Positions 1 through 64,000 of a stretch of DNA of 64,000 bases are shown piece after piece; within the stretch, counting starts at the first letter, position 1, and every line of letters starts with the position of its first letter. Source of the DNA: Sagittula sp. P11 (lineage in GTDB: Bacteria; Pseudomonadota; Alphaproteobacteria; Rhodobacterales; Rhodobacteraceae); assembly GCF_002814095.1 (NCBI RefSeq), contig NZ_CP021913.1, forward strand, positions 744,001-808,000, read 5' to 3'. The notes beneath the pieces are model-generated. The model was not told where the DNA came from and did no database searches. It saw only the letters and a list, made by a program, of their open reading frames with translations. Both the position numbers and the translations under genes were made by a program.

Positions 1-696
1 TTCGGCCACCACAAGGCGGAATACTTCAGCGCGGTGCTGGAAGGCGTGCTGATCATCGTGGCGGCGCTCCTGATCCTGCGCGAGGCCTGGACGGGGTTCT
101 GGGCGCCGCGCCCGCTGGACGCGCCGCTTCTGGGCCTCGCGGTCAACATCGGCGCCACGGCGCTGAACGCGGCCTGGGCCTATGTGCTGGTGCGGCAGGG
201 GCGGAAGCTGCGCTCTCCGGCACTGGTGGCGGATGGCAAGCACCTGTGGGCGGACGTTGTGACCTCGGGCGGGGTGGCGGTCGGCGTGCTGCTGGCGCTG
301 TTCACCGGGTGGTGGGTGCTCGACCCGGTCATGGCGGCGCTGGTGGCGGTGAACATCCTGTGGTCGGGCTACACGGTGGTCATGGCCTCGCTGTCGGGCC
401 TGATGGACGAGGCGGTGCCGGAGGACGTGCAGGAGAAGATCCGCACGGTGATCTCGGCGCAGGCGACCGGCGCGGTGGAGGCGCACGACCTGAAGACCCG
501 CCACGCGGGCAGCGCGACCTTCGTGGAGTTCCACCTTGTGGTGCCGGGTGAGATGAGCGTCTTCGACGCCCACGAGATCTGCGATCGGGTGGAGCGGGAA
601 ATGGCCCGCACGGTGCCGGACGTGCGCACGACCATCCACGTGGAGCCGGACCACAAGTCGAAGGACAGCGGCGTGATCCCGGTGGACGAGGGCTGA
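1..696 (+). CDS. Cation diffusion facilitator (CDF) metal exporter, 5' truncated
   Basis: The reading frame is open from base 1, so the protein starts outside the window and 231 residues are visible. It begins with the FGHHKAEY stretch that in CDF proteins precedes transmembrane helix III. Two further hydrophobic helices follow, then an A-D-G-K-H-L-W-A-D segment that supplies the family's His/Asp metal site in helix V, and a soluble C-terminal ferredoxin-like domain (about the last 85 residues, with HDLKTRHAG and HIEVEPDH-like elements). CDF proteins exchange cytoplasmic Zn, Fe, Mn or Co for protons at the inner membrane; the metal cannot be told from this fragment. It converges on the Anbu gene with a 10-base gap. 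A second CDF gene lies at 37243-38196. Confidence 0.9.
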   Translation, partial: FGHHKAEYFSAVLEGVLIIVAALLILREAWTGFWAPRPLDAPLLGLAVNIGATALNAAWAYVLVRQGRKLRSPALVADGKHLWADVVTSGGVAVGVLLALFTGWWVLDPVMAALVAVNILWSGYTVVMASLSGLMDEAVPEDVQEKIRTVISAQATGAVEAHDLKTRHAGSATFVEFHLVVPGEMSVFDAHEICDRVEREMARTVPDVRTTIHVEPDHKSKDSGVIPVDEG

Positions 697-706
697 GGCG
701 CGCGGC

Positions 707-1471
707 CTAGCCCTTGTCTTCCGGGTTTCTCTGCGCGTCGTCGAAGGTCCACTTCGGCTGCTGTTCCAGCGCGTCCTTCAGGGCGTTGCCCCAGCCCTGG
801 CTGACCGTCTGGAAGTAGGGATCGTCCTGCAGGACGCGGCCGGTGTGACCGATCTTCAGGCTGTCCTTCTCGTAGCAGTGGTAGTCGAAGGGCAGGCCCA
901 CGGTCAGATTGGCCTTCACGGTGGAGTCGAAGCTGACCAGCAGGAGGGTCATCGCCTCTTCGAAGGTCATGTTCGGATCGTAGGCGCGCACGAGGATCGG
1001 ACGGCCGTACTTGATCTCGCCGGTCTGGAAGAAGGGCGTGTCGCCGCCGGCCTCGATGAAATTGCCTTCGGGATAGATCAGGAACAGCCGCATCGGCCCG
1101 CCGGCGATCTGCCCGCCCAGAAGGAGCGTGGCGTTGAAGGCGGTGTCGGCGCGCTGGCCGACGTTGGCGTGGCGGTCGATGACCTCGCGCAGGGTGTCGG
1201 CGACAAGGCGCGCCGCCTGGAACATCGAGGGCACGGCCAAGAGCGAGGGCGAGCGTTCGGACGGCGCCTTCAGTCGCTCATCGAGTTCGGAGACGACGGC
1301 CTGCGTGGTGGCGAGGTTGCCGGCGGACAGGAGCGTGATGACCCGTTCACCGGGGTTTTCCCAGATGGTCATCTTCTTGAAGGTGGAGATGTTGTCGAGC
1401 CCGGCATTTGTCCGGGTGTCCGACATGAACACCATGCCTCCATCGAGCATCATTCCCACGCAATAGGTCAT
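707..1471 (-). CDS. Anbu, bacterial proteasome-related peptidase
   Basis: 254 residues, normal length for Anbu (ancestral beta subunit), an N-terminal-nucleophile hydrolase related to HslV and 20S beta subunits. Seen: the chain starts MTYCVGM, so removing Met exposes Thr2 as the presumptive nucleophile; the SDTRTNAG segment puts an Asp 16 residues after it, matching proteasome Asp17, and Lys32/Lys33 lie near the proteasome Lys33 position. A GGAAA-type ribosome site precedes the ATG. Known of the family: it forms open-ring assemblies and is nearly always encoded with alpha-E, transglutaminase and permuted ATP-grasp proteins, as here. Its substrate is unresolved. It is the last gene of the minus-strand operon, set apart from the transglutaminase gene by 361 bases, so it may have its own promoter. 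Confidence 0.9.
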   Translation of the reverse strand: MTYCVGMMLDGGMVFMSDTRTNAGLDNISTFKKMTIWENPGERVITLLSAGNLATTQAVVSELDERLKAPSERSPSLLAVPSMFQAARLVADTLREVIDRHANVGQRADTAFNATLLLGGQIAGGPMRLFLIYPEGNFIEAGGDTPFFQTGEIKYGRPILVRAYDPNMTFEEAMTLLLVSFDSTVKANLTVGLPFDYHCYEKDSLKIGHTGRVLQDDPYFQTVSQGWGNALKDALEQQPKWTFDDAQRNPEDKG

Positions 1472-1832
1472 CTTCTGCTTTCCGACTCACGACAAGGACC
1501 AAGCATTAGGGGTTGGTTGGCGGCGTTATCAAGTGTGATGTCCGGACAATCGCATATGTCGCGGGGTCACGGCGCCCTGCCGGGGCAGGAATGACACGGT
1601 TTGGGCTTTGGCGCCCGTCAGGTGACGCGAGACCCGGGCGCGTCAAGCCGTGGGGATGGGGCAGCCGCTTTCGGCGCGGGTCGGCATGTCGTCACGGAAC
1701 ATGCGCGGGACTGCGGGGCCCGGAGGCCGGGGGACAGCCGGTGATGACACCGCCGGGGCGACGGCACCACACGCGCCGCCCGACCGAAAGCCCGGCCGGA
1801 CATGCGCTGCGAAAGGCCGATCCGGCCGGTGC
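1472..1832. other. 361-base gap inside the Anbu operon
   Basis: No convincing gene on either strand; the short open frames here lack ribosome sites and have no recognisable protein character. Bases around 1500-1560, just upstream of the Anbu start, are less GC-rich than the rest and could hold a promoter for Anbu (a TTGTCC and an AT-richer segment are visible on the minus strand, but spacing is poor). The remainder is very GC-rich with short GC inverted repeats and no clear terminator. Confidence 0.5.
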
Positions 1833-2630
1833 CTACTGCTGCGCGACCTCTATGGCGACGTTCAGCGCCTCGGTCTCGCCGCCGACGCGGAGGCCGTTGA
1901 CCGGCGCCGCGTCGCTGTAGTCGAGGCCGATGGCCACACGGACATAGCGTTCGTCGGGGCTCATCTGGTTGGAGGCGTCGAAGCCGACCCAGCCCAGATC
2001 GGGCACGAAGACCTCCGCCCAGGCGTGCATCGCGTCCTGCGCCACCGTGTCGTCCAGCATCAGGTAGCCCGACACGTAGCGCGCGGGCCAGCCCGCCTCG
2101 TGCGCGCAGGCGATGAAGACATGGGTGTGGTCCTGGCAGACGCCGCGGCCCTCAGTCACCGCCTCTTCGGCGGTCCATGTGCTTTCGGAGCTGCCGGTCT
2201 CGTATTTCACCGCCTCCCCCAGCGCCGCCATCAGCTTGTGGCAGCGGTCGAGCACGGTTTCGCCCTCGACCGAGCGCAGCAGCGCCTTGACGCCGGGGCC
2301 CGCCTTGGTGCGCGGGGTGTGGCGCTTGTAGAGCCAGAGCGGCACGGGGCCGACATGCTTGCCGACGACGCCGTGGTTCTCGCTTACCTCGACTTCCCCC
2401 TCGCAATGGACTGTGACCTCCGTCACGTCACGGTCGAAGCTGATGAGGTTCACCTTGTTGTGGTGGTGGTCGTCGTAGGAGAGTTCCTGCTTGCCGCCGG
2501 TGATTGTCATCTTCCAGTCGGTCACCGTCTGGTTGCGGCCGCTGCGCGGCGTCAGGCGGAGCTGTTGCAGCCCGGAGACCACGGGAGCGTCGAAGGCGTA
2601 GCGGGTCGTGTGGGAAATTTTCAGCCGCAT
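1833..2630 (-). CDS. Transglutaminase-like cysteine peptidase of the Anbu operon
   Basis: 265 residues. The N-terminal ~85 residues are the beta-rich Bact_transglu_N domain (MRLKISHTTRYAFDAPV, then LRLTPRSGRNQTV); the C-terminal half is the transglutaminase core. The papain-like triad is visible as Cys165 (GRGVCQDHTH), His202 (DAMHAWAEVF) and Asp218 (GWVGFDASN). Such bacterial members act as thiol peptidases or amide-bond-forming/breaking enzymes, usually cytoplasmic; no signal peptide is seen. It starts 4 bases after the alpha-E stop codon, so the two are probably co-translated. The role in the operon is unknown; processing of a peptide made by the ATP-grasp partner is an inference from published comparative genomics of this gene set. 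Confidence 0.92.
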   Translation of the reverse strand: MRLKISHTTRYAFDAPVVSGLQQLRLTPRSGRNQTVTDWKMTITGGKQELSYDDHHHNKVNLISFDRDVTEVTVHCEGEVEVSENHGVVGKHVGPVPLWLYKRHTPRTKAGPGVKALLRSVEGETVLDRCHKLMAALGEAVKYETGSSESTWTAEEAVTEGRGVCQDHTHVFIACAHEAGWPARYVSGYLMLDDTVAQDAMHAWAEVFVPDLGWVGFDASNQMSPDERYVRVAIGLDYSDAAPVNGLRVGGETEALNVAIEVAQQ

Positions 2631-2634
2631 GATC

Positions 2635-3576
2635 TCACTCGTAGAACCGGTAGTCGATCTCGATCTGGCGCCCGACGCGCGCGATCACCGACTGGATTTC
2701 CTGAAGGTACTCGTGCAGGCCGAATTCGAAGACCGCGTCGATGTCGAGCCTGAGGTACTTCTCTTCCATGGCGCGGAGCATGTCGCAAGAGGTTGTCACC
2801 TGCCCGTATTCCGACGTGAGGAATTCCATGTTCGACCGCATGGTCGAGATGCAGAACGCGAGGCTGCGGGGCATCCGGCGGTCGAGGATCAGGAACTGCG
2901 CGATGTCGCGGGAGTCGCGCGAGGCGCCGTAGGCCATGCGGAACCCGCCACGGGCGGAGACGGAGCGCAGCAGGATTTCCCACTGCACGTTGTCCATGGA
3001 GGACCCGACAGAGACCACAGCGGGCAAAAGCACGTAGTATTTCACGTCGACGATGCGCGCGGTGTTGTCGGCCCGTTCGATGAAGGTGCCCAGCCGCGAG
3101 AAGTCGTAGATGTCGTTGCGCAGCATGGTGCCGTGGGTGGCGCCGCGCACCATGGAGGTCCGCTGGCGGATCAGCCGCAGCACCCCCGGCAGGTCGCGTT
3201 CGTTGACGCGGCGGGCCAGCCCTTCCTTAGCGGCCATGTAGGCGGCGTTGGTGGCTTCCCAGACCTCGGTGGTCAGCGCGGTGCGCACCATGCGGGCGTT
3301 CTGCCGCGCCGAGGCGATGGAGGACATGACCGAGGACGGGTTGTCCTTCGACCGCAGGAGCCAGTCTATGGTCGCTTCCTTCGTGACCTCGTCGTGGCTT
3401 TGCATGAAGAGTTCGTAGGAGCCGGAGGTCTGCAGGACCGACTTCCATTCTTCCTCGGTGGAGCCGAGGCGGGTGAGCGCGATGCGCTGGCCCGTCTCGA
3501 TCAGGCGCCCGATGTTTTCCGCGCGCTCCAGCGAGCGGTACATCCAGAACAGGCCGTTTGCGGTTTTTCCCAGCAT
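2635..3576 (-). CDS. Alpha-E domain protein
   Basis: 313 residues, almost entirely alpha-helical, beginning MLGKTANGLFWMYRSLERAENIGRL, the characteristic start of the alpha-E (DUF403) family, with the family's typical length. Alpha-E proteins are found only beside permuted ATP-grasp and transglutaminase proteins; their biochemical role is not known, and a scaffold or peptide-holding function is only a suggestion. Its ATG shares one base with the stop codon of the upstream ATP-grasp gene (TGATG), pointing to coupled translation. No membrane segment or signal peptide. Identification is secure; function is not. Confidence 0.92.
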   Translation of the reverse strand: MLGKTANGLFWMYRSLERAENIGRLIETGQRIALTRLGSTEEEWKSVLQTSGSYELFMQSHDEVTKEATIDWLLRSKDNPSSVMSSIASARQNARMVRTALTTEVWEATNAAYMAAKEGLARRVNERDLPGVLRLIRQRTSMVRGATHGTMLRNDIYDFSRLGTFIERADNTARIVDVKYYVLLPAVVSVGSSMDNVQWEILLRSVSARGGFRMAYGASRDSRDIAQFLILDRRMPRSLAFCISTMRSNMEFLTSEYGQVTTSCDMLRAMEEKYLRLDIDAVFEFGLHEYLQEIQSVIARVGRQIEIDYRFYE

Positions 3577-5000
3577 CAGTCTTGCAGCACCCAGGTGTCC
3601 TTCGTTCCGCCGCCCTGCGAGGAGTTCACCACGAGGGAGCCTTTCTTGAGCGCCACGCGGGTCAGGCCGCCGGGCGTGATCTTGATGCCTTTCGGGCTGA
3701 CCAGCACAAAGGGGCGCAGGTCGACGTGCCGCGGGGCCAGCCCTGCGCGGGTGAAGATCGGCACCGTCGACAGCGACAGCGTGGGCTGCGCGATGTAGTT
3801 GGCGGGCCTTGCCTGCAGCTTCCTGCGGAACTCTGCCAGGTCCTTCTTGGTCGCGGTCGGGCCGATCAGCATGCCGTAGCCGCCGGAGCCGTGCACCTCC
3901 TTGACGACGAGGTCCTTCAGGTTGTCGAGCACGTAGGCGAGGCTGTCGGGATCGGCGCAGCGCCAGGTCGGCACGTTTTCAAGGAGCGCCTTCTCGCCGG
4001 TGTAGAACTCGACGATCTCGGGCATGTAGCTGTAGATCGCCTTGTCGTCGCAGATGCCGGTGCCCGGCGCGTTGGCGATGGTGAGCCTGCCCGCACGGTA
4101 GACATCCATGATCCCCGGCACGCCCAGCGCGCTTTCGGGGTTGAAGTTCAGCGGGTCGAGGAAGGCATCGTCGATCCGGCGGTAGACCACGTCGATGGGC
4201 TTGTAGCCGCGGGTGGTGCGCATGGCGAGCCGCCCGTCCACGACGCGCAGGTCGTTGCCCTCCACCAGCTCGACCGACATCTGGTCGGCGAGGAAGGCGT
4301 GTTCGAAATAGGCGGAGTTGTAGATGCCCGGCGTCATCACCGCGACGGTGGGCTTTTCGCCTGCCCCTTCCGGCGCGCATTCCGACAGCGACTGCAGCAG
4401 GTCCATCGGGTAGGTCTGCACCGGCTGCACGCGGTTGTGGGCGAAGAGCTCCGGGAACATCTGGAGCATGGTCTCGCGGTTTTCCAGCATGTAGCTGACG
4501 CCCGAAGGCGTGCGGCCGTTGTCCTCCAGCACGTAGAACTGGTCGGGGCCGGTGCGCACCAGGTCGATGCCGACGATATGGGTGTAGACCTTCCCCGGCG
4601 GCGTGATGCCGATCATCTGCGGCTCGAACGCCTCATTGCGCGAGATCATGCGTTCGGGAATGCGGCCCGCCTTCACGATCTCCTGCCCGTGGTAGATGTC
4701 GTGCAGGAAGGCGTTGAGCGCGCGCACGCGCTGCTCGATCCCCTTGCTCAGCCGCTGCCATTCGTGGCCCGAGATGATGCGCGGGATGATGTCGAAGGGG
4801 ATGAGCCGTTCCTCGGCCTCGGCGCGCCCGTAGACGTTGAAGGTGATGCCCGTCAGGCGGAAAAGCTCTTCCGCCTCGCGCTGTTTCGCGCGGAGGTCCT
4901 TCGGATCCTCCCCCTCGAACCAGCTGTTGAACGCCTGGTAAGGACCACGGACCTCGTCACCCGTGCCCGTCATCTCGTCAAAGACCGGCTTCTCGCCCAT
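3576..5000 (-). CDS. Circularly permuted type 2 ATP-grasp protein
   Basis: 474 residues, usual length for this family. Recognisable blocks include FNVYGRAEAEERLIPFDIIPR near residue 55, VGIDLVRTGPDQFYVLEDNGRTPSG in the middle (metal/ATP-binding acidic and Asn residues), and the C-terminal KEVHGSGGYGMLIGP and PTLSLSTVP...HVDLRPFVL segments. In permuted ATP-grasp proteins the nucleotide-binding elements occur in rearranged order; members are predicted amidoligases that join amino acids or peptides with ATP. It heads the operon ATP-grasp > alpha-E > transglutaminase > Anbu. A weak AGGGGG precedes the ATG; a promoter-like element lies about 55 bases upstream. The ligated substrate cannot be deduced. 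Confidence 0.92.
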   Translation of the reverse strand: MGEKPVFDEMTGTGDEVRGPYQAFNSWFEGEDPKDLRAKQREAEELFRLTGITFNVYGRAEAEERLIPFDIIPRIISGHEWQRLSKGIEQRVRALNAFLHDIYHGQEIVKAGRIPERMISRNEAFEPQMIGITPPGKVYTHIVGIDLVRTGPDQFYVLEDNGRTPSGVSYMLENRETMLQMFPELFAHNRVQPVQTYPMDLLQSLSECAPEGAGEKPTVAVMTPGIYNSAYFEHAFLADQMSVELVEGNDLRVVDGRLAMRTTRGYKPIDVVYRRIDDAFLDPLNFNPESALGVPGIMDVYRAGRLTIANAPGTGICDDKAIYSYMPEIVEFYTGEKALLENVPTWRCADPDSLAYVLDNLKDLVVKEVHGSGGYGMLIGPTATKKDLAEFRRKLQARPANYIAQPTLSLSTVPIFTRAGLAPRHVDLRPFVLVSPKGIKITPGGLTRVALKKGSLVVNSSQGGGTKDTWVLQD

Positions 5001-5054
5001 TCAACCCCCTGTGCCCCGTTTTCCGGTGTGCCGTATGAGTACAGCTTGGGAACA

Positions 5055-5083
5055 ACGCTAGAGTGCGGCGGATGCGCAATCAA
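5055..5083 (-). promoter_or_regulatory. Possible sigma-70 promoter of the Anbu operon
   Basis: On the minus strand TTGATT (5083-5078) and TAGCGT (5060-5055) are separated by 17 bases, a fair match to -35 and -10 boxes, about 55 bases before the ATP-grasp start. The surrounding 222-base gap between the GapR-like gene and the operon is AT-richer than the coding DNA. Prediction only. Confidence 0.35.
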
Positions 5084-5222
5084 CGGCTTGGAAGGCGTTT
5101 TGCGGAATTCCCGGCGTTTTGCCTCATATTTGGGCGTATCGCAAAGGCGGGCCGGAACGCGCCCCGACCGCGGGCGGAGCGGACCCGCGCGCCACCGCGC
5201 ACGGGCCTTGGCCCCAAGGGGC

Positions 5223-5480
5223 TCAGGCCATGCCCAGCGCGGCCTTGTACATCTCGAGGACCGCCTCTTCCTCGGCGATGTCGTCGGCGTCGCGCTTGCG
5301 GAGCGAGATCACCTTGCGCAGGATCTTGGTGTCGTAGCCGCGGCCCTTGGCCTCTGCCATCACTTCCTTGATCTGCTCGGAGATGTCCTTCTTCTCTTCT
5401 TCCAGCCGCTCCACGCGCTCGATGAATGCCTTGAGCTCTCCGGCGGCCACGCCGTAGCTGTCGGTCGGGGTGTCCTGCAT
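5223..5480 (-). CDS. GapR-family (DUF2312) DNA-binding protein
   Basis: 85 residues with the full DUF2312 signature: [49 protein letters not shown] and a charged, helical C-terminus ([17 protein letters not shown]). Known of the family: GapR of Caulobacter is an essential nucleoid-associated protein that clamps AT-rich, overtwisted DNA ahead of replication forks and polymerases; most alphaproteobacteria carry one or more copies. The first long helix is predicted to form the coiled-coil dimer. Located upstream of, and in the same direction as, the Anbu operon, but the 222-base gap argues against co-transcription. Confidence 0.92.
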
Positions 5481-5659
5481 GTCTTGCCTCCATGGGATGA
5501 GCCCTCCCGATACAGCCGCACCGCGCGCCCATCAAGACCCATGCCGCGCCAGTCGCGCCGCCCTGCCGAAACGTCTTGCCTAACGGGCCTTCGTCCTTTA
5601 GGCGGCGGGCGGTCACGCAACATCCGCAATTCCCATCCGCAACCCTTGAGGAGGACGAC

Positions 5660-5875
5660 ATGGCCTGGCTGATCTGGAGCGGCGCGCTGGTATCCCTCGC
5701 AGGGCTTGCCGGTCTCGTCTGGTGCATCGTCAAGGTCTGGTCCGCCCGCCGCAGGGGCCTGCCCGACGAAGAGCTGCGCGCGCTGGTGCGCAAGGTGGTG
5801 CCGCTGAACATGGGCGCGCTGATGCTGTCGACCATCGGGCTGATGATGGTCATCACGGGCATCTTCCTGAAGTGA
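5660..5875 (+). CDS. Small two-helix membrane protein, unknown function
   Basis: 71 residues from the ATG at 5660, which has a strong GAGGAG ribosome site 6 bases upstream; an in-frame start further up has none. Two hydrophobic helices are evident: WLIWSGALVSLAGLAGLVWCIV near the start and LMLSTIGLMMVITGIFL at the end, joined by a basic/acidic loop (ARRRGLPDEELRALVRKVV). I do not recognise a named family; short proteins of this kind are common in Rhodobacterales. It stands alone between two minus-strand genes. Confidence 0.75.
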   Translation: MAWLIWSGALVSLAGLAGLVWCIVKVWSARRRGLPDEELRALVRKVVPLNMGALMLSTIGLMMVITGIFLK

Positions 5876-5958
5876 GTTGAGCTGAGGGCGCGGCCCCCGG
5901 CCCGTCACCTGCGCGGCGGTCGGTGGCCCGCCCGTCCCAAGGCGGGACAAGCGCCAGC

Positions 5959-7935
5959 CTAGCGGCTGAGAAACGTCCGCCCGTATTTCACGTGTTCGCC
6001 CCAGGCGGGTTCCGGCGTCCAGAAGTCGCGGTCTGGATGGTCCAGCCGCTCCAGCCGCTTCATGATGCGCAGCATCCCCCAGAGACCGACAGCCATCATC
6101 GGCCCGCCGCGCAGGCGCGGGAAGTCCAGCGCGAGGATCGCGACCGCGTCGATGTCGGAGGGGCGGCGCACCATGCCCTCCGCCAGCATCCGCGCGCCCT
6201 CGTTCGCCATGGCGCCGACCAGCAGCTCCACCAAGTCGTCCGCCGCCCAGGCCCGCGCCGTGCGCTGACCGTTCAGCAGCCGCCTGACAGAGGTCGCGCG
6301 TTCCGCGCCGCCATCGGCCCAGTCGTAGAACCCCTTGCCGGAGATCCAGCCGCGCCGCCCGACCTCGATCATCAGGGCCGACCAGTTCTCCGCCCCTTCG
6401 GCGCGGGGTGCGCGGGCCAGGTCCTCGAGCCCGCTCATGTCGCGGGTGCGGAACGGCGGGCGGCCCCAGCCCCAGCCCTCCACCGCCGCGTCGAGGTCGT
6501 ATGGGTCGGCGCCGAGGTCCACCAGCGCATCCGCCGCGCGGTGCATTGCCGCCGCGAGACGTCCCGCGATGCTGGCGCCCTGAGAGCGCACGTGCACCGC
6601 GACCTTGTTCATCCGTTCGGCCAGCGCGAGGCCCAGCGCCACCTCGGCGGGCGTGCCTTCCGGTCCCTGCACCACCTCAACCAGCCGTGTGGCAAAGACC
6701 GGCGGGGCAAATCGCAGGCCCAGCCGGTCGACCCGGCCCGACATCGCCACGGCACGCACCGTGCCTTCGGGCGCGGCCACGTCGCCCTGCCCGCGCGCCG
6801 CATGCAGGACGATATCCGTGCCGGGGATCATCTCGGCGCTTTCGCCCCAGTGCAGCAGGTCGAGGCGCGCGGCGGATTGCGAAGGGCTGAGCCCGCCGCC
6901 CTTCACCCCGGCCGAGAAGACGTCGCGCAGTTGCGCCACGCCCTCGGTCAGCTTCTCCGGCTCGCGCGCGCCCCAGTTCACGCCGATCCCGGCGTTCAGT
7001 GCCGAGACCGCGATCTGCATGGCCAGCGGCCCCGGCCCCAGCACGGCGATGCGGTTGACCTCGCCCGCGGGCGTGCCCTTCGGCAGGTTGAAGCGCCGCG
7101 CGAGGTGTTCGGCGGTAAAGGCGTGGCGCAGTGCACGGGCGGCGTCGGAGGCGAGACAGGCCGCGAAGGCGTCCTCCTCCATCGCCACGCCTGCGTCGAA
7201 AGGCAGAAGCGCCGAGGCCTCGATCAGGTCGATGACCCGGGCCGCGGCACTGTCGGGCGCAGCAGAGAGCGTGTCGCGCCGGGCCCTGATCGCCGTGGTG
7301 AAGGCCGCGTGGTCCGCCATGCCGTCGCGCAGGTCGCGGGTGCGGCGCGGCGGCGTTCCGTCATCGGCCAGCGCACGGGCAAGGTTGGCCGCGGTGCCCA
7401 GCAGGTTGTCGTCCACGAGGTCGTCGACAAGCTGCCGCCCCGGCCCGCGGTCCAGCGGCATGGTGCCCCCGGCCAGCGCCAGTTCCAGCGCCAGCTCCGC
7501 CCCTGCGAGGCGCGGCAGGCGCTGCGTCGCACCGGCAGAGGGCGTGAGGCCCATGCGCACCTCGGGCAGGCTGACACGGGTTCCGGCGCGGGCCACCCGG
7601 TAGTGCGCCGCCAGCGCCAGTTCGAAGCCGCCGCCGTAGACCGTGCCGTGCAGCGCCGCCACGACGGGCTTGGCGCAGGCCTCCACCCGGTTGCAGAGGT
7701 CACGCAGGAAGGGCTTTGCCATGCCGGTTTCGTATTCCGCCAGATCGGCGCCCGCGGGAAAGGTGTTGCCGGTGCCCGCCAGAACGATGCCGCGGATCGC
7801 CGGGTCCGCCTCTGCCCGGTCCAGTCCCGCCGCCAGCCCGACCCGGGCCGCCCGCGACAGCGCGTTGACCGGCGGGTTGTCGACACTGAGCAAGGCAATG
7901 CCGTCCTCGACCGAATAATGGATACCGTCTGCCAT
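5959..7935 (-). CDS. FadB/FadJ-like enoyl-CoA hydratase / 3-hydroxyacyl-CoA dehydrogenase homologue
   Basis: 658 residues from the ATG at 7935 (GGGAAA ribosome site); a TTG 27 bases upstream is less likely. Residues 1-190 are a crotonase fold: NPPVNALS, the oxyanion-hole GADLAEY, GGGFELALAAHYRVA and catalytic-type Glu105 and Glu125 (LPEVRMGL). Residues ~293-600 align with 3-hydroxyacyl-CoA dehydrogenase, but key elements deviate: GPGPLA replaces the usual GxGxMG, the acidic residue after beta-2 is missing, the catalytic His of the HFFNP motif is Arg408 (LRFAPP), and the PGFxxNR motif reads QGASIAGR. The beta-oxidation hydratase role is likely; dehydrogenase activity is doubtful. No thiolase gene is adjacent. 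Confidence 0.85.
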   Translation of the reverse strand: MADGIHYSVEDGIALLSVDNPPVNALSRAARVGLAAGLDRAEADPAIRGIVLAGTGNTFPAGADLAEYETGMAKPFLRDLCNRVEACAKPVVAALHGTVYGGGFELALAAHYRVARAGTRVSLPEVRMGLTPSAGATQRLPRLAGAELALELALAGGTMPLDRGPGRQLVDDLVDDNLLGTAANLARALADDGTPPRRTRDLRDGMADHAAFTTAIRARRDTLSAAPDSAAARVIDLIEASALLPFDAGVAMEEDAFAACLASDAARALRHAFTAEHLARRFNLPKGTPAGEVNRIAVLGPGPLAMQIAVSALNAGIGVNWGAREPEKLTEGVAQLRDVFSAGVKGGGLSPSQSAARLDLLHWGESAEMIPGTDIVLHAARGQGDVAAPEGTVRAVAMSGRVDRLGLRFAPPVFATRLVEVVQGPEGTPAEVALGLALAERMNKVAVHVRSQGASIAGRLAAAMHRAADALVDLGADPYDLDAAVEGWGWGRPPFRTRDMSGLEDLARAPRAEGAENWSALMIEVGRRGWISGKGFYDWADGGAERATSVRRLLNGQRTARAWAADDLVELLVGAMANEGARMLAEGMVRRPSDIDAVAILALDFPRLRGGPMMAVGLWGMLRIMKRLERLDHPDRDFWTPEPAWGEHVKYGRTFLSR

Positions 7936-8181
7936 CTGCCCGTTTTCCCGCCCGGGCCCCAAACGCCCGGATCTGCCCGTTTATCGCGCATTTCGCGCTC
8001 TTTTGCGGGGATTAGACGCGATCAGGCGAATCAAGGCAACGTCCTTGTGCCCCGGACATGCCTCCCGGGCGCGCGGAAACACGGCAAGCGAGTCCTTTCG
8101 GACACGGCCCTCGGGCGTTCCGGAGGCGATACGAACGCGGTGCCGGGCCGGAAGCGCGGATCCCGCGTCCGGCCGCCCGGG

Positions 8182-8394
8182 TCAGATCGGCATGTTGTCG
8201 AACTGGTCTTCGAGGTCTTCGTCGCGATGCGCCTCGACGCGGTCGCGCGCCCAGACCGGCGCGCGGGCGCCCCTGCCCTCGAGCTGGCGGACCGCCTGCT
8301 CCAGATGGTCGAGCGCCTCCGCACGGGCGGTGCCCTCGGTGTTGTCGATCTCGTCGCGCAGAGCTTCGATCCTGGCCTTGAGTGCCTCGGTCAT
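8182..8394 (-). CDS. Small acidic hypothetical protein
   Basis: 70 residues from the ATG at 8394, which follows a near-perfect GGAGAGGAGG ribosome site; longer in-frame starts lack one. The first half is helical and charged (MTEALKARIEALRDEIDNTEG...HLEQAVRQLEG), the second half is Arg/Asp-rich and ends DQFDNMPI. No signal peptide or membrane helix. I do not recognise a family. It follows the DksA/TraR-like gene in the same direction with a 47-base gap and may share its transcript. Confidence 0.7.
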   Translation of the reverse strand: MTEALKARIEALRDEIDNTEGTARAEALDHLEQAVRQLEGRGARAPVWARDRVEAHRDEDLEDQFDNMPI

Positions 8395-8441
8395 GGTCGT
8401 CCTCCTCTCCTCTCCCACCCGGATCACCGGGAAACGCCGCC

Positions 8442-8759
8442 TCACCCCGCGGCGCACGCGGCGCAGAGGGGTGTCTCCGGGACCGCATCAAGGCGGGCCG
8501 GGTCGATCTCTTCGCCGCATTTCACGCACAGGCCGTATTCGCCGCGGGACATCCGCCCGAGCGCGGCCTGGATTCGTGCAATCTCAGATTGACCGCTGGC
8601 GCCGAGTCGCTCAAGCACCTCTTCGCCCTCACGCTCGATCGCCTGGTCGTCCCAGTCCCTGGAGTGCTCCGTCTCGAGCGCGTCCTCGATCCCTTCGAGG
8701 CGCACGCCCAGTTCGCGCAAACGGTTGACAAGACGTGTTCTTTTATCGTGATGAGACAT
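8442..8759 (-). CDS. DksA/TraR-family zinc-finger protein
   Basis: 105 residues from the ATG at 8759 (GAGGAGG nine bases upstream; a TTG two codons earlier is possible). A helical N-terminal hairpin (LVNRLRELGVRLEGIEDALETE) is followed by the C-terminal finger C-V-K-C ... C-A-A-C with the family's GxYGxCxxCGExI pattern (GEYGLCVKCGEEIDPARL). Members bind the secondary channel of RNA polymerase; true DksA acts with ppGpp. This is a short TraR/YbiI-type member, and the coiled-coil tip Asp pair of E. coli DksA cannot be assigned with confidence, so a DksA-like effect on transcription is inference. Confidence 0.88.
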   Translation of the reverse strand: MSHHDKRTRLVNRLRELGVRLEGIEDALETEHSRDWDDQAIEREGEEVLERLGASGQSEIARIQAALGRMSRGEYGLCVKCGEEIDPARLDAVPETPLCAACAAG

Positions 8760-8843
8760 GGTCAAGGGCCTCCTCGCCCGCGATGGAAGACTGCCCCGCG
8801 CGGACCGTGCCCGCCTTGATACAAATCAACAGGCAGATGGGAC

Positions 8844-8871
8844 TTGAAACACATTCGTTTTTACGTATATG
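8844..8871 (+). promoter_or_regulatory. Predicted promoter of the persulfide dioxygenase operon
   Basis: TTGAAA (8844-8849), a 16-base spacer and TATATG (8866-8871) lie 40 bases before the metallo-beta-lactamase start, in the only AT-rich patch of the region. A near-copy of the sox operator overlaps the spacer and -10 box (next entry). Prediction from sequence only. Confidence 0.5.
8853..8868 (+). promoter_or_regulatory. Candidate SoxR/BigR-type operator (one mismatch)
   Basis: ATTC, eight bases, GTAT: one mismatch from ATTC-N8-GAAT, the known operator form of persulfide-responsive ArsR repressors (SqrR/BigR/SoxR) and the form found exactly at 41213 and 45366 in the sox cluster. It covers the spacer and -10 box of the predicted promoter, the expected place for repression. 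No ArsR gene is adjacent here; the only one in the window is SoxR at 47524. Confidence 0.4.
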
Positions 8872-8910
8872 TTCTTCCAGACGCCAGGGAAGTCCTCAGG
8901 AGATGTACCC

Positions 8911-9774
8911 ATGAAACCCGAAGTGACCGCCTTTTTCGACGAGGCCACCAATACGATTTCCTATGTCGTTCGCGATCCGAACGGCAAAGCCTGCGCCGTG
9001 ATCGACAGCGTGCTGGACTTCGACTATTCCTCCGGCCGCACCGACACCCGGTCCGCCGACGCGATCATCGCCTTCGTGAAAGAGAAGGGCTATGACTGCC
9101 AGTGGCTGCTGGAAAGCCACGTGCACGCCGACCACCTCTCTGCCGCGCCCTACATCCAGCAGCAGCTGGGCGGCAAGATCGGCATCGGCGACCGGATCAC
9201 CGTGGTCCAGGACACCTTCGGCAAGGTGTTCAACGAAGGCACGGAGTTCCAGCGCGACGGCTCGCAGTTCGACAAGCTCTTCGTGGAGGGCGACAGCTTC
9301 CACATCGGCCAGTTGCGCGGCGACGTGCTGCACACGCCGGGCCACACGCCCGCCTGCCTGACCTATGTCATCGGCGACGCGGCGTTTGTCGGCGACACGC
9401 TGTTCATGCCGGACTTCGGCACCGCGCGCTGCGACTTCCCGGGCGGTTCGTCCGAGACGCTGTACGACTCGGTCCAGAAGATCCTCGCCCTGCCGGACGA
9501 GACCCGCATCTTCGTGGGCCACGACTACAAGGCGCCCGGCCGCGACGACTACGCGTGGGAGACCACGGTGGGCGAGCAGAAGGCGCTGAACGTCCACGTC
9601 GGCGGCGGCAAGTCGAAGGAGGACTTCGTGTCCATGCGCGACAGCCGCGACGCCACGCTGGCCATGCCGAAGCTGATCATCCCGTCGCTGCAGGTGAACA
9701 TGCGCGCGGGCCAGATGCCCCCGGCCGACGAGAAGGGCGACGTCTTTCTCAAGGTGCCGGTCAACAAGCTCTGA
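8911..9774 (+). CDS. ETHE1-like persulfide dioxygenase / Blh-type metallo-beta-lactamase-fold hydrolase
   Basis: 287 residues from the ATG at 8911, preceded by AGGAG; an in-frame start 42 bases upstream lacks a ribosome site. Metal-site motifs of the fold are complete: H70-V-H72-A-D74-H75 (ESHVHADHLS), H145 in HTPGHTPAC, D162 in VGDTLF and H204 in FVGHDY. The set and spacing fit the non-haem iron persulfide dioxygenases (ETHE1, bacterial Blh), which oxidise glutathione persulfide to sulfite. It heads an operon with two YeeE/YedE half-transporters and a TIGR01244 sulfurtransferase, the partners usual for BigR-regulated sulfide detoxification. In many bacteria Blh is a fusion with the TIGR01244 domain; here they are separate genes. 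Confidence 0.9.
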   Translation: MKPEVTAFFDEATNTISYVVRDPNGKACAVIDSVLDFDYSSGRTDTRSADAIIAFVKEKGYDCQWLLESHVHADHLSAAPYIQQQLGGKIGIGDRITVVQDTFGKVFNEGTEFQRDGSQFDKLFVEGDSFHIGQLRGDVLHTPGHTPACLTYVIGDAAFVGDTLFMPDFGTARCDFPGGSSETLYDSVQKILALPDETRIFVGHDYKAPGRDDYAWETTVGEQKALNVHVGGGKSKEDFVSMRDSRDATLAMPKLIIPSLQVNMRAGQMPPADEKGDVFLKVPVNKL

Positions 9775-9793
9775 CCGGCTGAGCCACCGCCTT

Positions 9794-9822
9794 CCCCGTC
9801 CGTGCGCATGCGCCGGGCGGGG
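9794..9822 (+). terminator. Intercistronic hairpin after the dioxygenase gene
   Basis: CCCCGTCCG (9794) pairs with CGGGCGGGG (ending 9822) with one G-U pair, and the 11-base loop is itself a GC palindrome (GCGCATGCGC). No T tract follows, so it is more likely a partial terminator or mRNA-stability element separating the enzyme from the transporter genes than a full stop. Confidence 0.45.
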
Positions 9823-9894
9823 ACGACAGACCACTTTGTATCACGCCCCGATGCGAACCGGGGCGCCCCCTACGCACGTCAAGGAAACGCACAC

Positions 9895-10320
9895 ATGCCC
9901 ATCGACTGGATTTGGGGCCTGATCGGCGGATTGCTGATCGGCACCGGAGGCGCCGTCTACCTCCTTGGAAACGGCAAGATCATGGGAGCCAGCGGGATCA
10001 TCGGCGGACTCGTCGATGGCTCGGGCCGCTCGACCGCCTGGGAACGCATCCTGTTCCTGGCCGGGGTCGCCGTGACCCCGATGCTGCTGATGCCGTTCTA
10101 CCGCGAGGTGGACACGCACATCACCGACAATTTCCTCGTGCTGGCGATTGCCGGCCTGCTGGTCGGTGTCGGCACGCGGATCGCCAACGGCTGTACCTCC
10201 GGTCACGGGGTCTGCGGCATGTCCCGCCTGTCCATCCGCGGCTTCGTCGCCACGGCCTGCTACATCCTCGCCGGCGGTGTCGGCGTGATCGTCTTCCGCC
10301 ACTTTCTTGGAGTGATCTGA
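9895..10320 (+). CDS. YeeE/YedE-family sulfur-compound transporter, half-protein A
   Basis: 141 residues from the ATG at 9895 with AAGGAAA upstream. About four membrane helices. Contains the family Cys segment R-I-A-N-G-C-T-S-G-H-G-V-C-G-M-S-R, in which conserved cysteines lie in the translocation path, as in thiosulfate transporter YeeE. Paired with the following gene 1 base downstream, the two short proteins correspond to the two halves of full-length YeeE/YedE proteins (PmpA/PmpB-like pairs). In the inner membrane it probably moves a reduced sulfur species such as sulfide, sulfite or thiosulfate for the dioxygenase pathway; the substrate is inferred. Confidence 0.88.
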   Translation: MPIDWIWGLIGGLLIGTGGAVYLLGNGKIMGASGIIGGLVDGSGRSTAWERILFLAGVAVTPMLLMPFYREVDTHITDNFLVLAIAGLLVGVGTRIANGCTSGHGVCGMSRLSIRGFVATACYILAGGVGVIVFRHFLGVI

Positions 10321-10321
10321 C

Positions 10322-10759
10322 ATGCTCCGACACCTGATCGCCCTCATCGCAGGCAGCCTGTTCGGCGCGGGCCTGTTCATCTCCGGCATGACCGACACCG
10401 CGAAGGTGCAGGGTTGGCTGGACGTCTTCGGCGCATGGGACCCCACGCTCGCCTTCGTCATGGGCGGCGCGATGATCCCCATGGCGCTGGCCTGGATCGT
10501 GCGCAACCGCCGCACCACCGCCCTGACCGGCGCGCCGCTTCCGCCGCCGCCGTCGAAGGAGATCGACAGCAAGCTGATCCTCGGCTCCCTGCTGTTCGGG
10601 GTCGGCTGGGGCCTCGCCGGGCTTTGCCCGGGGCCGTCCATCGCGTCGCTGAGCTATGGCGGGGCGGGTCTGTACGTCTTTGTCGCGGCGATGCTGACCG
10701 GCATGGTCCTTGCGCCGGTGCTGCGGGCGCGGCTGGACAAGCCCGTTCCGGCGGAATAA
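10322..10759 (+). CDS. YeeE/YedE-family (DUF6691) transporter, half-protein B
   Basis: 145 residues, about four helices: LIALIAGSLFGAGLFISGM, an FVMGGAMIPMALAWIV helix, LILGSLLFGVGWGLAGLCPGPSI and a final YVFVAAMLTGMVLAPVL helix. The conserved GxGLxISGM and GLCPGP motifs, the latter with the pore Cys, identify the second half of a YeeE/YedE transporter. It starts one base after the stop codon of half-protein A, indicating coupled translation and likely heteromer formation. A Pro-rich linker (PLPPPPSKE) joins two helical pairs. Role as for its partner. Confidence 0.88.
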   Translation: MLRHLIALIAGSLFGAGLFISGMTDTAKVQGWLDVFGAWDPTLAFVMGGAMIPMALAWIVRNRRTTALTGAPLPPPPSKEIDSKLILGSLLFGVGWGLAGLCPGPSIASLSYGGAGLYVFVAAMLTGMVLAPVLRARLDKPVPAE

Positions 10760-10768
10760 TGCTGCGTC

Positions 10769-11194
10769 ATGACACCGCGCATTCTCACCGACAACTACCA
10801 CGTGTCGCCGCAGATCTCCCCCGAGGATGCGGCGGCCATCCGCGACGCCGGCTACGTCATGGTGCTGGACAACCGGCCCGACGCAGAGGTGCCGCCGGAG
10901 TTTCAGACCGACGCCATGCGTGAGGCGATGGAAGCGGCGGGCCTCCGGTTCGAGGCCCTGCCCCTGACCCACCAGACCATGAACGCCGAGAACATCCTGG
11001 CGCAGGCCGATCTTGTGGCCAGCGCCAACGGTCCGGTCCTGGCCTACTGCGCCTCCGGCACCCGCTGCACGGTGATCTGGGCGCTCGCCAACGTCGAGAG
11101 CATGGGCACCGATGCCGTGCTGGAGACAGCGGCGCGGGCGGGCTACGACATCTCCGGCCTGCGCCCGACGCTGAACGCGCTGGCCGAAAAGTAG
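10769..11194 (+). CDS. TIGR01244-family sulfurtransferase (Blh N-terminal-domain homologue)
   Basis: 141 residues. Starts MTPRILTDNYHVSPQISPEDAAAIRDAGY and contains the Cys-phosphatase/rhodanese-like loop Y-C-A-S-G-T-R-C near residue 92, where the first Cys would carry the sulfur or act as nucleophile. The same domain forms the N-terminal half of Blh fusion proteins, whose C-terminal half is the dioxygenase encoded at 8911. Placed last in the operon, 9 bases after the transporter. A likely step is sulfur transfer from persulfide to a thiol acceptor such as glutathione; that is inference. Cytoplasmic, no signal. Confidence 0.87.
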   Translation: MTPRILTDNYHVSPQISPEDAAAIRDAGYVMVLDNRPDAEVPPEFQTDAMREAMEAAGLRFEALPLTHQTMNAENILAQADLVASANGPVLAYCASGTRCTVIWALANVESMGTDAVLETAARAGYDISGLRPTLNALAEK

Positions 11195-11258
11195 ACACGA
11201 CCTGCCGTCCGGGCGTTTCCGGGCGGCGGTTTCATTTGGTCGCCTGACGGCCCCGAGA

Positions 11259-12428
11259 TCACTCGTTGAAGTCGATCTCCATCGGGGCGGTGGCGAAACC
11301 GCCGAAATCCTCCTCCTCCCCTTCTCCGCCTTCGGACATGACGCTTTCGAAGTCGAAGTCGTTGCCGTCGCCGAAATCCATCGGCGGGAGGTCGGGCAGA
11401 TCCTCCGACATGCCGTCGCCCATCGCGGGAAAGTCGGGAAGATCCGAAGCTCCGTCCCCTGCCCCGGGCAGCGAGAGCTGGCCGCCCCCGAAATCGCCGC
11501 CGAAATCCGCGCCCGTGTCGGCGGCGGCGCCTGCCGGTGCGGCAAGTGCGGCGGGTCCCAGCACAGGCCATGTCAGCCGCACCGCGCGGGCACCGTTCAG
11601 CTGGCCCATGCGCCCCTTGGCCACCATGTGACCGCGCCCGGCAAGGATCTCCACCCGGTCGAGCGCGTCCTTCGACAGCTTCAGCACGTCACCTGGTTTC
11701 AGCGCCTGCGCGCGCGACAGGGGCAGCGTGATCCGCGAGAGGACCGCGTCCAGCCGGGCCGGGACGCGGTCGAGGATCGCGGCATGGGGGCCCGGCGCAT
11801 CGGCCCCGTCCTGCGCGGAGCTCCGGGGGTTCGGCTTGCGTTCGGGCAGGATGAGGCTGAGGCTCCCCTTCCGGCGTCCGAGCGCAAGGTCGACCTGCGC
11901 CCGGAACGCACGGTAGCCCGCCGCGTCGAGCAGCAGGCCGGCGGAGCGGGCGTCCTCCAGCATGACGCCGAAGCGGAAGCCCTGAAGCATCTCGCCGATG
12001 GGGCTGTCGGTCAGCGCGCCCGCCATGCTGTGCAGCGTGCCGTCGATCAGCGGGGCGATCATGGCGGCGTCGGTCTGGGTCAGGATGCGGTCCTCGTCCA
12101 CCGGCATCTGCGTGACCTGAAGGATGGTCTGCACCTCCACCACGCCGGTCAGCACCTGCCGGTCGACGGAGGCAAGGCCGATCGCCCCGTCCGGCCCGTC
12201 GAGCAGCACGAGCAGGTCCTTGGGGGACAGCCCTGCGATCACGCCGTCCTGGTCCAGCGATTCGACGGTGACCGACTGGGTGACGAGCGCGAGATCCCAC
12301 ATGACGTCGGCGGTGCGCGACAGGGCGCGCCTGAGCGCCTTTGCAGGCGACATGCCGCGTGCCTCGAACGCACGCTGTGCCGCTTGCGCCTTCTGGCCCA
12401 ATACGTCGTCTCGTGCCCCGTCAGCCAT
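11259..12428 (-). CDS. FliM/FliN-family C-ring domain protein, orphan
   Basis: 389 residues. The middle (about 55-290) resembles FliM: an N-terminal helical segment, then a SpoA-type C-ring domain with ALKPGDVLKLSKDALDRVEILAGRGHMVAKGRMGQLNGARAVRL, the classic FliN/YscQ core. The C-terminal ~100 residues are Gly/Asp/Glu/Pro-rich and probably disordered, ending EIDFNE. Known: C-ring proteins form the flagellar switch or type III sorting platform. No other flagellar or secretion gene lies in the window, so the motor partner must be elsewhere. A mini-frame encoding MTDATLYG (ATG at 12444, good GGAGG site) ends inside this gene's start codon region and may couple translation, since the gene's own ribosome site is poor. 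Confidence 0.8.
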   Translation of the reverse strand: MADGARDDVLGQKAQAAQRAFEARGMSPAKALRRALSRTADVMWDLALVTQSVTVESLDQDGVIAGLSPKDLLVLLDGPDGAIGLASVDRQVLTGVVEVQTILQVTQMPVDEDRILTQTDAAMIAPLIDGTLHSMAGALTDSPIGEMLQGFRFGVMLEDARSAGLLLDAAGYRAFRAQVDLALGRRKGSLSLILPERKPNPRSSAQDGADAPGPHAAILDRVPARLDAVLSRITLPLSRAQALKPGDVLKLSKDALDRVEILAGRGHMVAKGRMGQLNGARAVRLTWPVLGPAALAAPAGAAADTGADFGGDFGGGQLSLPGAGDGASDLPDFPAMGDGMSEDLPDLPPMDFGDGNDFDFESVMSEGGEGEEEDFGGFATAPMEIDFNE

Positions 12429-12547
12429 ATAAGGTTGCGTCCGTCATCAACTGCCTCCGCCCCTCCTTATCTGCGGATTTGGTTACCAACCGCTTTAACG
12501 AAGTGTTTTTTGGCAAGTGCAGAAAGAAATCGCCGCGGGTGCTGCGG

Positions 12548-15229
12548 CTATTGCGCGGCCATCTGGCGGGACATCGGCAGATCGACGCGGAAGGCCGCGC
12601 CGCTGTGGTCCTGCAGGTAAGTGATCTCGCCCCCGAGCCGCGCGACGATCTGGCGGCAGATCGCAAGGCCCAGCCCGGCGCCGCCGGCCTTCTGGTCGCT
12701 GACCCGGGCGAATTTTTCGAAGATCACGTCGCGCGCCTCGGGCGCCACGCCGGAGCCGTTGTCGATGAAATCGACGTGCAGCCGGTCGCCCGATCCGTGT
12801 ACCCGGATGCGGAGTTCCGGGGCTTCGGCGTCGCAGTACTTTCGGGCATTTGCGACAAGGTTGATGAACACCTGGCTCAGCCGTTCGAGGTCGGTGTTCA
12901 GCCAGACCTGTTCGTCCGGTGCGTGCCGGATGACCTTCAGCCTTGCGCCGTCGTCGGCAAGGGCTGCGGCCACCGCACGGTCGATGACGTCCGACAGCCG
13001 CCCGCCGGTCACGTTCAGGCTGACCTGCCCGTTCTCCAGCACCGAGAGGTCGAGCAGGTCGTCCAGCAGGCGCGTCAGGCGGATCGCCTCCTCGTAGATG
13101 ATCGAGGCATAACGGTTCTGATCGGCGCGGCTCAGGCCCTCGGCATCGCGCAGGATCTCGGAGAACGCGCGGATCGAGGTCATGGGCGTGCGAAGCTCGT
13201 GGCTGATCTGGCTGAGAAAGGCATCCTTCTGCACCGAAAGACGGGTCAGCTTGTCGTTGGCGGCGCGCAATTCGGCTGCGGTGCGCGACAGCTCGCGCGA
13301 CTGGGTTTCGAGCCGGGCGGAATACTCCATCATCTGCGCGGTCTCGTCGGCCACGGCCATCAGGTCCTCGACCGAGACGGCCATGCCGCCGACGATCTGC
13401 CCCACCATGGCGTGCGCCGTCGCCGCCCCCACGGACCCGGACAGCGTGCGTTCGAGCCGTTGCAGGAACTCCGGCGTGGGCGCCGGGAGCTGGCCTTCGG
13501 ACCCCTGCCGTTCGGCCTCGCGCCGGAAGAGGTCGCGGGCGTCCTGCGCGCCGAGTATGCGCTGCGCCATGATCATCAGGTCCTCGGTCTGCGCAGTGCC
13601 GTGCAGCCAGCTGCGGGCGCCGCCCTGCGCCTGCTGGATGTTGACAAACTGCGCACCCTGCAGCCGTTCGAGCGGCGAGGGAAAGGAGAAGACCGAGACC
13701 ACGAAGAAGGCCACGGTGTTGAGCGTCAGCGACCAGAAGACCGCATGCAGCAGCGGGTCCATGCCGGTGATGCCGAAAAGCGCCTCGGGCCGCAGCCAGC
13801 CGATGCCAAGCGGCCCTTGTGCGAACCATGCCTCGGGGACGAGCGTCCCGGCGCCCAGCGACGGCAGGTAGAGGGTGTAGAGCCATGTGGCGAAGCCGAA
13901 GGTCAGCCCGGCCAGTGCGCCGCTGCGGGTCGCGCCCCGCCAGAAGATGCCGCCCAGCATGGCGGGCAGCACCTGCGCGACGCCGGTAAAGCTGACGAGG
14001 CCGATGGTCGCCAGCGCCGCGCCGCCGCCCGACAGCGCGTAGTAGAGGTAGCCCAGCAGCAGCACGCCGCCGATGGACAGGCGCCGGGACAGCAGGACAA
14101 CGTTGCGCACGTCGCCCGAGACGGAGGCGGTGCCGCGCCGGAGCTCCAGCCAGATCGGCATGACGATGTGGTTCGACACCATGGTCGACAGGGCGATGGC
14201 CGCGACGATCACCATGGAGGTCGCCGAGGAGAAGCCGCCAAGAAAGGTCAGCAGCGCCAGCCCGTTCTGGCCCTGGCTCAGCGGCAGGGTCAGCACGAAG
14301 AGGTCGGGGTTGGCGCCCGCGGGCAGGTGCGTCATGCCGATCACCGCGATGGGCATGACGAAGAAGCTCATGAGCATCATGTAGAGCGGGAAGGCCCATG
14401 CGGCGGTGCGCAGCTGCGCGTCGTTGTCGTTTTCGACCACCAGCACCTGAAACATGCGCGGCAGGCAGAGGAAGGCCGCCGCCGACAGCAGCATCAGCCC
14501 GGCCCAGCGTCCGCCGTCGACCTCCCACTGTCCGAGGTCGGAGGCGTCGATGCGGGCGAGCGTCTCGGACACGCCGCCCGCCATGCCCCAGACCACGAAG
14601 CTGCCGACGGCGAGGAGCGCGGTCAGCTTGACCACCGCCTCGACCGCGATGGCCATGACGACGCCGTGGTGGCGTTCGTTCGAGTCGAGATTTCGGGTGC
14701 CGAAGATGACGGTGAAGACCGCGAGCCCCACGGCCACCCAGAAGGCGGTGGTGTCCGCCCGACCGTCGCTGCCGGCATCGAGCCGGGTGAAGACCTCCAC
14801 CGAGAGGGTGACGGACTGAAGCTGCAGCGCGATGTAGGGGGTCGTGCCGACGACGGCGAGGATGGTGACGCCCACACCAAGCAGGTTGGACTTGCCGTAG
14901 CGCGAAGAGATCAGGTCGGCGATGGAGGTGATACGCTGCGAGCGGGCGATGCGCACCAGCTTGCGCAGGATCCACCACCAGCCGATCATCACGAGGCTGG
15001 GGCCGAGGTAGATCGTCAGGTACTCGAGCCCGGTGCGCGCCGCCGATCCGACCGCGCCGTAGAAGGTCCAGCCGGTGCAGTAGATCGAGAGCGACAGCGT
15101 GTAGACGACCGGAGAGCGCAGCCACGCCCCCCGCCCCCGCGCCGCCGACCGTTCGGCAAAGAAGGCCACGCTGAACAGCAGCGCCACGTAGGCCAGCGAG
15201 ATGGCCGCGAGCGCGTTGAGCGTATTCAC
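12548..15229 (-). CDS. Sensor histidine kinase with sodium/solute symporter (SSS) input domain
   Basis: 893 residues from a GTG at 15229 with GGAGG upstream; the start overlaps the previous stop by 4 bases (GTGA), which fixes it. Residues ~1-520 are an SSS/PutP-like transporter domain with about 13 helices (YTLSLSIYCTGWTFYGAVGSAA and FLGGFSSATSMVIVAAIALSTMV are typical). A linker follows, then HisKA with His677 in SHELRTPMTS, an N box (NLVANARKY), G1 (DNGSGVAPEA) and G2 (GGAGLGLAI) of HATPase_c. Architecture matches CbrA/CrbS kinases; CrbS controls acetyl-CoA synthetase in other bacteria, and an acs gene lies 8 kb away. No receiver domain is fused; the partner is the adjacent receiver gene. 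Confidence 0.93.
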   Translation of the reverse strand: MNTLNALAAISLAYVALLFSVAFFAERSAARGRGAWLRSPVVYTLSLSIYCTGWTFYGAVGSAARTGLEYLTIYLGPSLVMIGWWWILRKLVRIARSQRITSIADLISSRYGKSNLLGVGVTILAVVGTTPYIALQLQSVTLSVEVFTRLDAGSDGRADTTAFWVAVGLAVFTVIFGTRNLDSNERHHGVVMAIAVEAVVKLTALLAVGSFVVWGMAGGVSETLARIDASDLGQWEVDGGRWAGLMLLSAAAFLCLPRMFQVLVVENDNDAQLRTAAWAFPLYMMLMSFFVMPIAVIGMTHLPAGANPDLFVLTLPLSQGQNGLALLTFLGGFSSATSMVIVAAIALSTMVSNHIVMPIWLELRRGTASVSGDVRNVVLLSRRLSIGGVLLLGYLYYALSGGGAALATIGLVSFTGVAQVLPAMLGGIFWRGATRSGALAGLTFGFATWLYTLYLPSLGAGTLVPEAWFAQGPLGIGWLRPEALFGITGMDPLLHAVFWSLTLNTVAFFVVSVFSFPSPLERLQGAQFVNIQQAQGGARSWLHGTAQTEDLMIMAQRILGAQDARDLFRREAERQGSEGQLPAPTPEFLQRLERTLSGSVGAATAHAMVGQIVGGMAVSVEDLMAVADETAQMMEYSARLETQSRELSRTAAELRAANDKLTRLSVQKDAFLSQISHELRTPMTSIRAFSEILRDAEGLSRADQNRYASIIYEEAIRLTRLLDDLLDLSVLENGQVSLNVTGGRLSDVIDRAVAAALADDGARLKVIRHAPDEQVWLNTDLERLSQVFINLVANARKYCDAEAPELRIRVHGSGDRLHVDFIDNGSGVAPEARDVIFEKFARVSDQKAGGAGLGLAICRQIVARLGGEITYLQDHSGAAFRVDLPMSRQMAAQ

Positions 15230-15603
15230 CGGCGCGCCTCCGGGCGGTCCGGGGCGCTGTTGCGCCTGATGGCGAGGATCAAAAGGCCGGTGGCCGCGGG
15301 CAGCGCCACCCACACCGAGAAGATGTAGATCAGCGCCTGCGAGGTGGGGACCGGCTCATCCGTGCCGCGCCACAGGAGCGGCAGCCACCACAGCACGAGG
15401 CCGAGGAAGGGCAGCCCGCAGGCGGCATCGACCATGCGGCGGCGGCGGAAGGTCTGGCGCTCGACGAACTGGGGCATCCGCCGGGGCATCGGCGCGGTGT
15501 AACGGTATTCGGGACTGTCGAGCGACGTCGGAGGCCATGTCTCGGACGCGGAGCGCTGCCGCCCCTCGGGCGGTCCCTCCTCCGGCCCGCGTCCGGTGGT
15601 CAT
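15226..15603 (-). CDS. Small membrane protein between receiver and SSS kinase genes
   Basis: 125 residues from the ATG at 15603, which overlaps the receiver gene's stop by 4 bases (ATGA). The first ~55 residues are polar, with PMPRRMPQFVERQTFRRRRMV. Two hydrophobic helices follow: CGLPFLGLVLWWLPLLW and ALIYIFSVWVALPAATGLLIL. No named family recognised. The position, a two-helix protein immediately before an SSS domain and translationally coupled to it, parallels the small YjcH/DUF4212 subunits that precede SSS permeases such as ActP, so a partner or assembly subunit of the kinase's transporter domain is a reasonable inference. Confidence 0.82.
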   Translation of the reverse strand: MTTGRGPEEGPPEGRQRSASETWPPTSLDSPEYRYTAPMPRRMPQFVERQTFRRRRMVDAACGLPFLGLVLWWLPLLWRGTDEPVPTSQALIYIFSVWVALPAATGLLILAIRRNSAPDRPEARR

Positions 15604-15968
15604 GTCCCCGAGAGCGACCGCACCGCGTCGAGCACCTCGGCGTTCGAGAACGGCTTGGTCATGAACCGGCTGGCGCCCGCGCGTTCGGCCATCTCGCGGT
15701 CCTTGGTCTGGCCGCGGGCGGTGAGCATCAGGATCGGCAGCGACGCGAAGGCCGCGTCCTCGCGCAGTTCGCGCAGGATCTCGTATCCCGACCGGCCGGG
15801 CAACATCGCATCGAGTATCACCACGTCGGGCGCACGGTCGCGCACGGTCTGCACCGCCGTCTCGCCATTCGAGTGGGAAAACACCTGCCACCCCTCACGC
15901 GCCAGAATGAACTTGATCGCCTCGATGATGTTCGGTTCGTCTTCGATCAGAAGAACCTGTCCGTTCAT
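15600..15968 (-). CDS. Single-domain response regulator (receiver only)
   Basis: 122 residues, a stand-alone CheY-like receiver: acidic pocket IEDE, phosphorylatable Asp in PDVVILDAMLPGRSGYE (about residue 51), Thr in LMLTARG and Lys in MTKPF. No output domain, so it signals by protein contact or as a phosphate shuttle. First gene of a minus-strand operon with the small membrane protein and the SSS kinase, each overlapping the next by 4 bases. A strong promoter lies about 60 bases upstream. Likely phosphorylated by the downstream kinase; the next component is not obvious here, unless it reaches the ScfR or another DNA-binding regulator. Confidence 0.93.
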   Translation of the reverse strand: MNGQVLLIEDEPNIIEAIKFILAREGWQVFSHSNGETAVQTVRDRAPDVVILDAMLPGRSGYEILRELREDAAFASLPILMLTARGQTKDREMAERAGASRFMTKPFSNAEVLDAVRSLSGT

Positions 15969-16026
15969 GCCTCACCCCTTACCTTGCCGGCCCCAGGGAC
16001 TGGGTCCTCCCCCCGCAAGTGAGACG

Positions 16027-16056
16027 ATTGTATGACTTTTACAAACCGGGTGTCAA
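16027..16056 (-). promoter_or_regulatory. Strong sigma-70-type promoter of the receiver/kinase operon
   Basis: Minus strand TTGACA (16056-16051, perfect -35), 18-base spacer and TACAAT (16032-16027, five of six at -10), about 60 bases before the receiver ATG at 15968. It lies in an AT-rich patch between the ScfR gene and the receiver gene. The best promoter match I found in the window. Confidence 0.7.
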
Positions 16057-16116
16057 AACGCCTTTGCCCCGCAAGAAAGAAAATTGCGCAGAGAGCAGGT
16101 CAGCCATGCGTTCGTT

Positions 16117-17415
16117 TCAACGGGAGGAGAGGATCGACGGCTCCCTCCGGCCCGGGCAGGCGCTGCGCGAACAGATGCGGCAGGAGGCGCCGACCTCTTC
16201 CGGGGCGGCGTGGTCGCGGTCAGGCGGGGCGAGACGCACCATCATGTGCGACTCGTAAAGCGGATCGGCATTGACGGCGAGGCCCCCGGTCAGCGTGGCC
16301 TGCGCATCGGCCCAGATCACCGCGTTGGCGCGGCCCATCTGCACGAGCGGGGCGGTCAGCACGACATGCGGCCGGTTCAGTGCCTTGTAGAGCGGCCAGA
16401 GCGGACAGGCCGCCCCGAAGCGCGGCATCGGGAAATCGGGCAGCGGCTTGCGGTACGACAGCACGCCCGAGCCGTCGCAGATCGCCAGCCCCACGGGATC
16501 GGGCAGGATCTCCTCGGGCATGGCGGCGAGGCGGCGCATGATGCGGGCGGGTTCGGCATGAAGATCGCGCGCGAGGGCCACCGGGTCGGGGCCGTGGCGG
16601 TCGATCGCGGGGCGCAGCACGTCGATGGGCAGGGCGCGGGCGTCCTCTGCGTAGCGTTCGAGCCAGGGGCGCAGCAGCGCACGTGCCGTTCCGGACATGC
16701 GCTTGCCCAGCCGCGCGAGGGCGGCGGCGGTGTCGGCGTCGCTTTCGAGTTCGGGAACGTGATGCCCCGCGGCCTCCAGCGCGGTGTCCAGCTCCTCCTG
16801 CGGGGTGCCGGTCTCGGTCGCCTGCGCGTTGTCGGCCTCCAGATAGGTGACGAGGCCGCGCGAGGTTTCGGCAAGGCGGCCCGAGTCCTCGTAGATGTTG
16901 CGGTGAAAGCGGGCCTGCCATTCCTGGTCGATGTCGCCCGGTTCGGCGAGGATCGAGGCGGCGGAGCGGATCGCTGTCACGGTCGAGAGCATCTCGTGCA
17001 GGGAGGCGGCAAGCTGCGGGTCGTGGGTCATGCGGTCGGTCAGCACCTCGACGGAGCGTTCGAGCTGCTGCACCCGGGCTCGCGTCGCGACGAGCAGGTC
17101 GGCCCAGCCGGGAAAGCGTCCGGCGAATTCGTCGGTCCGGTCAAGCTCCGCACCGGCGTCGGGCAGGTCGGAGGCGGCCTCCCGCAGGCCGGCGATCAGC
17201 GCAGCCCCTGCCCCTTCGGTCAGATGCGTCGGTTCAACCGACAGCGCGTCGGCGATTTCGAGCAGCAACTTCCCGCCGATTCTTCGGCGATTGTGCTCGA
17301 TCAGGTTGAGGTAGGAGGCAGAAATCCCGGCAATCTTTGCAAGCTCTGATTGTCTCATGCCCTGCGCGATCCGCTTTTCGCGAATCCGCGATCCTGTGAG
17401 CGTGTCCCTTGGCAT
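16117..17415 (-). CDS. ScfR-like XRE-family regulator of short-chain acyl metabolism
   Basis: 432 residues. N-terminal XRE helix-turn-helix (about 8-65: SRIREKRIAQGMRQSELAKIAGISASYLNLIEHNRRR), then a long helical region, then a C-terminal domain ending with the conserved cysteine segment C-R-I-C-S-R-S-A-C-P-G-R, typical of the ScfR/RamB-like (DUF2083) regulators. Such proteins sense acyl-CoA-linked signals and control acetate, propionate and glyoxylate metabolism genes. It is divergent from the substrate-binding protein gene of an ABC transporter whose operon is followed by acetyl-CoA synthetase, which fits regulation of that locus; direct control is inferred from position. Confidence 0.88.
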   Translation of the reverse strand: MPRDTLTGSRIREKRIAQGMRQSELAKIAGISASYLNLIEHNRRRIGGKLLLEIADALSVEPTHLTEGAGAALIAGLREAASDLPDAGAELDRTDEFAGRFPGWADLLVATRARVQQLERSVEVLTDRMTHDPQLAASLHEMLSTVTAIRSAASILAEPGDIDQEWQARFHRNIYEDSGRLAETSRGLVTYLEADNAQATETGTPQEELDTALEAAGHHVPELESDADTAAALARLGKRMSGTARALLRPWLERYAEDARALPIDVLRPAIDRHGPDPVALARDLHAEPARIMRRLAAMPEEILPDPVGLAICDGSGVLSYRKPLPDFPMPRFGAACPLWPLYKALNRPHVVLTAPLVQMGRANAVIWADAQATLTGGLAVNADPLYESHMMVRLAPPDRDHAAPEEVGASCRICSRSACPGRREPSILSSR

Positions 17416-17633
17416 GGCCGTTCCCTTGCGTAATCAAGCACTTTCTGCGCCGCGACATAAACGAGTTTACAGTATATCACGGTCCACTTTTCAATAATTG
17501 ACAAAAAAAGCCTTAGGGAAAAGGGAGTTGTTGCGCGATTTTCCGCTGTCACCCCATAGTACCTTTGCACAATGGTGCGCGCCGCCGCGTTGAGGAGCGC
17601 AGGCGACGCATTTCAAAAAAATGGGAGGAATTA
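17416..17633. promoter_or_regulatory. Divergent control region between scfR-like and ABC transporter genes
   Basis: 218 AT-rich bases. Toward the transporter there is a perfect TTGACA near 17499 without a good -10, and a TTGCGC/CATAGT pair (18-base spacing) near 17533-17562. Toward the regulator there is TATACT on the minus strand near 17475. TTTGCAC near 17565 resembles half of the TTTGC-type sites bound by RamB-like proteins. The ABC gene start has a GGGAGGA site. No single promoter can be assigned firmly. Confidence 0.45.
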
Positions 17634-18980
17634 ATGTCCAAAACCGATCTGACTCGCCGTGGCGTGCTCCGGTCCGGTGCCATCGGCGGCGCCGGTCTTG
17701 CGCTTCCGACGATCTTCACCGCGTCCTCGGCCTCCGCGTTCACCAACGAGCCGACCGGCGACACCGTCACCCTTGGTTTCAACGTTCCGCAGACCGGCCC
17801 CTATGCCGACGAGGGCGCGGACGAACTGCGCGCCTACGAACTGGCCGTCGAGCACCTGAACGGTGGCGGCGACGGCGGCATGATCAACACCTTCTCGTCC
17901 AAGGCGCTGGAAGGCACCGGCATCCTGGGCAAGAAGGTCGAATACGTGACCGGCGACACCCAGACGAAATCGGACGCCGCCCGCGCATCGGCCAAGTCGA
18001 TGATCGAAAAGGACGGCGCCATCATGATCACCGGCGGTTCGTCGTCGGGCGTGGCGGTCGCGGTGCAGGGTCTCTGCCAAGAGGCGGGCGTCATCTTCAT
18101 GGCGGGCCTGACCCACTCCAACGACACCACCGGCAAGGACAAGAAAGCCAACGGTTTCCGTCACTTCTTCAACGCCTACATGTCGGCCGCCGCGCTGGCG
18201 CCAGTGCTGAAGAATCTCTACGGCGAGGACCGCAAGGCCTACCACCTGACCGCCGACTACACCTGGGGCTGGACGCAGCAGGAATCGATCGCCGCGGCGA
18301 CCGAGGCGATGGGCTGGGAAACCGTCGAGAACGTGCTGACGCCGCTGGCGGCCACCGACTTCTCCTCCTACATCGCGCCGGTCCTGAACTCGGGCGCCGA
18401 CGTACTGGTGCTGAACCACTACGGCGGGAACATGGTCAACTCGCTGACCAACGCCGTGCAGTTCGGCCTGCGCAACAAGGAAGTGAACGGCAAGAACTTC
18501 GAGATCGTCGTGCCGCTCTTCTCGCGCCTGATGGCACGCGGTGCGGGCGAGAACATCAAGGGCATCGTCGGCTCCACCAACTGGCACTGGTCGCTGCAGG
18601 ACGAGGGGTCGAAAGCCTTCGTGAAGTCCTTCGGCACCAAGTACGGCTTCCCGCCGTCGCAGGCCGCGCACACCTGTTACGTGCAGACGCTGCTTTATGC
18701 GGATGCCGTTCAGCGCGCCGGTTCGTTCAACCCCTGTGACGTCGCAGCCGCGCTGGAAGGCTTCGAGTTCGACGGCATGGGCAACGGCCCGACCCTCTAC
18801 CGTGCCGACGACCACCAGTGCTTCAAGGACGTGCTGGTCGTGAAGGGCAAGGAGAACCCGACCTCCGAGTTCGACCTCCTGGAAGTGGTCGAAGTCACCC
18901 CGGCCGCACAGGTCACCTACCCGCCGGACCACCCGATGTTCGCCGGCGGCCAGCTGGGTTCGTGCAACCCGGGCGCGTAA
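17634..18980 (+). CDS. Liv/amide-type ABC transporter substrate-binding protein
   Basis: 448 residues from the ATG at 17634 (GGGAGGA upstream). N-terminal twin-arginine-type signal (LTRRGVLRSG ... LPTIFTASSASA) for periplasmic export. The mature part is a type I periplasmic binding fold of the branched-chain amino acid/amide class (Peripla_BP_6): VTLGFNVPQTGPYADEGADELRAYELAVEHLNGG, then GGSSSGVAVAVQGLCQEAGV. First gene of the transporter operon. The ligand is not deducible from sequence; linkage to acs and an ScfR regulator suggests a compound degraded to acetyl-CoA, or an amide or short-chain acid. A stable hairpin just after the gene probably protects its transcript. Confidence 0.92.
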   Translation: MSKTDLTRRGVLRSGAIGGAGLALPTIFTASSASAFTNEPTGDTVTLGFNVPQTGPYADEGADELRAYELAVEHLNGGGDGGMINTFSSKALEGTGILGKKVEYVTGDTQTKSDAARASAKSMIEKDGAIMITGGSSSGVAVAVQGLCQEAGVIFMAGLTHSNDTTGKDKKANGFRHFFNAYMSAAALAPVLKNLYGEDRKAYHLTADYTWGWTQQESIAAATEAMGWETVENVLTPLAATDFSSYIAPVLNSGADVLVLNHYGGNMVNSLTNAVQFGLRNKEVNGKNFEIVVPLFSRLMARGAGENIKGIVGSTNWHWSLQDEGSKAFVKSFGTKYGFPPSQAAHTCYVQTLLYADAVQRAGSFNPCDVAAALEGFEFDGMGNGPTLYRADDHQCFKDVLVVKGKENPTSEFDLLEVVEVTPAAQVTYPPDHPMFAGGQLGSCNPGA

Positions 18981-18991
18981 CGAGTGCGAAA

Positions 18992-19013
18992 GGGGGCGTG
19001 GCGACACGCCCCC
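18992..19013 (+). terminator. Intercistronic hairpin with GCGA tetraloop after the binding-protein gene
   Basis: A perfect 9-base stem GGGGGCGTG/CACGCCCCC closes a GCGA (GNRA) tetraloop, 11 bases after the stop codon. No T tract follows. In periplasmic-binding-protein operons such hairpins block 3' decay or partly terminate, giving excess binding protein over permease; that role is inferred. Confidence 0.6.
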
Positions 19014-19128
19014 GACAGCATCGCGGCCCCTTCCCGGCTGCACCGGCACTCTGACTTTGTCGCTTTCTCTTTTCGCCCTCTGACCGCGCGTCGGAGGCTT
19101 CTCCACACTCAATGCAAAGGTGGGGTCC

Positions 19129-20136
19129 ATGGACGCAATCCTGCTTCAAATTCTAAACGGGCTCGACAAGGGCTCGGCCTATGCGCTTATCGCGCTCGGC
19201 CTGACGCTGATCTTCGGCACGCTCGGCGTGGTGAACTTCGCGCACGGTGCGCTGTTCATGATCGGCGCCTTCTGCGCCGTCACCATGCAGCGGCTGTTCG
19301 GCCTGTCGTTCGAGACGGTCGATCCCGGCAAGACCGACTTCCTCGGCAACCCTATGAAGGTCAAGACGCCCTACCTGGAGGCCTGGTTCGGCCCGGACGT
19401 GGGCGGCGCGCTGATCGACTGGTCGGTTCCGCTGGCGATCCTGCTGGCCATCCCGGTCATGCTGATCATCGGCTACGTGATGGAGCGCGGGCTGATCAAG
19501 CACTTCTACAAGCGTCCGCATGCCGACCAGATCCTCGTGACCTTCGGCCTGGCCATCGTGCTGCAGGAGCTGATCAAGCACTACTACGGCGCCAACCCGA
19601 TCCAGACCCCCGCCCCCGAGGCGCTGGCCGGTGTCGCGCAGCTACTGCCCGGGGTGGTCTACCCGATCTGGCGGATCGTCTACTTCTGCTTCGCCGTTCT
19701 GATCATCGGCGGCGTCTTTGCCTTCCTGCAGTTCACCACCTTCGGGATGGTCGTCCGCGCCGGCATGGCCGACCGCGAGACCGTGGGCCTTCTGGGCATC
19801 GACATCGACAAGCGGTTCACCCTGATGTTCGGCATGGCCGCCGCGGTGGCGGGCCTCGCGGGCGTGATGTACGGGCCGATCAACGCGCCGAACTATCACA
19901 TGGGGATGGACTTCCTCGTGCTGTCGTTCGTCGTGGTCGTGGTCGGCGGCATGGGCTCGCTTCCGGGCGCCGTGGCCGCCGGGTTCCTGCTGGGCATCCT
20001 CGAGAGCTTTGCCTCGACGACCTGGGCCACCACCACGATCCCCGGCATCAACCAGATCATCATCTACCTGGTCGCCATCATCATCCTGCTGACCCGTCCG
20101 CGCGGTCTGATGGGACGCAAAGGCGTGATGGAGTAA
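19129..20136 (+). CDS. LivH-type ABC transporter permease
   Basis: 335 residues from the ATG at 19129 (AGGTGG upstream; an in-frame GTG three codons earlier is possible). Hydrophobic throughout with the BPD_transp_2 pattern: [35 protein letters not shown] at the N-terminus and [24 protein letters not shown] near the end, the EAA-like loop region that contacts the ATPases. An inserted polar loop of about 40 residues ([17 protein letters not shown]) after helix 2 is longer than in E. coli LivH. Pairs with the following LivM-type permease to form the inner-membrane channel. Confidence 0.93.
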
Positions 20137-20140
20137 ACCT

Positions 20141-21337
20141 ATGTTCGGACTAGACAAAAAAGACGGCACCCTGCTGATCATCGTCGCCATTCTGACGATG
20201 TGCGCCCCCTTTATCCTGAACCCCTTCCCCGCCAACAGTGCCATGGCGCAGTTCAATGCGGGCTACCCGGACCTGATGCAGAGGTTCGTGATCTTCGGGA
20301 TCTTCGCCATCGGCTTCAACATCCTGTTCGGCCTGACCGGCTACCTGTCCTTCGGGCACGCCGCCTTCCTCGGCGTGGGGTCCTATTCGGCGGTCTGGAT
20401 GTTCAAGCTGCTCAGCATGAACATCCTTCCGGCGATCATCCTGTCGGTCATCATCGCGGGACTCTTCGCGCTGGTCATCGGCTTCGTGTCGCTGCGGAGG
20501 TCGGGGATCTACTTCTCGATCCTGACGCTGGCCTTCGCGCAGATGTCCTTTGCGCTGGCCTACTCGGTGCTGACGCCCATCACCAACGGCGAGACGGGCC
20601 TGCAGGTGACGCTGGACGATCCCCGCATCCTCGGCGTGTCGGCGACGGCCGACGGGTCCATCCCGGTCACCAACCTCTTCGGGCTGGAGATGCGCGCCGC
20701 CTACGACATGGCTGTGGGTCCATGGTCCTTCACCTTCTCGGCGGGCTACTACGTCTGTGCGGTGATCCTGCTGGTCGCCTTCTACCTGTCGATCCGCATC
20801 TTCCGCTCGCCCTTCGGCATGATGCTGCGGGCGATCAAGTCCAACCAGACGCGGATGAACTACACCGGCCTGAACCCGAAGCCCTACACGCTGGCGGCCT
20901 TCGTCATCTCCGGCATGTACGCCGGTCTCGCAGGCGGTCTGCTCGCGGCGATGGACCCGCTGGCCGGGGCCGAGCGGATGCAGTGGACCGCCTCCGGCGA
21001 GGTGGTGCTGATGACCATCCTCGGCGGTGCGGGCACGCTGATCGGCCCGGTTCTGGGCGCCGGCATGATCAAGTACTTCGAGAACATCTTCTCGAAGATC
21101 AACGAGGCCACGCTGCACGGCTGGTTCGACTTCCTGCCCGAGCCGCTGGAAAACGCCACCGTGTGGGTGCTGGAGCACTTCGTGGGCGCGGGCTGGCACC
21201 TGACGCTGGGCGTGATCTTCATGCTCGTCGTGATCTTCCTGCCCGGCGGGCTGGTCGAGGGCGGACAGCGTATCGGACGCCTGTTCGGACGCAAGAAGGC
21301 GGCCACCAAGGCCACCGAAACCAAGCCTGCCGAATAA
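20141..21337 (+). CDS. LivM-type ABC transporter permease
   Basis: 398 residues, about ten helices. The LivM signature [23 protein letters not shown] lies near residue 60 and [21 protein letters not shown] near residue 300, followed by a C-terminal helix and a basic tail rich in Lys/Thr ([16 protein letters not shown]). Starts 4 bases after the LivH-type stop. Second subunit of the channel. Identification is firm; substrate is not. Confidence 0.93.
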
Positions 21338-21349
21338 GGAGAGCGGACC

Positions 21350-22108
21350 ATGGGCATTCTTGAAGTCAAGGACGTGGGCAAGCGCTTCGGCGGTCTGAAG
21401 GCGCTGAGCGACGTCAACCTCAGCGTGGCAGAGAACACCTGCCACGCGATCATCGGGCCGAACGGCGCGGGCAAGTCGACGCTCCTGAACTGCCTCGTCG
21501 GCAAGCTGATCCCCGACACCGGGTCGGTGATGTTCGACGGCCAGTCCGTGCTGGGGCGCTCCCCGCACGAGATCAACCAGATGGGCATCAGCCGCGTGTT
21601 CCAGACCCCGGAGATCTTCGGAGACCTGACGGTGATGGAGAACATGATGATCCCGCTGTTCGCCCGCCGCGACGGCTCCTACCGGCTGCACGCCATAGAG
21701 TCGGTGGCGAGCGAAAGGGACCTGACCGCGCAGGCCGAGCAGATGCTCGACGAGGTCAACATGCTGGACAAGCGCCACATGCACTCCGCCTCCATGTCGC
21801 GCGGCGACAAGCGCCGGCTCGAGATGGCGATGTGCCTGATCCAGCGGCCGAAACTGCTGCTGCTGGACGAACCCACCGCCGGGATGGCGCGCGCCGACAC
21901 CAACAACACCATCGACCTGCTCCGGCAGATCAAGGAAGAGCGCGACATCACCATCGCAATCATCGAGCACGACATGCACGTGGTGTTCTCCCTCGCCGAC
22001 CGGATCACGGTGCTGGCGCAGGGCACGCCGCTGGTCGAGGACACGCCCGAGAAGATCAAGGGCCATCCGAAGGTGAAGGAAGCCTACCTGGGCGAAGCCG
22101 CCGCCTGA
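21350..22108 (+). CDS. LivG-type ABC transporter ATP-binding protein
   Basis: 252 residues. Walker A GPNGAGKST near residue 36, Q-loop region QTPEIF, Walker B LLLLDEPTAGM and the switch His in IIEHDM. The signature motif reads MSRGDKRRLEMA instead of LSGGQ, a variant seen in this subfamily of Liv-like transporters, so probably functional. Has the LivG-family C-terminal extension (GTPLVEDTPEKIKGHPKVKEAYLG). Follows the permease by 12 bases with a GGAGAG ribosome site. Confidence 0.93.
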   Translation: MGILEVKDVGKRFGGLKALSDVNLSVAENTCHAIIGPNGAGKSTLLNCLVGKLIPDTGSVMFDGQSVLGRSPHEINQMGISRVFQTPEIFGDLTVMENMMIPLFARRDGSYRLHAIESVASERDLTAQAEQMLDEVNMLDKRHMHSASMSRGDKRRLEMAMCLIQRPKLLLLDEPTAGMARADTNNTIDLLRQIKEERDITIAIIEHDMHVVFSLADRITVLAQGTPLVEDTPEKIKGHPKVKEAYLGEAAA

Positions 22109-22116
22109 CACCCCTC

Positions 22117-22142
22117 GGGCGGGGCGGCGCAAAGCCCCGCCC
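22117..22142 (+). terminator. Intercistronic hairpin between the two ATPase genes
   Basis: GGGCGGGGC (22117) pairs perfectly with GCCCCGCCC (ending 22142) around an 8-base loop. The 5' arm sequence recurs at 22167 and could compete for pairing. No T tract. Probably an mRNA processing or stability element rather than a full terminator, because the ATPase gene downstream belongs to the same system. Confidence 0.45.
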
Positions 22143-22209
22143 TGTCCCATGTCGCGCCATATCGTAGGGCGGGGCTATGCGCCGCCTCCCTTTCCGAAAG
22201 GACCCACAG

Positions 22210-22965
<756 letters not shown>

Positions 22966-23027
22966 TCCGGTCGCGCCCGCCGCGGCGCGGTCCGTCCCGG
23001 CCACACGACCAACGAACCACTTGATTT

Positions 23028-23056
23028 CAGGGGCGGGGAGGTTTTCCCTGCCCCTG
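23028..23056 (+). terminator. Hairpin in the livF-acs spacer
   Basis: CAGGGGC at 23028 pairs with GCCCCTG ending at 23056, extended by GGGA/TCCC across a G-U pair, giving about 12 paired bases with a small loop containing TTTT. It ends 22 bases before the acs start. It could attenuate or separate acs expression from the transporter. Confidence 0.4.
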
Positions 23057-23077
23057 ACCGATTTAGGAGGAGAGACA

Positions 23078-25024
23078 ATGTCCAAAACCTACCCGCCGTC
23101 GTCCGAGGTGGTGTCGCGCGCGCATGTGGATGCTTCGAAGTACGAGGCGATGTATGCGGCCTCCGTTTCCGATCCGGATGCGTTCTGGGCGGAGCAGGCA
23201 GAGCGCCTGGAGTGGATGAAGCGGCCGACCGAGATCCGCAACGTCGACTTCACCCTGGGCCAGGTCTCGATCGAGTGGTTCCGGGACGGCACGCTGAACG
23301 TTGCGGCCAACTGCGTCGACCGCCATCTCGAGACCCGCGGCAACCAGACCGCCATCATCTTCGAGCCCGACGACCCGAACGAACAGGCGCAGTCGATCTC
23401 CTACAACGACCTGCACCGCCGCGTCTGCCGGATGGCCAACGTGCTGGAATCGCTGGGTGTCCGCAAGGGCGACCGCGTGGTCATCTACCTGCCGATGATC
23501 CCCGAGGCCGCCTACGCCATGCTCGCCTGCGCCCGCATCGGCGCGATCCACTCCATCGTCTTCGCCGGCTTCTCTCCGGACGCGCTGGCCGCCCGCATCA
23601 ACGGCTGCGACGCAAAGGTGGTGATCACCGCCGACGAGGCGCCGCGCGGCGGCCGCAAGACCCCGCTGAAGACCAATGCCGACAAGGCGCTTTTGCACTG
23701 CAAGGACAGCGTCAAGTGCCTCGTGGTCAAGCGCACCGGCGGCCAGACCACCTGGGTCGAGGGCCGCGACTTCGACTACAACGAGATGGCGCTGGAAGTC
23801 TCCGACTACTCCCAACCCGTTGAAATGAATGCCGAAGACCCGCTGTTCATCCTGTACACCTCCGGTTCGACGGGTCAGCCGAAAGGTGTCGTACACTCGA
23901 CAGGTGGATATCTGGTTTACGCCGCCCTCACCCACGAGGTCACCTTCGATTACCACGACGGCGACGTCTACTGGTGCACCGCCGACGTGGGCTGGGTCAC
24001 CGGGCATTCCTACATCGTTTACGGGCCTTTGGCGAACGGCGCGACCACGCTGATGTTCGAGGGCGTGCCCACGTACCCCGACGCCAGCCGCTTCTGGCAG
24101 GTTTGTGAAAAACACAAGGTAAACCAGTTCTACACCGCGCCGACCGCGATCCGCGCGCTGATGGGCCAGGGTAACGAATTCGCAACGAAATGCGATCTAT
24201 CCTCGCTGCGGCTTCTGGGCACGGTGGGCGAACCGATCAACCCGGAGGCCTGGAACTGGTACAACGACGTCATCGGCCAGGGGCGCTGTCCGATCGTCGA
24301 CACTTGGTGGCAGACCGAAACCGGCGGGCACATGATGACCCCGCTGCCGGGCGCGCATGCCACGAAACCCGGCGCGGCGATGCGCCCGTTCTTCGGCGTG
24401 CAGCCCGTGGTGCTGGACCCGCAGTCCGGGGCAGAGATCGACGCCGTCCCGACGGAGGGCGTGCTGGCCATCAAGGACAGCTGGCCCGGCCAGATGCGCA
24501 CCGTCTGGGGCGATCACGAGCGGTTCGAGAAGACCTACTTCTCGGACTACAAGGGCTATTACTTCTCCGGCGACGGCTGCCGCCGGGACGCCGACGGCGA
24601 CTACTGGATCACCGGCCGGGTCGACGACGTGATCAACGTCTCGGGCCACCGCATGGGCACGGCAGAGGTCGAATCGGCCCTCGTGGCGCATGAGAAGGTC
24701 GCGGAGGCCGCGGTCGTCGGCTACCCGCACGAGATCAAGGGCCAGGGCATCTACTGCTACGTGACCCTGATGAACGGCGTCGAACCCTCGGACGAACTCC
24801 GCAAGGAGCTGCGCACCTGGGTCCGCCAGGAGATCGGCCCGATCGCCTCGCCCGACCTCATCCAGTGGGCCCCCGGCCTGCCCAAGACCCGCTCCGGCAA
24901 GATCATGCGCCGCATCCTGCGCAAGATCGCCGAAAACGACTACGGCGCACTCGGCGACACATCCACACTCGCAGAACCAGCCGTCGTCGACGACCTCATC
25001 GAAAACAGAATGAACAAGGACTGA
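23078..25024 (+). CDS. acs: Acetyl-CoA synthetase (AMP-forming)
   Basis: 648 residues, standard length for Acs, from the ATG at 23078 with TAGGAGGAG upstream. N-terminal ACAS_N, then AMP-binding motif [12 protein letters not shown], the [11 protein letters not shown] adenylate motif, and the C-terminal [16 protein letters not shown] segment whose catalytic Lys is the usual acetylation control site. It converts acetate, ATP and CoA to acetyl-CoA in the cytoplasm; some relatives prefer propionate, which cannot be excluded. It closes the transporter operon and is followed by a strong terminator. Likely under the ScfR-like regulator and perhaps the SSS kinase system, by position. Confidence 0.95.
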
Positions 25025-25064
25025 AGCCCGCGCGGCACCATGCAGGGCCGCGATAAAATTAAAG

Positions 25065-25093
25065 CGCGACCGCCCCGGCGGTCGCGTTTCCTT
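25065..25093 (+). terminator. Rho-independent terminator after acs
   Basis: CGCGACCGCC and GGCGGTCGCG form a perfect 10-base inverted repeat around a two-base centre (practically an 8-base stem with a 6-base loop), followed by TTTCCTTTC. Lies 41 bases after the acs stop codon. Confidence 0.85.
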
Positions 25094-25333
25094 TCGGATA
25101 ACAGCTCATTCGGAAGACACCGCCAGCCAACCGTTCGAAACGCCTGGCGGATCGTTTACAATAGGTGAACACACGCATTTATGTCCGGATACTCGTTTCC
25201 ACCCTCAACCCGGTCTTAGCCTCCGTTAATCAGCACCTCAGAATTTCCTTCCAATTCTAGCGGCATGGCTGCGAAACTGCAGAACATATGCTAAACATGA
25301 TCTGGTGGGGGCGCACTGGACGGAGCAGTGGAA
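25094..25333. other. AT-rich intergenic region after acs
   Basis: 240 bases, clearly AT-richer than flanking genes. No gene or RNA recognised. The stretch holds several TA-rich segments (for example ATATGCTAAACATG near 25286) that may provide a promoter for the gene at 25334, but no clear -35/-10 pair with correct spacing stands out. Confidence 0.4.
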
Positions 25334-25915
25334 ATGCAACTCTCAGGCCTCTCTTTCACGAGTGCGCCGCAGGTGATGGGCCAGACACGCGGCCTGCCCG
25401 CCGTCGAGGACAAGACGGTGGATGTTCAGAAGATCAAGCCAATCCTCGACGCACGCCAACCGGAGACCCAGCTCGGGTCGCCGCAACCGCCCTCATCGTT
25501 CTGGAACACTGCGCAAGGCAAACCCGATCCGCGCAACCATAACGCGCCGCCATCGATCATGCAGATCAAGATCAGCCAGATGCTGAACGATCAGGCGACG
25601 GAACATGCGGCCGGGCAGCCGGACGAGACGACGGAGGACAAGCCGGAAGTGGCCGTCGCCGCCACCGGCGCCCCCCGTCCCGCGCCCGAAGCCGCGAAGG
25701 CCAATGCGTCCGAGCACGCGATCCTGCCGTTCCCGAACCGGGAACCCGAGAAAGGCGAGGAGACCGCGCTCATGCTGCCGCAGATGCCCGAGCCGCCCGC
25801 AAGACCCGCACCGCGGGAGATCGAGGTCAAGGAGGCGCGGCCCAGCCAGGCTCAGGCGGGTTACGGCGACGCGGCCAGCATGTCGCGCAAAGATGTCTTC
25901 AGCACCTTGCCATAG
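25334..25915 (+). CDS. Proline-rich, probably disordered hypothetical protein
   Basis: 193 residues from the ATG at 25334 with GGAG nine bases upstream (a GTG six bases earlier is an alternative). Starts MQLSGLSFTSAPQVMGQTRGL; the rest is rich in Pro, Glu, Ala and Gln with no hydrophobic core, signal peptide or helix of note, except a short ordered-looking piece SIMQIKISQMLNDQ. No family recognised. The last 55 bases overlap the 3' end of the convergent ligase gene. A real but unassigned protein is likely because of the ribosome site and isolated position; it could be shorter than shown. Confidence 0.55.
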   Translation: MQLSGLSFTSAPQVMGQTRGLPAVEDKTVDVQKIKPILDARQPETQLGSPQPPSSFWNTAQGKPDPRNHNAPPSIMQIKISQMLNDQATEHAAGQPDETTEDKPEVAVAATGAPRPAPEAAKANASEHAILPFPNREPEKGEETALMLPQMPEPPARPAPREIEVKEARPSQAQAGYGDAASMSRKDVFSTLP

Positions 25916-27354
25916 TTGTTCTTCGGCAATTCCTCGACCGCGAAGTAGGCTTTGGGCCGCTTGAACCGCGCGATGCGGTCCAGGCAATGTGCGTCCAGCG
26001 CGGCCACGTCCAGCGCGCCACGGCTGACCACGAAGGCCACCACGTCTTCGCCCCATTCAGGATGCGGTCGCCCCAGAACGGCGACCTCAAGCACGTCCTC
26101 ATGTTCCAGCAAGGCCTCCTCGACCTCGCGCGGGTAGATGTTGGTGCCTCCGGAAATGATCAGGTCCTTCGAACGGTCCTTCAGCGTGACGTAACCGTCC
26201 GCGTCCATGCTGCCCAGGTCGCCGGTGCACAGCCATCCATCCCTGAGCGTCTTCGCCGTGGCCTCCGGGTTACGCCAGTACCCCGGCATGACCACGTCGC
26301 CGCGCACGAGGATTTCACCGATCTCGCCCGGTTCGGAGGCGCCGTCGATGCGCACCTCCACCACGGATTGCGCCCGCCCGACAGAACCCAGCCGCGACCG
26401 CCAGTCCGGGTGGCTCCGGTCGCTCACTTCGCCCTTGGTCAGCGCGGTGATCCCCATCGGGCATTCGCCCTGCCCGTAGATCTGCGCGAAGACCGGACCG
26501 AAGGTTTCGGTGGCCTCGAGGATGTCGGACAGGTACATCGGCCCACCGGCGTAGACGATCGTCTTCAGCCCCTCGCCGCTGCGGTGCGCTTCGCGCGCGT
26601 GGCGGGTCAGGCGCTGGACCATCGTCGGCGCCATAAACATGTGCGCCCGTCCGAAATGCGCCGCCAGATCGAGGGTTTCTCCCGCATCGAAGCCGCCCGA
26701 GGCCGGGAAGACGTGACGCGCGCCGGCGCGGACATGAATCAGGCTGTAAAGCCCGGCACCGTGGCTGAGGGGCGCCGCGTAGATCGTCGCATCCCCGGCC
26801 TCCACCCGTTCGAGATCGGCCTGATAGCTCAGCGACATGGTCATCAGCATCCGGTGCGTGATCATCACGCCCTTGGGGCGCCCCGTGGTGCCGGAGGTGT
26901 AGAACAGCCAGGCAAGGTCATCCGGCGCGCGGGCCACTGTCGGCAGAGGCGTGGCAAAGAGTGCGTCCCACTCCGGCGATCCGGCCGCCACGACGGGCAC
27001 CCCGGTCACATCGGTCAGCGCACCGGCCAGCGAGGACGTGGCCAGCGCAAGGCAGGTGCCGGAATTCCCGATGATCCAGGCTGCCTCTCGCGCGTGGAGC
27101 TTGGCGTTGATCGGCACCACAACGGCGCCCGCACGCCAGACGGCGAAGAGCGCCACGAGGTACTGCGGGGTGTTCTTCATGAAGATCGCCACGCGGTCGC
27201 CCGGAACCAACCCGCGCGCCGCCAGCCCGCCAGCCAGCGCCGCCACCGCCGACTCGAAGCTGCCGTAGTCCGAAACGCAGTCCGTGCCGTCGAAAAGCGC
27301 GCCGCGCCCGGGGTCCCCGGCGGCGGCCCGGGTCAGCCATTCCGCTATGTTCAT
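25861..27354 (-). CDS. Acyl-CoA ligase (ANL superfamily, AMP-forming)
   Basis: 497 residues from the ATG at 27354, with GGAGGA upstream; longer starts lack it. Class I adenylate-forming motifs: P-loop-like FYTSGTTGRPKGVMITH near residue 165, YGQGECPMG (A5), GWLCTGDLG (A7), YVTLKDRSKDLIISGGTNIYPREVEEAL (A8) and the catalytic Lys near the end in LPKNNYGKVLKT. Size and motifs fit medium- or long-chain fatty acid or aromatic acid CoA ligases; the substrate is not predictable. It is alone on the minus strand, divergent from accB. The C-terminal end overlaps the disordered-protein gene by 55 bases. Confidence 0.88.
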   Translation of the reverse strand: MNIAEWLTRAAAGDPGRGALFDGTDCVSDYGSFESAVAALAGGLAARGLVPGDRVAIFMKNTPQYLVALFAVWRAGAVVVPINAKLHAREAAWIIGNSGTCLALATSSLAGALTDVTGVPVVAAGSPEWDALFATPLPTVARAPDDLAWLFYTSGTTGRPKGVMITHRMLMTMSLSYQADLERVEAGDATIYAAPLSHGAGLYSLIHVRAGARHVFPASGGFDAGETLDLAAHFGRAHMFMAPTMVQRLTRHAREAHRSGEGLKTIVYAGGPMYLSDILEATETFGPVFAQIYGQGECPMGITALTKGEVSDRSHPDWRSRLGSVGRAQSVVEVRIDGASEPGEIGEILVRGDVVMPGYWRNPEATAKTLRDGWLCTGDLGSMDADGYVTLKDRSKDLIISGGTNIYPREVEEALLEHEDVLEVAVLGRPHPEWGEDVVAFVVSRGALDVAALDAHCLDRIARFKRPKAYFAVEELPKNNYGKVLKTSLRDMLAASP

Positions 27355-27525
27355 GCCCGATCCTCCCTGCCCCTGATCCAAACATTAAGCGCCGAGCCGC
27401 GCAATCTGCGCCGGCGTCGCTTTTCACCGCCGCAAACCTCACCTATAAGCGCTGACAGCCTGCGCGGACCAAAGGCGCGGGCGCCATCGGCATTGGCAGC
27501 GGCATGAGCACGGCACGAGGACGGC

Positions 27526-28017
27526 ATGAGCAAGAACACCCACGAGACAGACGTGGCCTTCATCAAGGCCCTGGCGGAGGTCCTTCAGGAAAACGACCTG
27601 ACCGAGCTGGAAGTCAAACGGGAGTACGGCGAGGACGACAGCCTGAACGTCCGCGTGTCGCGCGCGGCACCGGCGGTGACCTACGCAGCCCCGGCGCCCG
27701 CCGCGGCCCCTGCCCCGGCAGCCGCCGCAGCGCCCGCAGCACCTGCCGCCGCGGCGGAACTGCCGGAAGACCCGGCGGCGCATCCCGGCGCGGTGACCTC
27801 TCCCATGGTCGGCACGGTCTACATGCAGCCCGAACCGGGCGCGCCGTCGTTCATCTCGGTGGGCGCGCAGGTCAAGGAAGGCGATACGCTCCTGATCGTC
27901 GAAGCGATGAAGACCATGAACCACATCCCGGCCCCCCGCGCCGGCACCGTCAAGCGCATCCTCGTCGAGGACGGCGCACCCGTGGAATACGGCGCCCCGC
28001 TGGTCATCCTCGAATAA
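27526..28017 (+). CDS. accB: Biotin carboxyl carrier protein of acetyl-CoA carboxylase
   Basis: 163 residues. A helical N-terminal region ([24 protein letters not shown]) precedes an Ala/Pro-rich flexible linker (about 50-78), then the biotinyl domain with the biotin-carrying Lys in EAMKTM near residue 128 and a typical [10 protein letters not shown]-like opening ([12 protein letters not shown]). The carrier moves carboxybiotin between AccC and the AccAD transferase in fatty acid synthesis. First of the accB-accC pair, 16 bases apart. The repetitive linker is normal for the family. Confidence 0.96.
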
Positions 28018-28033
28018 ACCCAAGAGGAACAGC

Positions 28034-29383
28034 ATGTTCGACAAGATACTCATCGCCAACCGCGGCGAGATTGCGCTCCGCGTCATCCGGGCCTGCCGCG
28101 AGATGGGCATTCCCTCCGTCGCCGTGCACTCCACCGCGGATGCCGACGCGATGCACGTCCGTATGGCAGATGAAACCATCTGCATCGGTCCCGCACCGTC
28201 GCCCGACAGCTACCTGTCGATCCCGGCGATCATCTCGGCCTGCGAAGTGACCGGCGCCACGGCGATTCACCCAGGCTACGGTTTCCTTTCCGAGAACGCC
28301 CGCTTCGTGCAGATCGTCGAAGACCACGACCTGACCTTCATCGGGCCGTCGGCGCAGCACATCTCGATGATGGGCGACAAGATCACCGCCAAGGACACCG
28401 CGAAGGCGCTGGGGATTCCCTGCGTGCCCGGGTCCGCGGGCGGCGTGCCCACGGTCGACGACGCCAAGAAGATCGGGGCGGAGTTCGGCTATCCGGTCAT
28501 CATCAAGGCCACCGCCGGCGGCGGCGGTCGCGGCATGAAGGTCGCGGCGGACGAGACGCAGATGGAACGCGCCTACCAGACCGCGCGGGCCGAGGCGAAA
28601 GCCGCCTTCGGCAACGACGAGGTCTACATCGAGAAATACCTGCAGAAGCCGCGCCACATCGAGATCCAGGTGTTCGGCGACGGTCAGGGCGGCGGTGTCC
28701 ACCTCGGCGAACGAGACTGTTCGCTGCAGCGTCGTCACCAGAAGGTCTTTGAAGAGGCGCCCGGCCCCTGCATCACCCCCGAAGAGCGCGCACGGATCGG
28801 CAAGATCTGCGCCGACGCAATCTCGGAAATGGGCTATCGCGGCGCGGGCACCATCGAGTTCCTCTACGAGGACGGCGAGTTCTACTTCATCGAGATGAAC
28901 ACGCGTCTCCAAGTGGAGCATCCAGTGACGGAGGCGATCTTCGGTGTCGACCTCGTGCGCGAACAGATCCGCGTCGCAGCCGGTGAGAAGCTGTCCTTCA
29001 CCCAGGACGAGCTGACGATCAACGGCCACGCCATCGAGGTCCGGATCAACGCGGAGAAGCTGCCGGAATTCCGGCCCTCGCCCGGGACGATCTCGCACTT
29101 CCATGCGCCCGGCGGGCTTGGCGTGCGGATGGATTCCGCGCTGTATGACGGCTACCGCATCCCGCCCTACTACGACAGCCTGATCGGCAAGCTGATCGTG
29201 CATGGCCGCGACCGGCCCGAGGCTCTGGCCCGGCTGAACCGCGCGCTGGGTGAGCTGATCGTCGACGGCGTCGACACCACGGTGCCGCTGTTCCACGCGC
29301 TGCTGCGGGAAAAGGACATTCACACGGGCGCCTACAACATCCACTGGCTGGAGAAATGGCTGGAGTCCGGCGGTCTTAAGTGA
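28034..29383 (+). CDS. accC: Biotin carboxylase subunit of acetyl-CoA carboxylase
   Basis: 449 residues, full length. N-terminal [28 protein letters not shown]-grasp glycine-rich loop [30 protein letters not shown], the catalytic [14 protein letters not shown] and the C-terminal barrel-sandwich domain. It carboxylates biotin on AccB using ATP and bicarbonate. AAGAGGA precedes the ATG. Followed by a terminator. No anomalies. Confidence 0.97.
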
Positions 29384-29397
29384 TCGCGTGATACCAG

Positions 29398-29424
29398 AGG
29401 CCGCCCCCGGGGCGGCCTTTCTGC
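29398..29424 (+). terminator. Rho-independent terminator after accC
   Basis: AGGCCGCCC pairs with GGGCGGCCT around a short C/G-rich loop, ending in TTTCTGCTT, 15 bases after the accC stop. The following aat gene therefore probably has its own promoter or relies on readthrough. Confidence 0.75.
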
Positions 29425-29533
29425 TTGAAGCCGACTGTTGCCCGCGCAGTTCCCGTTGCCGCCAACACCCGTTTGCCGCGCCCCCGGCGATCCGTTACCG
29501 TTGTCGACACACCTCGTCGCTTGCCCGCGGATC

Positions 29534-30187
29534 ATGACCGTCACTCCGGACCTCCTGTTGCACGCCTATCGTTCCGGCATCTTCCCGATGGCCGAACGCC
29601 ACGACGATCCGGAGATCTTCTGGGTCGATCCCCGCCGTCGGGGCGTCTTGCCGATCCGGCAGTTCCACATCTCGCGCAGCCTCGCCAAACGCCTGAAACG
29701 GGAAGATTATTCCGTGACGCTGAACGCCTGCTTCGGCGGGGTGATCGACGGCTGTGCCGACCGGTCGGAGACCTGGATCAACACCGAAATCCGCCTGCTT
29801 TACGAAGAGCTGTTCGACATGGGCCATGCCCATTCGCTGGAGGTCTGGTCGAGGGGGGCGCTGGTGGGCGGCGTCTATGGCGTGTCGGTGGGCGGTGCCT
29901 TCTGCGGCGAAAGCATGTTCTCGCGGATCACCGACGCCTCCAAGATCGCGCTGGCCTGGCTGACCGACCTTCTGGGCCGGACGGGTTACACCCTGTTCGA
30001 CACGCAGTTCCTGACGCCCCACCTCGCGACGCTCGGCGCGACAGAGATCACCCGGTCTGAGTACCGGCACCTGCTGGCCCGGGCGCTGATGGAGGACGCC
30101 GACCTGACGCGGGCGCCGCTGGCCTCAAGCGGGGCGGAGGTTGTGGCGCGTAATGCGGCCAACCGGGCGGAGCGGTCCGTTTCCTGA
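29534..30187 (+). CDS. aat: Leucyl/phenylalanyl-tRNA-protein transferase
   Basis: 217 residues from the ATG at 29534; the upstream in-frame extension encodes an unlikely Pro-rich leader. Family motifs: LLHAYRSGIFPMAE, IFWVDPRRRGVLP, WINTEIRLLYEELFDMGHAHSLEVW, GVYGVSVGGAFCGESMFSR and LFDTQFLTPHL. It attaches Leu or Phe from tRNA to N-terminal Arg/Lys of proteins, marking them for ClpS/ClpAP degradation (N-end rule). The position after accBC and before DUF2155 is conserved in Rhodobacterales. A short GC hairpin separates it from the convergent DUF2155 gene. Confidence 0.95.
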   Translation: MTVTPDLLLHAYRSGIFPMAERHDDPEIFWVDPRRRGVLPIRQFHISRSLAKRLKREDYSVTLNACFGGVIDGCADRSETWINTEIRLLYEELFDMGHAHSLEVWSRGALVGGVYGVSVGGAFCGESMFSRITDASKIALAWLTDLLGRTGYTLFDTQFLTPHLATLGATEITRSEYRHLLARALMEDADLTRAPLASSGAEVVARNAANRAERSVS

Positions 30188-30193
30188 AGCGGA

Positions 30194-30209
30194 GGGCAGC
30201 CCCCTGCCC
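30194..30209. terminator. Small hairpin between convergent aat and DUF2155 genes
   Basis: GGGCAG and CTGCCC form a 6-base stem with a CCCC loop in the 23-base gap between the two stop codons. Short and without a T tract, so only a weak candidate for a shared terminator. Confidence 0.3.
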
Positions 30210-30210
30210 G

Positions 30211-30585
30211 TCACTCCGTCGTGCAGCGCAGGACCCAGACGTCGTAACGCGGGTGATCGAGCGGGAAGAGCGCAGGCGACGAGGCCACCATCCACCCTTC
30301 GAACACCGGCTGGGCGACGCCCGCCTCGCGGATGGTGAGGAAGGCATAGGCATTGCCGGACGGGTCGCCGACCGGGTAGCGGCATTCGCGCAGCACGACC
30401 TCCAGGAGGCCCATGACATGGCTTTCGCCGTTGCGCAGGGTGAAGTCCGCCACCTTGGCGTTCAGCTTGTCGAGGCCGCGCAGAACGGCGCCTGTGCCGG
30501 CATTGACCTCTTCCTGTGCCTGCACCGCGCCGCCGAGGCACAGCGCCGCCAGTGCGGTCGCCAGAAAGGCCTTCCGGAATGTCAT
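30211..30585 (-). CDS. DUF2155 secreted protein
   Basis: 124 residues. Signal peptide [24 protein letters not shown] predicts export to the periplasm. The mature part carries the DUF2155 pattern: LRGLDKLNAKVADFTLRNGES, LEVVLRECRYPVGDPSGNAYAFLTI and VFEGWMVASSPALFPLDHPRYDVWVLRC, with two conserved cysteines that could form a disulfide. Function unknown; it is almost always beside NDUFA12, MlaD-like or Aat genes in alphaproteobacteria. Its start overlaps the MlaD-like stop by 4 bases. Confidence 0.9.
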   Translation of the reverse strand: MTFRKAFLATALAALCLGGAVQAQEEVNAGTGAVLRGLDKLNAKVADFTLRNGESHVMGLLEVVLRECRYPVGDPSGNAYAFLTIREAGVAQPVFEGWMVASSPALFPLDHPRYDVWVLRCTTE

Positions 30586-31031
30586 TCTTCGTTCCCTCCG
30601 CCGACGTACTTCAGCAGCAGTGACAGCAGGCTGACGGAGCCCTGGGTGTCGAGGATCTCGTCCCCGGCGGCAAAGAAGAACGGCGAGCCACCCGGCGAGA
30701 TTTCCACGTAGTTGCCGCCAAGCAGCCCTTCGGACGCGATGATGATCGCACTGTCGTCGGGGATCTGGATGCCGTCTTCGACCGTCACCACCGTGTCGGC
30801 GCGGTAGGTCGTCGGATTGAGGGCGATGTCGGTGACGGTTCCCACCTTCACCCCGGCCAGCCGGACGTCGGTGCCGACGGTCACGCCCTCGATCGAACGG
30901 AAGGAGGCGGTCAGGTCATAGCCCGTACCGCCAAGCGAATAGCCCGTGCTCTGGATCGTGTAGACGCCGAAGGCCAGCGCGCCGGCCAGAACCGCCGCGC
31001 CCAGCGTGACTTCGCCGGCGGAATGGCTCAT
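30582..31031 (-). CDS. mlaD: MlaD-like outer-membrane lipid asymmetry protein
   Basis: 149 residues. One N-terminal membrane helix ([19 protein letters not shown]) anchors it in the inner membrane; the rest is one MCE domain, [29 protein letters not shown], with [15 protein letters not shown] and a C-terminal [11 protein letters not shown] helix, the pore-forming helix of MlaD hexamers. MlaD binds phospholipid and works with MlaFEB in transport between the membranes; those genes are elsewhere. Starts inside the end of the NDUFA12 gene (4-base ATGA overlap), so the genes are translationally coupled. Confidence 0.9.
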
Positions 31032-31408
31032 TCCGGGCTCCAGGCCTCGTAGTCCTGACGCTCCGCAGGATGGGCCTGGCGGATGGAGCCCTGGGGCGCA
31101 TAGGCCAGCGCGGTGCCGGTCAGGTTCTCGATATGGGACTTTTCCCACGGCTTGTGCGGCAGCGGCTTTTCGCTGGGCAGGTCGTCGAAGGTGTAATGCA
31201 GCCAGCCGTGCCAGTCGGGCGACACGCGGGAAGCCTCCGCCTCGCCGTTGAAGATCACCCAGCGCTTGCCGTCGGCGCCGGTGTAGAAGGCATTGCCTTG
31301 CTCGTCCTCGCCGACCTTCGTGCCCTTGCGCGCCGTGTACATCAGGGTGTTCAGGGTTGCGCCGTTCCACCAGGTGACCGCGCGCAGAAGGGTTTTGAGA
31401 ATGCCCAT
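31028..31408 (-). CDS. NADH:ubiquinone oxidoreductase accessory subunit NDUFA12
   Basis: 126 residues from the ATG at 31408 with AAGGAG seven bases upstream; longer in-frame starts have none. Typical features: [31 protein letters not shown], then [11 protein letters not shown] and [17 protein letters not shown]. This is the alphaproteobacterial homologue of mitochondrial complex I subunit B17.2, one of the few supernumerary subunits shared with mitochondria. The soluble protein sits on the peripheral arm. First gene of NDUFA12 > mlaD > DUF2155. Confidence 0.93.
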
Positions 31409-31590
31409 GGACGACTCCTTCGACGTTTCAATCGCTTGTATGGCGAAACACGGGGCCAAGGTCCAGTGGCCCGGGTGACGCAGATGGCCCCTGTCTTCAC
31501 CCATTTGCCAAAAATCGCTGGTGTGGCGGGGTCACCGTGGCACAGTTGGCGAAAAGATCATCGCATACGTTGCACCTCAAGCGAGCAGCC

Positions 31591-33366
31591 ATGACCGAAA
31601 TGACCCACGCGGCCGTCTGCAAGGGCGTCAAAGTGCCATCGTCTCCGTTCCTGACCGAGACGCGCATCAAGCGGATGGCAGAGGCGCGCTACGAGGGCGA
31701 AGAGATCGCCGGTGCCCTGGCCGTAGTGCGCGAAGGCGACCGTGTGCTGGAGATGGGTGCTGGCCTTGGCGTCGTGGGGGCCGTGACCGCGCTGAATGCA
31801 AAGCCTGAGGCGGTGCTGTCGTTCGAGGCCAATCCCAGCCTCGTGCCGCATATCGAGAAGCTCTATGCGCTGAACGGGCTGGAGGACCGGATCGAGGTCC
31901 GCAACCAGCTGGTGATTTCCGCCCCCGACCGGCCGGAGAGCATGACGTTCCATGTCCGCAACTCCTTCCTCGGCTCGTCGCTGATCGACCGCGAGGGGCG
32001 CCGGACACGCCCGGTGGAAGTGCCGACCGTCGCCTTCGACAAGGTCCGGGAGGAGTTCCGGCCCTCTGTCCTGATCATGGACATCGAGGGCGGAGAGCTG
32101 GATTTCCTCAGCCATGCCAACCTTGACGGCATCCGCGCCGTGGTGATCGAGTTTCACCCCGACCTCTATGGCACCAGGGGCACCAAGCAGTGCAAGGACG
32201 CGCTGCGGGCGGCAGGTTTCGCGAAGGTCGAGGAGAAGTCGACGCGCTTTGTCTGGACCTGCATCCGCAAGGTGCGCCTGTCGCCGCCGCAACCGACCGA
32301 AGGGTGGTCGCGGGAAAGCGTGACGCTTGAAGGGCCGGTGGTCGTGCCACCCGCCGCGCGCAGCCATGTGCAGGAAACGGGTGTGCTGACGCGCGAGGGA
32401 CTGCCCGTTCAACATGCCGGACTGTGGCGGGGCCAGCGGCTGCTGACCGTACCGCCTGCCATGCCGGAGGGCGCGGTGGAGCGCCTGCCGGGCAAATGGC
32501 TGTGGGGCGGGGTGCTGTGGCGCTACTTCCCGCATTTCATCACCGAGAGTGTCACCCGCCTCTGGGCGCTTGAGGGGATGGACCAGTCGGACTTCGACGG
32601 CATCCTGTTCGTGCCGAAGAACCCCGGCAACGACGATCCGGCGCCCGGCTTCCATCGGGCCTTCCTCGACCTGATGGGCACAAGCCTCGAGATCCGGGAA
32701 GCGCGCGTGGCGCTCAGGCCGGACGAACTGGTGGTGCCGGGACAGGGGTTCGGGCTGGGCGAGATCAGCAAGGGCACGCCGGAGTTCCGTGCGGCAATGG
32801 CGGCGCGGTTCGCCAGGGAGGTGAAGGCAGAGGGGCCGGAGAAACTTTACATCAGCCGCGCACGGCTGGGTCCGCAGCGCGGTGCCCTGCTGGGCGAGGC
32901 CGCGCTGGAGGCCTTGCTGGAGGCGGAAGGCTACACGGTCTTCCACCCGCAGGAACACAGCCTGGAACTGCAGATCGCGCACTACCGCGCCGCGAAACAG
33001 GTCATCGCGGCGGAAGGGTCGTCGCTGCACCTGTATGCATTTGCGGGACGTCCGGATGCACAGGTCGCGATGATCCTGCGGCGCAAGTCGAAGGCGACGC
33101 AGCATATCTCGACCCATATCGAGGGGTTCACCGGGGTGAAGCCGCTCTGGATCGACCATCTGCGCCGCACATGGGGCCGCTCGGATACGCCGCGCAAGCG
33201 CCTGCATATCGGAGAGCCGGACTTTGCAGCGATCCAGAATGACCTGATCGCCGGCGGGTTCATCGGCCAGGGGGACGCTTGGCTACAGCCGCCTGAGGAA
33301 GAGATGCAGGCGTTGCTTGGCCCCGACTACCAACTGGTCGACGAGGCCATGAAGATCGCAAGCTGA
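31591..33366 (+). CDS. Fusion of FkbM-type methyltransferase and GT61/DUF563-type glycosyltransferase
   Basis: 591 residues from the ATG at 31591; a GTG at 31537 or ATG at 31600 are alternatives and no start has a strong ribosome site. Residues ~45-225 are a Rossmann methyltransferase: VLEMGAGLG (54-60), acidic FEAN at 78-81, and the FkbM-family D164-I-E-G-G-E-L. From ~300 on the protein resembles DUF563 glycosyltransferases: a HFITESVTRLWAL block (315 on), DGILFVPKN, LYISRARL and the VIAAEGSSLHLYAF segment equivalent to the family's GAHGAGL motif. Proteins of both kinds decorate polysaccharides. No signal peptide. Cytoplasmic sugar methylation plus glycosyl transfer to an envelope glycan is inference. 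It converges on ridA with a 6-base gap. Confidence 0.8.
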   Translation: MTEMTHAAVCKGVKVPSSPFLTETRIKRMAEARYEGEEIAGALAVVREGDRVLEMGAGLGVVGAVTALNAKPEAVLSFEANPSLVPHIEKLYALNGLEDRIEVRNQLVISAPDRPESMTFHVRNSFLGSSLIDREGRRTRPVEVPTVAFDKVREEFRPSVLIMDIEGGELDFLSHANLDGIRAVVIEFHPDLYGTRGTKQCKDALRAAGFAKVEEKSTRFVWTCIRKVRLSPPQPTEGWSRESVTLEGPVVVPPAARSHVQETGVLTREGLPVQHAGLWRGQRLLTVPPAMPEGAVERLPGKWLWGGVLWRYFPHFITESVTRLWALEGMDQSDFDGILFVPKNPGNDDPAPGFHRAFLDLMGTSLEIREARVALRPDELVVPGQGFGLGEISKGTPEFRAAMAARFAREVKAEGPEKLYISRARLGPQRGALLGEAALEALLEAEGYTVFHPQEHSLELQIAHYRAAKQVIAAEGSSLHLYAFAGRPDAQVAMILRRKSKATQHISTHIEGFTGVKPLWIDHLRRTWGRSDTPRKRLHIGEPDFAAIQNDLIAGGFIGQGDAWLQPPEEEMQALLGPDYQLVDEAMKIAS

Positions 33367-33372
33367 GGCCGC

Positions 33373-33729
33373 TCAGGCGATCGCGGTCAGCTCGATCTCG
33401 ATCCGGTACTTCGGGTCGATCAGGTTGCACTCGACCATCGTCGCCGCGGGCGGGTTGTCCCCGAACACCTCGGAGAGGATCGGCCAGCAGGGTTCGAACT
33501 CTGCCGCGTCGGGCAGGTAGTAATTGACGCGCACCGCCTTGTCGAAGCCCGATCCGGCCTCTGCCAGCGCCTTGCCGATCACGTCCAGCGCCGCGCGGCA
33601 TTGTTCGGTGACGGTGTCGCCCTGCCCCACGGTGCCGGCGACATGCACGAAGCCCCCGGCCACCACGGCCCGGCAATACCCGATCTTGGCCTCGAACGGG
33701 CCGCCCGAATGAATACGTCTGATGGTCAC
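33373..33729 (-). CDS. RidA-family (YjgF/YER057c/UK114) protein
   Basis: 118 residues from a GTG at 33729, preceded by TGGAG seven bases away; the ATG further upstream would add an unlikely leader across the clpX terminator. Contains the family features VAGGFVHVAGTVGQG, TEQCRAALDVIGKALAEAGSGFDKAVRVNYYLPD and the C-terminal PPAATMVECNLIDPKYRIEIELTAIA. The Arg that binds substrate carboxylate in RidA falls on the Glu/Cys-containing ATMVEC stretch, which differs from the RidA RxxVxV form, so imine deaminase activity is not certain. Small trimeric cytoplasmic protein. Confidence 0.9.
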   Translation of the reverse strand: MTIRRIHSGGPFEAKIGYCRAVVAGGFVHVAGTVGQGDTVTEQCRAALDVIGKALAEAGSGFDKAVRVNYYLPDAAEFEPCWPILSEVFGDNPPAATMVECNLIDPKYRIEIELTAIA

Positions 33730-33764
33730 TTTGTTCTCCAGGAAAAGTGGTGTTCCCACGCAAG

Positions 33765-33786
33765 AGGGCGGGGAAACCCCCGCCCT
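33765..33786 (-). terminator. Terminator after clpX
   Basis: On the minus strand AGGGCGGGG pairs perfectly with CCCCGCCCT around a GTTT loop, 27 bases after the clpX stop. The trailing CTTG is a poor T tract, so termination may be incomplete, with some readthrough into ridA. Confidence 0.6.
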
Positions 33787-33813
33787 TTGAAACATGTCCT
33801 GCCTGCCGAAACC

Positions 33814-35079
33814 TCAGCCCGCAGACGCGCCTTCCTTCTTCTGGTCGGCATAGATCATCAGCGGCTTGGCGTCAGAGTTGACGGCCTCCTCGTTCACGAC
33901 GACCTCCGTCACCTCTTCCATGCCCGGCAGTTCGAACATGGTGTCGAGAAGGATGCCTTCGAGGATGGAGCGCAGACCCCGTGCGCCGGTCTTGCGCTGG
34001 ATCGCCTTCTTGGCGATGGCGGACAGCGCATCGTCGGTGAAGGTCAGGTCGGTGTCTTCCATCTCGAACAGGCGCTGGTACTGCTTGACCAGTGCGTTCT
34101 TCGGCTGGGTCAGGATGGTGACAAGCGCGTCCTCGTCCAGGTCTTCCAGCGTCGCCACGACGGGCAGACGGCCGACGAATTCCGGGATCAGGCCGAACTT
34201 CAACAGATCCTCGGGCTCCAGCGACTTGAAGGTTTCGCCGATGCCCTGCTCGCTGTCGTCACGCACGTCGGCGCCGAAGCCCATGGCCGATCCCTTGCCG
34301 CGCTGCTTGATGATCCGATCCAGACCGGCAAAGGCGCCGCCGCAGATGAACAGGATGTTGGTGGTGTCCACCTGCAGGAATTCCTGCTGCGGATGCTTGC
34401 GCCCGCCCTGCGGCGGAACGGAGGCCACTGTGCCTTCCATCAGCTTCAGAAGCGCCTGCTGCACGCCCTCGCCCGACACGTCGCGGGTTATGGACGGATT
34501 CTCCGACTTGCGGGTGATCTTGTCGACCTCGTCGATGTAGACGATGCCGCGCTGCGCCCGCTCGACGTTGTATTCCGAGGACTGAAGCAGCTTGAGGATG
34601 ATGTTCTCCACGTCCTCGCCCACATAACCGGCTTCGGTCAGCGTGGTGGCGTCGGCCATGGTGAAGGGTACGTCGAGGATGCGCGCCAGCGTCTGTGCCA
34701 GCAGCGTCTTGCCGCAGCCCGTGGGGCCGATCAGCAGGATGTTCGACTTCGCCAGTTCGATGTCGGAGGACTTCTGCGAATGGTTGAGTCGCTTGTAGTG
34801 GTTGTGCACCGCAACCGAGAGGACGCGCTTCGCCTTCATCTGGCCGATAACGTAGTCGTCCAGCACTTCGCAGATTTCACGGGGGGTGGGCACGCCGTCG
34901 GCCGACTTGAGGCCGGCGCCCTTCGTCTCTTCCCGGATGATATCCATGCACAGTTCGACACATTCATCGCAGATGAAGACGGTGGGACCTGCGATCAGTT
35001 TGCGCACCTCGTGCTGGCTCTTCCCGCAGAAGCTGCAGTAGAGCGTGTTCTTGCTGTCACCACCTGTATTCGTCGCCAT
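33814..35079 (-). CDS. clpX: ATP-dependent protease ATPase subunit ClpX
   Basis: 421 residues. N-terminal C4 zinc finger ([16 protein letters not shown]...[10 protein letters not shown]), Walker [14 protein letters not shown], Walker [10 protein letters not shown], the GYVGEDVE pore loop region, RKH-type [17 protein letters not shown] and sensor-2 [10 protein letters not shown]. Hexameric unfoldase that feeds ClpP; in alphaproteobacteria it also degrades cell-cycle regulators. Downstream of clpP with 165 bases between, enough for a separate promoter. Confidence 0.97.
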
Positions 35080-35244
35080 GCTCTGAACCTTTCCCGGGTT
35101 TCCCGGTCTTCATCGTCCGCGGAGGGTCGCCGTATGCGGCCCGGACAAGCGTCTTGCGTCAATGTCCGGACAGCTTAGGCCACCCCTCCCGGCGCGACAA
35201 TCCGAAATTTCGCCCCATGCCTAACGGCAACGGGACCATGCAGA

Positions 35245-35877
35245 TCAACTGTCTGATTCTTCACCTTCAGGCACGCGGGACGTGACGATCTCGTCTATGA
35301 GGCCCCATTCCTTGGCCTTTTCGGCGTCCATGAAGTTGTCACGCTCAAGCGCGGCCTCCACCGCCTCGTAGGTCTGGCCGGTGTGCCTCACGTAGATTTC
35401 ATTGAGGCGGCGCTTCAGTTTGATCGTTTCCTCGGCGTGGATCATGATGTCCGTCGCCTGGCCCTGGTAGCCACCGGAGGGCTGGTGCACCATGATGCGC
35501 GAGTTCGGCAGCGAGAAACGCATGCCCGCGGCACCGGCGGTCAGCAGGAGCGACCCCATGGATGCGGCCTGGCCGACCACGAGGGTGGAGACCTTCGGCT
35601 TGATGTACTGCATCGTGTCGTAGATCGACAGGCCGGAGGTCACGACACCGCCCGGCGAGTTGATGTACATCGAAATCTCTTTCGACGGGTTCTCTGCCTC
35701 GAGGTGGAGGAGCTGCGCCACCACCAGCGACGACATGCCGTCATGCACCGGGCCGTTCAGGAACACGATGCGTTCCTTCAGCAGGCGCGAGAAGATGTCG
35801 TATGCGCGTTCGCCGCGGCTGGTCTGTTCGACAACCATGGGAACGAGGTTCATGTAGGTTTCAACTGGGTCTCTCAT
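35245..35877 (-). CDS. clpP: ATP-dependent Clp protease proteolytic subunit ClpP
   Basis: 210 residues, standard ClpP. Catalytic Ser in [14 protein letters not shown], His in IMVHQPSGG and Asp in the [19 protein letters not shown] segment. N-terminal [33 protein letters not shown] is typical, including the propeptide-like start. Forms tetradecamers with ClpX or ClpA. Divergent from the photolyase-like gene, so both promoters lie in the ~90 bases between. No CIRCE element seen. Confidence 0.97.
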
Positions 35878-35975
35878 CTCGGGCCTGCCTGCTGCTGCGT
35901 CATTTGAGTGTCGTATCGTCGAGGTGTTACCTGAGTCTTAGTATCGGGGTAGAGGGGCTGCAAGTGGCGGCGGGT

Positions 35976-37226
35976 ATGTATGGCATCACGCTTGAAGCGC
36001 GGTCGCCGCCCCCTACCCTTCCGCCCGTGACCGATCATACCTTCCATCCCTCGCGTGAGGCGGCCCTTGCCGCGCTGTCGGAATTCGTGCCGCGGGCCGG
36101 CCGGACCTATGCCGAGGGCCGCAACTTCGACCATGGCCCCGGACGGCGAGACGCCGTGTCGCAGCTTTCGCCCTACCTGCGGCACCGGCTGATCACGGAG
36201 GAGGACGTGCTGCGCGCCGTGCTGGACCGGCACACGCCCGATGCGGCGTCGAGGTTCGTGACGGAAGTGTTCTGGCGCACCTACTGGAAAGGCTGGCTGG
36301 AAATGCGTCCGTCCGTCTGGACTGCCTATCGCGGCGGTCTGGGACAGGCGTGGAACGACGTGCAGACGCAATCCGGCCTGCGCGGACGGTGGGAGGATGC
36401 CTGCGCGGGCGAAACGGGGATCGACTGCTTCGACGCCTGGGCGCGGGAACTGGCGGAGACGGGCTATCTGCACAACCACGCCCGCATGTGGTTCGCATCG
36501 ATCTGGATCTTCACGCTCGGCCTGCCCTGGGAGCTGGGCGCCGATTTCTTCCTCCGCCATCTGCTGGACGGCGATCCGGCCTCCAACACCCTGTCATGGC
36601 GCTGGGTGGGCGGGCTGCAGACGCGCGGCAAACACTACGTCGCCACGGCGGAGAACATCGCCGAATACACAGGCGGACGATTCCGCCCCGCACCCGGCGA
36701 ATTGAACGAAGATGCGGCATCGCTCGACGGCCCGCTCCACCCTGATCCCATTGCGGCACCGGAGAGATCACGGATCGACCTGCGGGACTACTCCGCGCTG
36801 ATCCTGCACATCGACGACCTGTCGCCGGACTGGCTGCTGGACGACGGTCTGACGCCGCTCGTGACCTTCGTCCTTGCCCCGCCGGCGGACGCGACACCGC
36901 TGAAGATGTCGGACCGGGTCCAGGACTTCCGCCGCGCGGCGCTGGAGTCGACGGTCGGGCGCCTGTCGTCCCGCCTTGGCCGCGTCGTGCCCTGTGCGGA
37001 TGCCGGGGCCTTGAAGGCCGCCGTCGCTGATCTGGGCGCGGCGCGGGCAGTGACGCCCCATGCGCCCGTCGGGCCGGTGGCAGAGGCGCTGACCGAGGTG
37101 CCCGCCGAACGCGCGCTCAGGCCCTACGATGCGCGGGCCTGGCCCCATGCGACCGCCGGTTTCTTCAAGTTCCGCAAGCACATCTCCGCGCTTCTGGCGG
37201 CCACGCGGGGGATCGAGGTCGTCTGA
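35976..37226 (+). CDS. Photolyase/cryptochrome FAD-binding-domain protein with inverted domain order
   Basis: 416 residues from the ATG at 35976; GTGs at 35964 (AGAGG upstream) and 36027 (best homologous start, no ribosome site) are alternatives. Residues ~60-240 are the FAD_binding_7 helical domain of photolyases: SQLSPYLRHRLITEEDV, FVTEVFWRTYWKGWLEMRP, CFDAWARELAETGYLHNHARMWFASIW and DGDPASNTLSWRWVGGLQT. Normally the alpha/beta antenna domain precedes this; here no N-terminal alpha/beta domain exists, and a Rossmann-like domain (YSALILHIDDLSPDWLL ... ALKAAVADLGAARAVTPHAPVG) follows it. Light-dependent DNA repair or photoreception is plausible, not shown. Divergent from clpP. Confidence 0.82.
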   Translation: MYGITLEARSPPPTLPPVTDHTFHPSREAALAALSEFVPRAGRTYAEGRNFDHGPGRRDAVSQLSPYLRHRLITEEDVLRAVLDRHTPDAASRFVTEVFWRTYWKGWLEMRPSVWTAYRGGLGQAWNDVQTQSGLRGRWEDACAGETGIDCFDAWARELAETGYLHNHARMWFASIWIFTLGLPWELGADFFLRHLLDGDPASNTLSWRWVGGLQTRGKHYVATAENIAEYTGGRFRPAPGELNEDAASLDGPLHPDPIAAPERSRIDLRDYSALILHIDDLSPDWLLDDGLTPLVTFVLAPPADATPLKMSDRVQDFRRAALESTVGRLSSRLGRVVPCADAGALKAAVADLGAARAVTPHAPVGPVAEALTEVPAERALRPYDARAWPHATAGFFKFRKHISALLAATRGIEVV

Positions 37227-37242
37227 CCGCTCGCTCGGTGCC

Positions 37243-38196
37243 TCACATGCCGATGCGGCGCGGATCGACACAGACATGCGCCGCGCACTCCATCTCCAGC
37301 GTCACGTGGACAAGCCCGTGGTCACGATGCAGCGCCTCCTTGACCTGTGCCTTGATGGCATCCGCCCGGGACCATGCGCCCCTTTCGATGACGACATGGG
37401 CCATCAGGGCCGTCTGCTTCTCGTCGATCTGCCAGAGGTGCGCGCCGTGGACCTCCGTCACGCCGACGATCCCCTCGGCGCTTTTCAGGACGTCCTCGGG
37501 CGCCATGCGGGGCGGCGTGCCCATCATCAGGATGCGGATCACGCCGCCGATCTCGCTGGCCGCGAGCCACAGGATGTAGGCAGCGATGCCCAGCGTGACC
37601 AGCGGGTCCACCCAGGTCCAGCCGAAGAGCAGGATCAGCGTACCTGCAAGGATCACCGCCACCGACCCCAGCGCGTCTGCGAGGTTGTGCAGGAAGGCGG
37701 CCCGGATGTTGACGCTGTCCTGCGCCATCTTGAAGGTCAGCCATGCGGTCACGAGGTCCACGACCAGCGCCACACCCGCGATGACGACAACCAGCCAGCC
37801 GGTCACCGGCTCGGGATTGAAGAAGCGCAGGACGGCCTCGTAAAGCAGGTAGAGGCCGATCACGATCAGCGTCGTCAGGTTGATGAGCGCCGCGACGACC
37901 TCTGCCCGGCCGTAGCCGAAGGTCATGTCGTCGTCGGCCGGACGCCGGGCGATCCTGCGCGCCCAGACGGCGATCAGGAGGCTCGCCGCGTCAGAGAAGT
38001 TGTGAAGCGCATCGGCGATCATCGCCAGCGAACCGGAGACCAGCCCCCCGACGATCTGCGCGAAGGTCAGGAGCACGTTGACCCCGACCGCCGCCGCCAT
38101 GCGACGGTCCCCGGTCAGTTGCTCCGGCGTGATGTGGTGGTGATGGCCGTGACCGTGATCATGGTCGTGGTCATGGTGCGCGTGATCGTGTGGCAT
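37243..38196 (-). CDS. Cation diffusion facilitator, His-rich (ZitB/CzcD-like)
   Basis: 317 residues from the ATG at 38196, chosen because the His/Asp-rich metal-binding tail (MPHDHAHHDHDHDHGHGHHHH) begins there; no good ribosome site is seen. Six membrane helices; the helix II metal site is D62-A-L-H-N-F-S-D69 and helix V has HNLADA. C-terminal cytoplasmic domain ends CVDPRRIGM. The pattern fits zinc/cobalt/cadmium exporters that use proton antiport. It lies downstream of soxD in the same direction but behind a terminator and a 450-base gap, so it is probably separate from the sox operon. Confidence 0.93.
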   Translation of the reverse strand: MPHDHAHHDHDHDHGHGHHHHITPEQLTGDRRMAAAVGVNVLLTFAQIVGGLVSGSLAMIADALHNFSDAASLLIAVWARRIARRPADDDMTFGYGRAEVVAALINLTTLIVIGLYLLYEAVLRFFNPEPVTGWLVVVIAGVALVVDLVTAWLTFKMAQDSVNIRAAFLHNLADALGSVAVILAGTLILLFGWTWVDPLVTLGIAAYILWLAASEIGGVIRILMMGTPPRMAPEDVLKSAEGIVGVTEVHGAHLWQIDEKQTALMAHVVIERGAWSRADAIKAQVKEALHRDHGLVHVTLEMECAAHVCVDPRRIGM

Positions 38197-38576
38197 GGCC
38201 GCAGATGGCGCCCACGTGGCGCCGAGGTCAAGGGGAGGCTGACGGATTGGAGGGTGGGGCCAGGAAAACGTGAACGGTGTCGTCCGAATGTGGGCGTTTC
38301 GGAACGTGGTGCCGGGTCCGAGATCCCGGACATGCGGGGAGTTTACGGCTGGCGTGCAGAGGTCCTGGTCCTCTTTTCCACGGCTCATGTGGGAGGACCG
38401 TCGTGGCGCCTTGGCGAGATTGGAACACAGGCGATGGCTGCGTTGTCCTGCTTGCCGTGGCAGTGGGGCCACCGCGATCCGGGCAGGCAAGTATTTGAAA
38501 TATTGAGATTATTGGCTGCGCGGCCGTGGCATTTGTCGTTTGACGCCGTTGCGGTCAGACTGTGCCACAGAGAAAG
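38197..38576. other. Gene-free region between the CDF gene and the sox terminator
   Basis: 380 bases with no supportable gene; open frames here are short and compositionally odd. An AT-rich patch (TATTTGAAATATTGAGATTATT, in two halves around 38491-38512) lies about 300 bases before the CDF start and may hold its promoter on the minus strand. Beside it, CTTGCC (38450) and GGCAAG (38486) form distant inverted arms enclosing GTGG/CCAC, so a folded leader RNA for the metal exporter is conceivable. No known riboswitch consensus recognised. Confidence 0.4.
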
Positions 38577-38605
38577 AAACGGCTGGCCCCGCATTGGGGC
38601 CAGCC
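38577..38605 (-). terminator. Rho-independent terminator of the sox operon
   Basis: A perfect 10-base stem GGCTGGCCCC/GGGGCCAGCC (38605-38581) with a 5-base loop, followed on the minus strand by GTTTCTTTCTCT. It lies 45 bases after the soxD stop codon and is one of the clearest terminators in the window; it marks the end of the sox transcript. Confidence 0.88.
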
Positions 38606-38649
38606 GTCAGAAGGCTGTCATCGACGGCCTGTTTCTTTGTCCCGGCGGC

Positions 38650-39927
38650 TTACGGATGCGCCTTGAGGTACTCGATCACCGCGTCGATTTCCTCGGCCTT
38701 GCGCAGACCGGCAAAGGCCATCTTGGTGCCTTTGACGTAATCGCGCGGCTTGGCGAGGAAGGCGTGCAGCGCCTCGCTGTCCCAGACCCCGTCCATGCCG
38801 TCCATGGCCCCGGAGTAGCTGAAGCCGTCGACAGAAGCGATGTCGCGGTCGACCACGCCGTTCAGGACAGGGCCGGTCTTGTTCTGGGCGCCCTCGCCGA
38901 CCTGGTGGCAGGCCTGGCACTTCTTGAAGACCCGCTCGCCCGCGGCGACCAGTTCGGGATCGAGCGCCGCGTCTTCTGCAGGCGCGTCACCCTCGGCTGC
39001 GGCTTCCTCGACAACAGCCTCTTCGGCGGGCGCCTCGGTCTCTTCGGGAACGGACGCGGTGTCGGCCTCCGGCTGGGCGGTTGCGGCGGCGTTGGAGTTG
39101 TTCATTTCCTCCGGCGCTTCGTCGCCGCCCTGGTCGGGCGTCACGTCGAGAACCGTGGCGCGCATGGTGATCTCCACCGGGCTGTCCTTGCAGTTTTCCA
39201 TGCAGGGCTCGGTCCGCCACTGGCTGTACTCGGTCTCTGCCCGGTCATCGACAATGAATCCGTCGGCGTTGGGCATCTCGACCTCGCCCCATGTCTCGCG
39301 CGACAGCTCGAACTCGTCGTCGATGATGTCGTTGGAGTAGAGGATATAGGCCACGATGGCATAGACCTCGTCATCCGACAGCGACTGCGCGTTGCCGAAG
39401 GGCATGGAACGGTGGACGTAGTCCCAAACGGTCGACAGGTAGGGCCAGTAGGAGCCCACGGTCTTCAGCGGATCGTCGTCCGCCAGCGTGCCGTCGCCGC
39501 CCGCCAGCTTGGGCCAGTTGCCGACACCTTCCGCGAAGGAGCCATGACAAACCGCGCAGTTGTCCTCGAACAGAGGCTCGCCGTCGGAGGCATTGCCCGA
39601 ACCGTCCGGCAGGTCGGAGCCGTCGGGGTGCACGTCGACGTTCCACGCGGCGACCTCTTCGGGCAGGGCTTCGCGGCCCAGACCGAAACGGGTGCCGGTG
39701 CTCGCCTCGTCCGCCTGCGCGCTGGCAACGAACAGACCGTCTGCCGGGGCGGACTCTGCCTGCTGCGCCGGGGTTTCCGGCTCGGGGATCGGGGCGGGCA
39801 GTGCCGCCAGCATCGGCGGGTTCTTCGGCTGCGGTGCGACGTTGCGGTCGGCGAAGTTGTAGGCCGCCGTCAGCATCACCACGAGACCGACAGCAGTGCC
39901 GCCATAGAGTTTAAGAGACTTCGACAT
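38650..39927 (-). CDS. soxD: SoxD, dihaem cytochrome c subunit of sulfane dehydrogenase
   Basis: 425 residues. N-terminal hydrophobic helix (LYGGTAVGLVVMLTAAYNFA) serves as signal or anchor. Two c-type haem sites: C124-A-V-C-H128 in a SoxD-type first cytochrome domain (LFEDNCAVCHGSFAEGVGNWPKLAGGDGTLADDDP) and C337-Q-A-C-H341 in the C-terminal domain, joined by an Ala/Glu-rich linker of about 60 residues. With SoxC it removes six electrons from the sulfane sulfur on SoxY. Starts 17 bases inside the end of soxC. Last gene of the operon; soxEFGH do not follow. Confidence 0.95.
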   Translation of the reverse strand: MSKSLKLYGGTAVGLVVMLTAAYNFADRNVAPQPKNPPMLAALPAPIPEPETPAQQAESAPADGLFVASAQADEASTGTRFGLGREALPEEVAAWNVDVHPDGSDLPDGSGNASDGEPLFEDNCAVCHGSFAEGVGNWPKLAGGDGTLADDDPLKTVGSYWPYLSTVWDYVHRSMPFGNAQSLSDDEVYAIVAYILYSNDIIDDEFELSRETWGEVEMPNADGFIVDDRAETEYSQWRTEPCMENCKDSPVEITMRATVLDVTPDQGGDEAPEEMNNSNAAATAQPEADTASVPEETEAPAEEAVVEEAAAEGDAPAEDAALDPELVAAGERVFKKCQACHQVGEGAQNKTGPVLNGVVDRDIASVDGFSYSGAMDGMDGVWDSEALHAFLAKPRDYVKGTKMAFAGLRKAEEIDAVIEYLKAHP

Positions 39928-41188
39928 TTTCCGCCTCCCCGTTGGCTTTCACGTGCCAGGTCTGGATACAGTTGTTGTGGTAGATCGAGTTCAGGCCGCG
40001 CACCTCGCGCAGTTGCGCCTTGGTCGGCTGCACGTAGCCCGTCTCATCGATGGCGCGGGACTGGAGCAGCCACTCCTCCCCGTTCCAGGTGGTGTCGAGG
40101 TAGAAGCGCACCAGCGCCTTGTCGTCGCCGGGGTTGGCCAGACGCGCGGTTTCCCACGTCATGCCGCCGTCCTTCGAAACATCGACGCGGGAGATCTTGC
40201 CATGGCCGGACCATGCCATGCCTGTGATGACCACCGGGCCATGGCCGTGCTTGATCGGCGCCTGCGGGCTGGGCGAGGTCACGACGGACTTGGCGTCCAT
40301 GACCCAGGTCCACTTGCGCGAGGTGCCGTCCGCCAGCGTGTCCGTGTACTTGGAGGTCTCCTCGCGGCTTTCGACGGGGGCGTCCATGACCTCGATCCGG
40401 CGGAGCCATTTGACCCACATGTTGCCTTCCCAGCCGGGAACGACGAGGCGCGCAGGGTAGCCGTGTTCCTTGCGGAGCGCCTCACCGTTGGCCTTGAAGG
40501 CCACCAGCACGTCGTCCATCGCCTTTTCCATCGGGATGGAGCGGCCGTTGGAGGAAGCGTCGGCACCTTCGACGTAGACCCACTTGTCCTTGAAGTCGCC
40601 TGCCGCGTCGAGGCCGGCCTCGGCCAGCAGCGTGCGCAGCGGGACGCCGGAATATTCCATGTTGTGGATCATGCCGTGGGTGAACTGCGCGCCGTTGAGC
40701 TGCGCCCCTGCCCATTCCATGCCGGTGTTTGCGGCGCATTCGCAGAAGTAGACGTGGTTCTCGCGCGGGAAGCGTTCGAGATCGTCGTAGGTGAAGACCA
40801 AGGGCTTGTCGACGAGGCCATTGATCATCAGGCGGTAGTCGTCCTTCGCCAGCTCGATCGCGCCGGAGTGGTGCCGTTCGAAGGCGCAGCCCGCAGGGGT
40901 GATCGTGCCGTCGAGCGCATGGATCGGCGTGAAGTTGATCGAGGAGATCGTGTCGGCGGTCAGCCATTCCACGTTGCGGCGGATGACATCATTCTCGAAC
41001 CGGATCGGCAGACCGTAGGGCGTGGCATCGACACCGTCGCCAAGGCCGGTCGCCCAGTCCTGCACCTCTGTGATCAGCGGATCGGGGTCCGCCGCCTTTG
41101 CAGCCGTTGCGACCACGGCCCCTGCCCCCAGCGCCGCGGCGCTGGTCAGGAACTGCCGGCGCGACGGCGCGGTCTTTTCCTTGCTCAT
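39911..41188 (-). CDS. soxC: SoxC, molybdopterin subunit of sulfane dehydrogenase
   Basis: 425 residues from the ATG at 41188 with AAGGAG upstream; an ATG 30 bases earlier overlaps the operator. Twin-arginine signal SRRQFLTSAAALGAGAVVATAAKA. Sulfite-oxidase fold with the molybdenum-ligand Cys in the VYFCECAANTGMEW stretch, and a C-terminal dimerisation domain (VVITGMAWSGHGKISRVDVSKDGG). Periplasmic partner of SoxD in the Sox(CD)2 complex. Presence of soxCD predicts complete oxidation of thiosulfate to sulfate without sulfur globules. A perfect ATTC-N8-GAAT site lies 25 bases upstream. Confidence 0.96.
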   Translation of the reverse strand: MSKEKTAPSRRQFLTSAAALGAGAVVATAAKAADPDPLITEVQDWATGLGDGVDATPYGLPIRFENDVIRRNVEWLTADTISSINFTPIHALDGTITPAGCAFERHHSGAIELAKDDYRLMINGLVDKPLVFTYDDLERFPRENHVYFCECAANTGMEWAGAQLNGAQFTHGMIHNMEYSGVPLRTLLAEAGLDAAGDFKDKWVYVEGADASSNGRSIPMEKAMDDVLVAFKANGEALRKEHGYPARLVVPGWEGNMWVKWLRRIEVMDAPVESREETSKYTDTLADGTSRKWTWVMDAKSVVTSPSPQAPIKHGHGPVVITGMAWSGHGKISRVDVSKDGGMTWETARLANPGDDKALVRFYLDTTWNGEEWLLQSRAIDETGYVQPTKAQLREVRGLNSIYHNNCIQTWHVKANGEAENVEVS

Positions 41189-41212
41189 GGCATACTCCTT
41201 ACGGATCATGTC

Positions 41213-41228
41213 ATTCATCTATGTGAAT
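41213..41228 (+). promoter_or_regulatory. SoxR-type operator upstream of soxC
   Basis: ATTCATCTATGTGAAT: a perfect ATTC-N8-GAAT inverted repeat (arms extend to TCATTCA/TGAATGA). On the minus strand it reads ATTCACATAGATGAAT and shares ATTCACA with the other sox sites. It lies between soxB and soxC, 25 bases before the soxC start, implying an internal regulated promoter. Confidence 0.65.
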
Positions 41229-41275
41229 GAATTGGGAGGAAAATCGGCGGGCACGCAGGCCCGCCGAAGGGGATG

Positions 41276-42976
41276 TCAGGCGCCGATGACCTCGACGCTG
41301 TTGTTGGGATCGAGCTTGATGGTGCCTTGCTTGCGGATGTGGCTTTCGACCACGTCCCAGATCTGCGGCCCCTCCGTGCCCTCGTTGACCGAGGCCCAGC
41401 CGGCGACGATGTAGGTCTTGGCCGGATCGATGGCTTCGCCGGTCTTCATCAGCATCATCTCGGAGATGCGCTCGCCCTGCGGTTTGGCGATGTCGATGCG
41501 GTAGGCCAGGCCACCGATCCGCACCATGTCGCCGCCCTGCTGGTAATACGGGTCGGGGTTGAAGATGTTGTCGGCCACGTCCTCGAGGATCACCTTGATG
41601 AACTCGCCCGTCATCTCGGAGCGGTACGCCTCGCCGTAGGTCATCGAGGTGACGTTCCAGATGTCCTCGCGCGTGATGTTGTCGCCCGGGATCAGCGACG
41701 GCCCCCAGCGGACGCCCGGCGACATGGCGATGTCGGCCTCGCGCTCGGAAATCAGCGCGTTGCAGATCAGGTCGTCCCAGGTACCGTTGAAGTTGCCGCG
41801 GCGATAGAGAAGCTCGTCGGTGGTGCCGATGACCTCTTCCAGTTCTGCCTTGAAGGGCGCGCGCTGCTCGTCGATCAGGGCGGCCATCTCGGCATCGGGT
41901 TCGATCACGTCCGAGAAGATCGGGATCAGCTTGTGACGGAAGCCCATCATCCGCCCGTCGCGCACGTCGAGGTCGACGCGGGAGACGAACTTGCCGTTGG
42001 AGCCGGAGGCTATGATGATCGTCTCGCCCACAAGCACCGGTTCCGGCAGCGCGTCATGGGTGTGGCCGGACAGGATCACGTCGATGCCGGTGACGATGGA
42101 GGCCATCTTCTTGTCCACGTCGAAGCCGTTGTGCGACAGGCAGACCACCAGCTCGGCGCCCTGCGCGCGGACCTCGTCCACCATGGCCTGCATGTTCTCG
42201 TCGCGGATGCCGAAGGAGAACTCCGGGAACATCCAGCGCGGGTTGGCGATGGGCATATAGGGGAAGGCCTGACCGATGACGGCAATCTTCACGCCGCCCC
42301 GCTCGAAGAACTTGTACGGCGGGAAGAGATCCGGCAGCGGTTCGTCCCATTCGGCGTCGAAGATGTTCTGGCCAAGCGCCGCGAAGGGCAGGCTTTTCAC
42401 CAGTTCCTGAACGCGCTCGGAGCCCAGCGTGAATTCCCAATGGAAGGTCATGGCGTCGGGCTTCAGCCCGTTCATGACGTTGACCATGTCCTGCCCCTCG
42501 GTTTGGTAGCAGGTGTAGGAACCGTGCCAGGTGTCGCCACCGTCCAGCAGCAGCGCATCCGGACGCGCCGCGCGGATCGAGTTCACCACCGTGGCGACGC
42601 GGTCGAGACCGCCGACCTTGCCATAAGCCTGCGCAAGCGCAGAGAAGTCACCGGACGACAGCGCGTAGTGGGAGGGAGAGCCGTCTTCGATGCCGTAGAG
42701 TTTGCGGAAATCGGCGCCGGTGACGTGGGGCACCTCCCCCCGGTTCGGACCGACGCCGATGTTAATGGAGGGTTCACGGAAGTAGATGGGCTTCAACTGC
42801 GCATGGATGTCGGTGACGTGGATCAGGCTGACGTTGCCGAAGGTGTCGAATTGCAGAAGCTGATCCTGGGTGAGGCTCTGCTGCGCGGCCAGCCGGGACC
42901 AGTTGCCGAAGCCGGAGGCGCCGACCAGAGCCGAAGCCGCCATGGACACTTGCAGGAAATCGCGTCTTGAGATCAT
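41276..42976 (-). CDS. soxB: SoxB, thiosulfohydrolase
   Basis: 566 residues from the ATG at 42976; an ATG at 42997 is equally possible and neither has a good ribosome site. Tat signal MISRRDFLQVSMAASAL. Dinuclear manganese 5'-nucleotidase-like fold: HVTDIHAQLKP, LDGGDTWHGS, SHNGFDVDKK and SGHTHDALPEP. The family enzyme hydrolyses the sulfone from SoxY-bound thiosulfonate as sulfate in the periplasm. Good marker of thiosulfate oxidation. Lies between soxA and soxC with operator-like repeats on both sides. Confidence 0.96.
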   Translation of the reverse strand: MISRRDFLQVSMAASALVGASGFGNWSRLAAQQSLTQDQLLQFDTFGNVSLIHVTDIHAQLKPIYFREPSINIGVGPNRGEVPHVTGADFRKLYGIEDGSPSHYALSSGDFSALAQAYGKVGGLDRVATVVNSIRAARPDALLLDGGDTWHGSYTCYQTEGQDMVNVMNGLKPDAMTFHWEFTLGSERVQELVKSLPFAALGQNIFDAEWDEPLPDLFPPYKFFERGGVKIAVIGQAFPYMPIANPRWMFPEFSFGIRDENMQAMVDEVRAQGAELVVCLSHNGFDVDKKMASIVTGIDVILSGHTHDALPEPVLVGETIIIASGSNGKFVSRVDLDVRDGRMMGFRHKLIPIFSDVIEPDAEMAALIDEQRAPFKAELEEVIGTTDELLYRRGNFNGTWDDLICNALISEREADIAMSPGVRWGPSLIPGDNITREDIWNVTSMTYGEAYRSEMTGEFIKVILEDVADNIFNPDPYYQQGGDMVRIGGLAYRIDIAKPQGERISEMMLMKTGEAIDPAKTYIVAGWASVNEGTEGPQIWDVVESHIRKQGTIKLDPNNSVEVIGA

Positions 42977-42999
42977 GGGGGAGGGTCTTTCTCTCATGA

Positions 43000-43020
43000 C
43001 ACACATGCGCATGTGTGAAT
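43000..43020 (-). promoter_or_regulatory. Palindrome and degenerate operator upstream of soxB
   Basis: CACACATGCGCATGTGTG (43000-43017) is an 18-base perfect palindrome. Overlapping it on the minus strand, ATTCACACATGCGCAT (43020-43005) is ATTC-N8-GCAT, one mismatch from the SoxR-type operator and again beginning ATTCACA. It lies just before the soxB start. Confidence 0.45.
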
Positions 43021-43072
43021 GGGTTGATCAAGGGAAACCCCGCGCGCCGACCGACGCACGGGGTCAAGTTCA

Positions 43073-43927
43073 TCAGTTGCGGACGGCCGGCCCTTCGACG
43101 GAAAGACCGTTGCCGCGCGATTTGACGTAAAGCTCCAGCGCGATGAATTCCGGCGAACCTTCGCTGTAGGTTTCGGCGCGGGTGTCGCGGATGCAGCCCT
43201 TGAACCGGTTGTGAATGCCGTTCAGCTTGGCGTTCTTCAGACGGTACGTCGGGAAACCGTTGACCTGGCCCTGGCTCAGGTGGTCGGCGCGGATGTAGTT
43301 GCCGTAGTTCTCTTCGTGGCAGGACGCGCAGGACAGGTCCAGGATGCCGGTCCGGGTGTAGTAGAGCTCCTTGCCCTTCTCCCAGTACTCGGCGGCCGGA
43401 CCGTCGATGGCGACCTGCACGGGCGTGCCACGACCGACGGAGGTGATCAGCGCCTCCATGGAGACGGCATCGCCCGAGTCGTACTTCCACGCCTCGGCGC
43501 CCATGCGGTTCACTCGGCAGTCGTTCACCTGCATCTGGATGGTGCGCAGTTCGCCGGCTTCCTCGTTGAACTTCGGATAGGTCGGCCCGACCATCGCCAT
43601 GCTTTCCGCCGGATCGCCGTGGCAGTCCGCGCAGGACTTGCCCTCGGACCCTTCGGCGGTGTTCCACATGTCGGTGGCCTGATCGACGAAGATCATGCCC
43701 GGGTTGTCGAAGTCGTCGGTTTCGAGTTGCTGGGTCTCGTCCGAACGGAAGTGCCAGCCCGAGATCACCTCGTCGAAGACTTCTTCGAGATGCTCCGGGG
43801 CTGGCGCCTTGGTCGTCATCTCGAGCTCACCGTTGATGGTGAGGGTATCGTCATCCGCGCCGCCCGCGAAGGCCGCCGGAGCGATCAGCAGTGCGGCCAC
43901 GGCCGTCAATGCCTTGAATTTCATCAC
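43073..43927 (-). CDS. soxA: SoxA, dihaem cytochrome c subunit of SoxAX
   Basis: 284 residues with signal peptide MMKFKALTAVAALLIAPAAFAG. Two haem sites, C99-A-D-C-H103 and C200-A-S-C-H204, so this is the dihaem form of alphaproteobacteria. Cys245 in FKGCIRD is the position of the axial cysteine persulfide ligand of the active-site haem; Cys137-Arg (NDCRVNR) is the ligand region of the first haem. With SoxX it joins thiosulfate oxidatively to the SoxY cysteine. Preceded by a 30-base palindrome separating it from soxZ. Confidence 0.96.
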   Translation of the reverse strand: MMKFKALTAVAALLIAPAAFAGGADDDTLTINGELEMTTKAPAPEHLEEVFDEVISGWHFRSDETQQLETDDFDNPGMIFVDQATDMWNTAEGSEGKSCADCHGDPAESMAMVGPTYPKFNEEAGELRTIQMQVNDCRVNRMGAEAWKYDSGDAVSMEALITSVGRGTPVQVAIDGPAAEYWEKGKELYYTRTGILDLSCASCHEENYGNYIRADHLSQGQVNGFPTYRLKNAKLNGIHNRFKGCIRDTRAETYSEGSPEFIALELYVKSRGNGLSVEGPAVRN

Positions 43928-43946
43928 GTTCCCTCCCTGTTGACAC

Positions 43947-43976
43947 CCCTGCCCCGTGACATGTCACAGGGCAGGG
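43947..43976 (-). terminator. 30-base near-perfect palindrome between soxZ and soxA
   Basis: Fifteen bases pair with the next fifteen with a single mismatch (arms CCCTGCCC / GGGCAGGG outside and GTGACA / TGTCAC inside). It starts 8 bases after the soxZ stop and ends 20 bases before the soxA start. No T tract. Likely an mRNA-processing, stability or partial-termination element; the inner GTGACATGTCAC could also bind a dimeric regulator. Confidence 0.6.
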
Positions 43977-43983
43977 CCGTGGA

Positions 43984-44313
43984 TCAGCCGATGGCGATCT
44001 TCTTGGACTCTTCGTAGACGGAGCCGTCGTCATCGTACCAGGTGAACTTGAACTCGCCCGCCGCCGGAACGGTCGCATCGAATTCGAAGTAGGGGTTGGT
44101 CGAGATCGCCGGCGCCAGAACGACGTCGATCACGTTCTGGTCTCCGAAGTCACAGGTAAAGCGCCAGATGATCGAGCGCGGGATGGGGTTGCCGTCGCCG
44201 TCCTTGCGCTGGCCCGATTCCATCGGGTGCGAGATCAGCGTCTTGATGGTGATGACTTCACCCTCGGACGCGCTGCTCGGGACTTTGACGCGGGGTTTAA
44301 CACCGTCTGCCAT
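43984..44313 (-). CDS. soxZ: SoxZ, carrier-complex subunit
   Basis: 109 residues, immunoglobulin-like: KPRVKVPSSASEGEVITIKTLISHPMESGQRKDGDGNPIPR and a closing FKFTWYDDDGSVYEESKKIAIG. No signal peptide; the family is exported with SoxY through the Tat system as a complex. SoxZ binds SoxY and presents it to the enzymes. Starts 23 bases after soxY. Confidence 0.97.
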   Translation of the reverse strand: MADGVKPRVKVPSSASEGEVITIKTLISHPMESGQRKDGDGNPIPRSIIWRFTCDFGDQNVIDVVLAPAISTNPYFEFDATVPAAGEFKFTWYDDDGSVYEESKKIAIG

Positions 44314-44336
44314 TTGTCTGTCTCCTGAAAAAGGGG

Positions 44337-44771
44337 TTAGCCGCCGCAGCCGCCGATGGTGACCTTCACGGTCTTAGAGGCCGTCTGGAAGGAGCCGTCT
44401 TCCATCTTGGCGATCGCGGTCACGTCCTGCGTGCCGGCCAGGCGGATACGGGTCGACGCGACGCGGGACCCGGCCAGCGGGCCGAAACGGAAGGCGGCGA
44501 CACCCGGGGTCGGGTTGCCCATGGCGAAGATCCGCACCTCGACGGCACCGGGCGCGTCGATAGAGACCGGAACGGTGTTGCCGTTCTCGGCGATCTCGGG
44601 GGCGGTCAGGTTCAGCTCGCCCTCGGCGGCGGTTGCGCCGGCAAGGAATTCTTCCGCGGAGCCGACCATCTCGGCATCGGCGGCGGCCTGAGCAAAGGCG
44701 CTGACGGGCAGCAGGGCTGCCGCGGCGGCACCGGCGCTCAGCGCCAGGGTTTCACGTCGCGTGAAGTCCAT
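44337..44771 (-). CDS. soxY: SoxY, sulfur-carrier protein
   Basis: 144 residues. Tat signal MDFTRRETLALSAGAAAAALLPVSAFA. The C-terminus is VTIGGCGG: the GGCGG swinging arm whose Cys carries all sulfur intermediates of the Sox pathway. The body is the SoxYZ immunoglobulin-like domain (VRIFAMGNPTPGVAAFRFGPLAGSR). Lies between soxX and soxZ in the usual order. Confidence 0.97.
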   Translation of the reverse strand: MDFTRRETLALSAGAAAAALLPVSAFAQAAADAEMVGSAEEFLAGATAAEGELNLTAPEIAENGNTVPVSIDAPGAVEVRIFAMGNPTPGVAAFRFGPLAGSRVASTRIRLAGTQDVTAIAKMEDGSFQTASKTVKVTIGGCGG

Positions 44772-44793
44772 GTGATTTCTCCTATACTCGAGG

Positions 44794-45270
44794 TCAGCTG
44801 TCCTGAAGCGTCATCAGGAAGGCGACCACGTCCTCGATTTCCTGCGCCGAGAGGATCGGTTCGATCTCGCCCTGCGCGGCCTTACCGGTGTAACCGTCAC
44901 CCGGACGGGTGAAGCCACTGGTCTTGTAGAAGGCCGGCATGACCGTGCCTTCGAACGTCATCTTCGGGTTGGCGACGATGCCGCGCAGCTCCGCTTCGGT
45001 GCGGTAGCCGCCAACGCCGTTCAGCGGCGGGCCGACTTCGCCATGGAACGGCGCATCCTCAAGCGCCGTCACCGCGTGGCAGGCGACGCAGTTGCCCTTG
45101 CCTCGGTTGATCATCAGTTCCCGGCCCTTCGCCGCGTCACCCGGCGTTCCGGTCAGGGATGCCTCCACGGCACCGTATTCGTCGTAGGTCACGCTGTCGG
45201 GGGCCACGGTGTCCGCGAAAGCGGTCCCCGCCACCAGCACCGCGGCTGCCGTGATTGCTGTAAGCCTCAT
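44794..45270 (-). CDS. soxX: SoxX, monohaem cytochrome c subunit of SoxAX
   Basis: 158 residues with signal peptide MRLTAITAAAVLVAGTAFA. One haem site C61-V-A-C-H65 and a SoxX-type Met ligand region (FEGTVMPAFYKTSGF). Partner of SoxA in forming the SoxY-thiosulfonate. First structural gene after a 388-base gap that holds a perfect SoxR-type operator 96 bases upstream, so it very likely starts its own regulated transcript soxXYZABCD. Confidence 0.96.
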   Translation of the reverse strand: MRLTAITAAAVLVAGTAFADTVAPDSVTYDEYGAVEASLTGTPGDAAKGRELMINRGKGNCVACHAVTALEDAPFHGEVGPPLNGVGGYRTEAELRGIVANPKMTFEGTVMPAFYKTSGFTRPGDGYTGKAAQGEIEPILSAQEIEDVVAFLMTLQDS

Positions 45271-45658
45271 GTTCCCTCCCTAGGCTTTCGAGCCCGTACA
45301 AGGGCTCTACCTCGTATTGGCTGGTGTATACCGTAGGCCACCGGCCCCACACCACGCAACAACAAATTCACACTTATGAATTAATGAAGTCCTTGACAGT
45401 GGGGGCATTCCGCGCGGTGGCGGTTCAATTCCCTGATAAGCAAGGACTTTCGGCCATTCAACCTGTGGAGCGGCGATTTCCGGGGCGGCCACGCCGGGTA
45501 AATTCAATGCGGACACGCCCGTCGAATGATCCGGATTGCTCAACCCTGGGGCCATCCGACGGCCGGTTTGTGCGGTACTACGCACCTTCATGACGAAAGA
45601 ATGTTGCCCGAAGGCGCAAACGATTCGCCCGGTCGATGCGCGGCGGCAAACCCCGACT
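45271..45658. other. soxW-soxX intergenic control region
   Basis: 388 bases without a gene. The part nearest soxX is AT-rich (45360-45405) and carries the operator at 45366; CTGTCA with TTCATTAATTCATAAG on the minus strand may supply promoter boxes around it, though spacing is ambiguous. A small GTGCG/CGCAC hairpin at 45570-45585 lies soon after soxW. In Paracoccus the equivalent gap is a documented SoxR-binding region. Remaining bases show no recognisable element. Confidence 0.6.
45366..45381 (+). promoter_or_regulatory. SoxR-type operator upstream of soxX
   Basis: ATTCACACTTATGAAT: perfect ATTC-N8-GAAT inverted repeat, extended to AATTCA/TGAATT, in the AT-rich core of the soxW-soxX gap. 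It matches the operator form known for SqrR/BigR/SoxR sulfur sensors. Best-supported site of the set because position and sequence agree. Confidence 0.75.
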
Positions 45659-46243
45659 TCAGTCGGTCATGCCGTTCGCGCGTTCCTGGATCCGGCGCGC
45701 GTGGTAACGCTGGAAGTCCTCGCCCGTCTCGGCCTCCATCTCGTAGCGCTTCTCGGCCACCCAGGTGAACATGTCTATCGACGTGCCCTTGCCGAAGGCG
45801 CCCGGCATGACGGCCACGGCGGCGTCGATGGCGGGCTGGCCCTCGGGGACCTCTTCCGGCAAAAAGACGATGTTCGGCGTGAACAGCACGCGCCACTTCC
45901 GGGCCATCTGCTTCTCGGAGAGCGCCTCGCCGTCGAGGTCGGTCACTTCGGTATCGCCATGCAGGTTCATCTGAACGACGAAGTAATTGTCGTCGATGTA
46001 CTCCGACACCTCAGGGTCCGAGAACACCTCCTCGTGCATCTTCTGGCAATAGATGCAGCCGCGCTGCTCGAAGAAGATGACGAGGCGCTTGCCCTCGTCA
46101 TTGGCCTCGGCCAGGTCGTCCCGCAGGTCCTTGAAGGTGTCGCGCATCCACGGCTGCTTGTGCAGCCCGTCGTCGCCCACCTCCTGCGCCAGCGCCGGCA
46201 GAGCCAGCGCGATGCCAAGCGCCGCACCGATCCATGCTTTCAT
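45659..46243 (-). CDS. soxW: SoxW, periplasmic thioredoxin
   Basis: 194 residues from the ATG at 46243 with GGGAGG upstream. Signal peptide MKAWIGAALGIALALPALAQ. Thioredoxin fold with active site C-I-Y-C in FFEQRGCIYCQKMHEEVF and a cis-Pro region FTPNIVF. Receives electrons from SoxV and keeps SoxY or other Sox proteins reduced. Follows soxV in the same direction by 65 bases. Confidence 0.93.
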   Translation of the reverse strand: MKAWIGAALGIALALPALAQEVGDDGLHKQPWMRDTFKDLRDDLAEANDEGKRLVIFFEQRGCIYCQKMHEEVFSDPEVSEYIDDNYFVVQMNLHGDTEVTDLDGEALSEKQMARKWRVLFTPNIVFLPEEVPEGQPAIDAAVAVMPGAFGKGTSIDMFTWVAEKRYEMEAETGEDFQRYHARRIQERANGMTD

Positions 46244-46308
46244 TTCACGTCCTCCCAGACAGCGCGCCCGCGGGTCGAGGCCCGCAACAGGCGCATTCGA
46301 CACAAGGT

Positions 46309-47055
46309 TCAGCTCAGCGACGTCCAGCCCGGGAATGTCTCGATCATCCACTGAGCGATCAGGTTCACCGTATCGGTCGCGATGAGAATGGCAAACAGGA
46401 TCAGCATGACACCCATCACCTTCTCGACATATTGCAGCTTGCTGCGGTGACGGGCGGTCCATTTCAGGAACGGACCCGAGAACAGCGCAGCGATCACGAA
46501 AGGCGCGGTCATGCCGATGCCGTAGACCAGCAGCAAGAGCCCGCCGCGCCAGATGTCGCCCATCCCGGAGGCGATCATCAGGATCGAGGCCAGCGCAGGC
46601 CCGACGCAGGGTGTCCAGCCGAAGCCGAAGGCCAACCCCATCACGTAGGCCCCCATCAGCGTCGTGGGTTCCGCGGTGCTTTCGACCCGGGCCTCCCGGT
46701 ACAGCAGGCCGATGCGGATCACGCCAAGGAAATGCAGGCCGAAGACGAACAGGATCGCGGCGGCGACATAGGACAGCGGCTGCCTCCAGTCGGCGAAAGC
46801 CTGTCCGACCGCCGTCGCGCCCATCCCCAGCAGTACGAAGATCGTCGTGACGCCCGCTGCGAAGAACACGGCGGACACGATGAGGCGCTTCTGGGCACCC
46901 GGAGGAATACCGGCGTCATCGCGCAGTTCAGCCATGCTGATTCCCGCCATGTAGCACAGGTAGAAAGGCACCATCGGAAGGATGCAGGGCGTAAAAAAGC
47001 TCAAAAGCCCGGCAAGCGCTGCACCGGCAAAGCTGATATCAAGCACAACCCACAC
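46309..47055 (-). CDS. soxV: SoxV, CcdA-type thiol electron transporter
   Basis: 248 residues from a GTG at 47055 (AAGGAAAG just upstream). Six membrane helices with the CcdA/DsbD motifs FFTPCILPMVPFYLCYMAG and FGFGWTPCVGPALASI; the two Pro-Cys cysteines pass electrons from cytoplasmic thioredoxin to SoxW in the periplasm. First gene of the minus-strand sox operon; its start faces soxS across a 65-base gap with operator-like sequence. Confidence 0.94.
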   Translation of the reverse strand: MWVVLDISFAGAALAGLLSFFTPCILPMVPFYLCYMAGISMAELRDDAGIPPGAQKRLIVSAVFFAAGVTTIFVLLGMGATAVGQAFADWRQPLSYVAAAILFVFGLHFLGVIRIGLLYREARVESTAEPTTLMGAYVMGLAFGFGWTPCVGPALASILMIASGMGDIWRGGLLLLVYGIGMTAPFVIAALFSGPFLKWTARHRSKLQYVEKVMGVMLILFAILIATDTVNLIAQWMIETFPGWTSLS

Positions 47056-47068
47056 CTTTCCTTGAAAA

Positions 47069-47084
47069 ATTCACATATTCAGAT
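47069..47084 (+). promoter_or_regulatory. Candidate SoxR operator in the soxV-soxS gap
   Basis: ATTCACATATTCAGAT: the left half matches the sox consensus ATTCACA exactly, while the right half is AGAT instead of GAAT; two ATTC half-sites lie in tandem. The soxS-soxV gap is a known SoxR target in Paracoccus, so position supports the call despite imperfect sequence. Confidence 0.5.
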
Positions 47085-47120
47085 TACGTTGTCCGTAAAG
47101 AGTTCGTCAATCGGTGGATC

Positions 47121-47501
47121 ATGTCCTTTCGTCACCTTTTCATGGCAGCCTGCGTCGCCGTGCCGCTTTCGGGCGGCGCGGCGTTTGCCGAAGACTACAC
47201 GCTCGTCATGGTCGAGCAGCCGGGCTGCGCCTATTGCGCCGCCTGGGACGACGAGATCGCACCGGCCTATCCCAATACGGCAGAAGGACAATTTGCGCCA
47301 CTGGTGCGCGCCGACCTGCGCGAAGGACCGCCCGAGGGCGTCACCTACGAACGGCGCGTGAACTTCACGCCGACCTTCATCCTCGTCGAGGACGGGGCCG
47401 AGATTGCCCGGCTCGAAGGCTACATCGGGCAGGATTTTTTCTGGCCCGTGCTTGCGCAGCTGCTTGAGTCGCACACCGAGTTTACGCAACCTACTAATTG
47501 A
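47121..47501 (+). CDS. soxS: SoxS, periplasmic thioredoxin-like regulatory protein
   Basis: 126 residues. Signal peptide MSFRHLFMAACVAVPLSGGAAFA. Thioredoxin-like with C-A-Y-C in MVEQPGCAYCAAWDDEI and VNFTPTFIL. SoxS of Paracoccus is a reactivating disulfide reductase for the Sox system. First of the plus-strand genes soxS > soxR > soxT, with 22 bases to soxR. Confidence 0.9.
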   Translation: MSFRHLFMAACVAVPLSGGAAFAEDYTLVMVEQPGCAYCAAWDDEIAPAYPNTAEGQFAPLVRADLREGPPEGVTYERRVNFTPTFILVEDGAEIARLEGYIGQDFFWPVLAQLLESHTEFTQPTN

Positions 47502-47523
47502 CCAGAAAGAGTCAGGAACAGGC

Positions 47524-47865
47524 ATGGGACTACCTGTATTACGAGACGACCTGAGTGACAGCGAACTCGACGCCATCGTCGAGAAGGCAAACGCCGCGTC
47601 TGCCTTTCTGAAGGCCATCAGCCACGAGGGCCGGCTGATGATCCTGTGTCACCTCGTCTCCGGCGAGAAGTCGGTGACGGAACTGGAGGAACTGCTGTCC
47701 GCACGGCAGGCAGCGGTCAGCCAGCAACTGTCGCGGCTGCGTCTTGAGGGGCTCGTGGTTCCGCGCCGCGACGGAAAGGCGATCTACTACCGGCTGGCGG
47801 ACGACAAGCCGCGCAAGATGCTTGAAACGGTCTACGAGCTGTTCTGCGGCGACGACGCAGACTGA
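47524..47865 (+). CDS. soxR: SoxR, ArsR-family persulfide-sensing repressor
   Basis: 113 residues from the ATG at 47524. ArsR winged helix: ISHEGRLMILCHLVSGEKSVTELEELLSARQAAVSQQLSRLRLEGLVVPRRDGKAIYYRL. It has exactly two cysteines, Cys42 (MILCHL) and Cys108 (ELFCGD), at nearly the same positions as the pair that forms a tetrasulfide bridge in the sulfide sensor SqrR. Binding ATTC-N8-GAAT sites and release on persulfidation are known for this type. Such sites occur in the sox gaps here. Confidence 0.93.
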   Translation: MGLPVLRDDLSDSELDAIVEKANAASAFLKAISHEGRLMILCHLVSGEKSVTELEELLSARQAAVSQQLSRLRLEGLVVPRRDGKAIYYRLADDKPRKMLETVYELFCGDDAD

Positions 47866-47967
47866 CGGCCCGACCGATGCCGCGCCGCCGCGTGGCATTT
47901 TCTTGCGAAGGCGCAGGCAGGTCCGCATAGTCGGATAATCACGTCAGGTCGGGAGGAGGACTCTGGC

Positions 47968-49026
47968 ATGTTGGAACTTGTGGGCGAGCACCAGATGGTC
48001 GCTCTGATCGGCCTTGGCAGCGGCATTCTGCTGGGCCTTGCAGCCCGCCTTGGACGCTTCTGCACGCTCGGCGCCATCGAGGACGCCCTGTATGGCGGTT
48101 CGACCGTGCGCCTGCGCATGTGGGGCATCGCCATCGGCCTTGCGATCATGGGCAGCTTCGCCCTCATGGCCTCGGGCCTGCTGGTCGAGAGCGAAACCTA
48201 TTACCTGTCGATCCGCTGGATGCCGCTCGCCTCCATCGTGGGCGGCTTGGTCTTCGGCTACGGCATGGCGCTGTCGGGCAATTGCGGCTACGGCGCCATC
48301 GCCCGGCTGGGCGGCGGCGACCTGCGCAGCTTCGTCATCGTGCTGGTCATGGGCGTCAGCACCTTCGTCGTGCTGTCCGGCCCGCTCGCGCCCTTGCGGG
48401 GCATGCTCTTCCCCCAGGTGCCCGTCACCACCGAGGTCCCGCCCGGCATTGCACATCAGCTTGCCGCCATGTCGGGCCTGTCGGTGCCGGTCATCGGCAT
48501 GACAATCGGCGCACTGATCATGATCGGCTCTGGCGCGGCCCGCGCGGTGTGGGAGAAACCGTCTCGCGTCCTGTGGTCCGCAGCGGTAGGGCTCGCGGTC
48601 ATCCTGGCCTGGGCCGGAACGTCATGGGTGGCGCACCGCGGGTTCGAGGCGCTGCCTGTCGTCTCCCACAGCTTCGCGGCCCCGCTGGGCGACACGATCC
48701 TGTGGTGGATGACCGGCTCTGCACGGCCCCTGTCGTTTGCGGTGGGATCGGTCGCCGGGGTCTGGGCGGGCGCCTTCATCGGGTCGCTGATCAAGGGGCA
48801 TTTCCGCTGGGAAGCCTGCGAGGATCCGCGGGAACTGCGCCGCCAGATCTTCGGGGCGGCGCTCATGGGCGGCGGCGCCGTCGTGGCGCTCGGCTGCTCC
48901 ATCGGCCAGGGGCTGTCGGCGTTCTCCGTACTCGCCTTCTCGGCGCCGGTCACCTTCGCGTCGATCTTTGCCGGTGCCGCGTTCGGACTGCGTCAGCTTA
49001 TCGTGGGGTTCCAGCCCGCCGAATGA
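47968..49026 (+). CDS. soxT: SoxT-like YeeE/YedE-family sulfur-compound transporter
   Basis: 352 residues with about nine to ten membrane helices and a strong GGGAGGAGG ribosome site. Cysteine motifs GRFCTLGAIEDALYGG, ALSGNCGYGAIARLGGGDLR and VALGCSIGQGLSAFS are those of YeeE-type thiosulfate carriers. The full-length form contrasts with the two half-size proteins at 9895-10759. Location next to soxRS matches SoxT of other alphaproteobacteria, proposed to import thiosulfate or another sulfur species needed for SoxR induction; that role is inferred here. Confidence 0.88.
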   Translation: MLELVGEHQMVALIGLGSGILLGLAARLGRFCTLGAIEDALYGGSTVRLRMWGIAIGLAIMGSFALMASGLLVESETYYLSIRWMPLASIVGGLVFGYGMALSGNCGYGAIARLGGGDLRSFVIVLVMGVSTFVVLSGPLAPLRGMLFPQVPVTTEVPPGIAHQLAAMSGLSVPVIGMTIGALIMIGSGAARAVWEKPSRVLWSAAVGLAVILAWAGTSWVAHRGFEALPVVSHSFAAPLGDTILWWMTGSARPLSFAVGSVAGVWAGAFIGSLIKGHFRWEACEDPRELRRQIFGAALMGGGAVVALGCSIGQGLSAFSVLAFSAPVTFASIFAGAAFGLRQLIVGFQPAE

Positions 49027-49053
49027 CAGGTCCGGCGGGATGGCAACGACAGG

Positions 49054-49650
49054 TCAGTCGAAATCCCGCAGCCGCGCAACGTACCGGGCGAGCGTGTCGA
49101 TCTCCAGGTTGATGCGGTCGCCGACGGCGGTCAGTCCCCAGGTCGTGACTTCCTTGGTGTGCGGGATGAAGTTGATCCCGAAGGTCGTGCCGTCCACTTC
49201 GTTCACCGTCAGAGAGGTGCCGTTCAGCGCCACCGATCCCTTCGGCGCGATGAAACGGGCCAGCGCCTCGGGCGCGTCGAAGGTGACGCGCGTGCTGTCG
49301 CCCTCGTCCTGCATGCCCACCACCGTGGCGACCCCGTCCACGTGTCCCGACACGATATGCCCGCCCAGTTCGTCCCCGACCTTCAGCGCGCGCTCGAGGT
49401 TGATCTTGCTGCCCTCGGTCCAGCCATCGTTGCCGCCGATGGTCGTCTTCGACAGCGTCTCGGCGCTGATGTCGACCTCGAACCAGTCAGGGCCCAGCCC
49501 GATCACCGTCAGGCAGACACCGTTGCAGGCGATCGAGGCGCCCATGTCGATGGAGGCGGTCTTGTATTTGGTGCCGATCCGTGCGCGAAGATCGCCGCGG
49601 CGCTCCAGCGCGCGCACTTCGCCAACATCCGTGATGATCCCCGTGAACAT
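49054..49650 (-). CDS. ribE: Riboflavin synthase alpha subunit
   Basis: 198 residues made of two lumazine-binding repeats, each starting with MFTGI or similar: MFTGIITDVGEVRAL ... ACNGVCLTVIG in the first and GGHIVSGHVDGVATV ... ALNGTSLTVNEVDG in the second. The trimeric enzyme dismutates two lumazines to riboflavin. It is usually transcribed with ribD and nrdR; here ribD lies 5 kb away and three capsule genes on the other strand lie between. No FMN riboswitch seen upstream. Confidence 0.95.
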   Translation of the reverse strand: MFTGIITDVGEVRALERRGDLRARIGTKYKTASIDMGASIACNGVCLTVIGLGPDWFEVDISAETLSKTTIGGNDGWTEGSKINLERALKVGDELGGHIVSGHVDGVATVVGMQDEGDSTRVTFDAPEALARFIAPKGSVALNGTSLTVNEVDGTTFGINFIPHTKEVTTWGLTAVGDRINLEIDTLARYVARLRDFD

Positions 49651-49790
49651 GCTGCCTCCGCCGGATTCGTGAGTTTACAAAGCCTTAATTTCGCCGAACT
49701 CTTTGAATAGTTTGGCAACAAAGGCATCACATATACGGAAGGTCTCCACAAGGTCGGTTGGCACGCGACAGGGACGTTCGAAGGGCACGC

Positions 49791-51101
49791 ATGGGCGATA
49801 TGGCGAAGATCAGCAAGGGCAGCGGCGACCAGAGGGTCTTTCTGTTCCTTCAGGGACCGCACGGGCCGTTCTTCCACCGTCTGGCCCAGATGCTGCGCAA
49901 GACCGGCGCGAAGGTCTGGCGTGTCGGTTTCAACGCCGGGGACCGGGCCTTCTGGTTCCATCCGAAGACCTTCCTGCCCTTCCGCGGCACGCAGGACCAG
50001 TGGCGGGCCTGGCTGATCGACCTCCTGCACGAGAAGCGGATCACCGACCTCGTGCTGTACGGCGACGTGCGCCGCATCCACGCCGAGGCGGTGGAGGAAG
50101 CGCGCCGCCGCGGCATCACCGTGCACGTCTTCGAAGAAGGCTACATGCGCCCCTACTGGGTGACGTATGAACGCGGCGGTTCCAACGGGCACTCACGGCT
50201 GATGGACATGACCGTTGCGGACATGCGCCGCGCGCTTGAGAAGTCCGACATGGAGGCCCCCCTGCCCCCGGCGCATTGGGGCGACATGCGGCAGCATATC
50301 TTCTATGGCGCGCTCTACCATTGGTTCGTGATGTTCCGGAACGGCGATTTCCGCAACTTCCAGCCGCACCGCTCCCTGACGGTATTCCAGGAATTCCTGC
50401 TGTACCTCCAGCGCCTGACCTTGATGCCGCTCACCTGGGCGGACCGCGTGATCGCCACGCTGCGCATCCGGCAGGGCGGATTCCCCTACCACCTGTGCCT
50501 GATGCAACTGGAGCATGACTCCAGCTTCCAGAAACACTCCCCCTTCACCACGATGCCCGATTTCCTCGGGATGGTGATCGAGGGCTTCGCGTCGGGCGCC
50601 CCCGGCCACCACCACCTCGTGTTCAAGGCGCATCCGCTGGAAGACGACCGTGCCGGTGTGCGCAAGGCGATCCGCGCGGCCGCGAAGCGCCACGGCGTGG
50701 GCGACCGGGTCCATTACGTGCGCGGCGGCAAGCTGGCGCAGCTGCTGAACGATGCGCGCACCGCCGTTACCGTGAACTCTACGGCTGCACAGCAGGTGTT
50801 GTGGCGCGGCATTCCGCTCAAGGTGTTCGGCGATGCGGTCTATGCCAAGCCGGAGTTCGTCTCCACCCAGCCACTGCCCGAGTTCTTTGCCCTGCCCTCC
50901 CGGCCCGATAACAAGGCCTACAAGGACTACCGCCGCTATCTTCTTGAAACCTCGCAACTTCCCGGCGGTTTCTATTCGGCCCGCGGGCGGCGGCAATTGC
51001 TGCGGCAAGTGGTCGACATGATGCTGGCCGGGGACGATCCTTACGACGCCTTCGAACGCGGAACCGCGGCCCCAAGGCAACAGTTGCGCGTGGTGCACTG
51101 A
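49791..51101 (+). CDS. kpsS: KpsS-like capsule Kdo transferase
   Basis: 436 residues from the ATG at 49791 (GAAGGG upstream; ATG at 49800 also possible). Features of KpsS proteins: VFLFLQGPHGPFFHRLAQMLRKTGAKVWRVGFNAGD at the N-terminus, VHVFEEGYMRPYWVT in the middle, HLVFKAHPLED and VNSTAAQQVLWRGIPLKVFGDAVY near the C-terminus. KpsS adds the first beta-Kdo residues to a phospholipid acceptor that anchors group 2/3 capsules at the inner membrane. First gene of a capsule set with an OPX lipoprotein and KpsC. Confidence 0.88.
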   Translation: MGDMAKISKGSGDQRVFLFLQGPHGPFFHRLAQMLRKTGAKVWRVGFNAGDRAFWFHPKTFLPFRGTQDQWRAWLIDLLHEKRITDLVLYGDVRRIHAEAVEEARRRGITVHVFEEGYMRPYWVTYERGGSNGHSRLMDMTVADMRRALEKSDMEAPLPPAHWGDMRQHIFYGALYHWFVMFRNGDFRNFQPHRSLTVFQEFLLYLQRLTLMPLTWADRVIATLRIRQGGFPYHLCLMQLEHDSSFQKHSPFTTMPDFLGMVIEGFASGAPGHHHLVFKAHPLEDDRAGVRKAIRAAAKRHGVGDRVHYVRGGKLAQLLNDARTAVTVNSTAAQQVLWRGIPLKVFGDAVYAKPEFVSTQPLPEFFALPSRPDNKAYKDYRRYLLETSQLPGGFYSARGRRQLLRQVVDMMLAGDDPYDAFERGTAAPRQQLRVVH

Positions 51102-51221
51102 CCCGACCGGTCCGCAAAGCTGGATTTCTTCGTCAGCAGCCTCTAACCTGTGGAAAAATCGGGGACCACAAAGGTCACCCATATAAAACCGAGGCAGACT
51201 TCAGGTCGAGGAGACCGAGCA

Positions 51222-52388
51222 GTGAAAAGTACCCCCTCCCGGTGGGCGAGGAGCGTCGCCATGCTGGCCGCGGTGTCGATTCTGGCATCCTGCGGCCTTC
51301 CGCGCGTTGGCCCGAACAAACGCGAAATCTTTGCAGGATCTGTTCAGAGGGAGGGTGACTCCTTCATTGTCGCGGTGAACGACCGGGTGACGCGGGCCAC
51401 GGCCGTGGTTCCGGCGCTCGGCTTCTCTGAAGGCTTCCGGAATGCCTCTGTCGTCGGGTCGGACACGATCCAGCCCGGGGACACACTGGGCCTGACGATC
51501 TGGGAAAACGTCGACGATCCGCTTCTGGGCGCCGGTGGCGGCGCTACCGGCGGCAGCGGGCCGGCCATCCTCGAAGAAGTGCAGGTCGACGGCTCCGGTT
51601 TCATCTTCATTCCCTACGCTGGCCGCATCCGTGCCGCCGGGAACACGCCCGAACGCATCCGCCAGATCATCACCGCCAAGCTTGAAGACCAGACACCCGA
51701 TCCGCAGGTACAGGTGCGCCGGCTGGCGGGTGACGGGTCCACCGTCAGCCTGCTGGGGTCGATCAGCGGTCAGGGCGTCTATGCCATCGAACGTCCGACC
51801 CGGACGCTGTCCTCGATGATCGCACGCGCCGGTGGCGTCACGATCAAGCCGGAGATCGCGCAGATCAAGATCATCCGCGGCAACCGGACCGAGACGATCT
51901 GGTTCCAGGACCTCTACAAGAACCCCGATTTCGACATCGCCCTGCGCGGCGGCGACCGCATCCTGGTCGAAGAGGACACCCGCGCCTTCACCGCGCTTGG
52001 CGCGACGGGCACACAGGCGCGCGTTCCCTTCGAGGCGCAGAGCATCTCTGCCGTCGAGGCCATCGCAACCGTCGGCGGCCTGATCTCGGCCACGGCAGAT
52101 CCGACCGGCGTTTTCGTGTTCCGCAACGAACCCGCGGAAATCGCCAACCACGTCCTGGGCCGGACAGACCTGGTCGGTGCACAGCGCATGGTCTACGTGC
52201 TGGACCTGACCGAACCGAACGGCATGTTCATGGCACGCGACTTCGTCATCCGCGACCAGGACACGCTCTACGTGACCGAAGCGCCGTATGTGCAGTGGGA
52301 CAAGACCATCGCATCCCTGACAGGATCGCTCAGCTCGGTGGCAACGGTCACCGATATTTCCGACACGCTCAGTGGCAGCGGGGACTAA
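51222..52388 (+). CDS. Outer-membrane polysaccharide export (OPX) lipoprotein, Wza/KpsD-like
   Basis: 388 residues from a GTG at 51222 with GAGGAG eight bases upstream. Lipoprotein signal with lipobox L-A-S-C (MLAAVSILASCGLPRVG). Poly_export domain: GDTLGLTIWENVDDPLL, GFIFIPYAGRIRAAGNTPERIRQIITAKL; followed by SLBB repeats (VSLLGSISGQGVYAIERPTRTLSSMIARAGG). Forms the outer-membrane channel for capsule. The inner-membrane KpsMTE partners are not in the window. Its end overlaps the KpsC start by 17 bases. Confidence 0.9.
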   Translation: MKSTPSRWARSVAMLAAVSILASCGLPRVGPNKREIFAGSVQREGDSFIVAVNDRVTRATAVVPALGFSEGFRNASVVGSDTIQPGDTLGLTIWENVDDPLLGAGGGATGGSGPAILEEVQVDGSGFIFIPYAGRIRAAGNTPERIRQIITAKLEDQTPDPQVQVRRLAGDGSTVSLLGSISGQGVYAIERPTRTLSSMIARAGGVTIKPEIAQIKIIRGNRTETIWFQDLYKNPDFDIALRGGDRILVEEDTRAFTALGATGTQARVPFEAQSISAVEAIATVGGLISATADPTGVFVFRNEPAEIANHVLGRTDLVGAQRMVYVLDLTEPNGMFMARDFVIRDQDTLYVTEAPYVQWDKTIASLTGSLSSVATVTDISDTLSGSGD

Positions 52389-54423
52389 CTTGAACTTACC
52401 CGAGGGACAGGGTCGCGCCGGGGAGGAAACTTCCCGGCGCCTTTTCGTTTTCGCTGCAGGCTTCCTGCGGCAGAAACAAGTGCGTCGCATTCTGGATCTT
52501 GCAGGATACCGGGTGTCGCTGGGTATGCCCGGCCCCGACGACCTTGTGGGCGTCTGGGGGCAATCGCCTTACGCCTGGCGCGGCGAACGCATGGCCGAGA
52601 GGTCGGGGGCGTCGCTGGTCCGGGTAGAAGATGCCTTCCTGCGCTCCCTCCATCCCGGTCGGCGGGGAGAGCCGCCCTTCGGCCTGCTGATCGACCGGAG
52701 TGGCGTGCATTTCGACGGCGGTGCGCCGTCCGATCTGGAGCGGCTGCTGGCGACCGAGCCGCTTGACGACCACGCCTTGCTGGAACGCGCACGGGGTGCC
52801 ATGGCGCGGCTGCAGGACGGACGTCTCTCGAAGTACAGCGCCTCCGATCCGGAAGCGGAGGCCCCTGCCCCCGGTTATGTTCTTGTTGTGGATCAGACAG
52901 TTGGCGATGCTTCCGTGCGCGCCTCGGGCGGTGACCGCTCTCGTTTCCTCGAGATGCTGTTCGTCGCACGAGAGGAAAACCCCGGCGCCCGGATCGTCGT
53001 AAAAACCCATCCGGAAACGGCGCAGGCGCTGCGCGACGGCCATTTCCGTGATGAGGACGCAGGCGGCCCTGTCACGCTCTACGACGGCGATGCCAGCCCG
53101 TGGGTTCTGCTTGAAGGCGCGGTCCGGGTCTATACCCTGTCCTCGCAAATGGGGTTCGAGGCAATCGTTGCGGGCCACAAGCCGCGCGTCTTCGGGCGGC
53201 CGTTCTACGCCGGATGGGGCCTGACCGACGACGAAGAGGTCTTCCCCCGCCGAAACCGTCGCCTGACCCGTGCACAGTTGTTCGCAGGCGCGATGATCCT
53301 TTACCCGACATGGTACGACCCACACCGCGACCGGCTGTGTCAGCTTGAGGACGTGATCGGCTCTCTCGAAGCCCGCACGCGCGCCTGGCGCGAGGATCGC
53401 CACGGCTGGATCGTGTCGAGCGCCCGGCTGTGGAAAAGGGGCCTTCTGCAGAAATTCTTCGGCAAGGAGAAGCGCCTGCGGTTCGAAGATGATGTGGACA
53501 AGGCTGTGGAGCTTTCGCAGCAAACCGGCCGCCGCCTGATGATATGGGCCAATGCCGGTGGCGGACGGGGCGTGCATCTGGAGGACGGGTTTCTCAGATC
53601 GCGCGGATTGGGTGCGACGCTGGTGCCGCCCCTGTCTCTCGTGCTCGATCCCGATGGGATTCACTTCGATCCGGAGACACCGTCGGCCCTGGAACACATG
53701 ATTCAACGCCGCGCGGGCGGCCTGCGATCTGACCAGATCGAACGTGTCCACAGACTTATACAGGCGATGGTCTCGGGTGGCTTGTCCAAATACAACCTTT
53801 CGGGCGGATTGCCCGACCTGCCGGAAGGCCACCGCATCCTGGTGCCCGGACAGGTGGAGGACGACGCCTCCATCCTGCGCGGCAGCCCGATGGTCCAGTC
53901 GAACACCGAATTGCTGAAGCGCGCGCGCCAAGCGAACCCGTCCGCTGTCATACTCTGGAAGCCCCACCCCGACGTAGAGGCAGGGCTGCGCAAGGGCGCC
54001 GTCGAGGATCCCATGCGATGGGCGGATGCGCGTCTGGACGGCGCCGATATCGCACAGGTCCTGGATGCCGTGGACGAAGTCTGGACCATGACCTCTCAGA
54101 CCGGGTTCGAGGCGCTGCTGCGCGGTCTCAAGGTGGTGACGCTTGGCGTGCCCTTCTATGCCGGCTGGGGCCTGACTCGCGATCTCGGCCCGATCCCCGC
54201 CCGGCGGCTGAGCGGGCCGCGCCCCTCGCTGGAATCGCTCGTCCACGCGGTATTGATCGATTACCCGCGTTACCACGACCCGCACATGCGCGAGGCTTGC
54301 AGCGTCGAGACGGTCATTCACCGGCTGAAAGAAGGCCCGATCCCACACCCCGGTCCGCTGAATCGCGGCCTGTCGAAACTGCAGGGCGCACTGGCCAGCC
54401 ACACGTGGATCTGGCGGCGTTAA
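52372..54423 (+). CDS. kpsC: KpsC-like capsule Kdo transferase
   Basis: 683 residues; a GTG at 52372 gives the longest plausible protein, with TTG at 52390 as an alternative. Two related glycosyltransferase halves are obvious: the first has VEDAFLRS, IVVKTHPE and RPFYAGWGLTDDEEVFPRR; the second repeats LEDGFLRSRG, ILWKPHPD and VPFYAGWGLTRDLGPIPARR. KpsC alternates beta-2,4 and beta-2,7 Kdo linkages to build the capsule's lipid-linked primer. The internal duplication is normal for the family. Works with KpsS encoded two genes upstream. Confidence 0.92.
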   Translation: MAAGTNLNLPEGQGRAGEETSRRLFVFAAGFLRQKQVRRILDLAGYRVSLGMPGPDDLVGVWGQSPYAWRGERMAERSGASLVRVEDAFLRSLHPGRRGEPPFGLLIDRSGVHFDGGAPSDLERLLATEPLDDHALLERARGAMARLQDGRLSKYSASDPEAEAPAPGYVLVVDQTVGDASVRASGGDRSRFLEMLFVAREENPGARIVVKTHPETAQALRDGHFRDEDAGGPVTLYDGDASPWVLLEGAVRVYTLSSQMGFEAIVAGHKPRVFGRPFYAGWGLTDDEEVFPRRNRRLTRAQLFAGAMILYPTWYDPHRDRLCQLEDVIGSLEARTRAWREDRHGWIVSSARLWKRGLLQKFFGKEKRLRFEDDVDKAVELSQQTGRRLMIWANAGGGRGVHLEDGFLRSRGLGATLVPPLSLVLDPDGIHFDPETPSALEHMIQRRAGGLRSDQIERVHRLIQAMVSGGLSKYNLSGGLPDLPEGHRILVPGQVEDDASILRGSPMVQSNTELLKRARQANPSAVILWKPHPDVEAGLRKGAVEDPMRWADARLDGADIAQVLDAVDEVWTMTSQTGFEALLRGLKVVTLGVPFYAGWGLTRDLGPIPARRLSGPRPSLESLVHAVLIDYPRYHDPHMREACSVETVIHRLKEGPIPHPGPLNRGLSKLQGALASHTWIWRR

Positions 54424-54451
54424 CCTTTATTCACAGGGAATTGGTCCATCT

Positions 54452-54476
54452 CTCTGAGAAATAGTTATTTTCAGAG
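54452..54476. terminator. Possible shared terminator between convergent kpsC and ribD
   Basis: CTCTGAGAA and TTTTCAGAG form a 9-base stem with one G-U pair in an AT-rich 123-base gap; A and T runs flank it on both sides, so it could work in either direction. The stem is weak in GC. Confidence 0.4.
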
Positions 54477-54546
54477 TTGTCCACAGATTTTGATATGCTT
54501 TCGGATAGGTTTTCCGATCATATAAACATCTGGCGACAAAGCACTT

Positions 54547-55650
54547 TTACGTCGCGGAACCCCGCCTCCAGACGTGCTGGACGTCGCCCCCTCGCTGGCA
54601 AACATCCACAAGGGTGAAACGGGGCGCTTCGCGGAGCCTGTCGACCCCCAGCGCGCCTATCCCCGGATGGCCTTCGGCACCCAGTGCCAAGCCCGCGGTG
54701 AACACGTGAAGTTCGTCCACGAGGTCCTGCGCCAGAAGCGATGCGGCCAGCTGGCCGCCGCCCTCGCAGAAGACCCGTGTCAGCCCCTCCTGCCCCAAAG
54801 TCTTCAGCAAAGCCGCGGCATCCAGCCGCCCGCCCGCAAGCGGCACGGTAAGCAGGCGCGCCCCGATGCCCTGCCAGGCGGTCAGCAGGTCACCGCGCGC
54901 ATCCGCCCCGTGGCAGAGCCAGACGGGAACGTCCTTTGCGGTACGGGCAAGGTCGCTGAGCAGCGGCAGGTCGAGGTGGCGCGACGCCACGATGCGGACC
55001 GGAGGCCGGCTGCGGTCAAACCCGCGGACGGTAAGGCGCGGATTGTCGGCGCGGGCCGTCCCGCCCCCGACCAGAACGGCGTCATGACTGGCGCGCAGGG
55101 CGTGCACTGCGTGGCGCGCCTCCGGTCCGGTGATCCACTGGCTTTCGCCGGTCGCCGTGGCGATCCGCCCGTCGACGCTCATGGCCAGTTTCAGCGTCAG
55201 CCAGGGGCGTCCATGCTCGACCCGCAGGAAGAAACCGGCATGGTCATGCATCGCTTCCTGAGCCAGAACCCCGGTGCGGACCTCGATACCGTTTTGCCTC
55301 AGCTTTTCAAACCCTTGCCCGGCGACCCTCGGGTCGCTGTCGGCGATCGGAGCAACCACCCGTGCGACACCGGCCGCAATCAGCGCGTCCGTGCAGGGTG
55401 GTGTCTTGCCGTGATGCGCGCAGGGTTCGAGTGTGACATAGGCCGTTGCGCCGCGGGCGGCCTCCCCGGCCATGGCCAGCGCCTGCGTTTCTGCGTGCGG
55501 GCGGCCCGAAGGCTGCGTCCAGCCCCGCCCGACGACGCGGCCCTTGCGCACGATCAGGCAGCCGACGGCTGGGTTGGGCCAAGTCTGGCCCATGCCGCGG
55601 CGGCCCAAGGCCAGAGCCTGGGCCATAAAGCGCGCGTCGGAAGCCGTCAC
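54547..55650 (-). CDS. ribD: Bifunctional riboflavin biosynthesis deaminase/reductase RibD
   Basis: 367 residues. N-terminal cytidine-deaminase-like domain with zinc site HAE ([12 protein letters not shown]) and [17 protein letters not shown]-terminal NADPH reductase domain with [53 protein letters not shown] and [13 protein letters not shown]. Performs the second and third steps of riboflavin synthesis. Its start overlaps the nrdR stop by 4 bases. The usual downstream partner ribE has been separated from it by the capsule genes. Confidence 0.95.
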
Positions 55651-56123
55651 TTGGCCGGCGGCGGCAGGTTCGGGTCGGGCCGCAGCTCGGAGACGAACTT
55701 GTCGAAGTCGTCCGCCGCCTGGAAGTTCTTGTAAACGCTGGCAAACCGGACGTAGGCCACGGTGTCGATACGGGCCAGCGTCTCCATCACGATCTCGCCG
55801 ATCATCTTGGAGGGGATGTCGGTTTCGCCCATGCTTTCCAGCCGCCGCACGATCCCGGAAATCATCTGGTCGATGCGCTCCGGCTCTATCGGGCGTTTCT
55901 GGAGGGCGATCCGGATCGAGCGTTCCAGCTTGTCGCGGTCGAAATCCTCGCGCCGTCCGTTGGACTTGATGACCACGAGGTCACGCAGCTGCACACGCTC
56001 GTAGGTGGTGAAACGCCCGCCGCAGGCGGGGCAGAAGCGACGGCGGCGGATCGACACGTGGTCTTCGGCCGGCCGGGAGTCCTTCACTTGAGTGTCGATA
56101 TTTCCGCAAAACGGGCAGCGCAT
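55647..56123 (-). CDS. nrdR: NrdR, ribonucleotide reductase repressor
   Basis: 158 residues, standard. N-terminal zinc ribbon [18 protein letters not shown] ... [17 protein letters not shown] with four cysteines, then the ATP-cone domain ([24 protein letters not shown]). Binds dATP/ATP and represses nrd genes at NrdR boxes. The pairing nrdR-ribD is conserved in bacteria. The 148-base gap upstream is AT-richer and must hold its promoter; I could not fix the boxes. Confidence 0.96.
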
Positions 56124-56271
56124 CGGCCTGTCCCCTCGTTTCTCAATGTTCCTGCCTCGGTCATGGGGTTGTTCCCCAATTATCCACAGTCACTATAGGA
56201 CGGCGCCCAAGTTTTGGGTAGAGAAATAATCTTCCCCCCAGATGGTGCTGTGTTTACGCAACGCGAAGGCG

Positions 56272-57009
56272 TCATTCACTGGCGGGAGCGCCGAGAACGG
56301 CGGGCCGGACCTGCTTTCCCGCCTTCAGATCGGCCTCCCGCTTCGTCATCCATGCGGCGATGGCCTCCACGTCCGGGTCGGTCTGTTCGATCCATTCGAG
56401 GCACCACGCCATTTCCTTCTGCAGCGCCTCTTGCGGCACTTCGGACAGATCGCGCGCCGGATCGTCCCAGCGCGGACCGCCCAGATAGACCGCCGCGAAC
56501 ATGATCTTCGCCTTCTGCGGTGGCGTTCCGTTGACCAAAAGCGCCTCGTAGAACATGCGGTGCACGTCCTGCCACGCGCGGGTGCGCCACGTCGGCAGGG
56601 CATCGTTGCCGACACCGCAATAGGCATCGTGCAGCGCCGCCGCCATGAGGTATTCGCGACTTTGGCGGTCCCCGATGAGCGGCGCGAAGATCGGCGGGAT
56701 CGTGGCACCGTCGGTCAGTGTCTGCCGGGGAGCGGTCCATGTCTCGCCGCTGGCGTCGATGAACTCGATCTCGTCCCGGGTGGGCAGGAAGGCTTGGTTG
56801 AACCCCTCCATGAAGACGGGCTGCCCCTGCATCTCCAGCGGCCCGCCGATGAACCTGCAGCGCGTCTCGCGATCCGCAAGGTCGAGGCAGGTCTGGGCCA
56901 CCTGCGCTGCCCGGCGCGCGATGATCTCCGGCAAGCCGATCACCGCACCGGCAATGCCGATGGCCGCCACTGTGGCGAGAGCAAGGAAAAGACGGCGGGG
57001 GCGTGGCAT
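56272..57009 (-). CDS. DUF1353 protein, membrane-anchored
   Basis: 245 residues. N-terminal hydrophobic helix after RPRR (LFLALATVAAIGIAGAVIGL) suggests an inner-membrane anchor or uncleaved signal. The DUF1353 core reads WTAPRQTLTDGATIPPIFAPLIG, then MAAALHDAYC and the DVHRMFYEALLVNG block with conserved Asp/His residues reminiscent of a metal or hydrolase site. DUF1353 is common in phage-related and marine bacteria; function unknown. It is alone on the minus strand and not part of nrdR transcription direction conflict: both read leftward, 148 bases apart. Confidence 0.8.
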   Translation of the reverse strand: MPRPRRLFLALATVAAIGIAGAVIGLPEIIARRAAQVAQTCLDLADRETRCRFIGGPLEMQGQPVFMEGFNQAFLPTRDEIEFIDASGETWTAPRQTLTDGATIPPIFAPLIGDRQSREYLMAAALHDAYCGVGNDALPTWRTRAWQDVHRMFYEALLVNGTPPQKAKIMFAAVYLGGPRWDDPARDLSEVPQEALQKEMAWCLEWIEQTDPDVEAIAAWMTKREADLKAGKQVRPAVLGAPASE

Positions 57010-57143
57010 GAGGGGCTGTGACTGGTCCTGAAAAAGGGTCGAACGATACGCTAGCAGAGCGTGGGGAGGGATGCGATGCGGCTTTGGCGATCAAGACGTC
57101 CGTGCCGCTCGCATTTGAAACGGGGGCCGGGCACAGGCATCCC

Positions 57144-57554
57144 TCAGCCTAGGTGGGCGGCCACTTGGCGTTGATGCGGTGCCGATCTGTGCTCGAACAG
57201 GTAGATCCCCTGCCACGTCCCCAGCGCGAGCCGCCCCTGCGTGACCGGGATCGTCAGGGACACGGGCATCAGCGCCGCCTTGATGTGCGCGGGCATGTCG
57301 TCGGGACCTTCGTACGTGTGAGTCAGGTAGGCCATCGAGGGATGCGTGCTGGGTGGCACGAGCCGGTCAAAGAAGGCACGCAGATCCGTCTGCACCTCCG
57401 GGTCGGCATTCTCCTGGATCAGCAGGGAGGCCGAGGTGTGCCGGACGAACAGCGTCAGCAGGCCATCGCCCCCCTGCCCGGCCCAACGCGTCACGTCGCG
57501 GGTGAATTCGTAGAGGCCGGGGCCGGTTGTCGAAATCGTGAAGGTTGTCTGCAC
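57144..57554 (-). CDS. YjbQ/UPF0047 family protein
   Basis: 136 residues from a GTG at 57554; longer frames run into the divergent promoter and give an unlikely Arg-rich leader. Family blocks: VQTTFTISTTGPGLYEFTRDVTRWA, LLTLFVRHTSASLLIQENADPEVQTDL, and GPDDMPAHIKAALM with GRLALGTWQGIYLFEHR at the end. Members such as E. coli YjbQ form trimers and show weak thiamine-phosphate synthase activity; the physiological role is uncertain. Divergent from the dienelactone hydrolase gene with a 101-base gap. Confidence 0.9.
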   Translation of the reverse strand: MQTTFTISTTGPGLYEFTRDVTRWAGQGGDGLLTLFVRHTSASLLIQENADPEVQTDLRAFFDRLVPPSTHPSMAYLTHTYEGPDDMPAHIKAALMPVSLTIPVTQGRLALGTWQGIYLFEHRSAPHQRQVAAHLG

Positions 57555-57655
57555 TGATTGTCTCTGTGGTTCTGAACGAGTCGTCCTAACCTTCCTTGCA
57601 TCCACGTGAACGCGCCGCAACGGCAATGGACGTGGGGCCACAAGGGAGAGGAAGA

Positions 57656-58561
57656 ATGAACGATCATACGCCGCCGCGCCGGATGACCGCCGAGGATTTC
57701 GACCAGGAACTGCTGGATCTTTACGATTTCTACGCACACGGGAAGATCTCGAAACGGGAGTTCCTCGATGGTGCGGCCCGGTTCGCGGTGGGCGGTCTGA
57801 CAGCCGCTGCCCTGCTGAACATGCTTTCTCCGAATTATGCGCTGGCGGAACAGGTCAGTTTCAACGACCCCGACATTCTGCCGGAATACGTGATGTACCC
57901 GTCCCCCAACGGGCACGGCGAGGTGCGCGGCTACCTCGTGACCCCGGCCGGAGCCGAAGGTCCGCTGCCTGCGGTCGTCGTCATTCACGAGAACCGCGGC
58001 CTGAACCCCTACATCGAGGACGTCGCGCGCCGTCTGGCAAAGGCCGGGTTCATCGCGGTTGCGCCGGACGGTCTGACCTCTGTCGGCGGCTACCCCGGCA
58101 ATGACGCAGAGGGGCGAGAGCTGCAGCAGACGGTCGACAGCACCAAGCTGATGAACGATTTCTTCGCGGCCTACGAATGGCTTGCCGCGCATGAGGCCAC
58201 GACGGGCAAAGTCGGATGCGTGGGGTTCTGCTATGGCGGCGGGGTCTGCAATGCCCTCGCAGTTGCCTATCCCGAACTGAACGCATCGGTGCCGTTCTAC
58301 GGTCGTCAGGCGAATGCGGCGGACGTGCCGAAGATCGAAGCGCCGCTCCTGCTGCACTATGCCGAGCTGGACGAACGCGTCAACGAAGGCTGGCCGGAGT
58401 ACGAGGCGGCGCTCAAGGAGCACGGCAAGACCTACACGGCGCACATTTATCCGGGGGTCAACCACGGCTTCCACAACGATTCAACGCCGCGTTACGACGA
58501 GGCGGCTGCGGAACTGGCGTGGCAAAGAACGCTCGCCTTCTTCAACGAGCACCTGAGCTGA
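57656..58561 (+). CDS. Dienelactone hydrolase family protein, exported
   Basis: 301 residues from the ATG at 57656 with GGGAGAGGAAG upstream. A 60-residue N-terminal region contains [32 protein letters not shown], a Tat-like export signal with a single Lys-Arg pair. The alpha/beta hydrolase core shows [25 protein letters not shown] (oxyanion strand with Glu), nucleophile Cys in [15 protein letters not shown], and His in VNHGFHND, the Cys-His-Asp triad of DLH. Likely periplasmic; substrate unknown. Related proteins are called carboxymethylenebutenolidases. Confidence 0.88.
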
Positions 58562-58583
58562 AAAAGTACTGAAAGCGAAAAGC

Positions 58584-58608
58584 GGACGCGCCGGGAGGTG
58601 GCGCGCCC
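58584..58608. terminator. Hairpin between convergent hydrolase and small secreted-protein genes
   Basis: GGACGCGCC and GGCGCGCCC pair with one mismatch around a 7-base loop in the 60-base gap between the two stop codons. A-rich sequence lies on the left (giving a T-rich side for leftward transcription). A probable shared terminator. Confidence 0.5.
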
Positions 58609-58621
58609 GCCAAAGGGGCAA

Positions 58622-58873
58622 TCAGACGTCCCGGACCACGCAGGCCACGCTGGGAAGACCATCGGCTGAGGAGGCCGGAAGCGGACGACCGCTGTCCGAC
58701 ACGATGGGCATCTGCGCCACTTGCGCGAGCGTTTCCTGGCAGCGGGCGAGGTCGTCGGGGGACACTTCGATCTCGATCACTTCCGGCTCGACGGGTGCAA
58801 GAAACTCGGTCGCGGCGAATGCGGCCGTGGCACTTGCGGTCAGGGCGAACAGGTAAACTGGCAGCTTGTTCAT
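58622..58873 (-). CDS. Small secreted protein, unknown
   Basis: 83 residues. Signal peptide MNKLPVYLFALTASATAAFA with a plausible AFA cleavage site. The mature part is acidic (TEFLAPVEPEVIEIEVSPDDLARCQETLAQVAQM) and has two cysteines, near residues 45 and 78, that may pair. No family recognised. Between convergent and divergent neighbours, so transcribed alone. Confidence 0.72.
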   Translation of the reverse strand: MNKLPVYLFALTASATAAFAATEFLAPVEPEVIEIEVSPDDLARCQETLAQVAQMPIVSDSGRPLPASSADGLPSVACVVRDV

Positions 58874-59039
58874 CTCTTTGCTCTCCTTCGTGTTGATAAC
58901 TAGGAGACGCCGGAAATGGTTCCCGCTACGCTAAAGGTTTGCATTCGAAGCGAAGAATTCCGGGATTTTTCAATCGCATCGCATGGAAACCTGCGGCGGC
59001 GCACACGTTGATCCGATGAAAGACGAAAGGACACAAGAC

Positions 59040-59711
59040 ATGAGCAAGACACTTTTCATCACCGGCGCCTCTTCGGGGATCGGGGCCGCGACGGCCCGGG
59101 CTGCGGTGGCGCGCGGCTGGACAGTCGGGCTGTTCGCACGTTCCGAGGACAAGCTTTCAGCACTGGCGGATGAACTCGGGGACGCCGCACTTCCCTTGGT
59201 GGGCGATGCGACCTCGCTTGAGGAACAGCGCGCGGCAATCGGCAAGCTGGTGGACCGCTTCGGCGGTCTGAACGCGGCCTTCGCCAACGCGGGCACAGGC
59301 CTCTCCGCTGCGGGAACAGAGAAGGGCGACCCTGACGAGTGGGAAACGCTGGTACAACTGAACGTGCTGGGTCTGCTGTGGACCGTCAAGGCGGCGATGC
59401 CGGCACTGAAGTCCAGCAAGGGCCACATGCTGCTGACCGGTTCCGCCGCCGGCCGGACGCACATCAAGGGATCGGTCTATGGCGCGTCGAAGTGGTTCGT
59501 GCACGGCTACGGCGGCAACCTCGCCGAGGAAATGCGCGAATGGGGAGGACGCTGCACGGTGATCGCACCGGGCATGGTGGATACGCCGTTCTTTGACGAG
59601 GCAAAGCCGGACAAGCTGAAGCCGGAGGACATTGCCGACGCGGTGGTCTTCGCGCTGGAAGCCGATCCGCGCGCCTGCGTGCAGGAAATCTTCGTGATGC
59701 CGACCGGCTGA
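59040..59711 (+). CDS. Short-chain dehydrogenase/reductase
   Basis: 223 residues from the ATG at 59040 with AAAGGA upstream; an in-frame start 57 bases earlier lacks a ribosome site. Classical SDR: TGASSGIG cofactor loop, NAG motif (FANAGTG), catalytic Ser in LTGSAAG and YGASK with Tyr and Lys. The Arg in FARSEDKL suggests NADPH preference. C-terminal ACVQEIFVMPTG resembles the YdfG/serine-type dehydrogenases. Substrate unknown. Followed by a strong terminator. Confidence 0.92.
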   Translation: MSKTLFITGASSGIGAATARAAVARGWTVGLFARSEDKLSALADELGDAALPLVGDATSLEEQRAAIGKLVDRFGGLNAAFANAGTGLSAAGTEKGDPDEWETLVQLNVLGLLWTVKAAMPALKSSKGHMLLTGSAAGRTHIKGSVYGASKWFVHGYGGNLAEEMREWGGRCTVIAPGMVDTPFFDEAKPDKLKPEDIADAVVFALEADPRACVQEIFVMPTG

Positions 59712-59736
59712 TCCCGAGGGCACTCCGCAAAGAAAA

Positions 59737-59766
59737 GACGCGCCCAGCACCGGGCGCGTCTTTTTT
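59737..59766. terminator. Bidirectional rho-independent terminator
   Basis: Perfect 9-base stem GACGCGCCC/GGGCGCGTC with a 6-base loop, followed by TTTTTT on the plus strand and preceded by AAAGAAAA, which gives a T tract for the minus strand. Serves the convergent SDR gene and the HlyU-like gene. Confidence 0.9.
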
Positions 59767-59832
59767 CAGGCGGCCCACTCGGGCGCGCAACTTGTCATGC
59801 AACTCAGTACGCTGTCCGGACAGCCCCGGGCG

Positions 59833-60108
59833 TCAGGAAAAGATCCGGGCGCCCTGCTGGTCGATCATCTGCTTTGCCTTGGCGACGGAGGCTTCGCGCG
59901 CCTCGTCTGCGTCACGAATGACGTCGGCGCGGATCAAGCGATGAGTGCGGGTTTCGCCGTCCATATCCGCCTCGATGATCGCGCAGATGCGGAACCCGCC
60001 ATCTTCCGACATCGGCTGAGGGATGATGCGAAAGCCCTCGTAGTCAATGGCTTCGGCGGCGGGCTTTGGAGCCTCGCCGCCGCCGAAGAGTTTGTTCCAG
60101 ATGGACAT
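59833..60108 (-). CDS. HlyU-family protein
   Basis: 91 residues. Opens MSIWNKLFGGGEAPKPAAEAIDYEGFRIIPQPMSEDGGFRICAII, then RTHRLIRADVIRDADEAREASVAKAKQMIDQQG, the HlyU/DUF pattern of small proteins in alphaproteobacteria. The name comes from a Vibrio haemolysin activator, but this short alphaproteobacterial family lacks a clear DNA-binding helix-turn-helix, so a regulator role is uncertain. It starts 9 bases after rpoD and is probably co-transcribed with it. Confidence 0.82.
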   Translation of the reverse strand: MSIWNKLFGGGEAPKPAAEAIDYEGFRIIPQPMSEDGGFRICAIIEADMDGETRTHRLIRADVIRDADEAREASVAKAKQMIDQQGARIFS

Positions 60109-60117
60109 GACCGCGCC

Positions 60118-62109
60118 TTACTGGTCGAGGAAGGAGCGCAGCTTGCGCGACCGCGACGGGTGCTTGAGCTTGCGGAGCGCCTTCGCCTCGATCTGGCGGA
60201 TACGTTCGCGGGTCACGCTGAACTGCTGGCCGACTTCTTCCAGCGTGTGGTCGGTGTTCATGCCGATGCCAAAGCGCATCCGCAGAACCCGCTCCTCGCG
60301 CGGGGTAAGGGACGACAGCACGCGGGTCGTGGTTTCCTTCAGGTTTTCCTGAATGGCGGAATCCAGCGGCAGGATCGCGTTCTTGTCCTCGATGAAATCG
60401 CCGAGCTGGCTGTCCTCCTCGTCGCCGATGGGCGTTTCGAGAGAGATCGGCTCCTTGGCGATCTTCATCACCTTGCGGACCTTCTCGAGCGGCATCTGCA
60501 GCTTTTCCGCCAGCTCTTCCGGGGTCGGCTCGCGGCCGATCTCGTGCAGCATCTGGCGACCGGTGCGGACCAGTTTGTTGATCGTCTCGATCATGTGGAC
60601 CGGGATACGGATCGTCCGCGCCTGGTCCGCGATGGACCGGGTGATGGCCTGACGGATCCACCATGTCGCGTAGGTCGAGAACTTGTAGCCGCGGCGATAC
60701 TCGAACTTGTCCACCGCCTTCATCAGGCCGATGTTGCCTTCCTGGATGAGGTCGAGGAACTGCAGGCCGCGGTTGGTGTATTTCTTGGCGATGGAGATCA
60801 CGAGACGCAGGTTCGCCTCGACCATTTCCTTCTTGGCCTGCCGGGCTTCTTTCTCGCCCTTCTGCACCTGGTTCACGATGCGGCGGAATTCAGAGATATC
60901 CAGCCCCACGTACTGACCGACCTGCGCCATGTCGGTGCGCAGCTCCTCCACCTTGTCGGCGGAGCGCTCGATGAACATCTGCCAGCCGCGCCCGGACTTC
61001 TCGGCCATGCGCTCAAGCCAGTTCGGATCGAGCTCGTGACCGCGATACTCGTCCACGAATTCGCGACGGTTGATGCGGGCCTGGTCGGCCAGCTTCACCA
61101 TGGCGGAGTCGATGGACATGATGCGCTTGTTGATGCCGTAAAGCTGGTCGATCAATGCTTCGATGCGGTTGTTGTGCAGGTGAAGGCCGTTCACCAGTTC
61201 GACGATCTCGCCGCGGAGCTTCTGGTAGGTTGCCTCGTCATCGGAGTCGAAGGAGCCGTCCTCGTTCAGGGTGGCCGAGATCCGGCTGTCCTGCATTTCG
61301 GCCAGTTGCTCGTAGTCGCGGGCGATGCGGTCGAGGGTTTCGAGAACGCGCGGCTTCAGCGCCGTCTCCATCGCGGCGAGCGACATGTTGGCCTGCTCGT
61401 CGTCGTCCTCGTCATCGTCGCGGCTGATCGGGTTGCCGTCGGCGTCGTATTCCGGTTCGTCCGATTTCTGCTGTGTGCCCGTCTCGACGTTGGACGCATC
61501 CACCACGGGTTCGTCCAGTTCACCGTCCTCGCCCATCTGGCCGGAGAAGGTGGTCTCGAGGTCGATCACATCACGCAGAAGGATGTCTTCGGACAGAAGT
61601 TCCTCGCGCCAGATGGTGATCGCCTGGAACGTCAGCGGGCTTTCGCAGAGCCCGAGGATCATAGTGTTCCGACCAGCCTCGATCCGCTTGGCTATGGCGA
61701 TCTCGCCTTCGCGCGACAGCAGTTCGACGCTGCCCATCTCGCGCAGGTACATGCGCACCGGGTCGTCCGTGCGGTCGAGCTTTTCGGTCGTGCCAGATCC
61801 CAGCGCGACCTCGCCGCCGCGCTTGGCTTCGACAAGATCGGTCGAGCCCTTGCCGGACTCGTCTTCCTCGGCTTCCTCGTCGTCCTCGGTCACCTGGATG
61901 CCCATTTCCGAGAGCATCGACATGACGTCCTCGATCTGGTCCGAGGACACCTGATCCGGCGGCAGAACCTGGTTGAGCTGGTCGTAGGTGATGTATCCAC
62001 GCTCGCGCGCTTCGGCGATCATCTTCTTGACCGCAGCCTGCGACATGTCGAGGCTGATCTCTTCTTCCTGGTCGTCGGATTTGGCGTCTTCGTTGTCCTT
62101 GGCTGCCAT
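60118..62109 (-). CDS. rpoD: RNA polymerase primary sigma factor RpoD
   Basis: 663 residues. Acidic N-terminal region 1.1, then region 1.2 ([31 protein letters not shown]), a long non-conserved insert with an acidic stretch (about 200-240), regions 2.1-2.4 ([65 protein letters not shown]), region 3 and region 4 with the final helix-turn-helix ([33 protein letters not shown]). Housekeeping sigma-70. Downstream of dnaG in the classic macromolecular-synthesis order; rpsU is not present. Confidence 0.97.
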
Positions 62110-62136
62110 GCGGCTCTCCTGATCGAAGGGGAGGAC

Positions 62137-62178
62137 GAATCACTGATTGACCGACTCAATAGCGTCTTTGAGTGATTC
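62137..62178 (-). repeat. Inverted repeat in the rpoD leader
   Basis: GAATCACT (62137-62144) and AGTGATTC (62171-62178) are perfect inverted arms; a second arm ACTCAA (62154-62159) can pair with TTGAGT (62168-62173), overlapping the first. The two pairings are mutually exclusive, within the 118-base dnaG-rpoD gap just before the rpoD start. May be a leader hairpin; function unknown. Confidence 0.45.
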
Positions 62179-62227
62179 GGGAACCCGTCTACCCTTATTT
62201 CTTTACCTTTTTCTCACCGAAGTGACG

Positions 62228-64000
62228 TCATCCACGCCCTTTTTCGAATCGAATCGTCGCGAGAAGCGAATCAAGGGCGCTCTTTTCTTCCCGGTCGATA
62301 TGGGCGCCATTCGGCCCGATTTCGAAGTCCACCTCGTTGTCGTCTTTCAGCCGGCCGATCGCTGAACGCGCCCGCGCCGCCTCTGCAAGACGCCATGTCA
62401 GGGCTTCGTCGGCCAGATCGTCGAGGTCCTCCTCCGCCTCTCTCAGTTCGGCCTTCCAGCCATGGTACGCTTCAAGCTTCGCCAGCTCCTCCGCCACGGT
62501 CATCCGCGCGAGGTCCTTTGCACCTTGGGCACGGATACATGGAACCACCGCGATATGGCGCGCGGCGAGCAGGGTTTCAAGCCACTCGGAGCCGATCCTT
62601 TCCATCGCCGCCTCGGCAAGGTCGTCCGGACGGTCGGCCATGTCGAGCAGCACGTCCTTCAGCGCGGCAAGATCGGGGTCGCGGGGTGCAAGATTCTCCA
62701 GCTGGCCGTCGAACGCCTCTACAAGGGTAGGATGACGGTAGAGAATGGCCAGAACGATCTCCTGCCGCATGACGACTTCGGCATCCTCGCCGCCTGAAAC
62801 CAGCATGGAGGCCTTGGCCGTCGGGCTGGGCGGTTCGGGCGCGTTCCACTTGCGGCGGCCCCGCGCGCCCTTCCCCTTGCCGGAAAAACCGCCCTTGAAC
62901 TCACCTGAGTAGCCGCCGGAAAATCCCCCGCCGTTGCCATTGCTCCAGGGCGCGGCAGGCTGCGCGCCTGCCCGGTTGTAGAGCTTGTCCAGAAGCTCCC
63001 GCACCGCCTCGCCATAGTGGCGGCGCAGGGAGGGGTCCTTGATCTTCTGCAACCGTTCGCGCAGCGCCTTGTCCAGTGCGGCCCGGCGTTCCGGGCTGTC
63101 GAAGGTGCGGCCCTCCGTCTCCTGCTGCCAGAGCAGGTCGACCATCGGCAGCGCCGCGTCGAGGCAGGTCTGCACCGCATCCGGTCCGTCGGACCGTATC
63201 AGGTCATCCGGGTCCTTGCCGTCCGGCATGAGCGCAAAGCGCAGTCCCTTGCCCGCCTCCAGCAGCGGCAAGGCAATGTCGATCACGCGGTAAGCCGCGC
63301 GCAATCCGGCCTTGTCCCCGTCAAGCGCGATGATCGGTTCCGGCGACAGCCGCCACATCGCGTGAAGCTGGTTCTCGGTGACCGCGGTGCCCAGAGGCGC
63401 GACAGAACCCTGGAAACCCGCCTCGCTGAGCGCGATCACGTCCATGTAGCCCTCGGCCACGATCAGCGGCTGCCCCCTGCCCGTCGCCTCCCGCGCGGAG
63501 CGCAGGTTGTAGAGGTTGCGGGACTTGTCGAACAGCTCCGTCTCGGGCGAGTTCAAATACTTGGCGTTGTCATCCGGGTCCATCGCCCGGCCACCAAAGG
63601 CGATGCACCGTCCGCGGGCGTCGCGGATCGGGAACATGATGCGGTTGCGGAAGACGTCATACGGCTCCCGCCCCTTGTCGGACGTCTTCGAGAGGCCGCA
63701 GGCCACGAGGTGCTCGACGGAGACACCCTTGCCCGTGAGCGCAAGCCGGAGGTTGTCCCAACCGGCGGGCGCGAAACCGATCTCGAACCGCTCCTGCGCG
63801 CCTGTATCCAGCCCGCGCCGGGACAGATACGCGCGGGCGTCGGTGGCCGCCTGTGTTTTCAGCTGGAACCGGAAGAACTGGACCGCCTGCTCCATGACCT
63901 CGCCCAGAACCGTGCGGCGGTCGGCCTTCTGCTTGGCCTGCGGGTCGCGGGCGGGCATCTCCATCCCCGCCTCGGTGGCGAGAATCTCGATCGCCTCCAT
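62228..64000 (-). CDS. dnaG: DNA primase DnaG, N-terminus outside the window
   Basis: 590 residues visible; the reading frame is open to the window edge and the apparent start Met (MEAIEILATEAGMEMP) corresponds to an internal position after the CHC2 zinc-binding domain, which lies beyond base 64000. Seen: the RNA polymerase core SVEHLVACGLSKTSDKGREPYDVFRNRIMFPIRDARGRCIAFGGRAM, the TOPRIM domain IVAEGYMDVIALSEAG and IIALDGDKAG, then a Gly-rich linker (NGNGGGFSGGYSGEFKGGFSGKGKG region) and a C-terminal DnaB-interaction domain. Makes RNA primers for replication. Upstream of rpoD in the same direction. Confidence 0.95.
   Translation of the reverse strand: MEAIEILATEAGMEMPARDPQAKQKADRRTVLGEVMEQAVQFFRFQLKTQAATDARAYLSRRGLDTGAQERFEIGFAPAGWDNLRLALTGKGVSVEHLVACGLSKTSDKGREPYDVFRNRIMFPIRDARGRCIAFGGRAMDPDDNAKYLNSPETELFDKSRNLYNLRSAREATGRGQPLIVAEGYMDVIALSEAGFQGSVAPLGTAVTENQLHAMWRLSPEPIIALDGDKAGLRAAYRVIDIALPLLEAGKGLRFALMPDGKDPDDLIRSDGPDAVQTCLDAALPMVDLLWQQETEGRTFDSPERRAALDKALRERLQKIKDPSLRRHYGEAVRELLDKLYNRAGAQPAAPWSNGNGGGFSGGYSGEFKGGFSGKGKGARGRRKWNAPEPPSPTAKASMLVSGGEDAEVVMRQEIVLAILYRHPTLVEAFDGQLENLAPRDPDLAALKDVLLDMADRPDDLAEAAMERIGSEWLETLLAARHIAVVPCIRAQGAKDLARMTVAEELAKLEAYHGWKAELREAEEDLDDLADEALTWRLAEAARARSAIGRLKDDNEVDFEIGPNGAHIDREEKSALDSLLATIRFEKGRG

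Follow-up and report, generated by a model that had tools for sequence, protein, structure and literature searches.

A forward-strand gene at positions 35976–37226 of the window, the whole 64,000-nucleotide stretch of the Sagittula sp. P11 genome that was analysed, encodes what is, with a probability that we place at roughly nine in ten, a photolyase of the NewPHL/SPL (short photolyase-like) class. The protein is thus a putative FAD-dependent blue/near-UV photolyase that most likely splits cyclobutane pyrimidine dimers (CPDs) in single-stranded DNA, the single-stranded substrate being suggested by analogy with the published class. Three features lead to this assignment: the photolyase-type FAD-binding catalytic domain is N-terminal, a second domain is C-terminal with no antenna domain at the N-terminus, and the protein carries a Trp dyad, not a triad. 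The domain order that had been noticed by eye in a first-pass annotation is real, but the novelty that was implied does not hold, as the class was published in 2020-2021 and already carries the name NewPHL/SPL; the protein is a further member of it.

We take the M. mesophilicum protein M7YZC8 to be a characterised NewPHL. The class itself reportedly goes back to Emmerich et al. (2020, Nucleic Acids Res. 48:12845) and Xu et al. (2021, Mol Biol Evol 38:4505). In a citing paper, NewPHLs/SPLs are presented as enzymes of CPD repair in single-stranded DNA that were described in 2020, with an ‘inverted domain topology’ in which the catalytic domain comes first, and with members in D. shibae (A8LJA9), M. 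mesophilicum, E. litoralis, and R. centenum (PMC13274461). Elsewhere, SPLs are counted as one of eight superfamily groups, are viewed as a possible ancestor or root of the family, and are described as lacking an N-terminal alpha/beta domain (PMC9178010, PMC9498864, PMC9649867; see also PMC12083526). Compared by way of such descriptions in citing papers, no difference was found between the window protein and the class, the common features being the leading catalytic domain, the Trp dyad, the missing N-terminal alpha/beta domain, and the occurrence in Rhodobacterales.

The gene and its relatives

The reading frame is uninterrupted from the ATG at 35976 to the stop codon at 37224–37226 on the plus strand and specifies 416 amino acids. 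The open frame extends a further 104 codons 5' of this ATG (520 residues in total), and this upstream stretch overlaps, in antisense, a divergent neighbour (35245–35877, minus strand) that is presumably clpP and whose ATG lies 99 bases from that of the NewPHL gene. In 32 of the 80 best relatives a stop interrupts the region that aligns with the window protein's N-terminal residues, and in 72 fewer than 100 open residues stand ahead of the aligned start, so that a hidden N-terminal antenna domain can be discounted and the earlier observation that nothing of the kind precedes the catalytic domain is borne out. Pfam likewise found no match to the PF00875 alpha/beta antenna domain in the 416-residue protein, on which ground a class I CPD photolyase was rejected; a bacterial photolyase of the FeS type was rejected for want of a DPRP match and of a conserved set of four cysteines in the protein. 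The divergent clpP lies at most 400 bp away in 52 of the 80 relatives and farther off in 12, and it was not seen in the loci of the other 16, some of which end at contig ends. The divergent layout (35245–35976 in the window) possibly houses a common regulatory region. On the minus strand at 38650–41218 there are ORFs that by eye resemble a c-type cytochrome and a molybdoprotein similar to sulfite dehydrogenase (SoxD/SoxC-like), which suggests sulfur oxidation.

A scan of genome contigs recovered at least 549 stretches that encode a relative, the best 80 of which are 45–64% identical to the window protein and come, judged by their record titles, mostly from Rhodobacterales. The alignments comprised the window protein and 79 of these 80 loci, one (L078) being left out for an internal stop, and chance is excluded as an explanation of the architecture because the 79 aligned relatives retain 45–64% identity over their full length. 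These relatives also bear on the notion that the gene is an ordinary photolyase gene truncated by pseudogenization or by an assembly error, which the missing N-terminal domain and the Pfam match to only positions 1–127 of the 203-position FAD_binding_7 profile might suggest. With the same architecture intact in 79 of the best 80 of at least 549 relatives, and an internal stop in L078 only, truncation is refuted and retains a negligible probability.

Within the window's own family a full-length match (E <1e-90) was present in 30 of 100 genomes, that of the window included; one of these 30 (G092) has a TGA inside its match. In one genome of the family, G063, there are two matches to the NewPHL over its full length (E 4.5e-129 and 3.9e-95). 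Plasmids also carry such genes: of 165 plasmid records with a match, 5 reach a query coverage of 80% or more (Niveispirillum, Peteryoungia, Ruegeria, and two of Asticcacaulis). A tblastn search of 50,697 phage records returned 10 with a match, none of which covered 80% of the query and all of which were below 60% identity, and a scan of viral contigs found no relative; a phage or viral origin was rejected, there being no full-length relative in either collection. At three loci (L066, L074, L077) the NewPHL gene is immediately preceded, on its own strand, by an open frame of 505–590 aa for a photolyase/cryptochrome in which the antenna domain is N-terminal, as in the usual domain order; at L077 only 9 bases separate the end of the upstream ORF (3955) from the start of the NewPHL ORF (3965). 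A gene on a plasmid of Deinococcus sp. AJ005 (L085, 2387–3757), annotated as FAD-binding domain-containing, also places the catalytic domain first; its C-terminal part gave no match to the C-terminal domain profile and is possibly diverged or a different domain.

The genome of the window encodes two further members of the superfamily: a class I photolyase with an antenna domain (C1:20283–21668), which contains the only PF00875 match of the genome (C1:21216–21668), and a homologue of the FeS-type DPRP (C1:2157647). No further FAD_binding_7 gene that could encode a DASH protein was found in this genome. The 2020 abstract of Emmerich et al. is said to state that NewPHLs substitute for DASH proteins, and the set of photolyases seen here, an antenna photolyase and a DPRP homologue with no further FAD_binding_7 gene, fits such a substitution.

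Catalytic domain and active site

The helical catalytic (FAD-binding) domain occupies about residues 20–250 (36033–36725, plus strand). The sole Pfam match of the protein is to FAD_binding_7 (residues 94–222, E 1e-21), and photolyases and cryptochromes of the PDB match by sequence from about residue 23 to residues 220–231, E. coli photolyase (1dnp) at E 1.3e-16; beyond residue 231 no photolyase or cryptochrome of the PDB matched, the single match there being weak (E 0.41) and to an unrelated protein. An AlphaFold2 model computed from the 80-sequence alignment reached a mean pLDDT of 93.4; it consists entirely of helices over residues 27–231 and is alpha/beta over residues 274–410. Thus the Pfam match and the model concur with the first-pass annotation that the FAD-binding domain comes first and an alpha/beta domain after it. 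In a structure search, residues 17–251 of the model superposed on photolyases and cryptochromes at Z 13–16, a range that the tool warns can arise by chance for helical bundles, with which the sequence evidence for the catalytic half nonetheless agrees.

In the register given by alignment to 1dnp, E97, W100, N167, M171, N204, W208, and W210 are conserved in all 80 sequences and W185 in 79 of them; the Trp dyad of W185 and W208 lies at 36528–36605 (plus strand), as do the FAD-site residues N204 and W210. We take E97, W100, N167, M171, N204, W208, W210, and W185 to correspond to E274, W277, N341, M345, N378, W382, W384, and W359 of the E. coli enzyme, with roles in contacting the dimer and the flavin. 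Class I CPD photolyases have their alpha/beta antenna domain at the N-terminus and a tryptophan at the third position of the triad. The catalytic domain and active-site positions of the window protein are like those of E. coli PhrB (1dnp) and the Synechococcus enzyme (1owl), whereas its alpha/beta domain is C-terminal and its third triad position, that of E. coli W306, is T131. Across the 80 sequences this position is threonine in 55, serine in 11, and tryptophan in none, which fits the ‘mere Trp dyad’ reported for the Dinoroseobacter shibae NewPHL (PMC8948257). A conserved set of four cysteines was not found in the alignment, only two columns having cysteine in at least 16 of the 80 sequences. 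An FeS cluster has been proposed for the ancestors of SPLs (PMC9649867), and the lack of such cysteines does not support a cluster for this branch.

By this arrangement, FAD would sit in the N-terminal helical domain and be photoreduced via the W208–W185 dyad, and the excited FADH- would pass an electron to a flipped-out dimer in contact with E97, W100, N167, M171, and W210. Judged from these residues, the simplest account would be a photolyase for CPDs that is supplied with its electron via a dyad. The first-pass annotation had also entertained a stand-alone flavin photoreceptor with a new C-terminal domain, in which that domain would serve as the output module of cryptochrome-like signalling. 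The superfamily does include photoreceptors, and a likeness of the C-terminal domain to universal stress proteins (Z of about 7.4) also speaks for this reading. Nevertheless, the residues of CPD repair are invariant in 80 of 80 sequences and the fold of the C-terminal domain is already known. Moreover, published relatives repair CPDs (PMC13274461). A photoreceptor is accordingly not favoured and we regard it as quite improbable. The sequence is compatible with a signalling role that the protein may have alongside or instead of repair.

The C-terminal alpha/beta domain

The C-terminal domain (residues 268–416; 36777–37223, plus strand) has, in the AlphaFold2 model and in its matches to PDB structures, a fold like that of photolyase antenna domains. 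Modelled alone, this half of the protein (pLDDT 94.0) forms five strands with helices between them, and the ten best PDB matches by Z are all to the N-terminal alpha/beta part of photolyases. The closest solved folds are the N-terminal domains of two FeS-type enzymes, namely R. sphaeroides CryB (3zxs; Z 8.7, rmsd 2.7, 110 aligned, chain residues 1–132) and A. tumefaciens PhrB (4dja; Z 8.6, rmsd 3.7, 137 aligned, chain residues 2–168), from which the window protein differs in its reversed domain order and its lack of a conserved four-cysteine set. The comparison of a predicted structure with photolyase alpha/beta domains, which had been suggested as a check on the domain's nature, therefore places these closest, with universal stress proteins and Cam1 (Z 7.0–7.4) about one Z unit lower.

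Two origins can be considered for this domain, and the choice between them leaves membership in the NewPHL class untouched. It is somewhat probable that the domain truly descends from the antenna domain of photolyases, with that of the FeS-type 6-4 photolyases as its nearest counterpart. A more tentative reading is that a Rossmann-like or universal stress protein-like domain was recruited independently, such that the inversion would represent convergence and not permutation. Recruitment is favoured by the small distance in Z between the best photolyase and the universal stress proteins and Cam1, and by Foldseek, which with the C-terminal model gave nothing at E ≤0.001 and ranked a universal stress protein first (E 0.0028) and CryB second (E 0.0030). 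It is also favoured by an hhalign comparison of the C-terminal profile with 30 antenna domains (the antenna matches that were assigned a locus), which fell short of significance (probability 2%, P 0.023), and by HMMs of the C-terminal and antenna domains, which, run against the ORFs of the examined loci, gave no cross-hits at E 0.01. Against recruitment stand the ten best matches by Z, the fact that the structural alignments begin at chain residues 1–3 (at 23 for 8a1h) and take in as many as 143 of the 149 residues, and the short hhalign match, weak as it is, which sits in register at a GAxxV..YxP stretch. Pfam applied to the C-terminal part alone (188 aa) found no family up to E 10, and a sequence-profile search of the PDB found no chain covering the domain; two TetR regulators (E 0.002–0.007, profile positions 199–304) were taken as chance matches.

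The circular permutation put forward by the first-pass annotation is thus upheld in part: the predicted fold is antenna-like and an inversion by permutation is favoured, but sequence profiles do not prove homology. Judged by title, none of the literature retrieved on photolyases and circular permutation concerns an inverted photolyase. The domain would probably pack on the catalytic domain and seal the FAD site from solvent, not carry an antenna pigment; Emmerich et al. (2020) reportedly ascribe such shielding of the FAD site from solvent to the C-terminal alpha/beta domain of NewPHLs.

If the C-terminal domain does descend from the antenna domain, NewPHLs would be either real circular permutants or keepers of the ancestral domain order of the superfamily, in contrast to the loss of the alpha/beta domain that is implied by the description of SPLs. 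Homology between the two domains, if true, would bear on the order that was ancestral in photolyases and cryptochromes.
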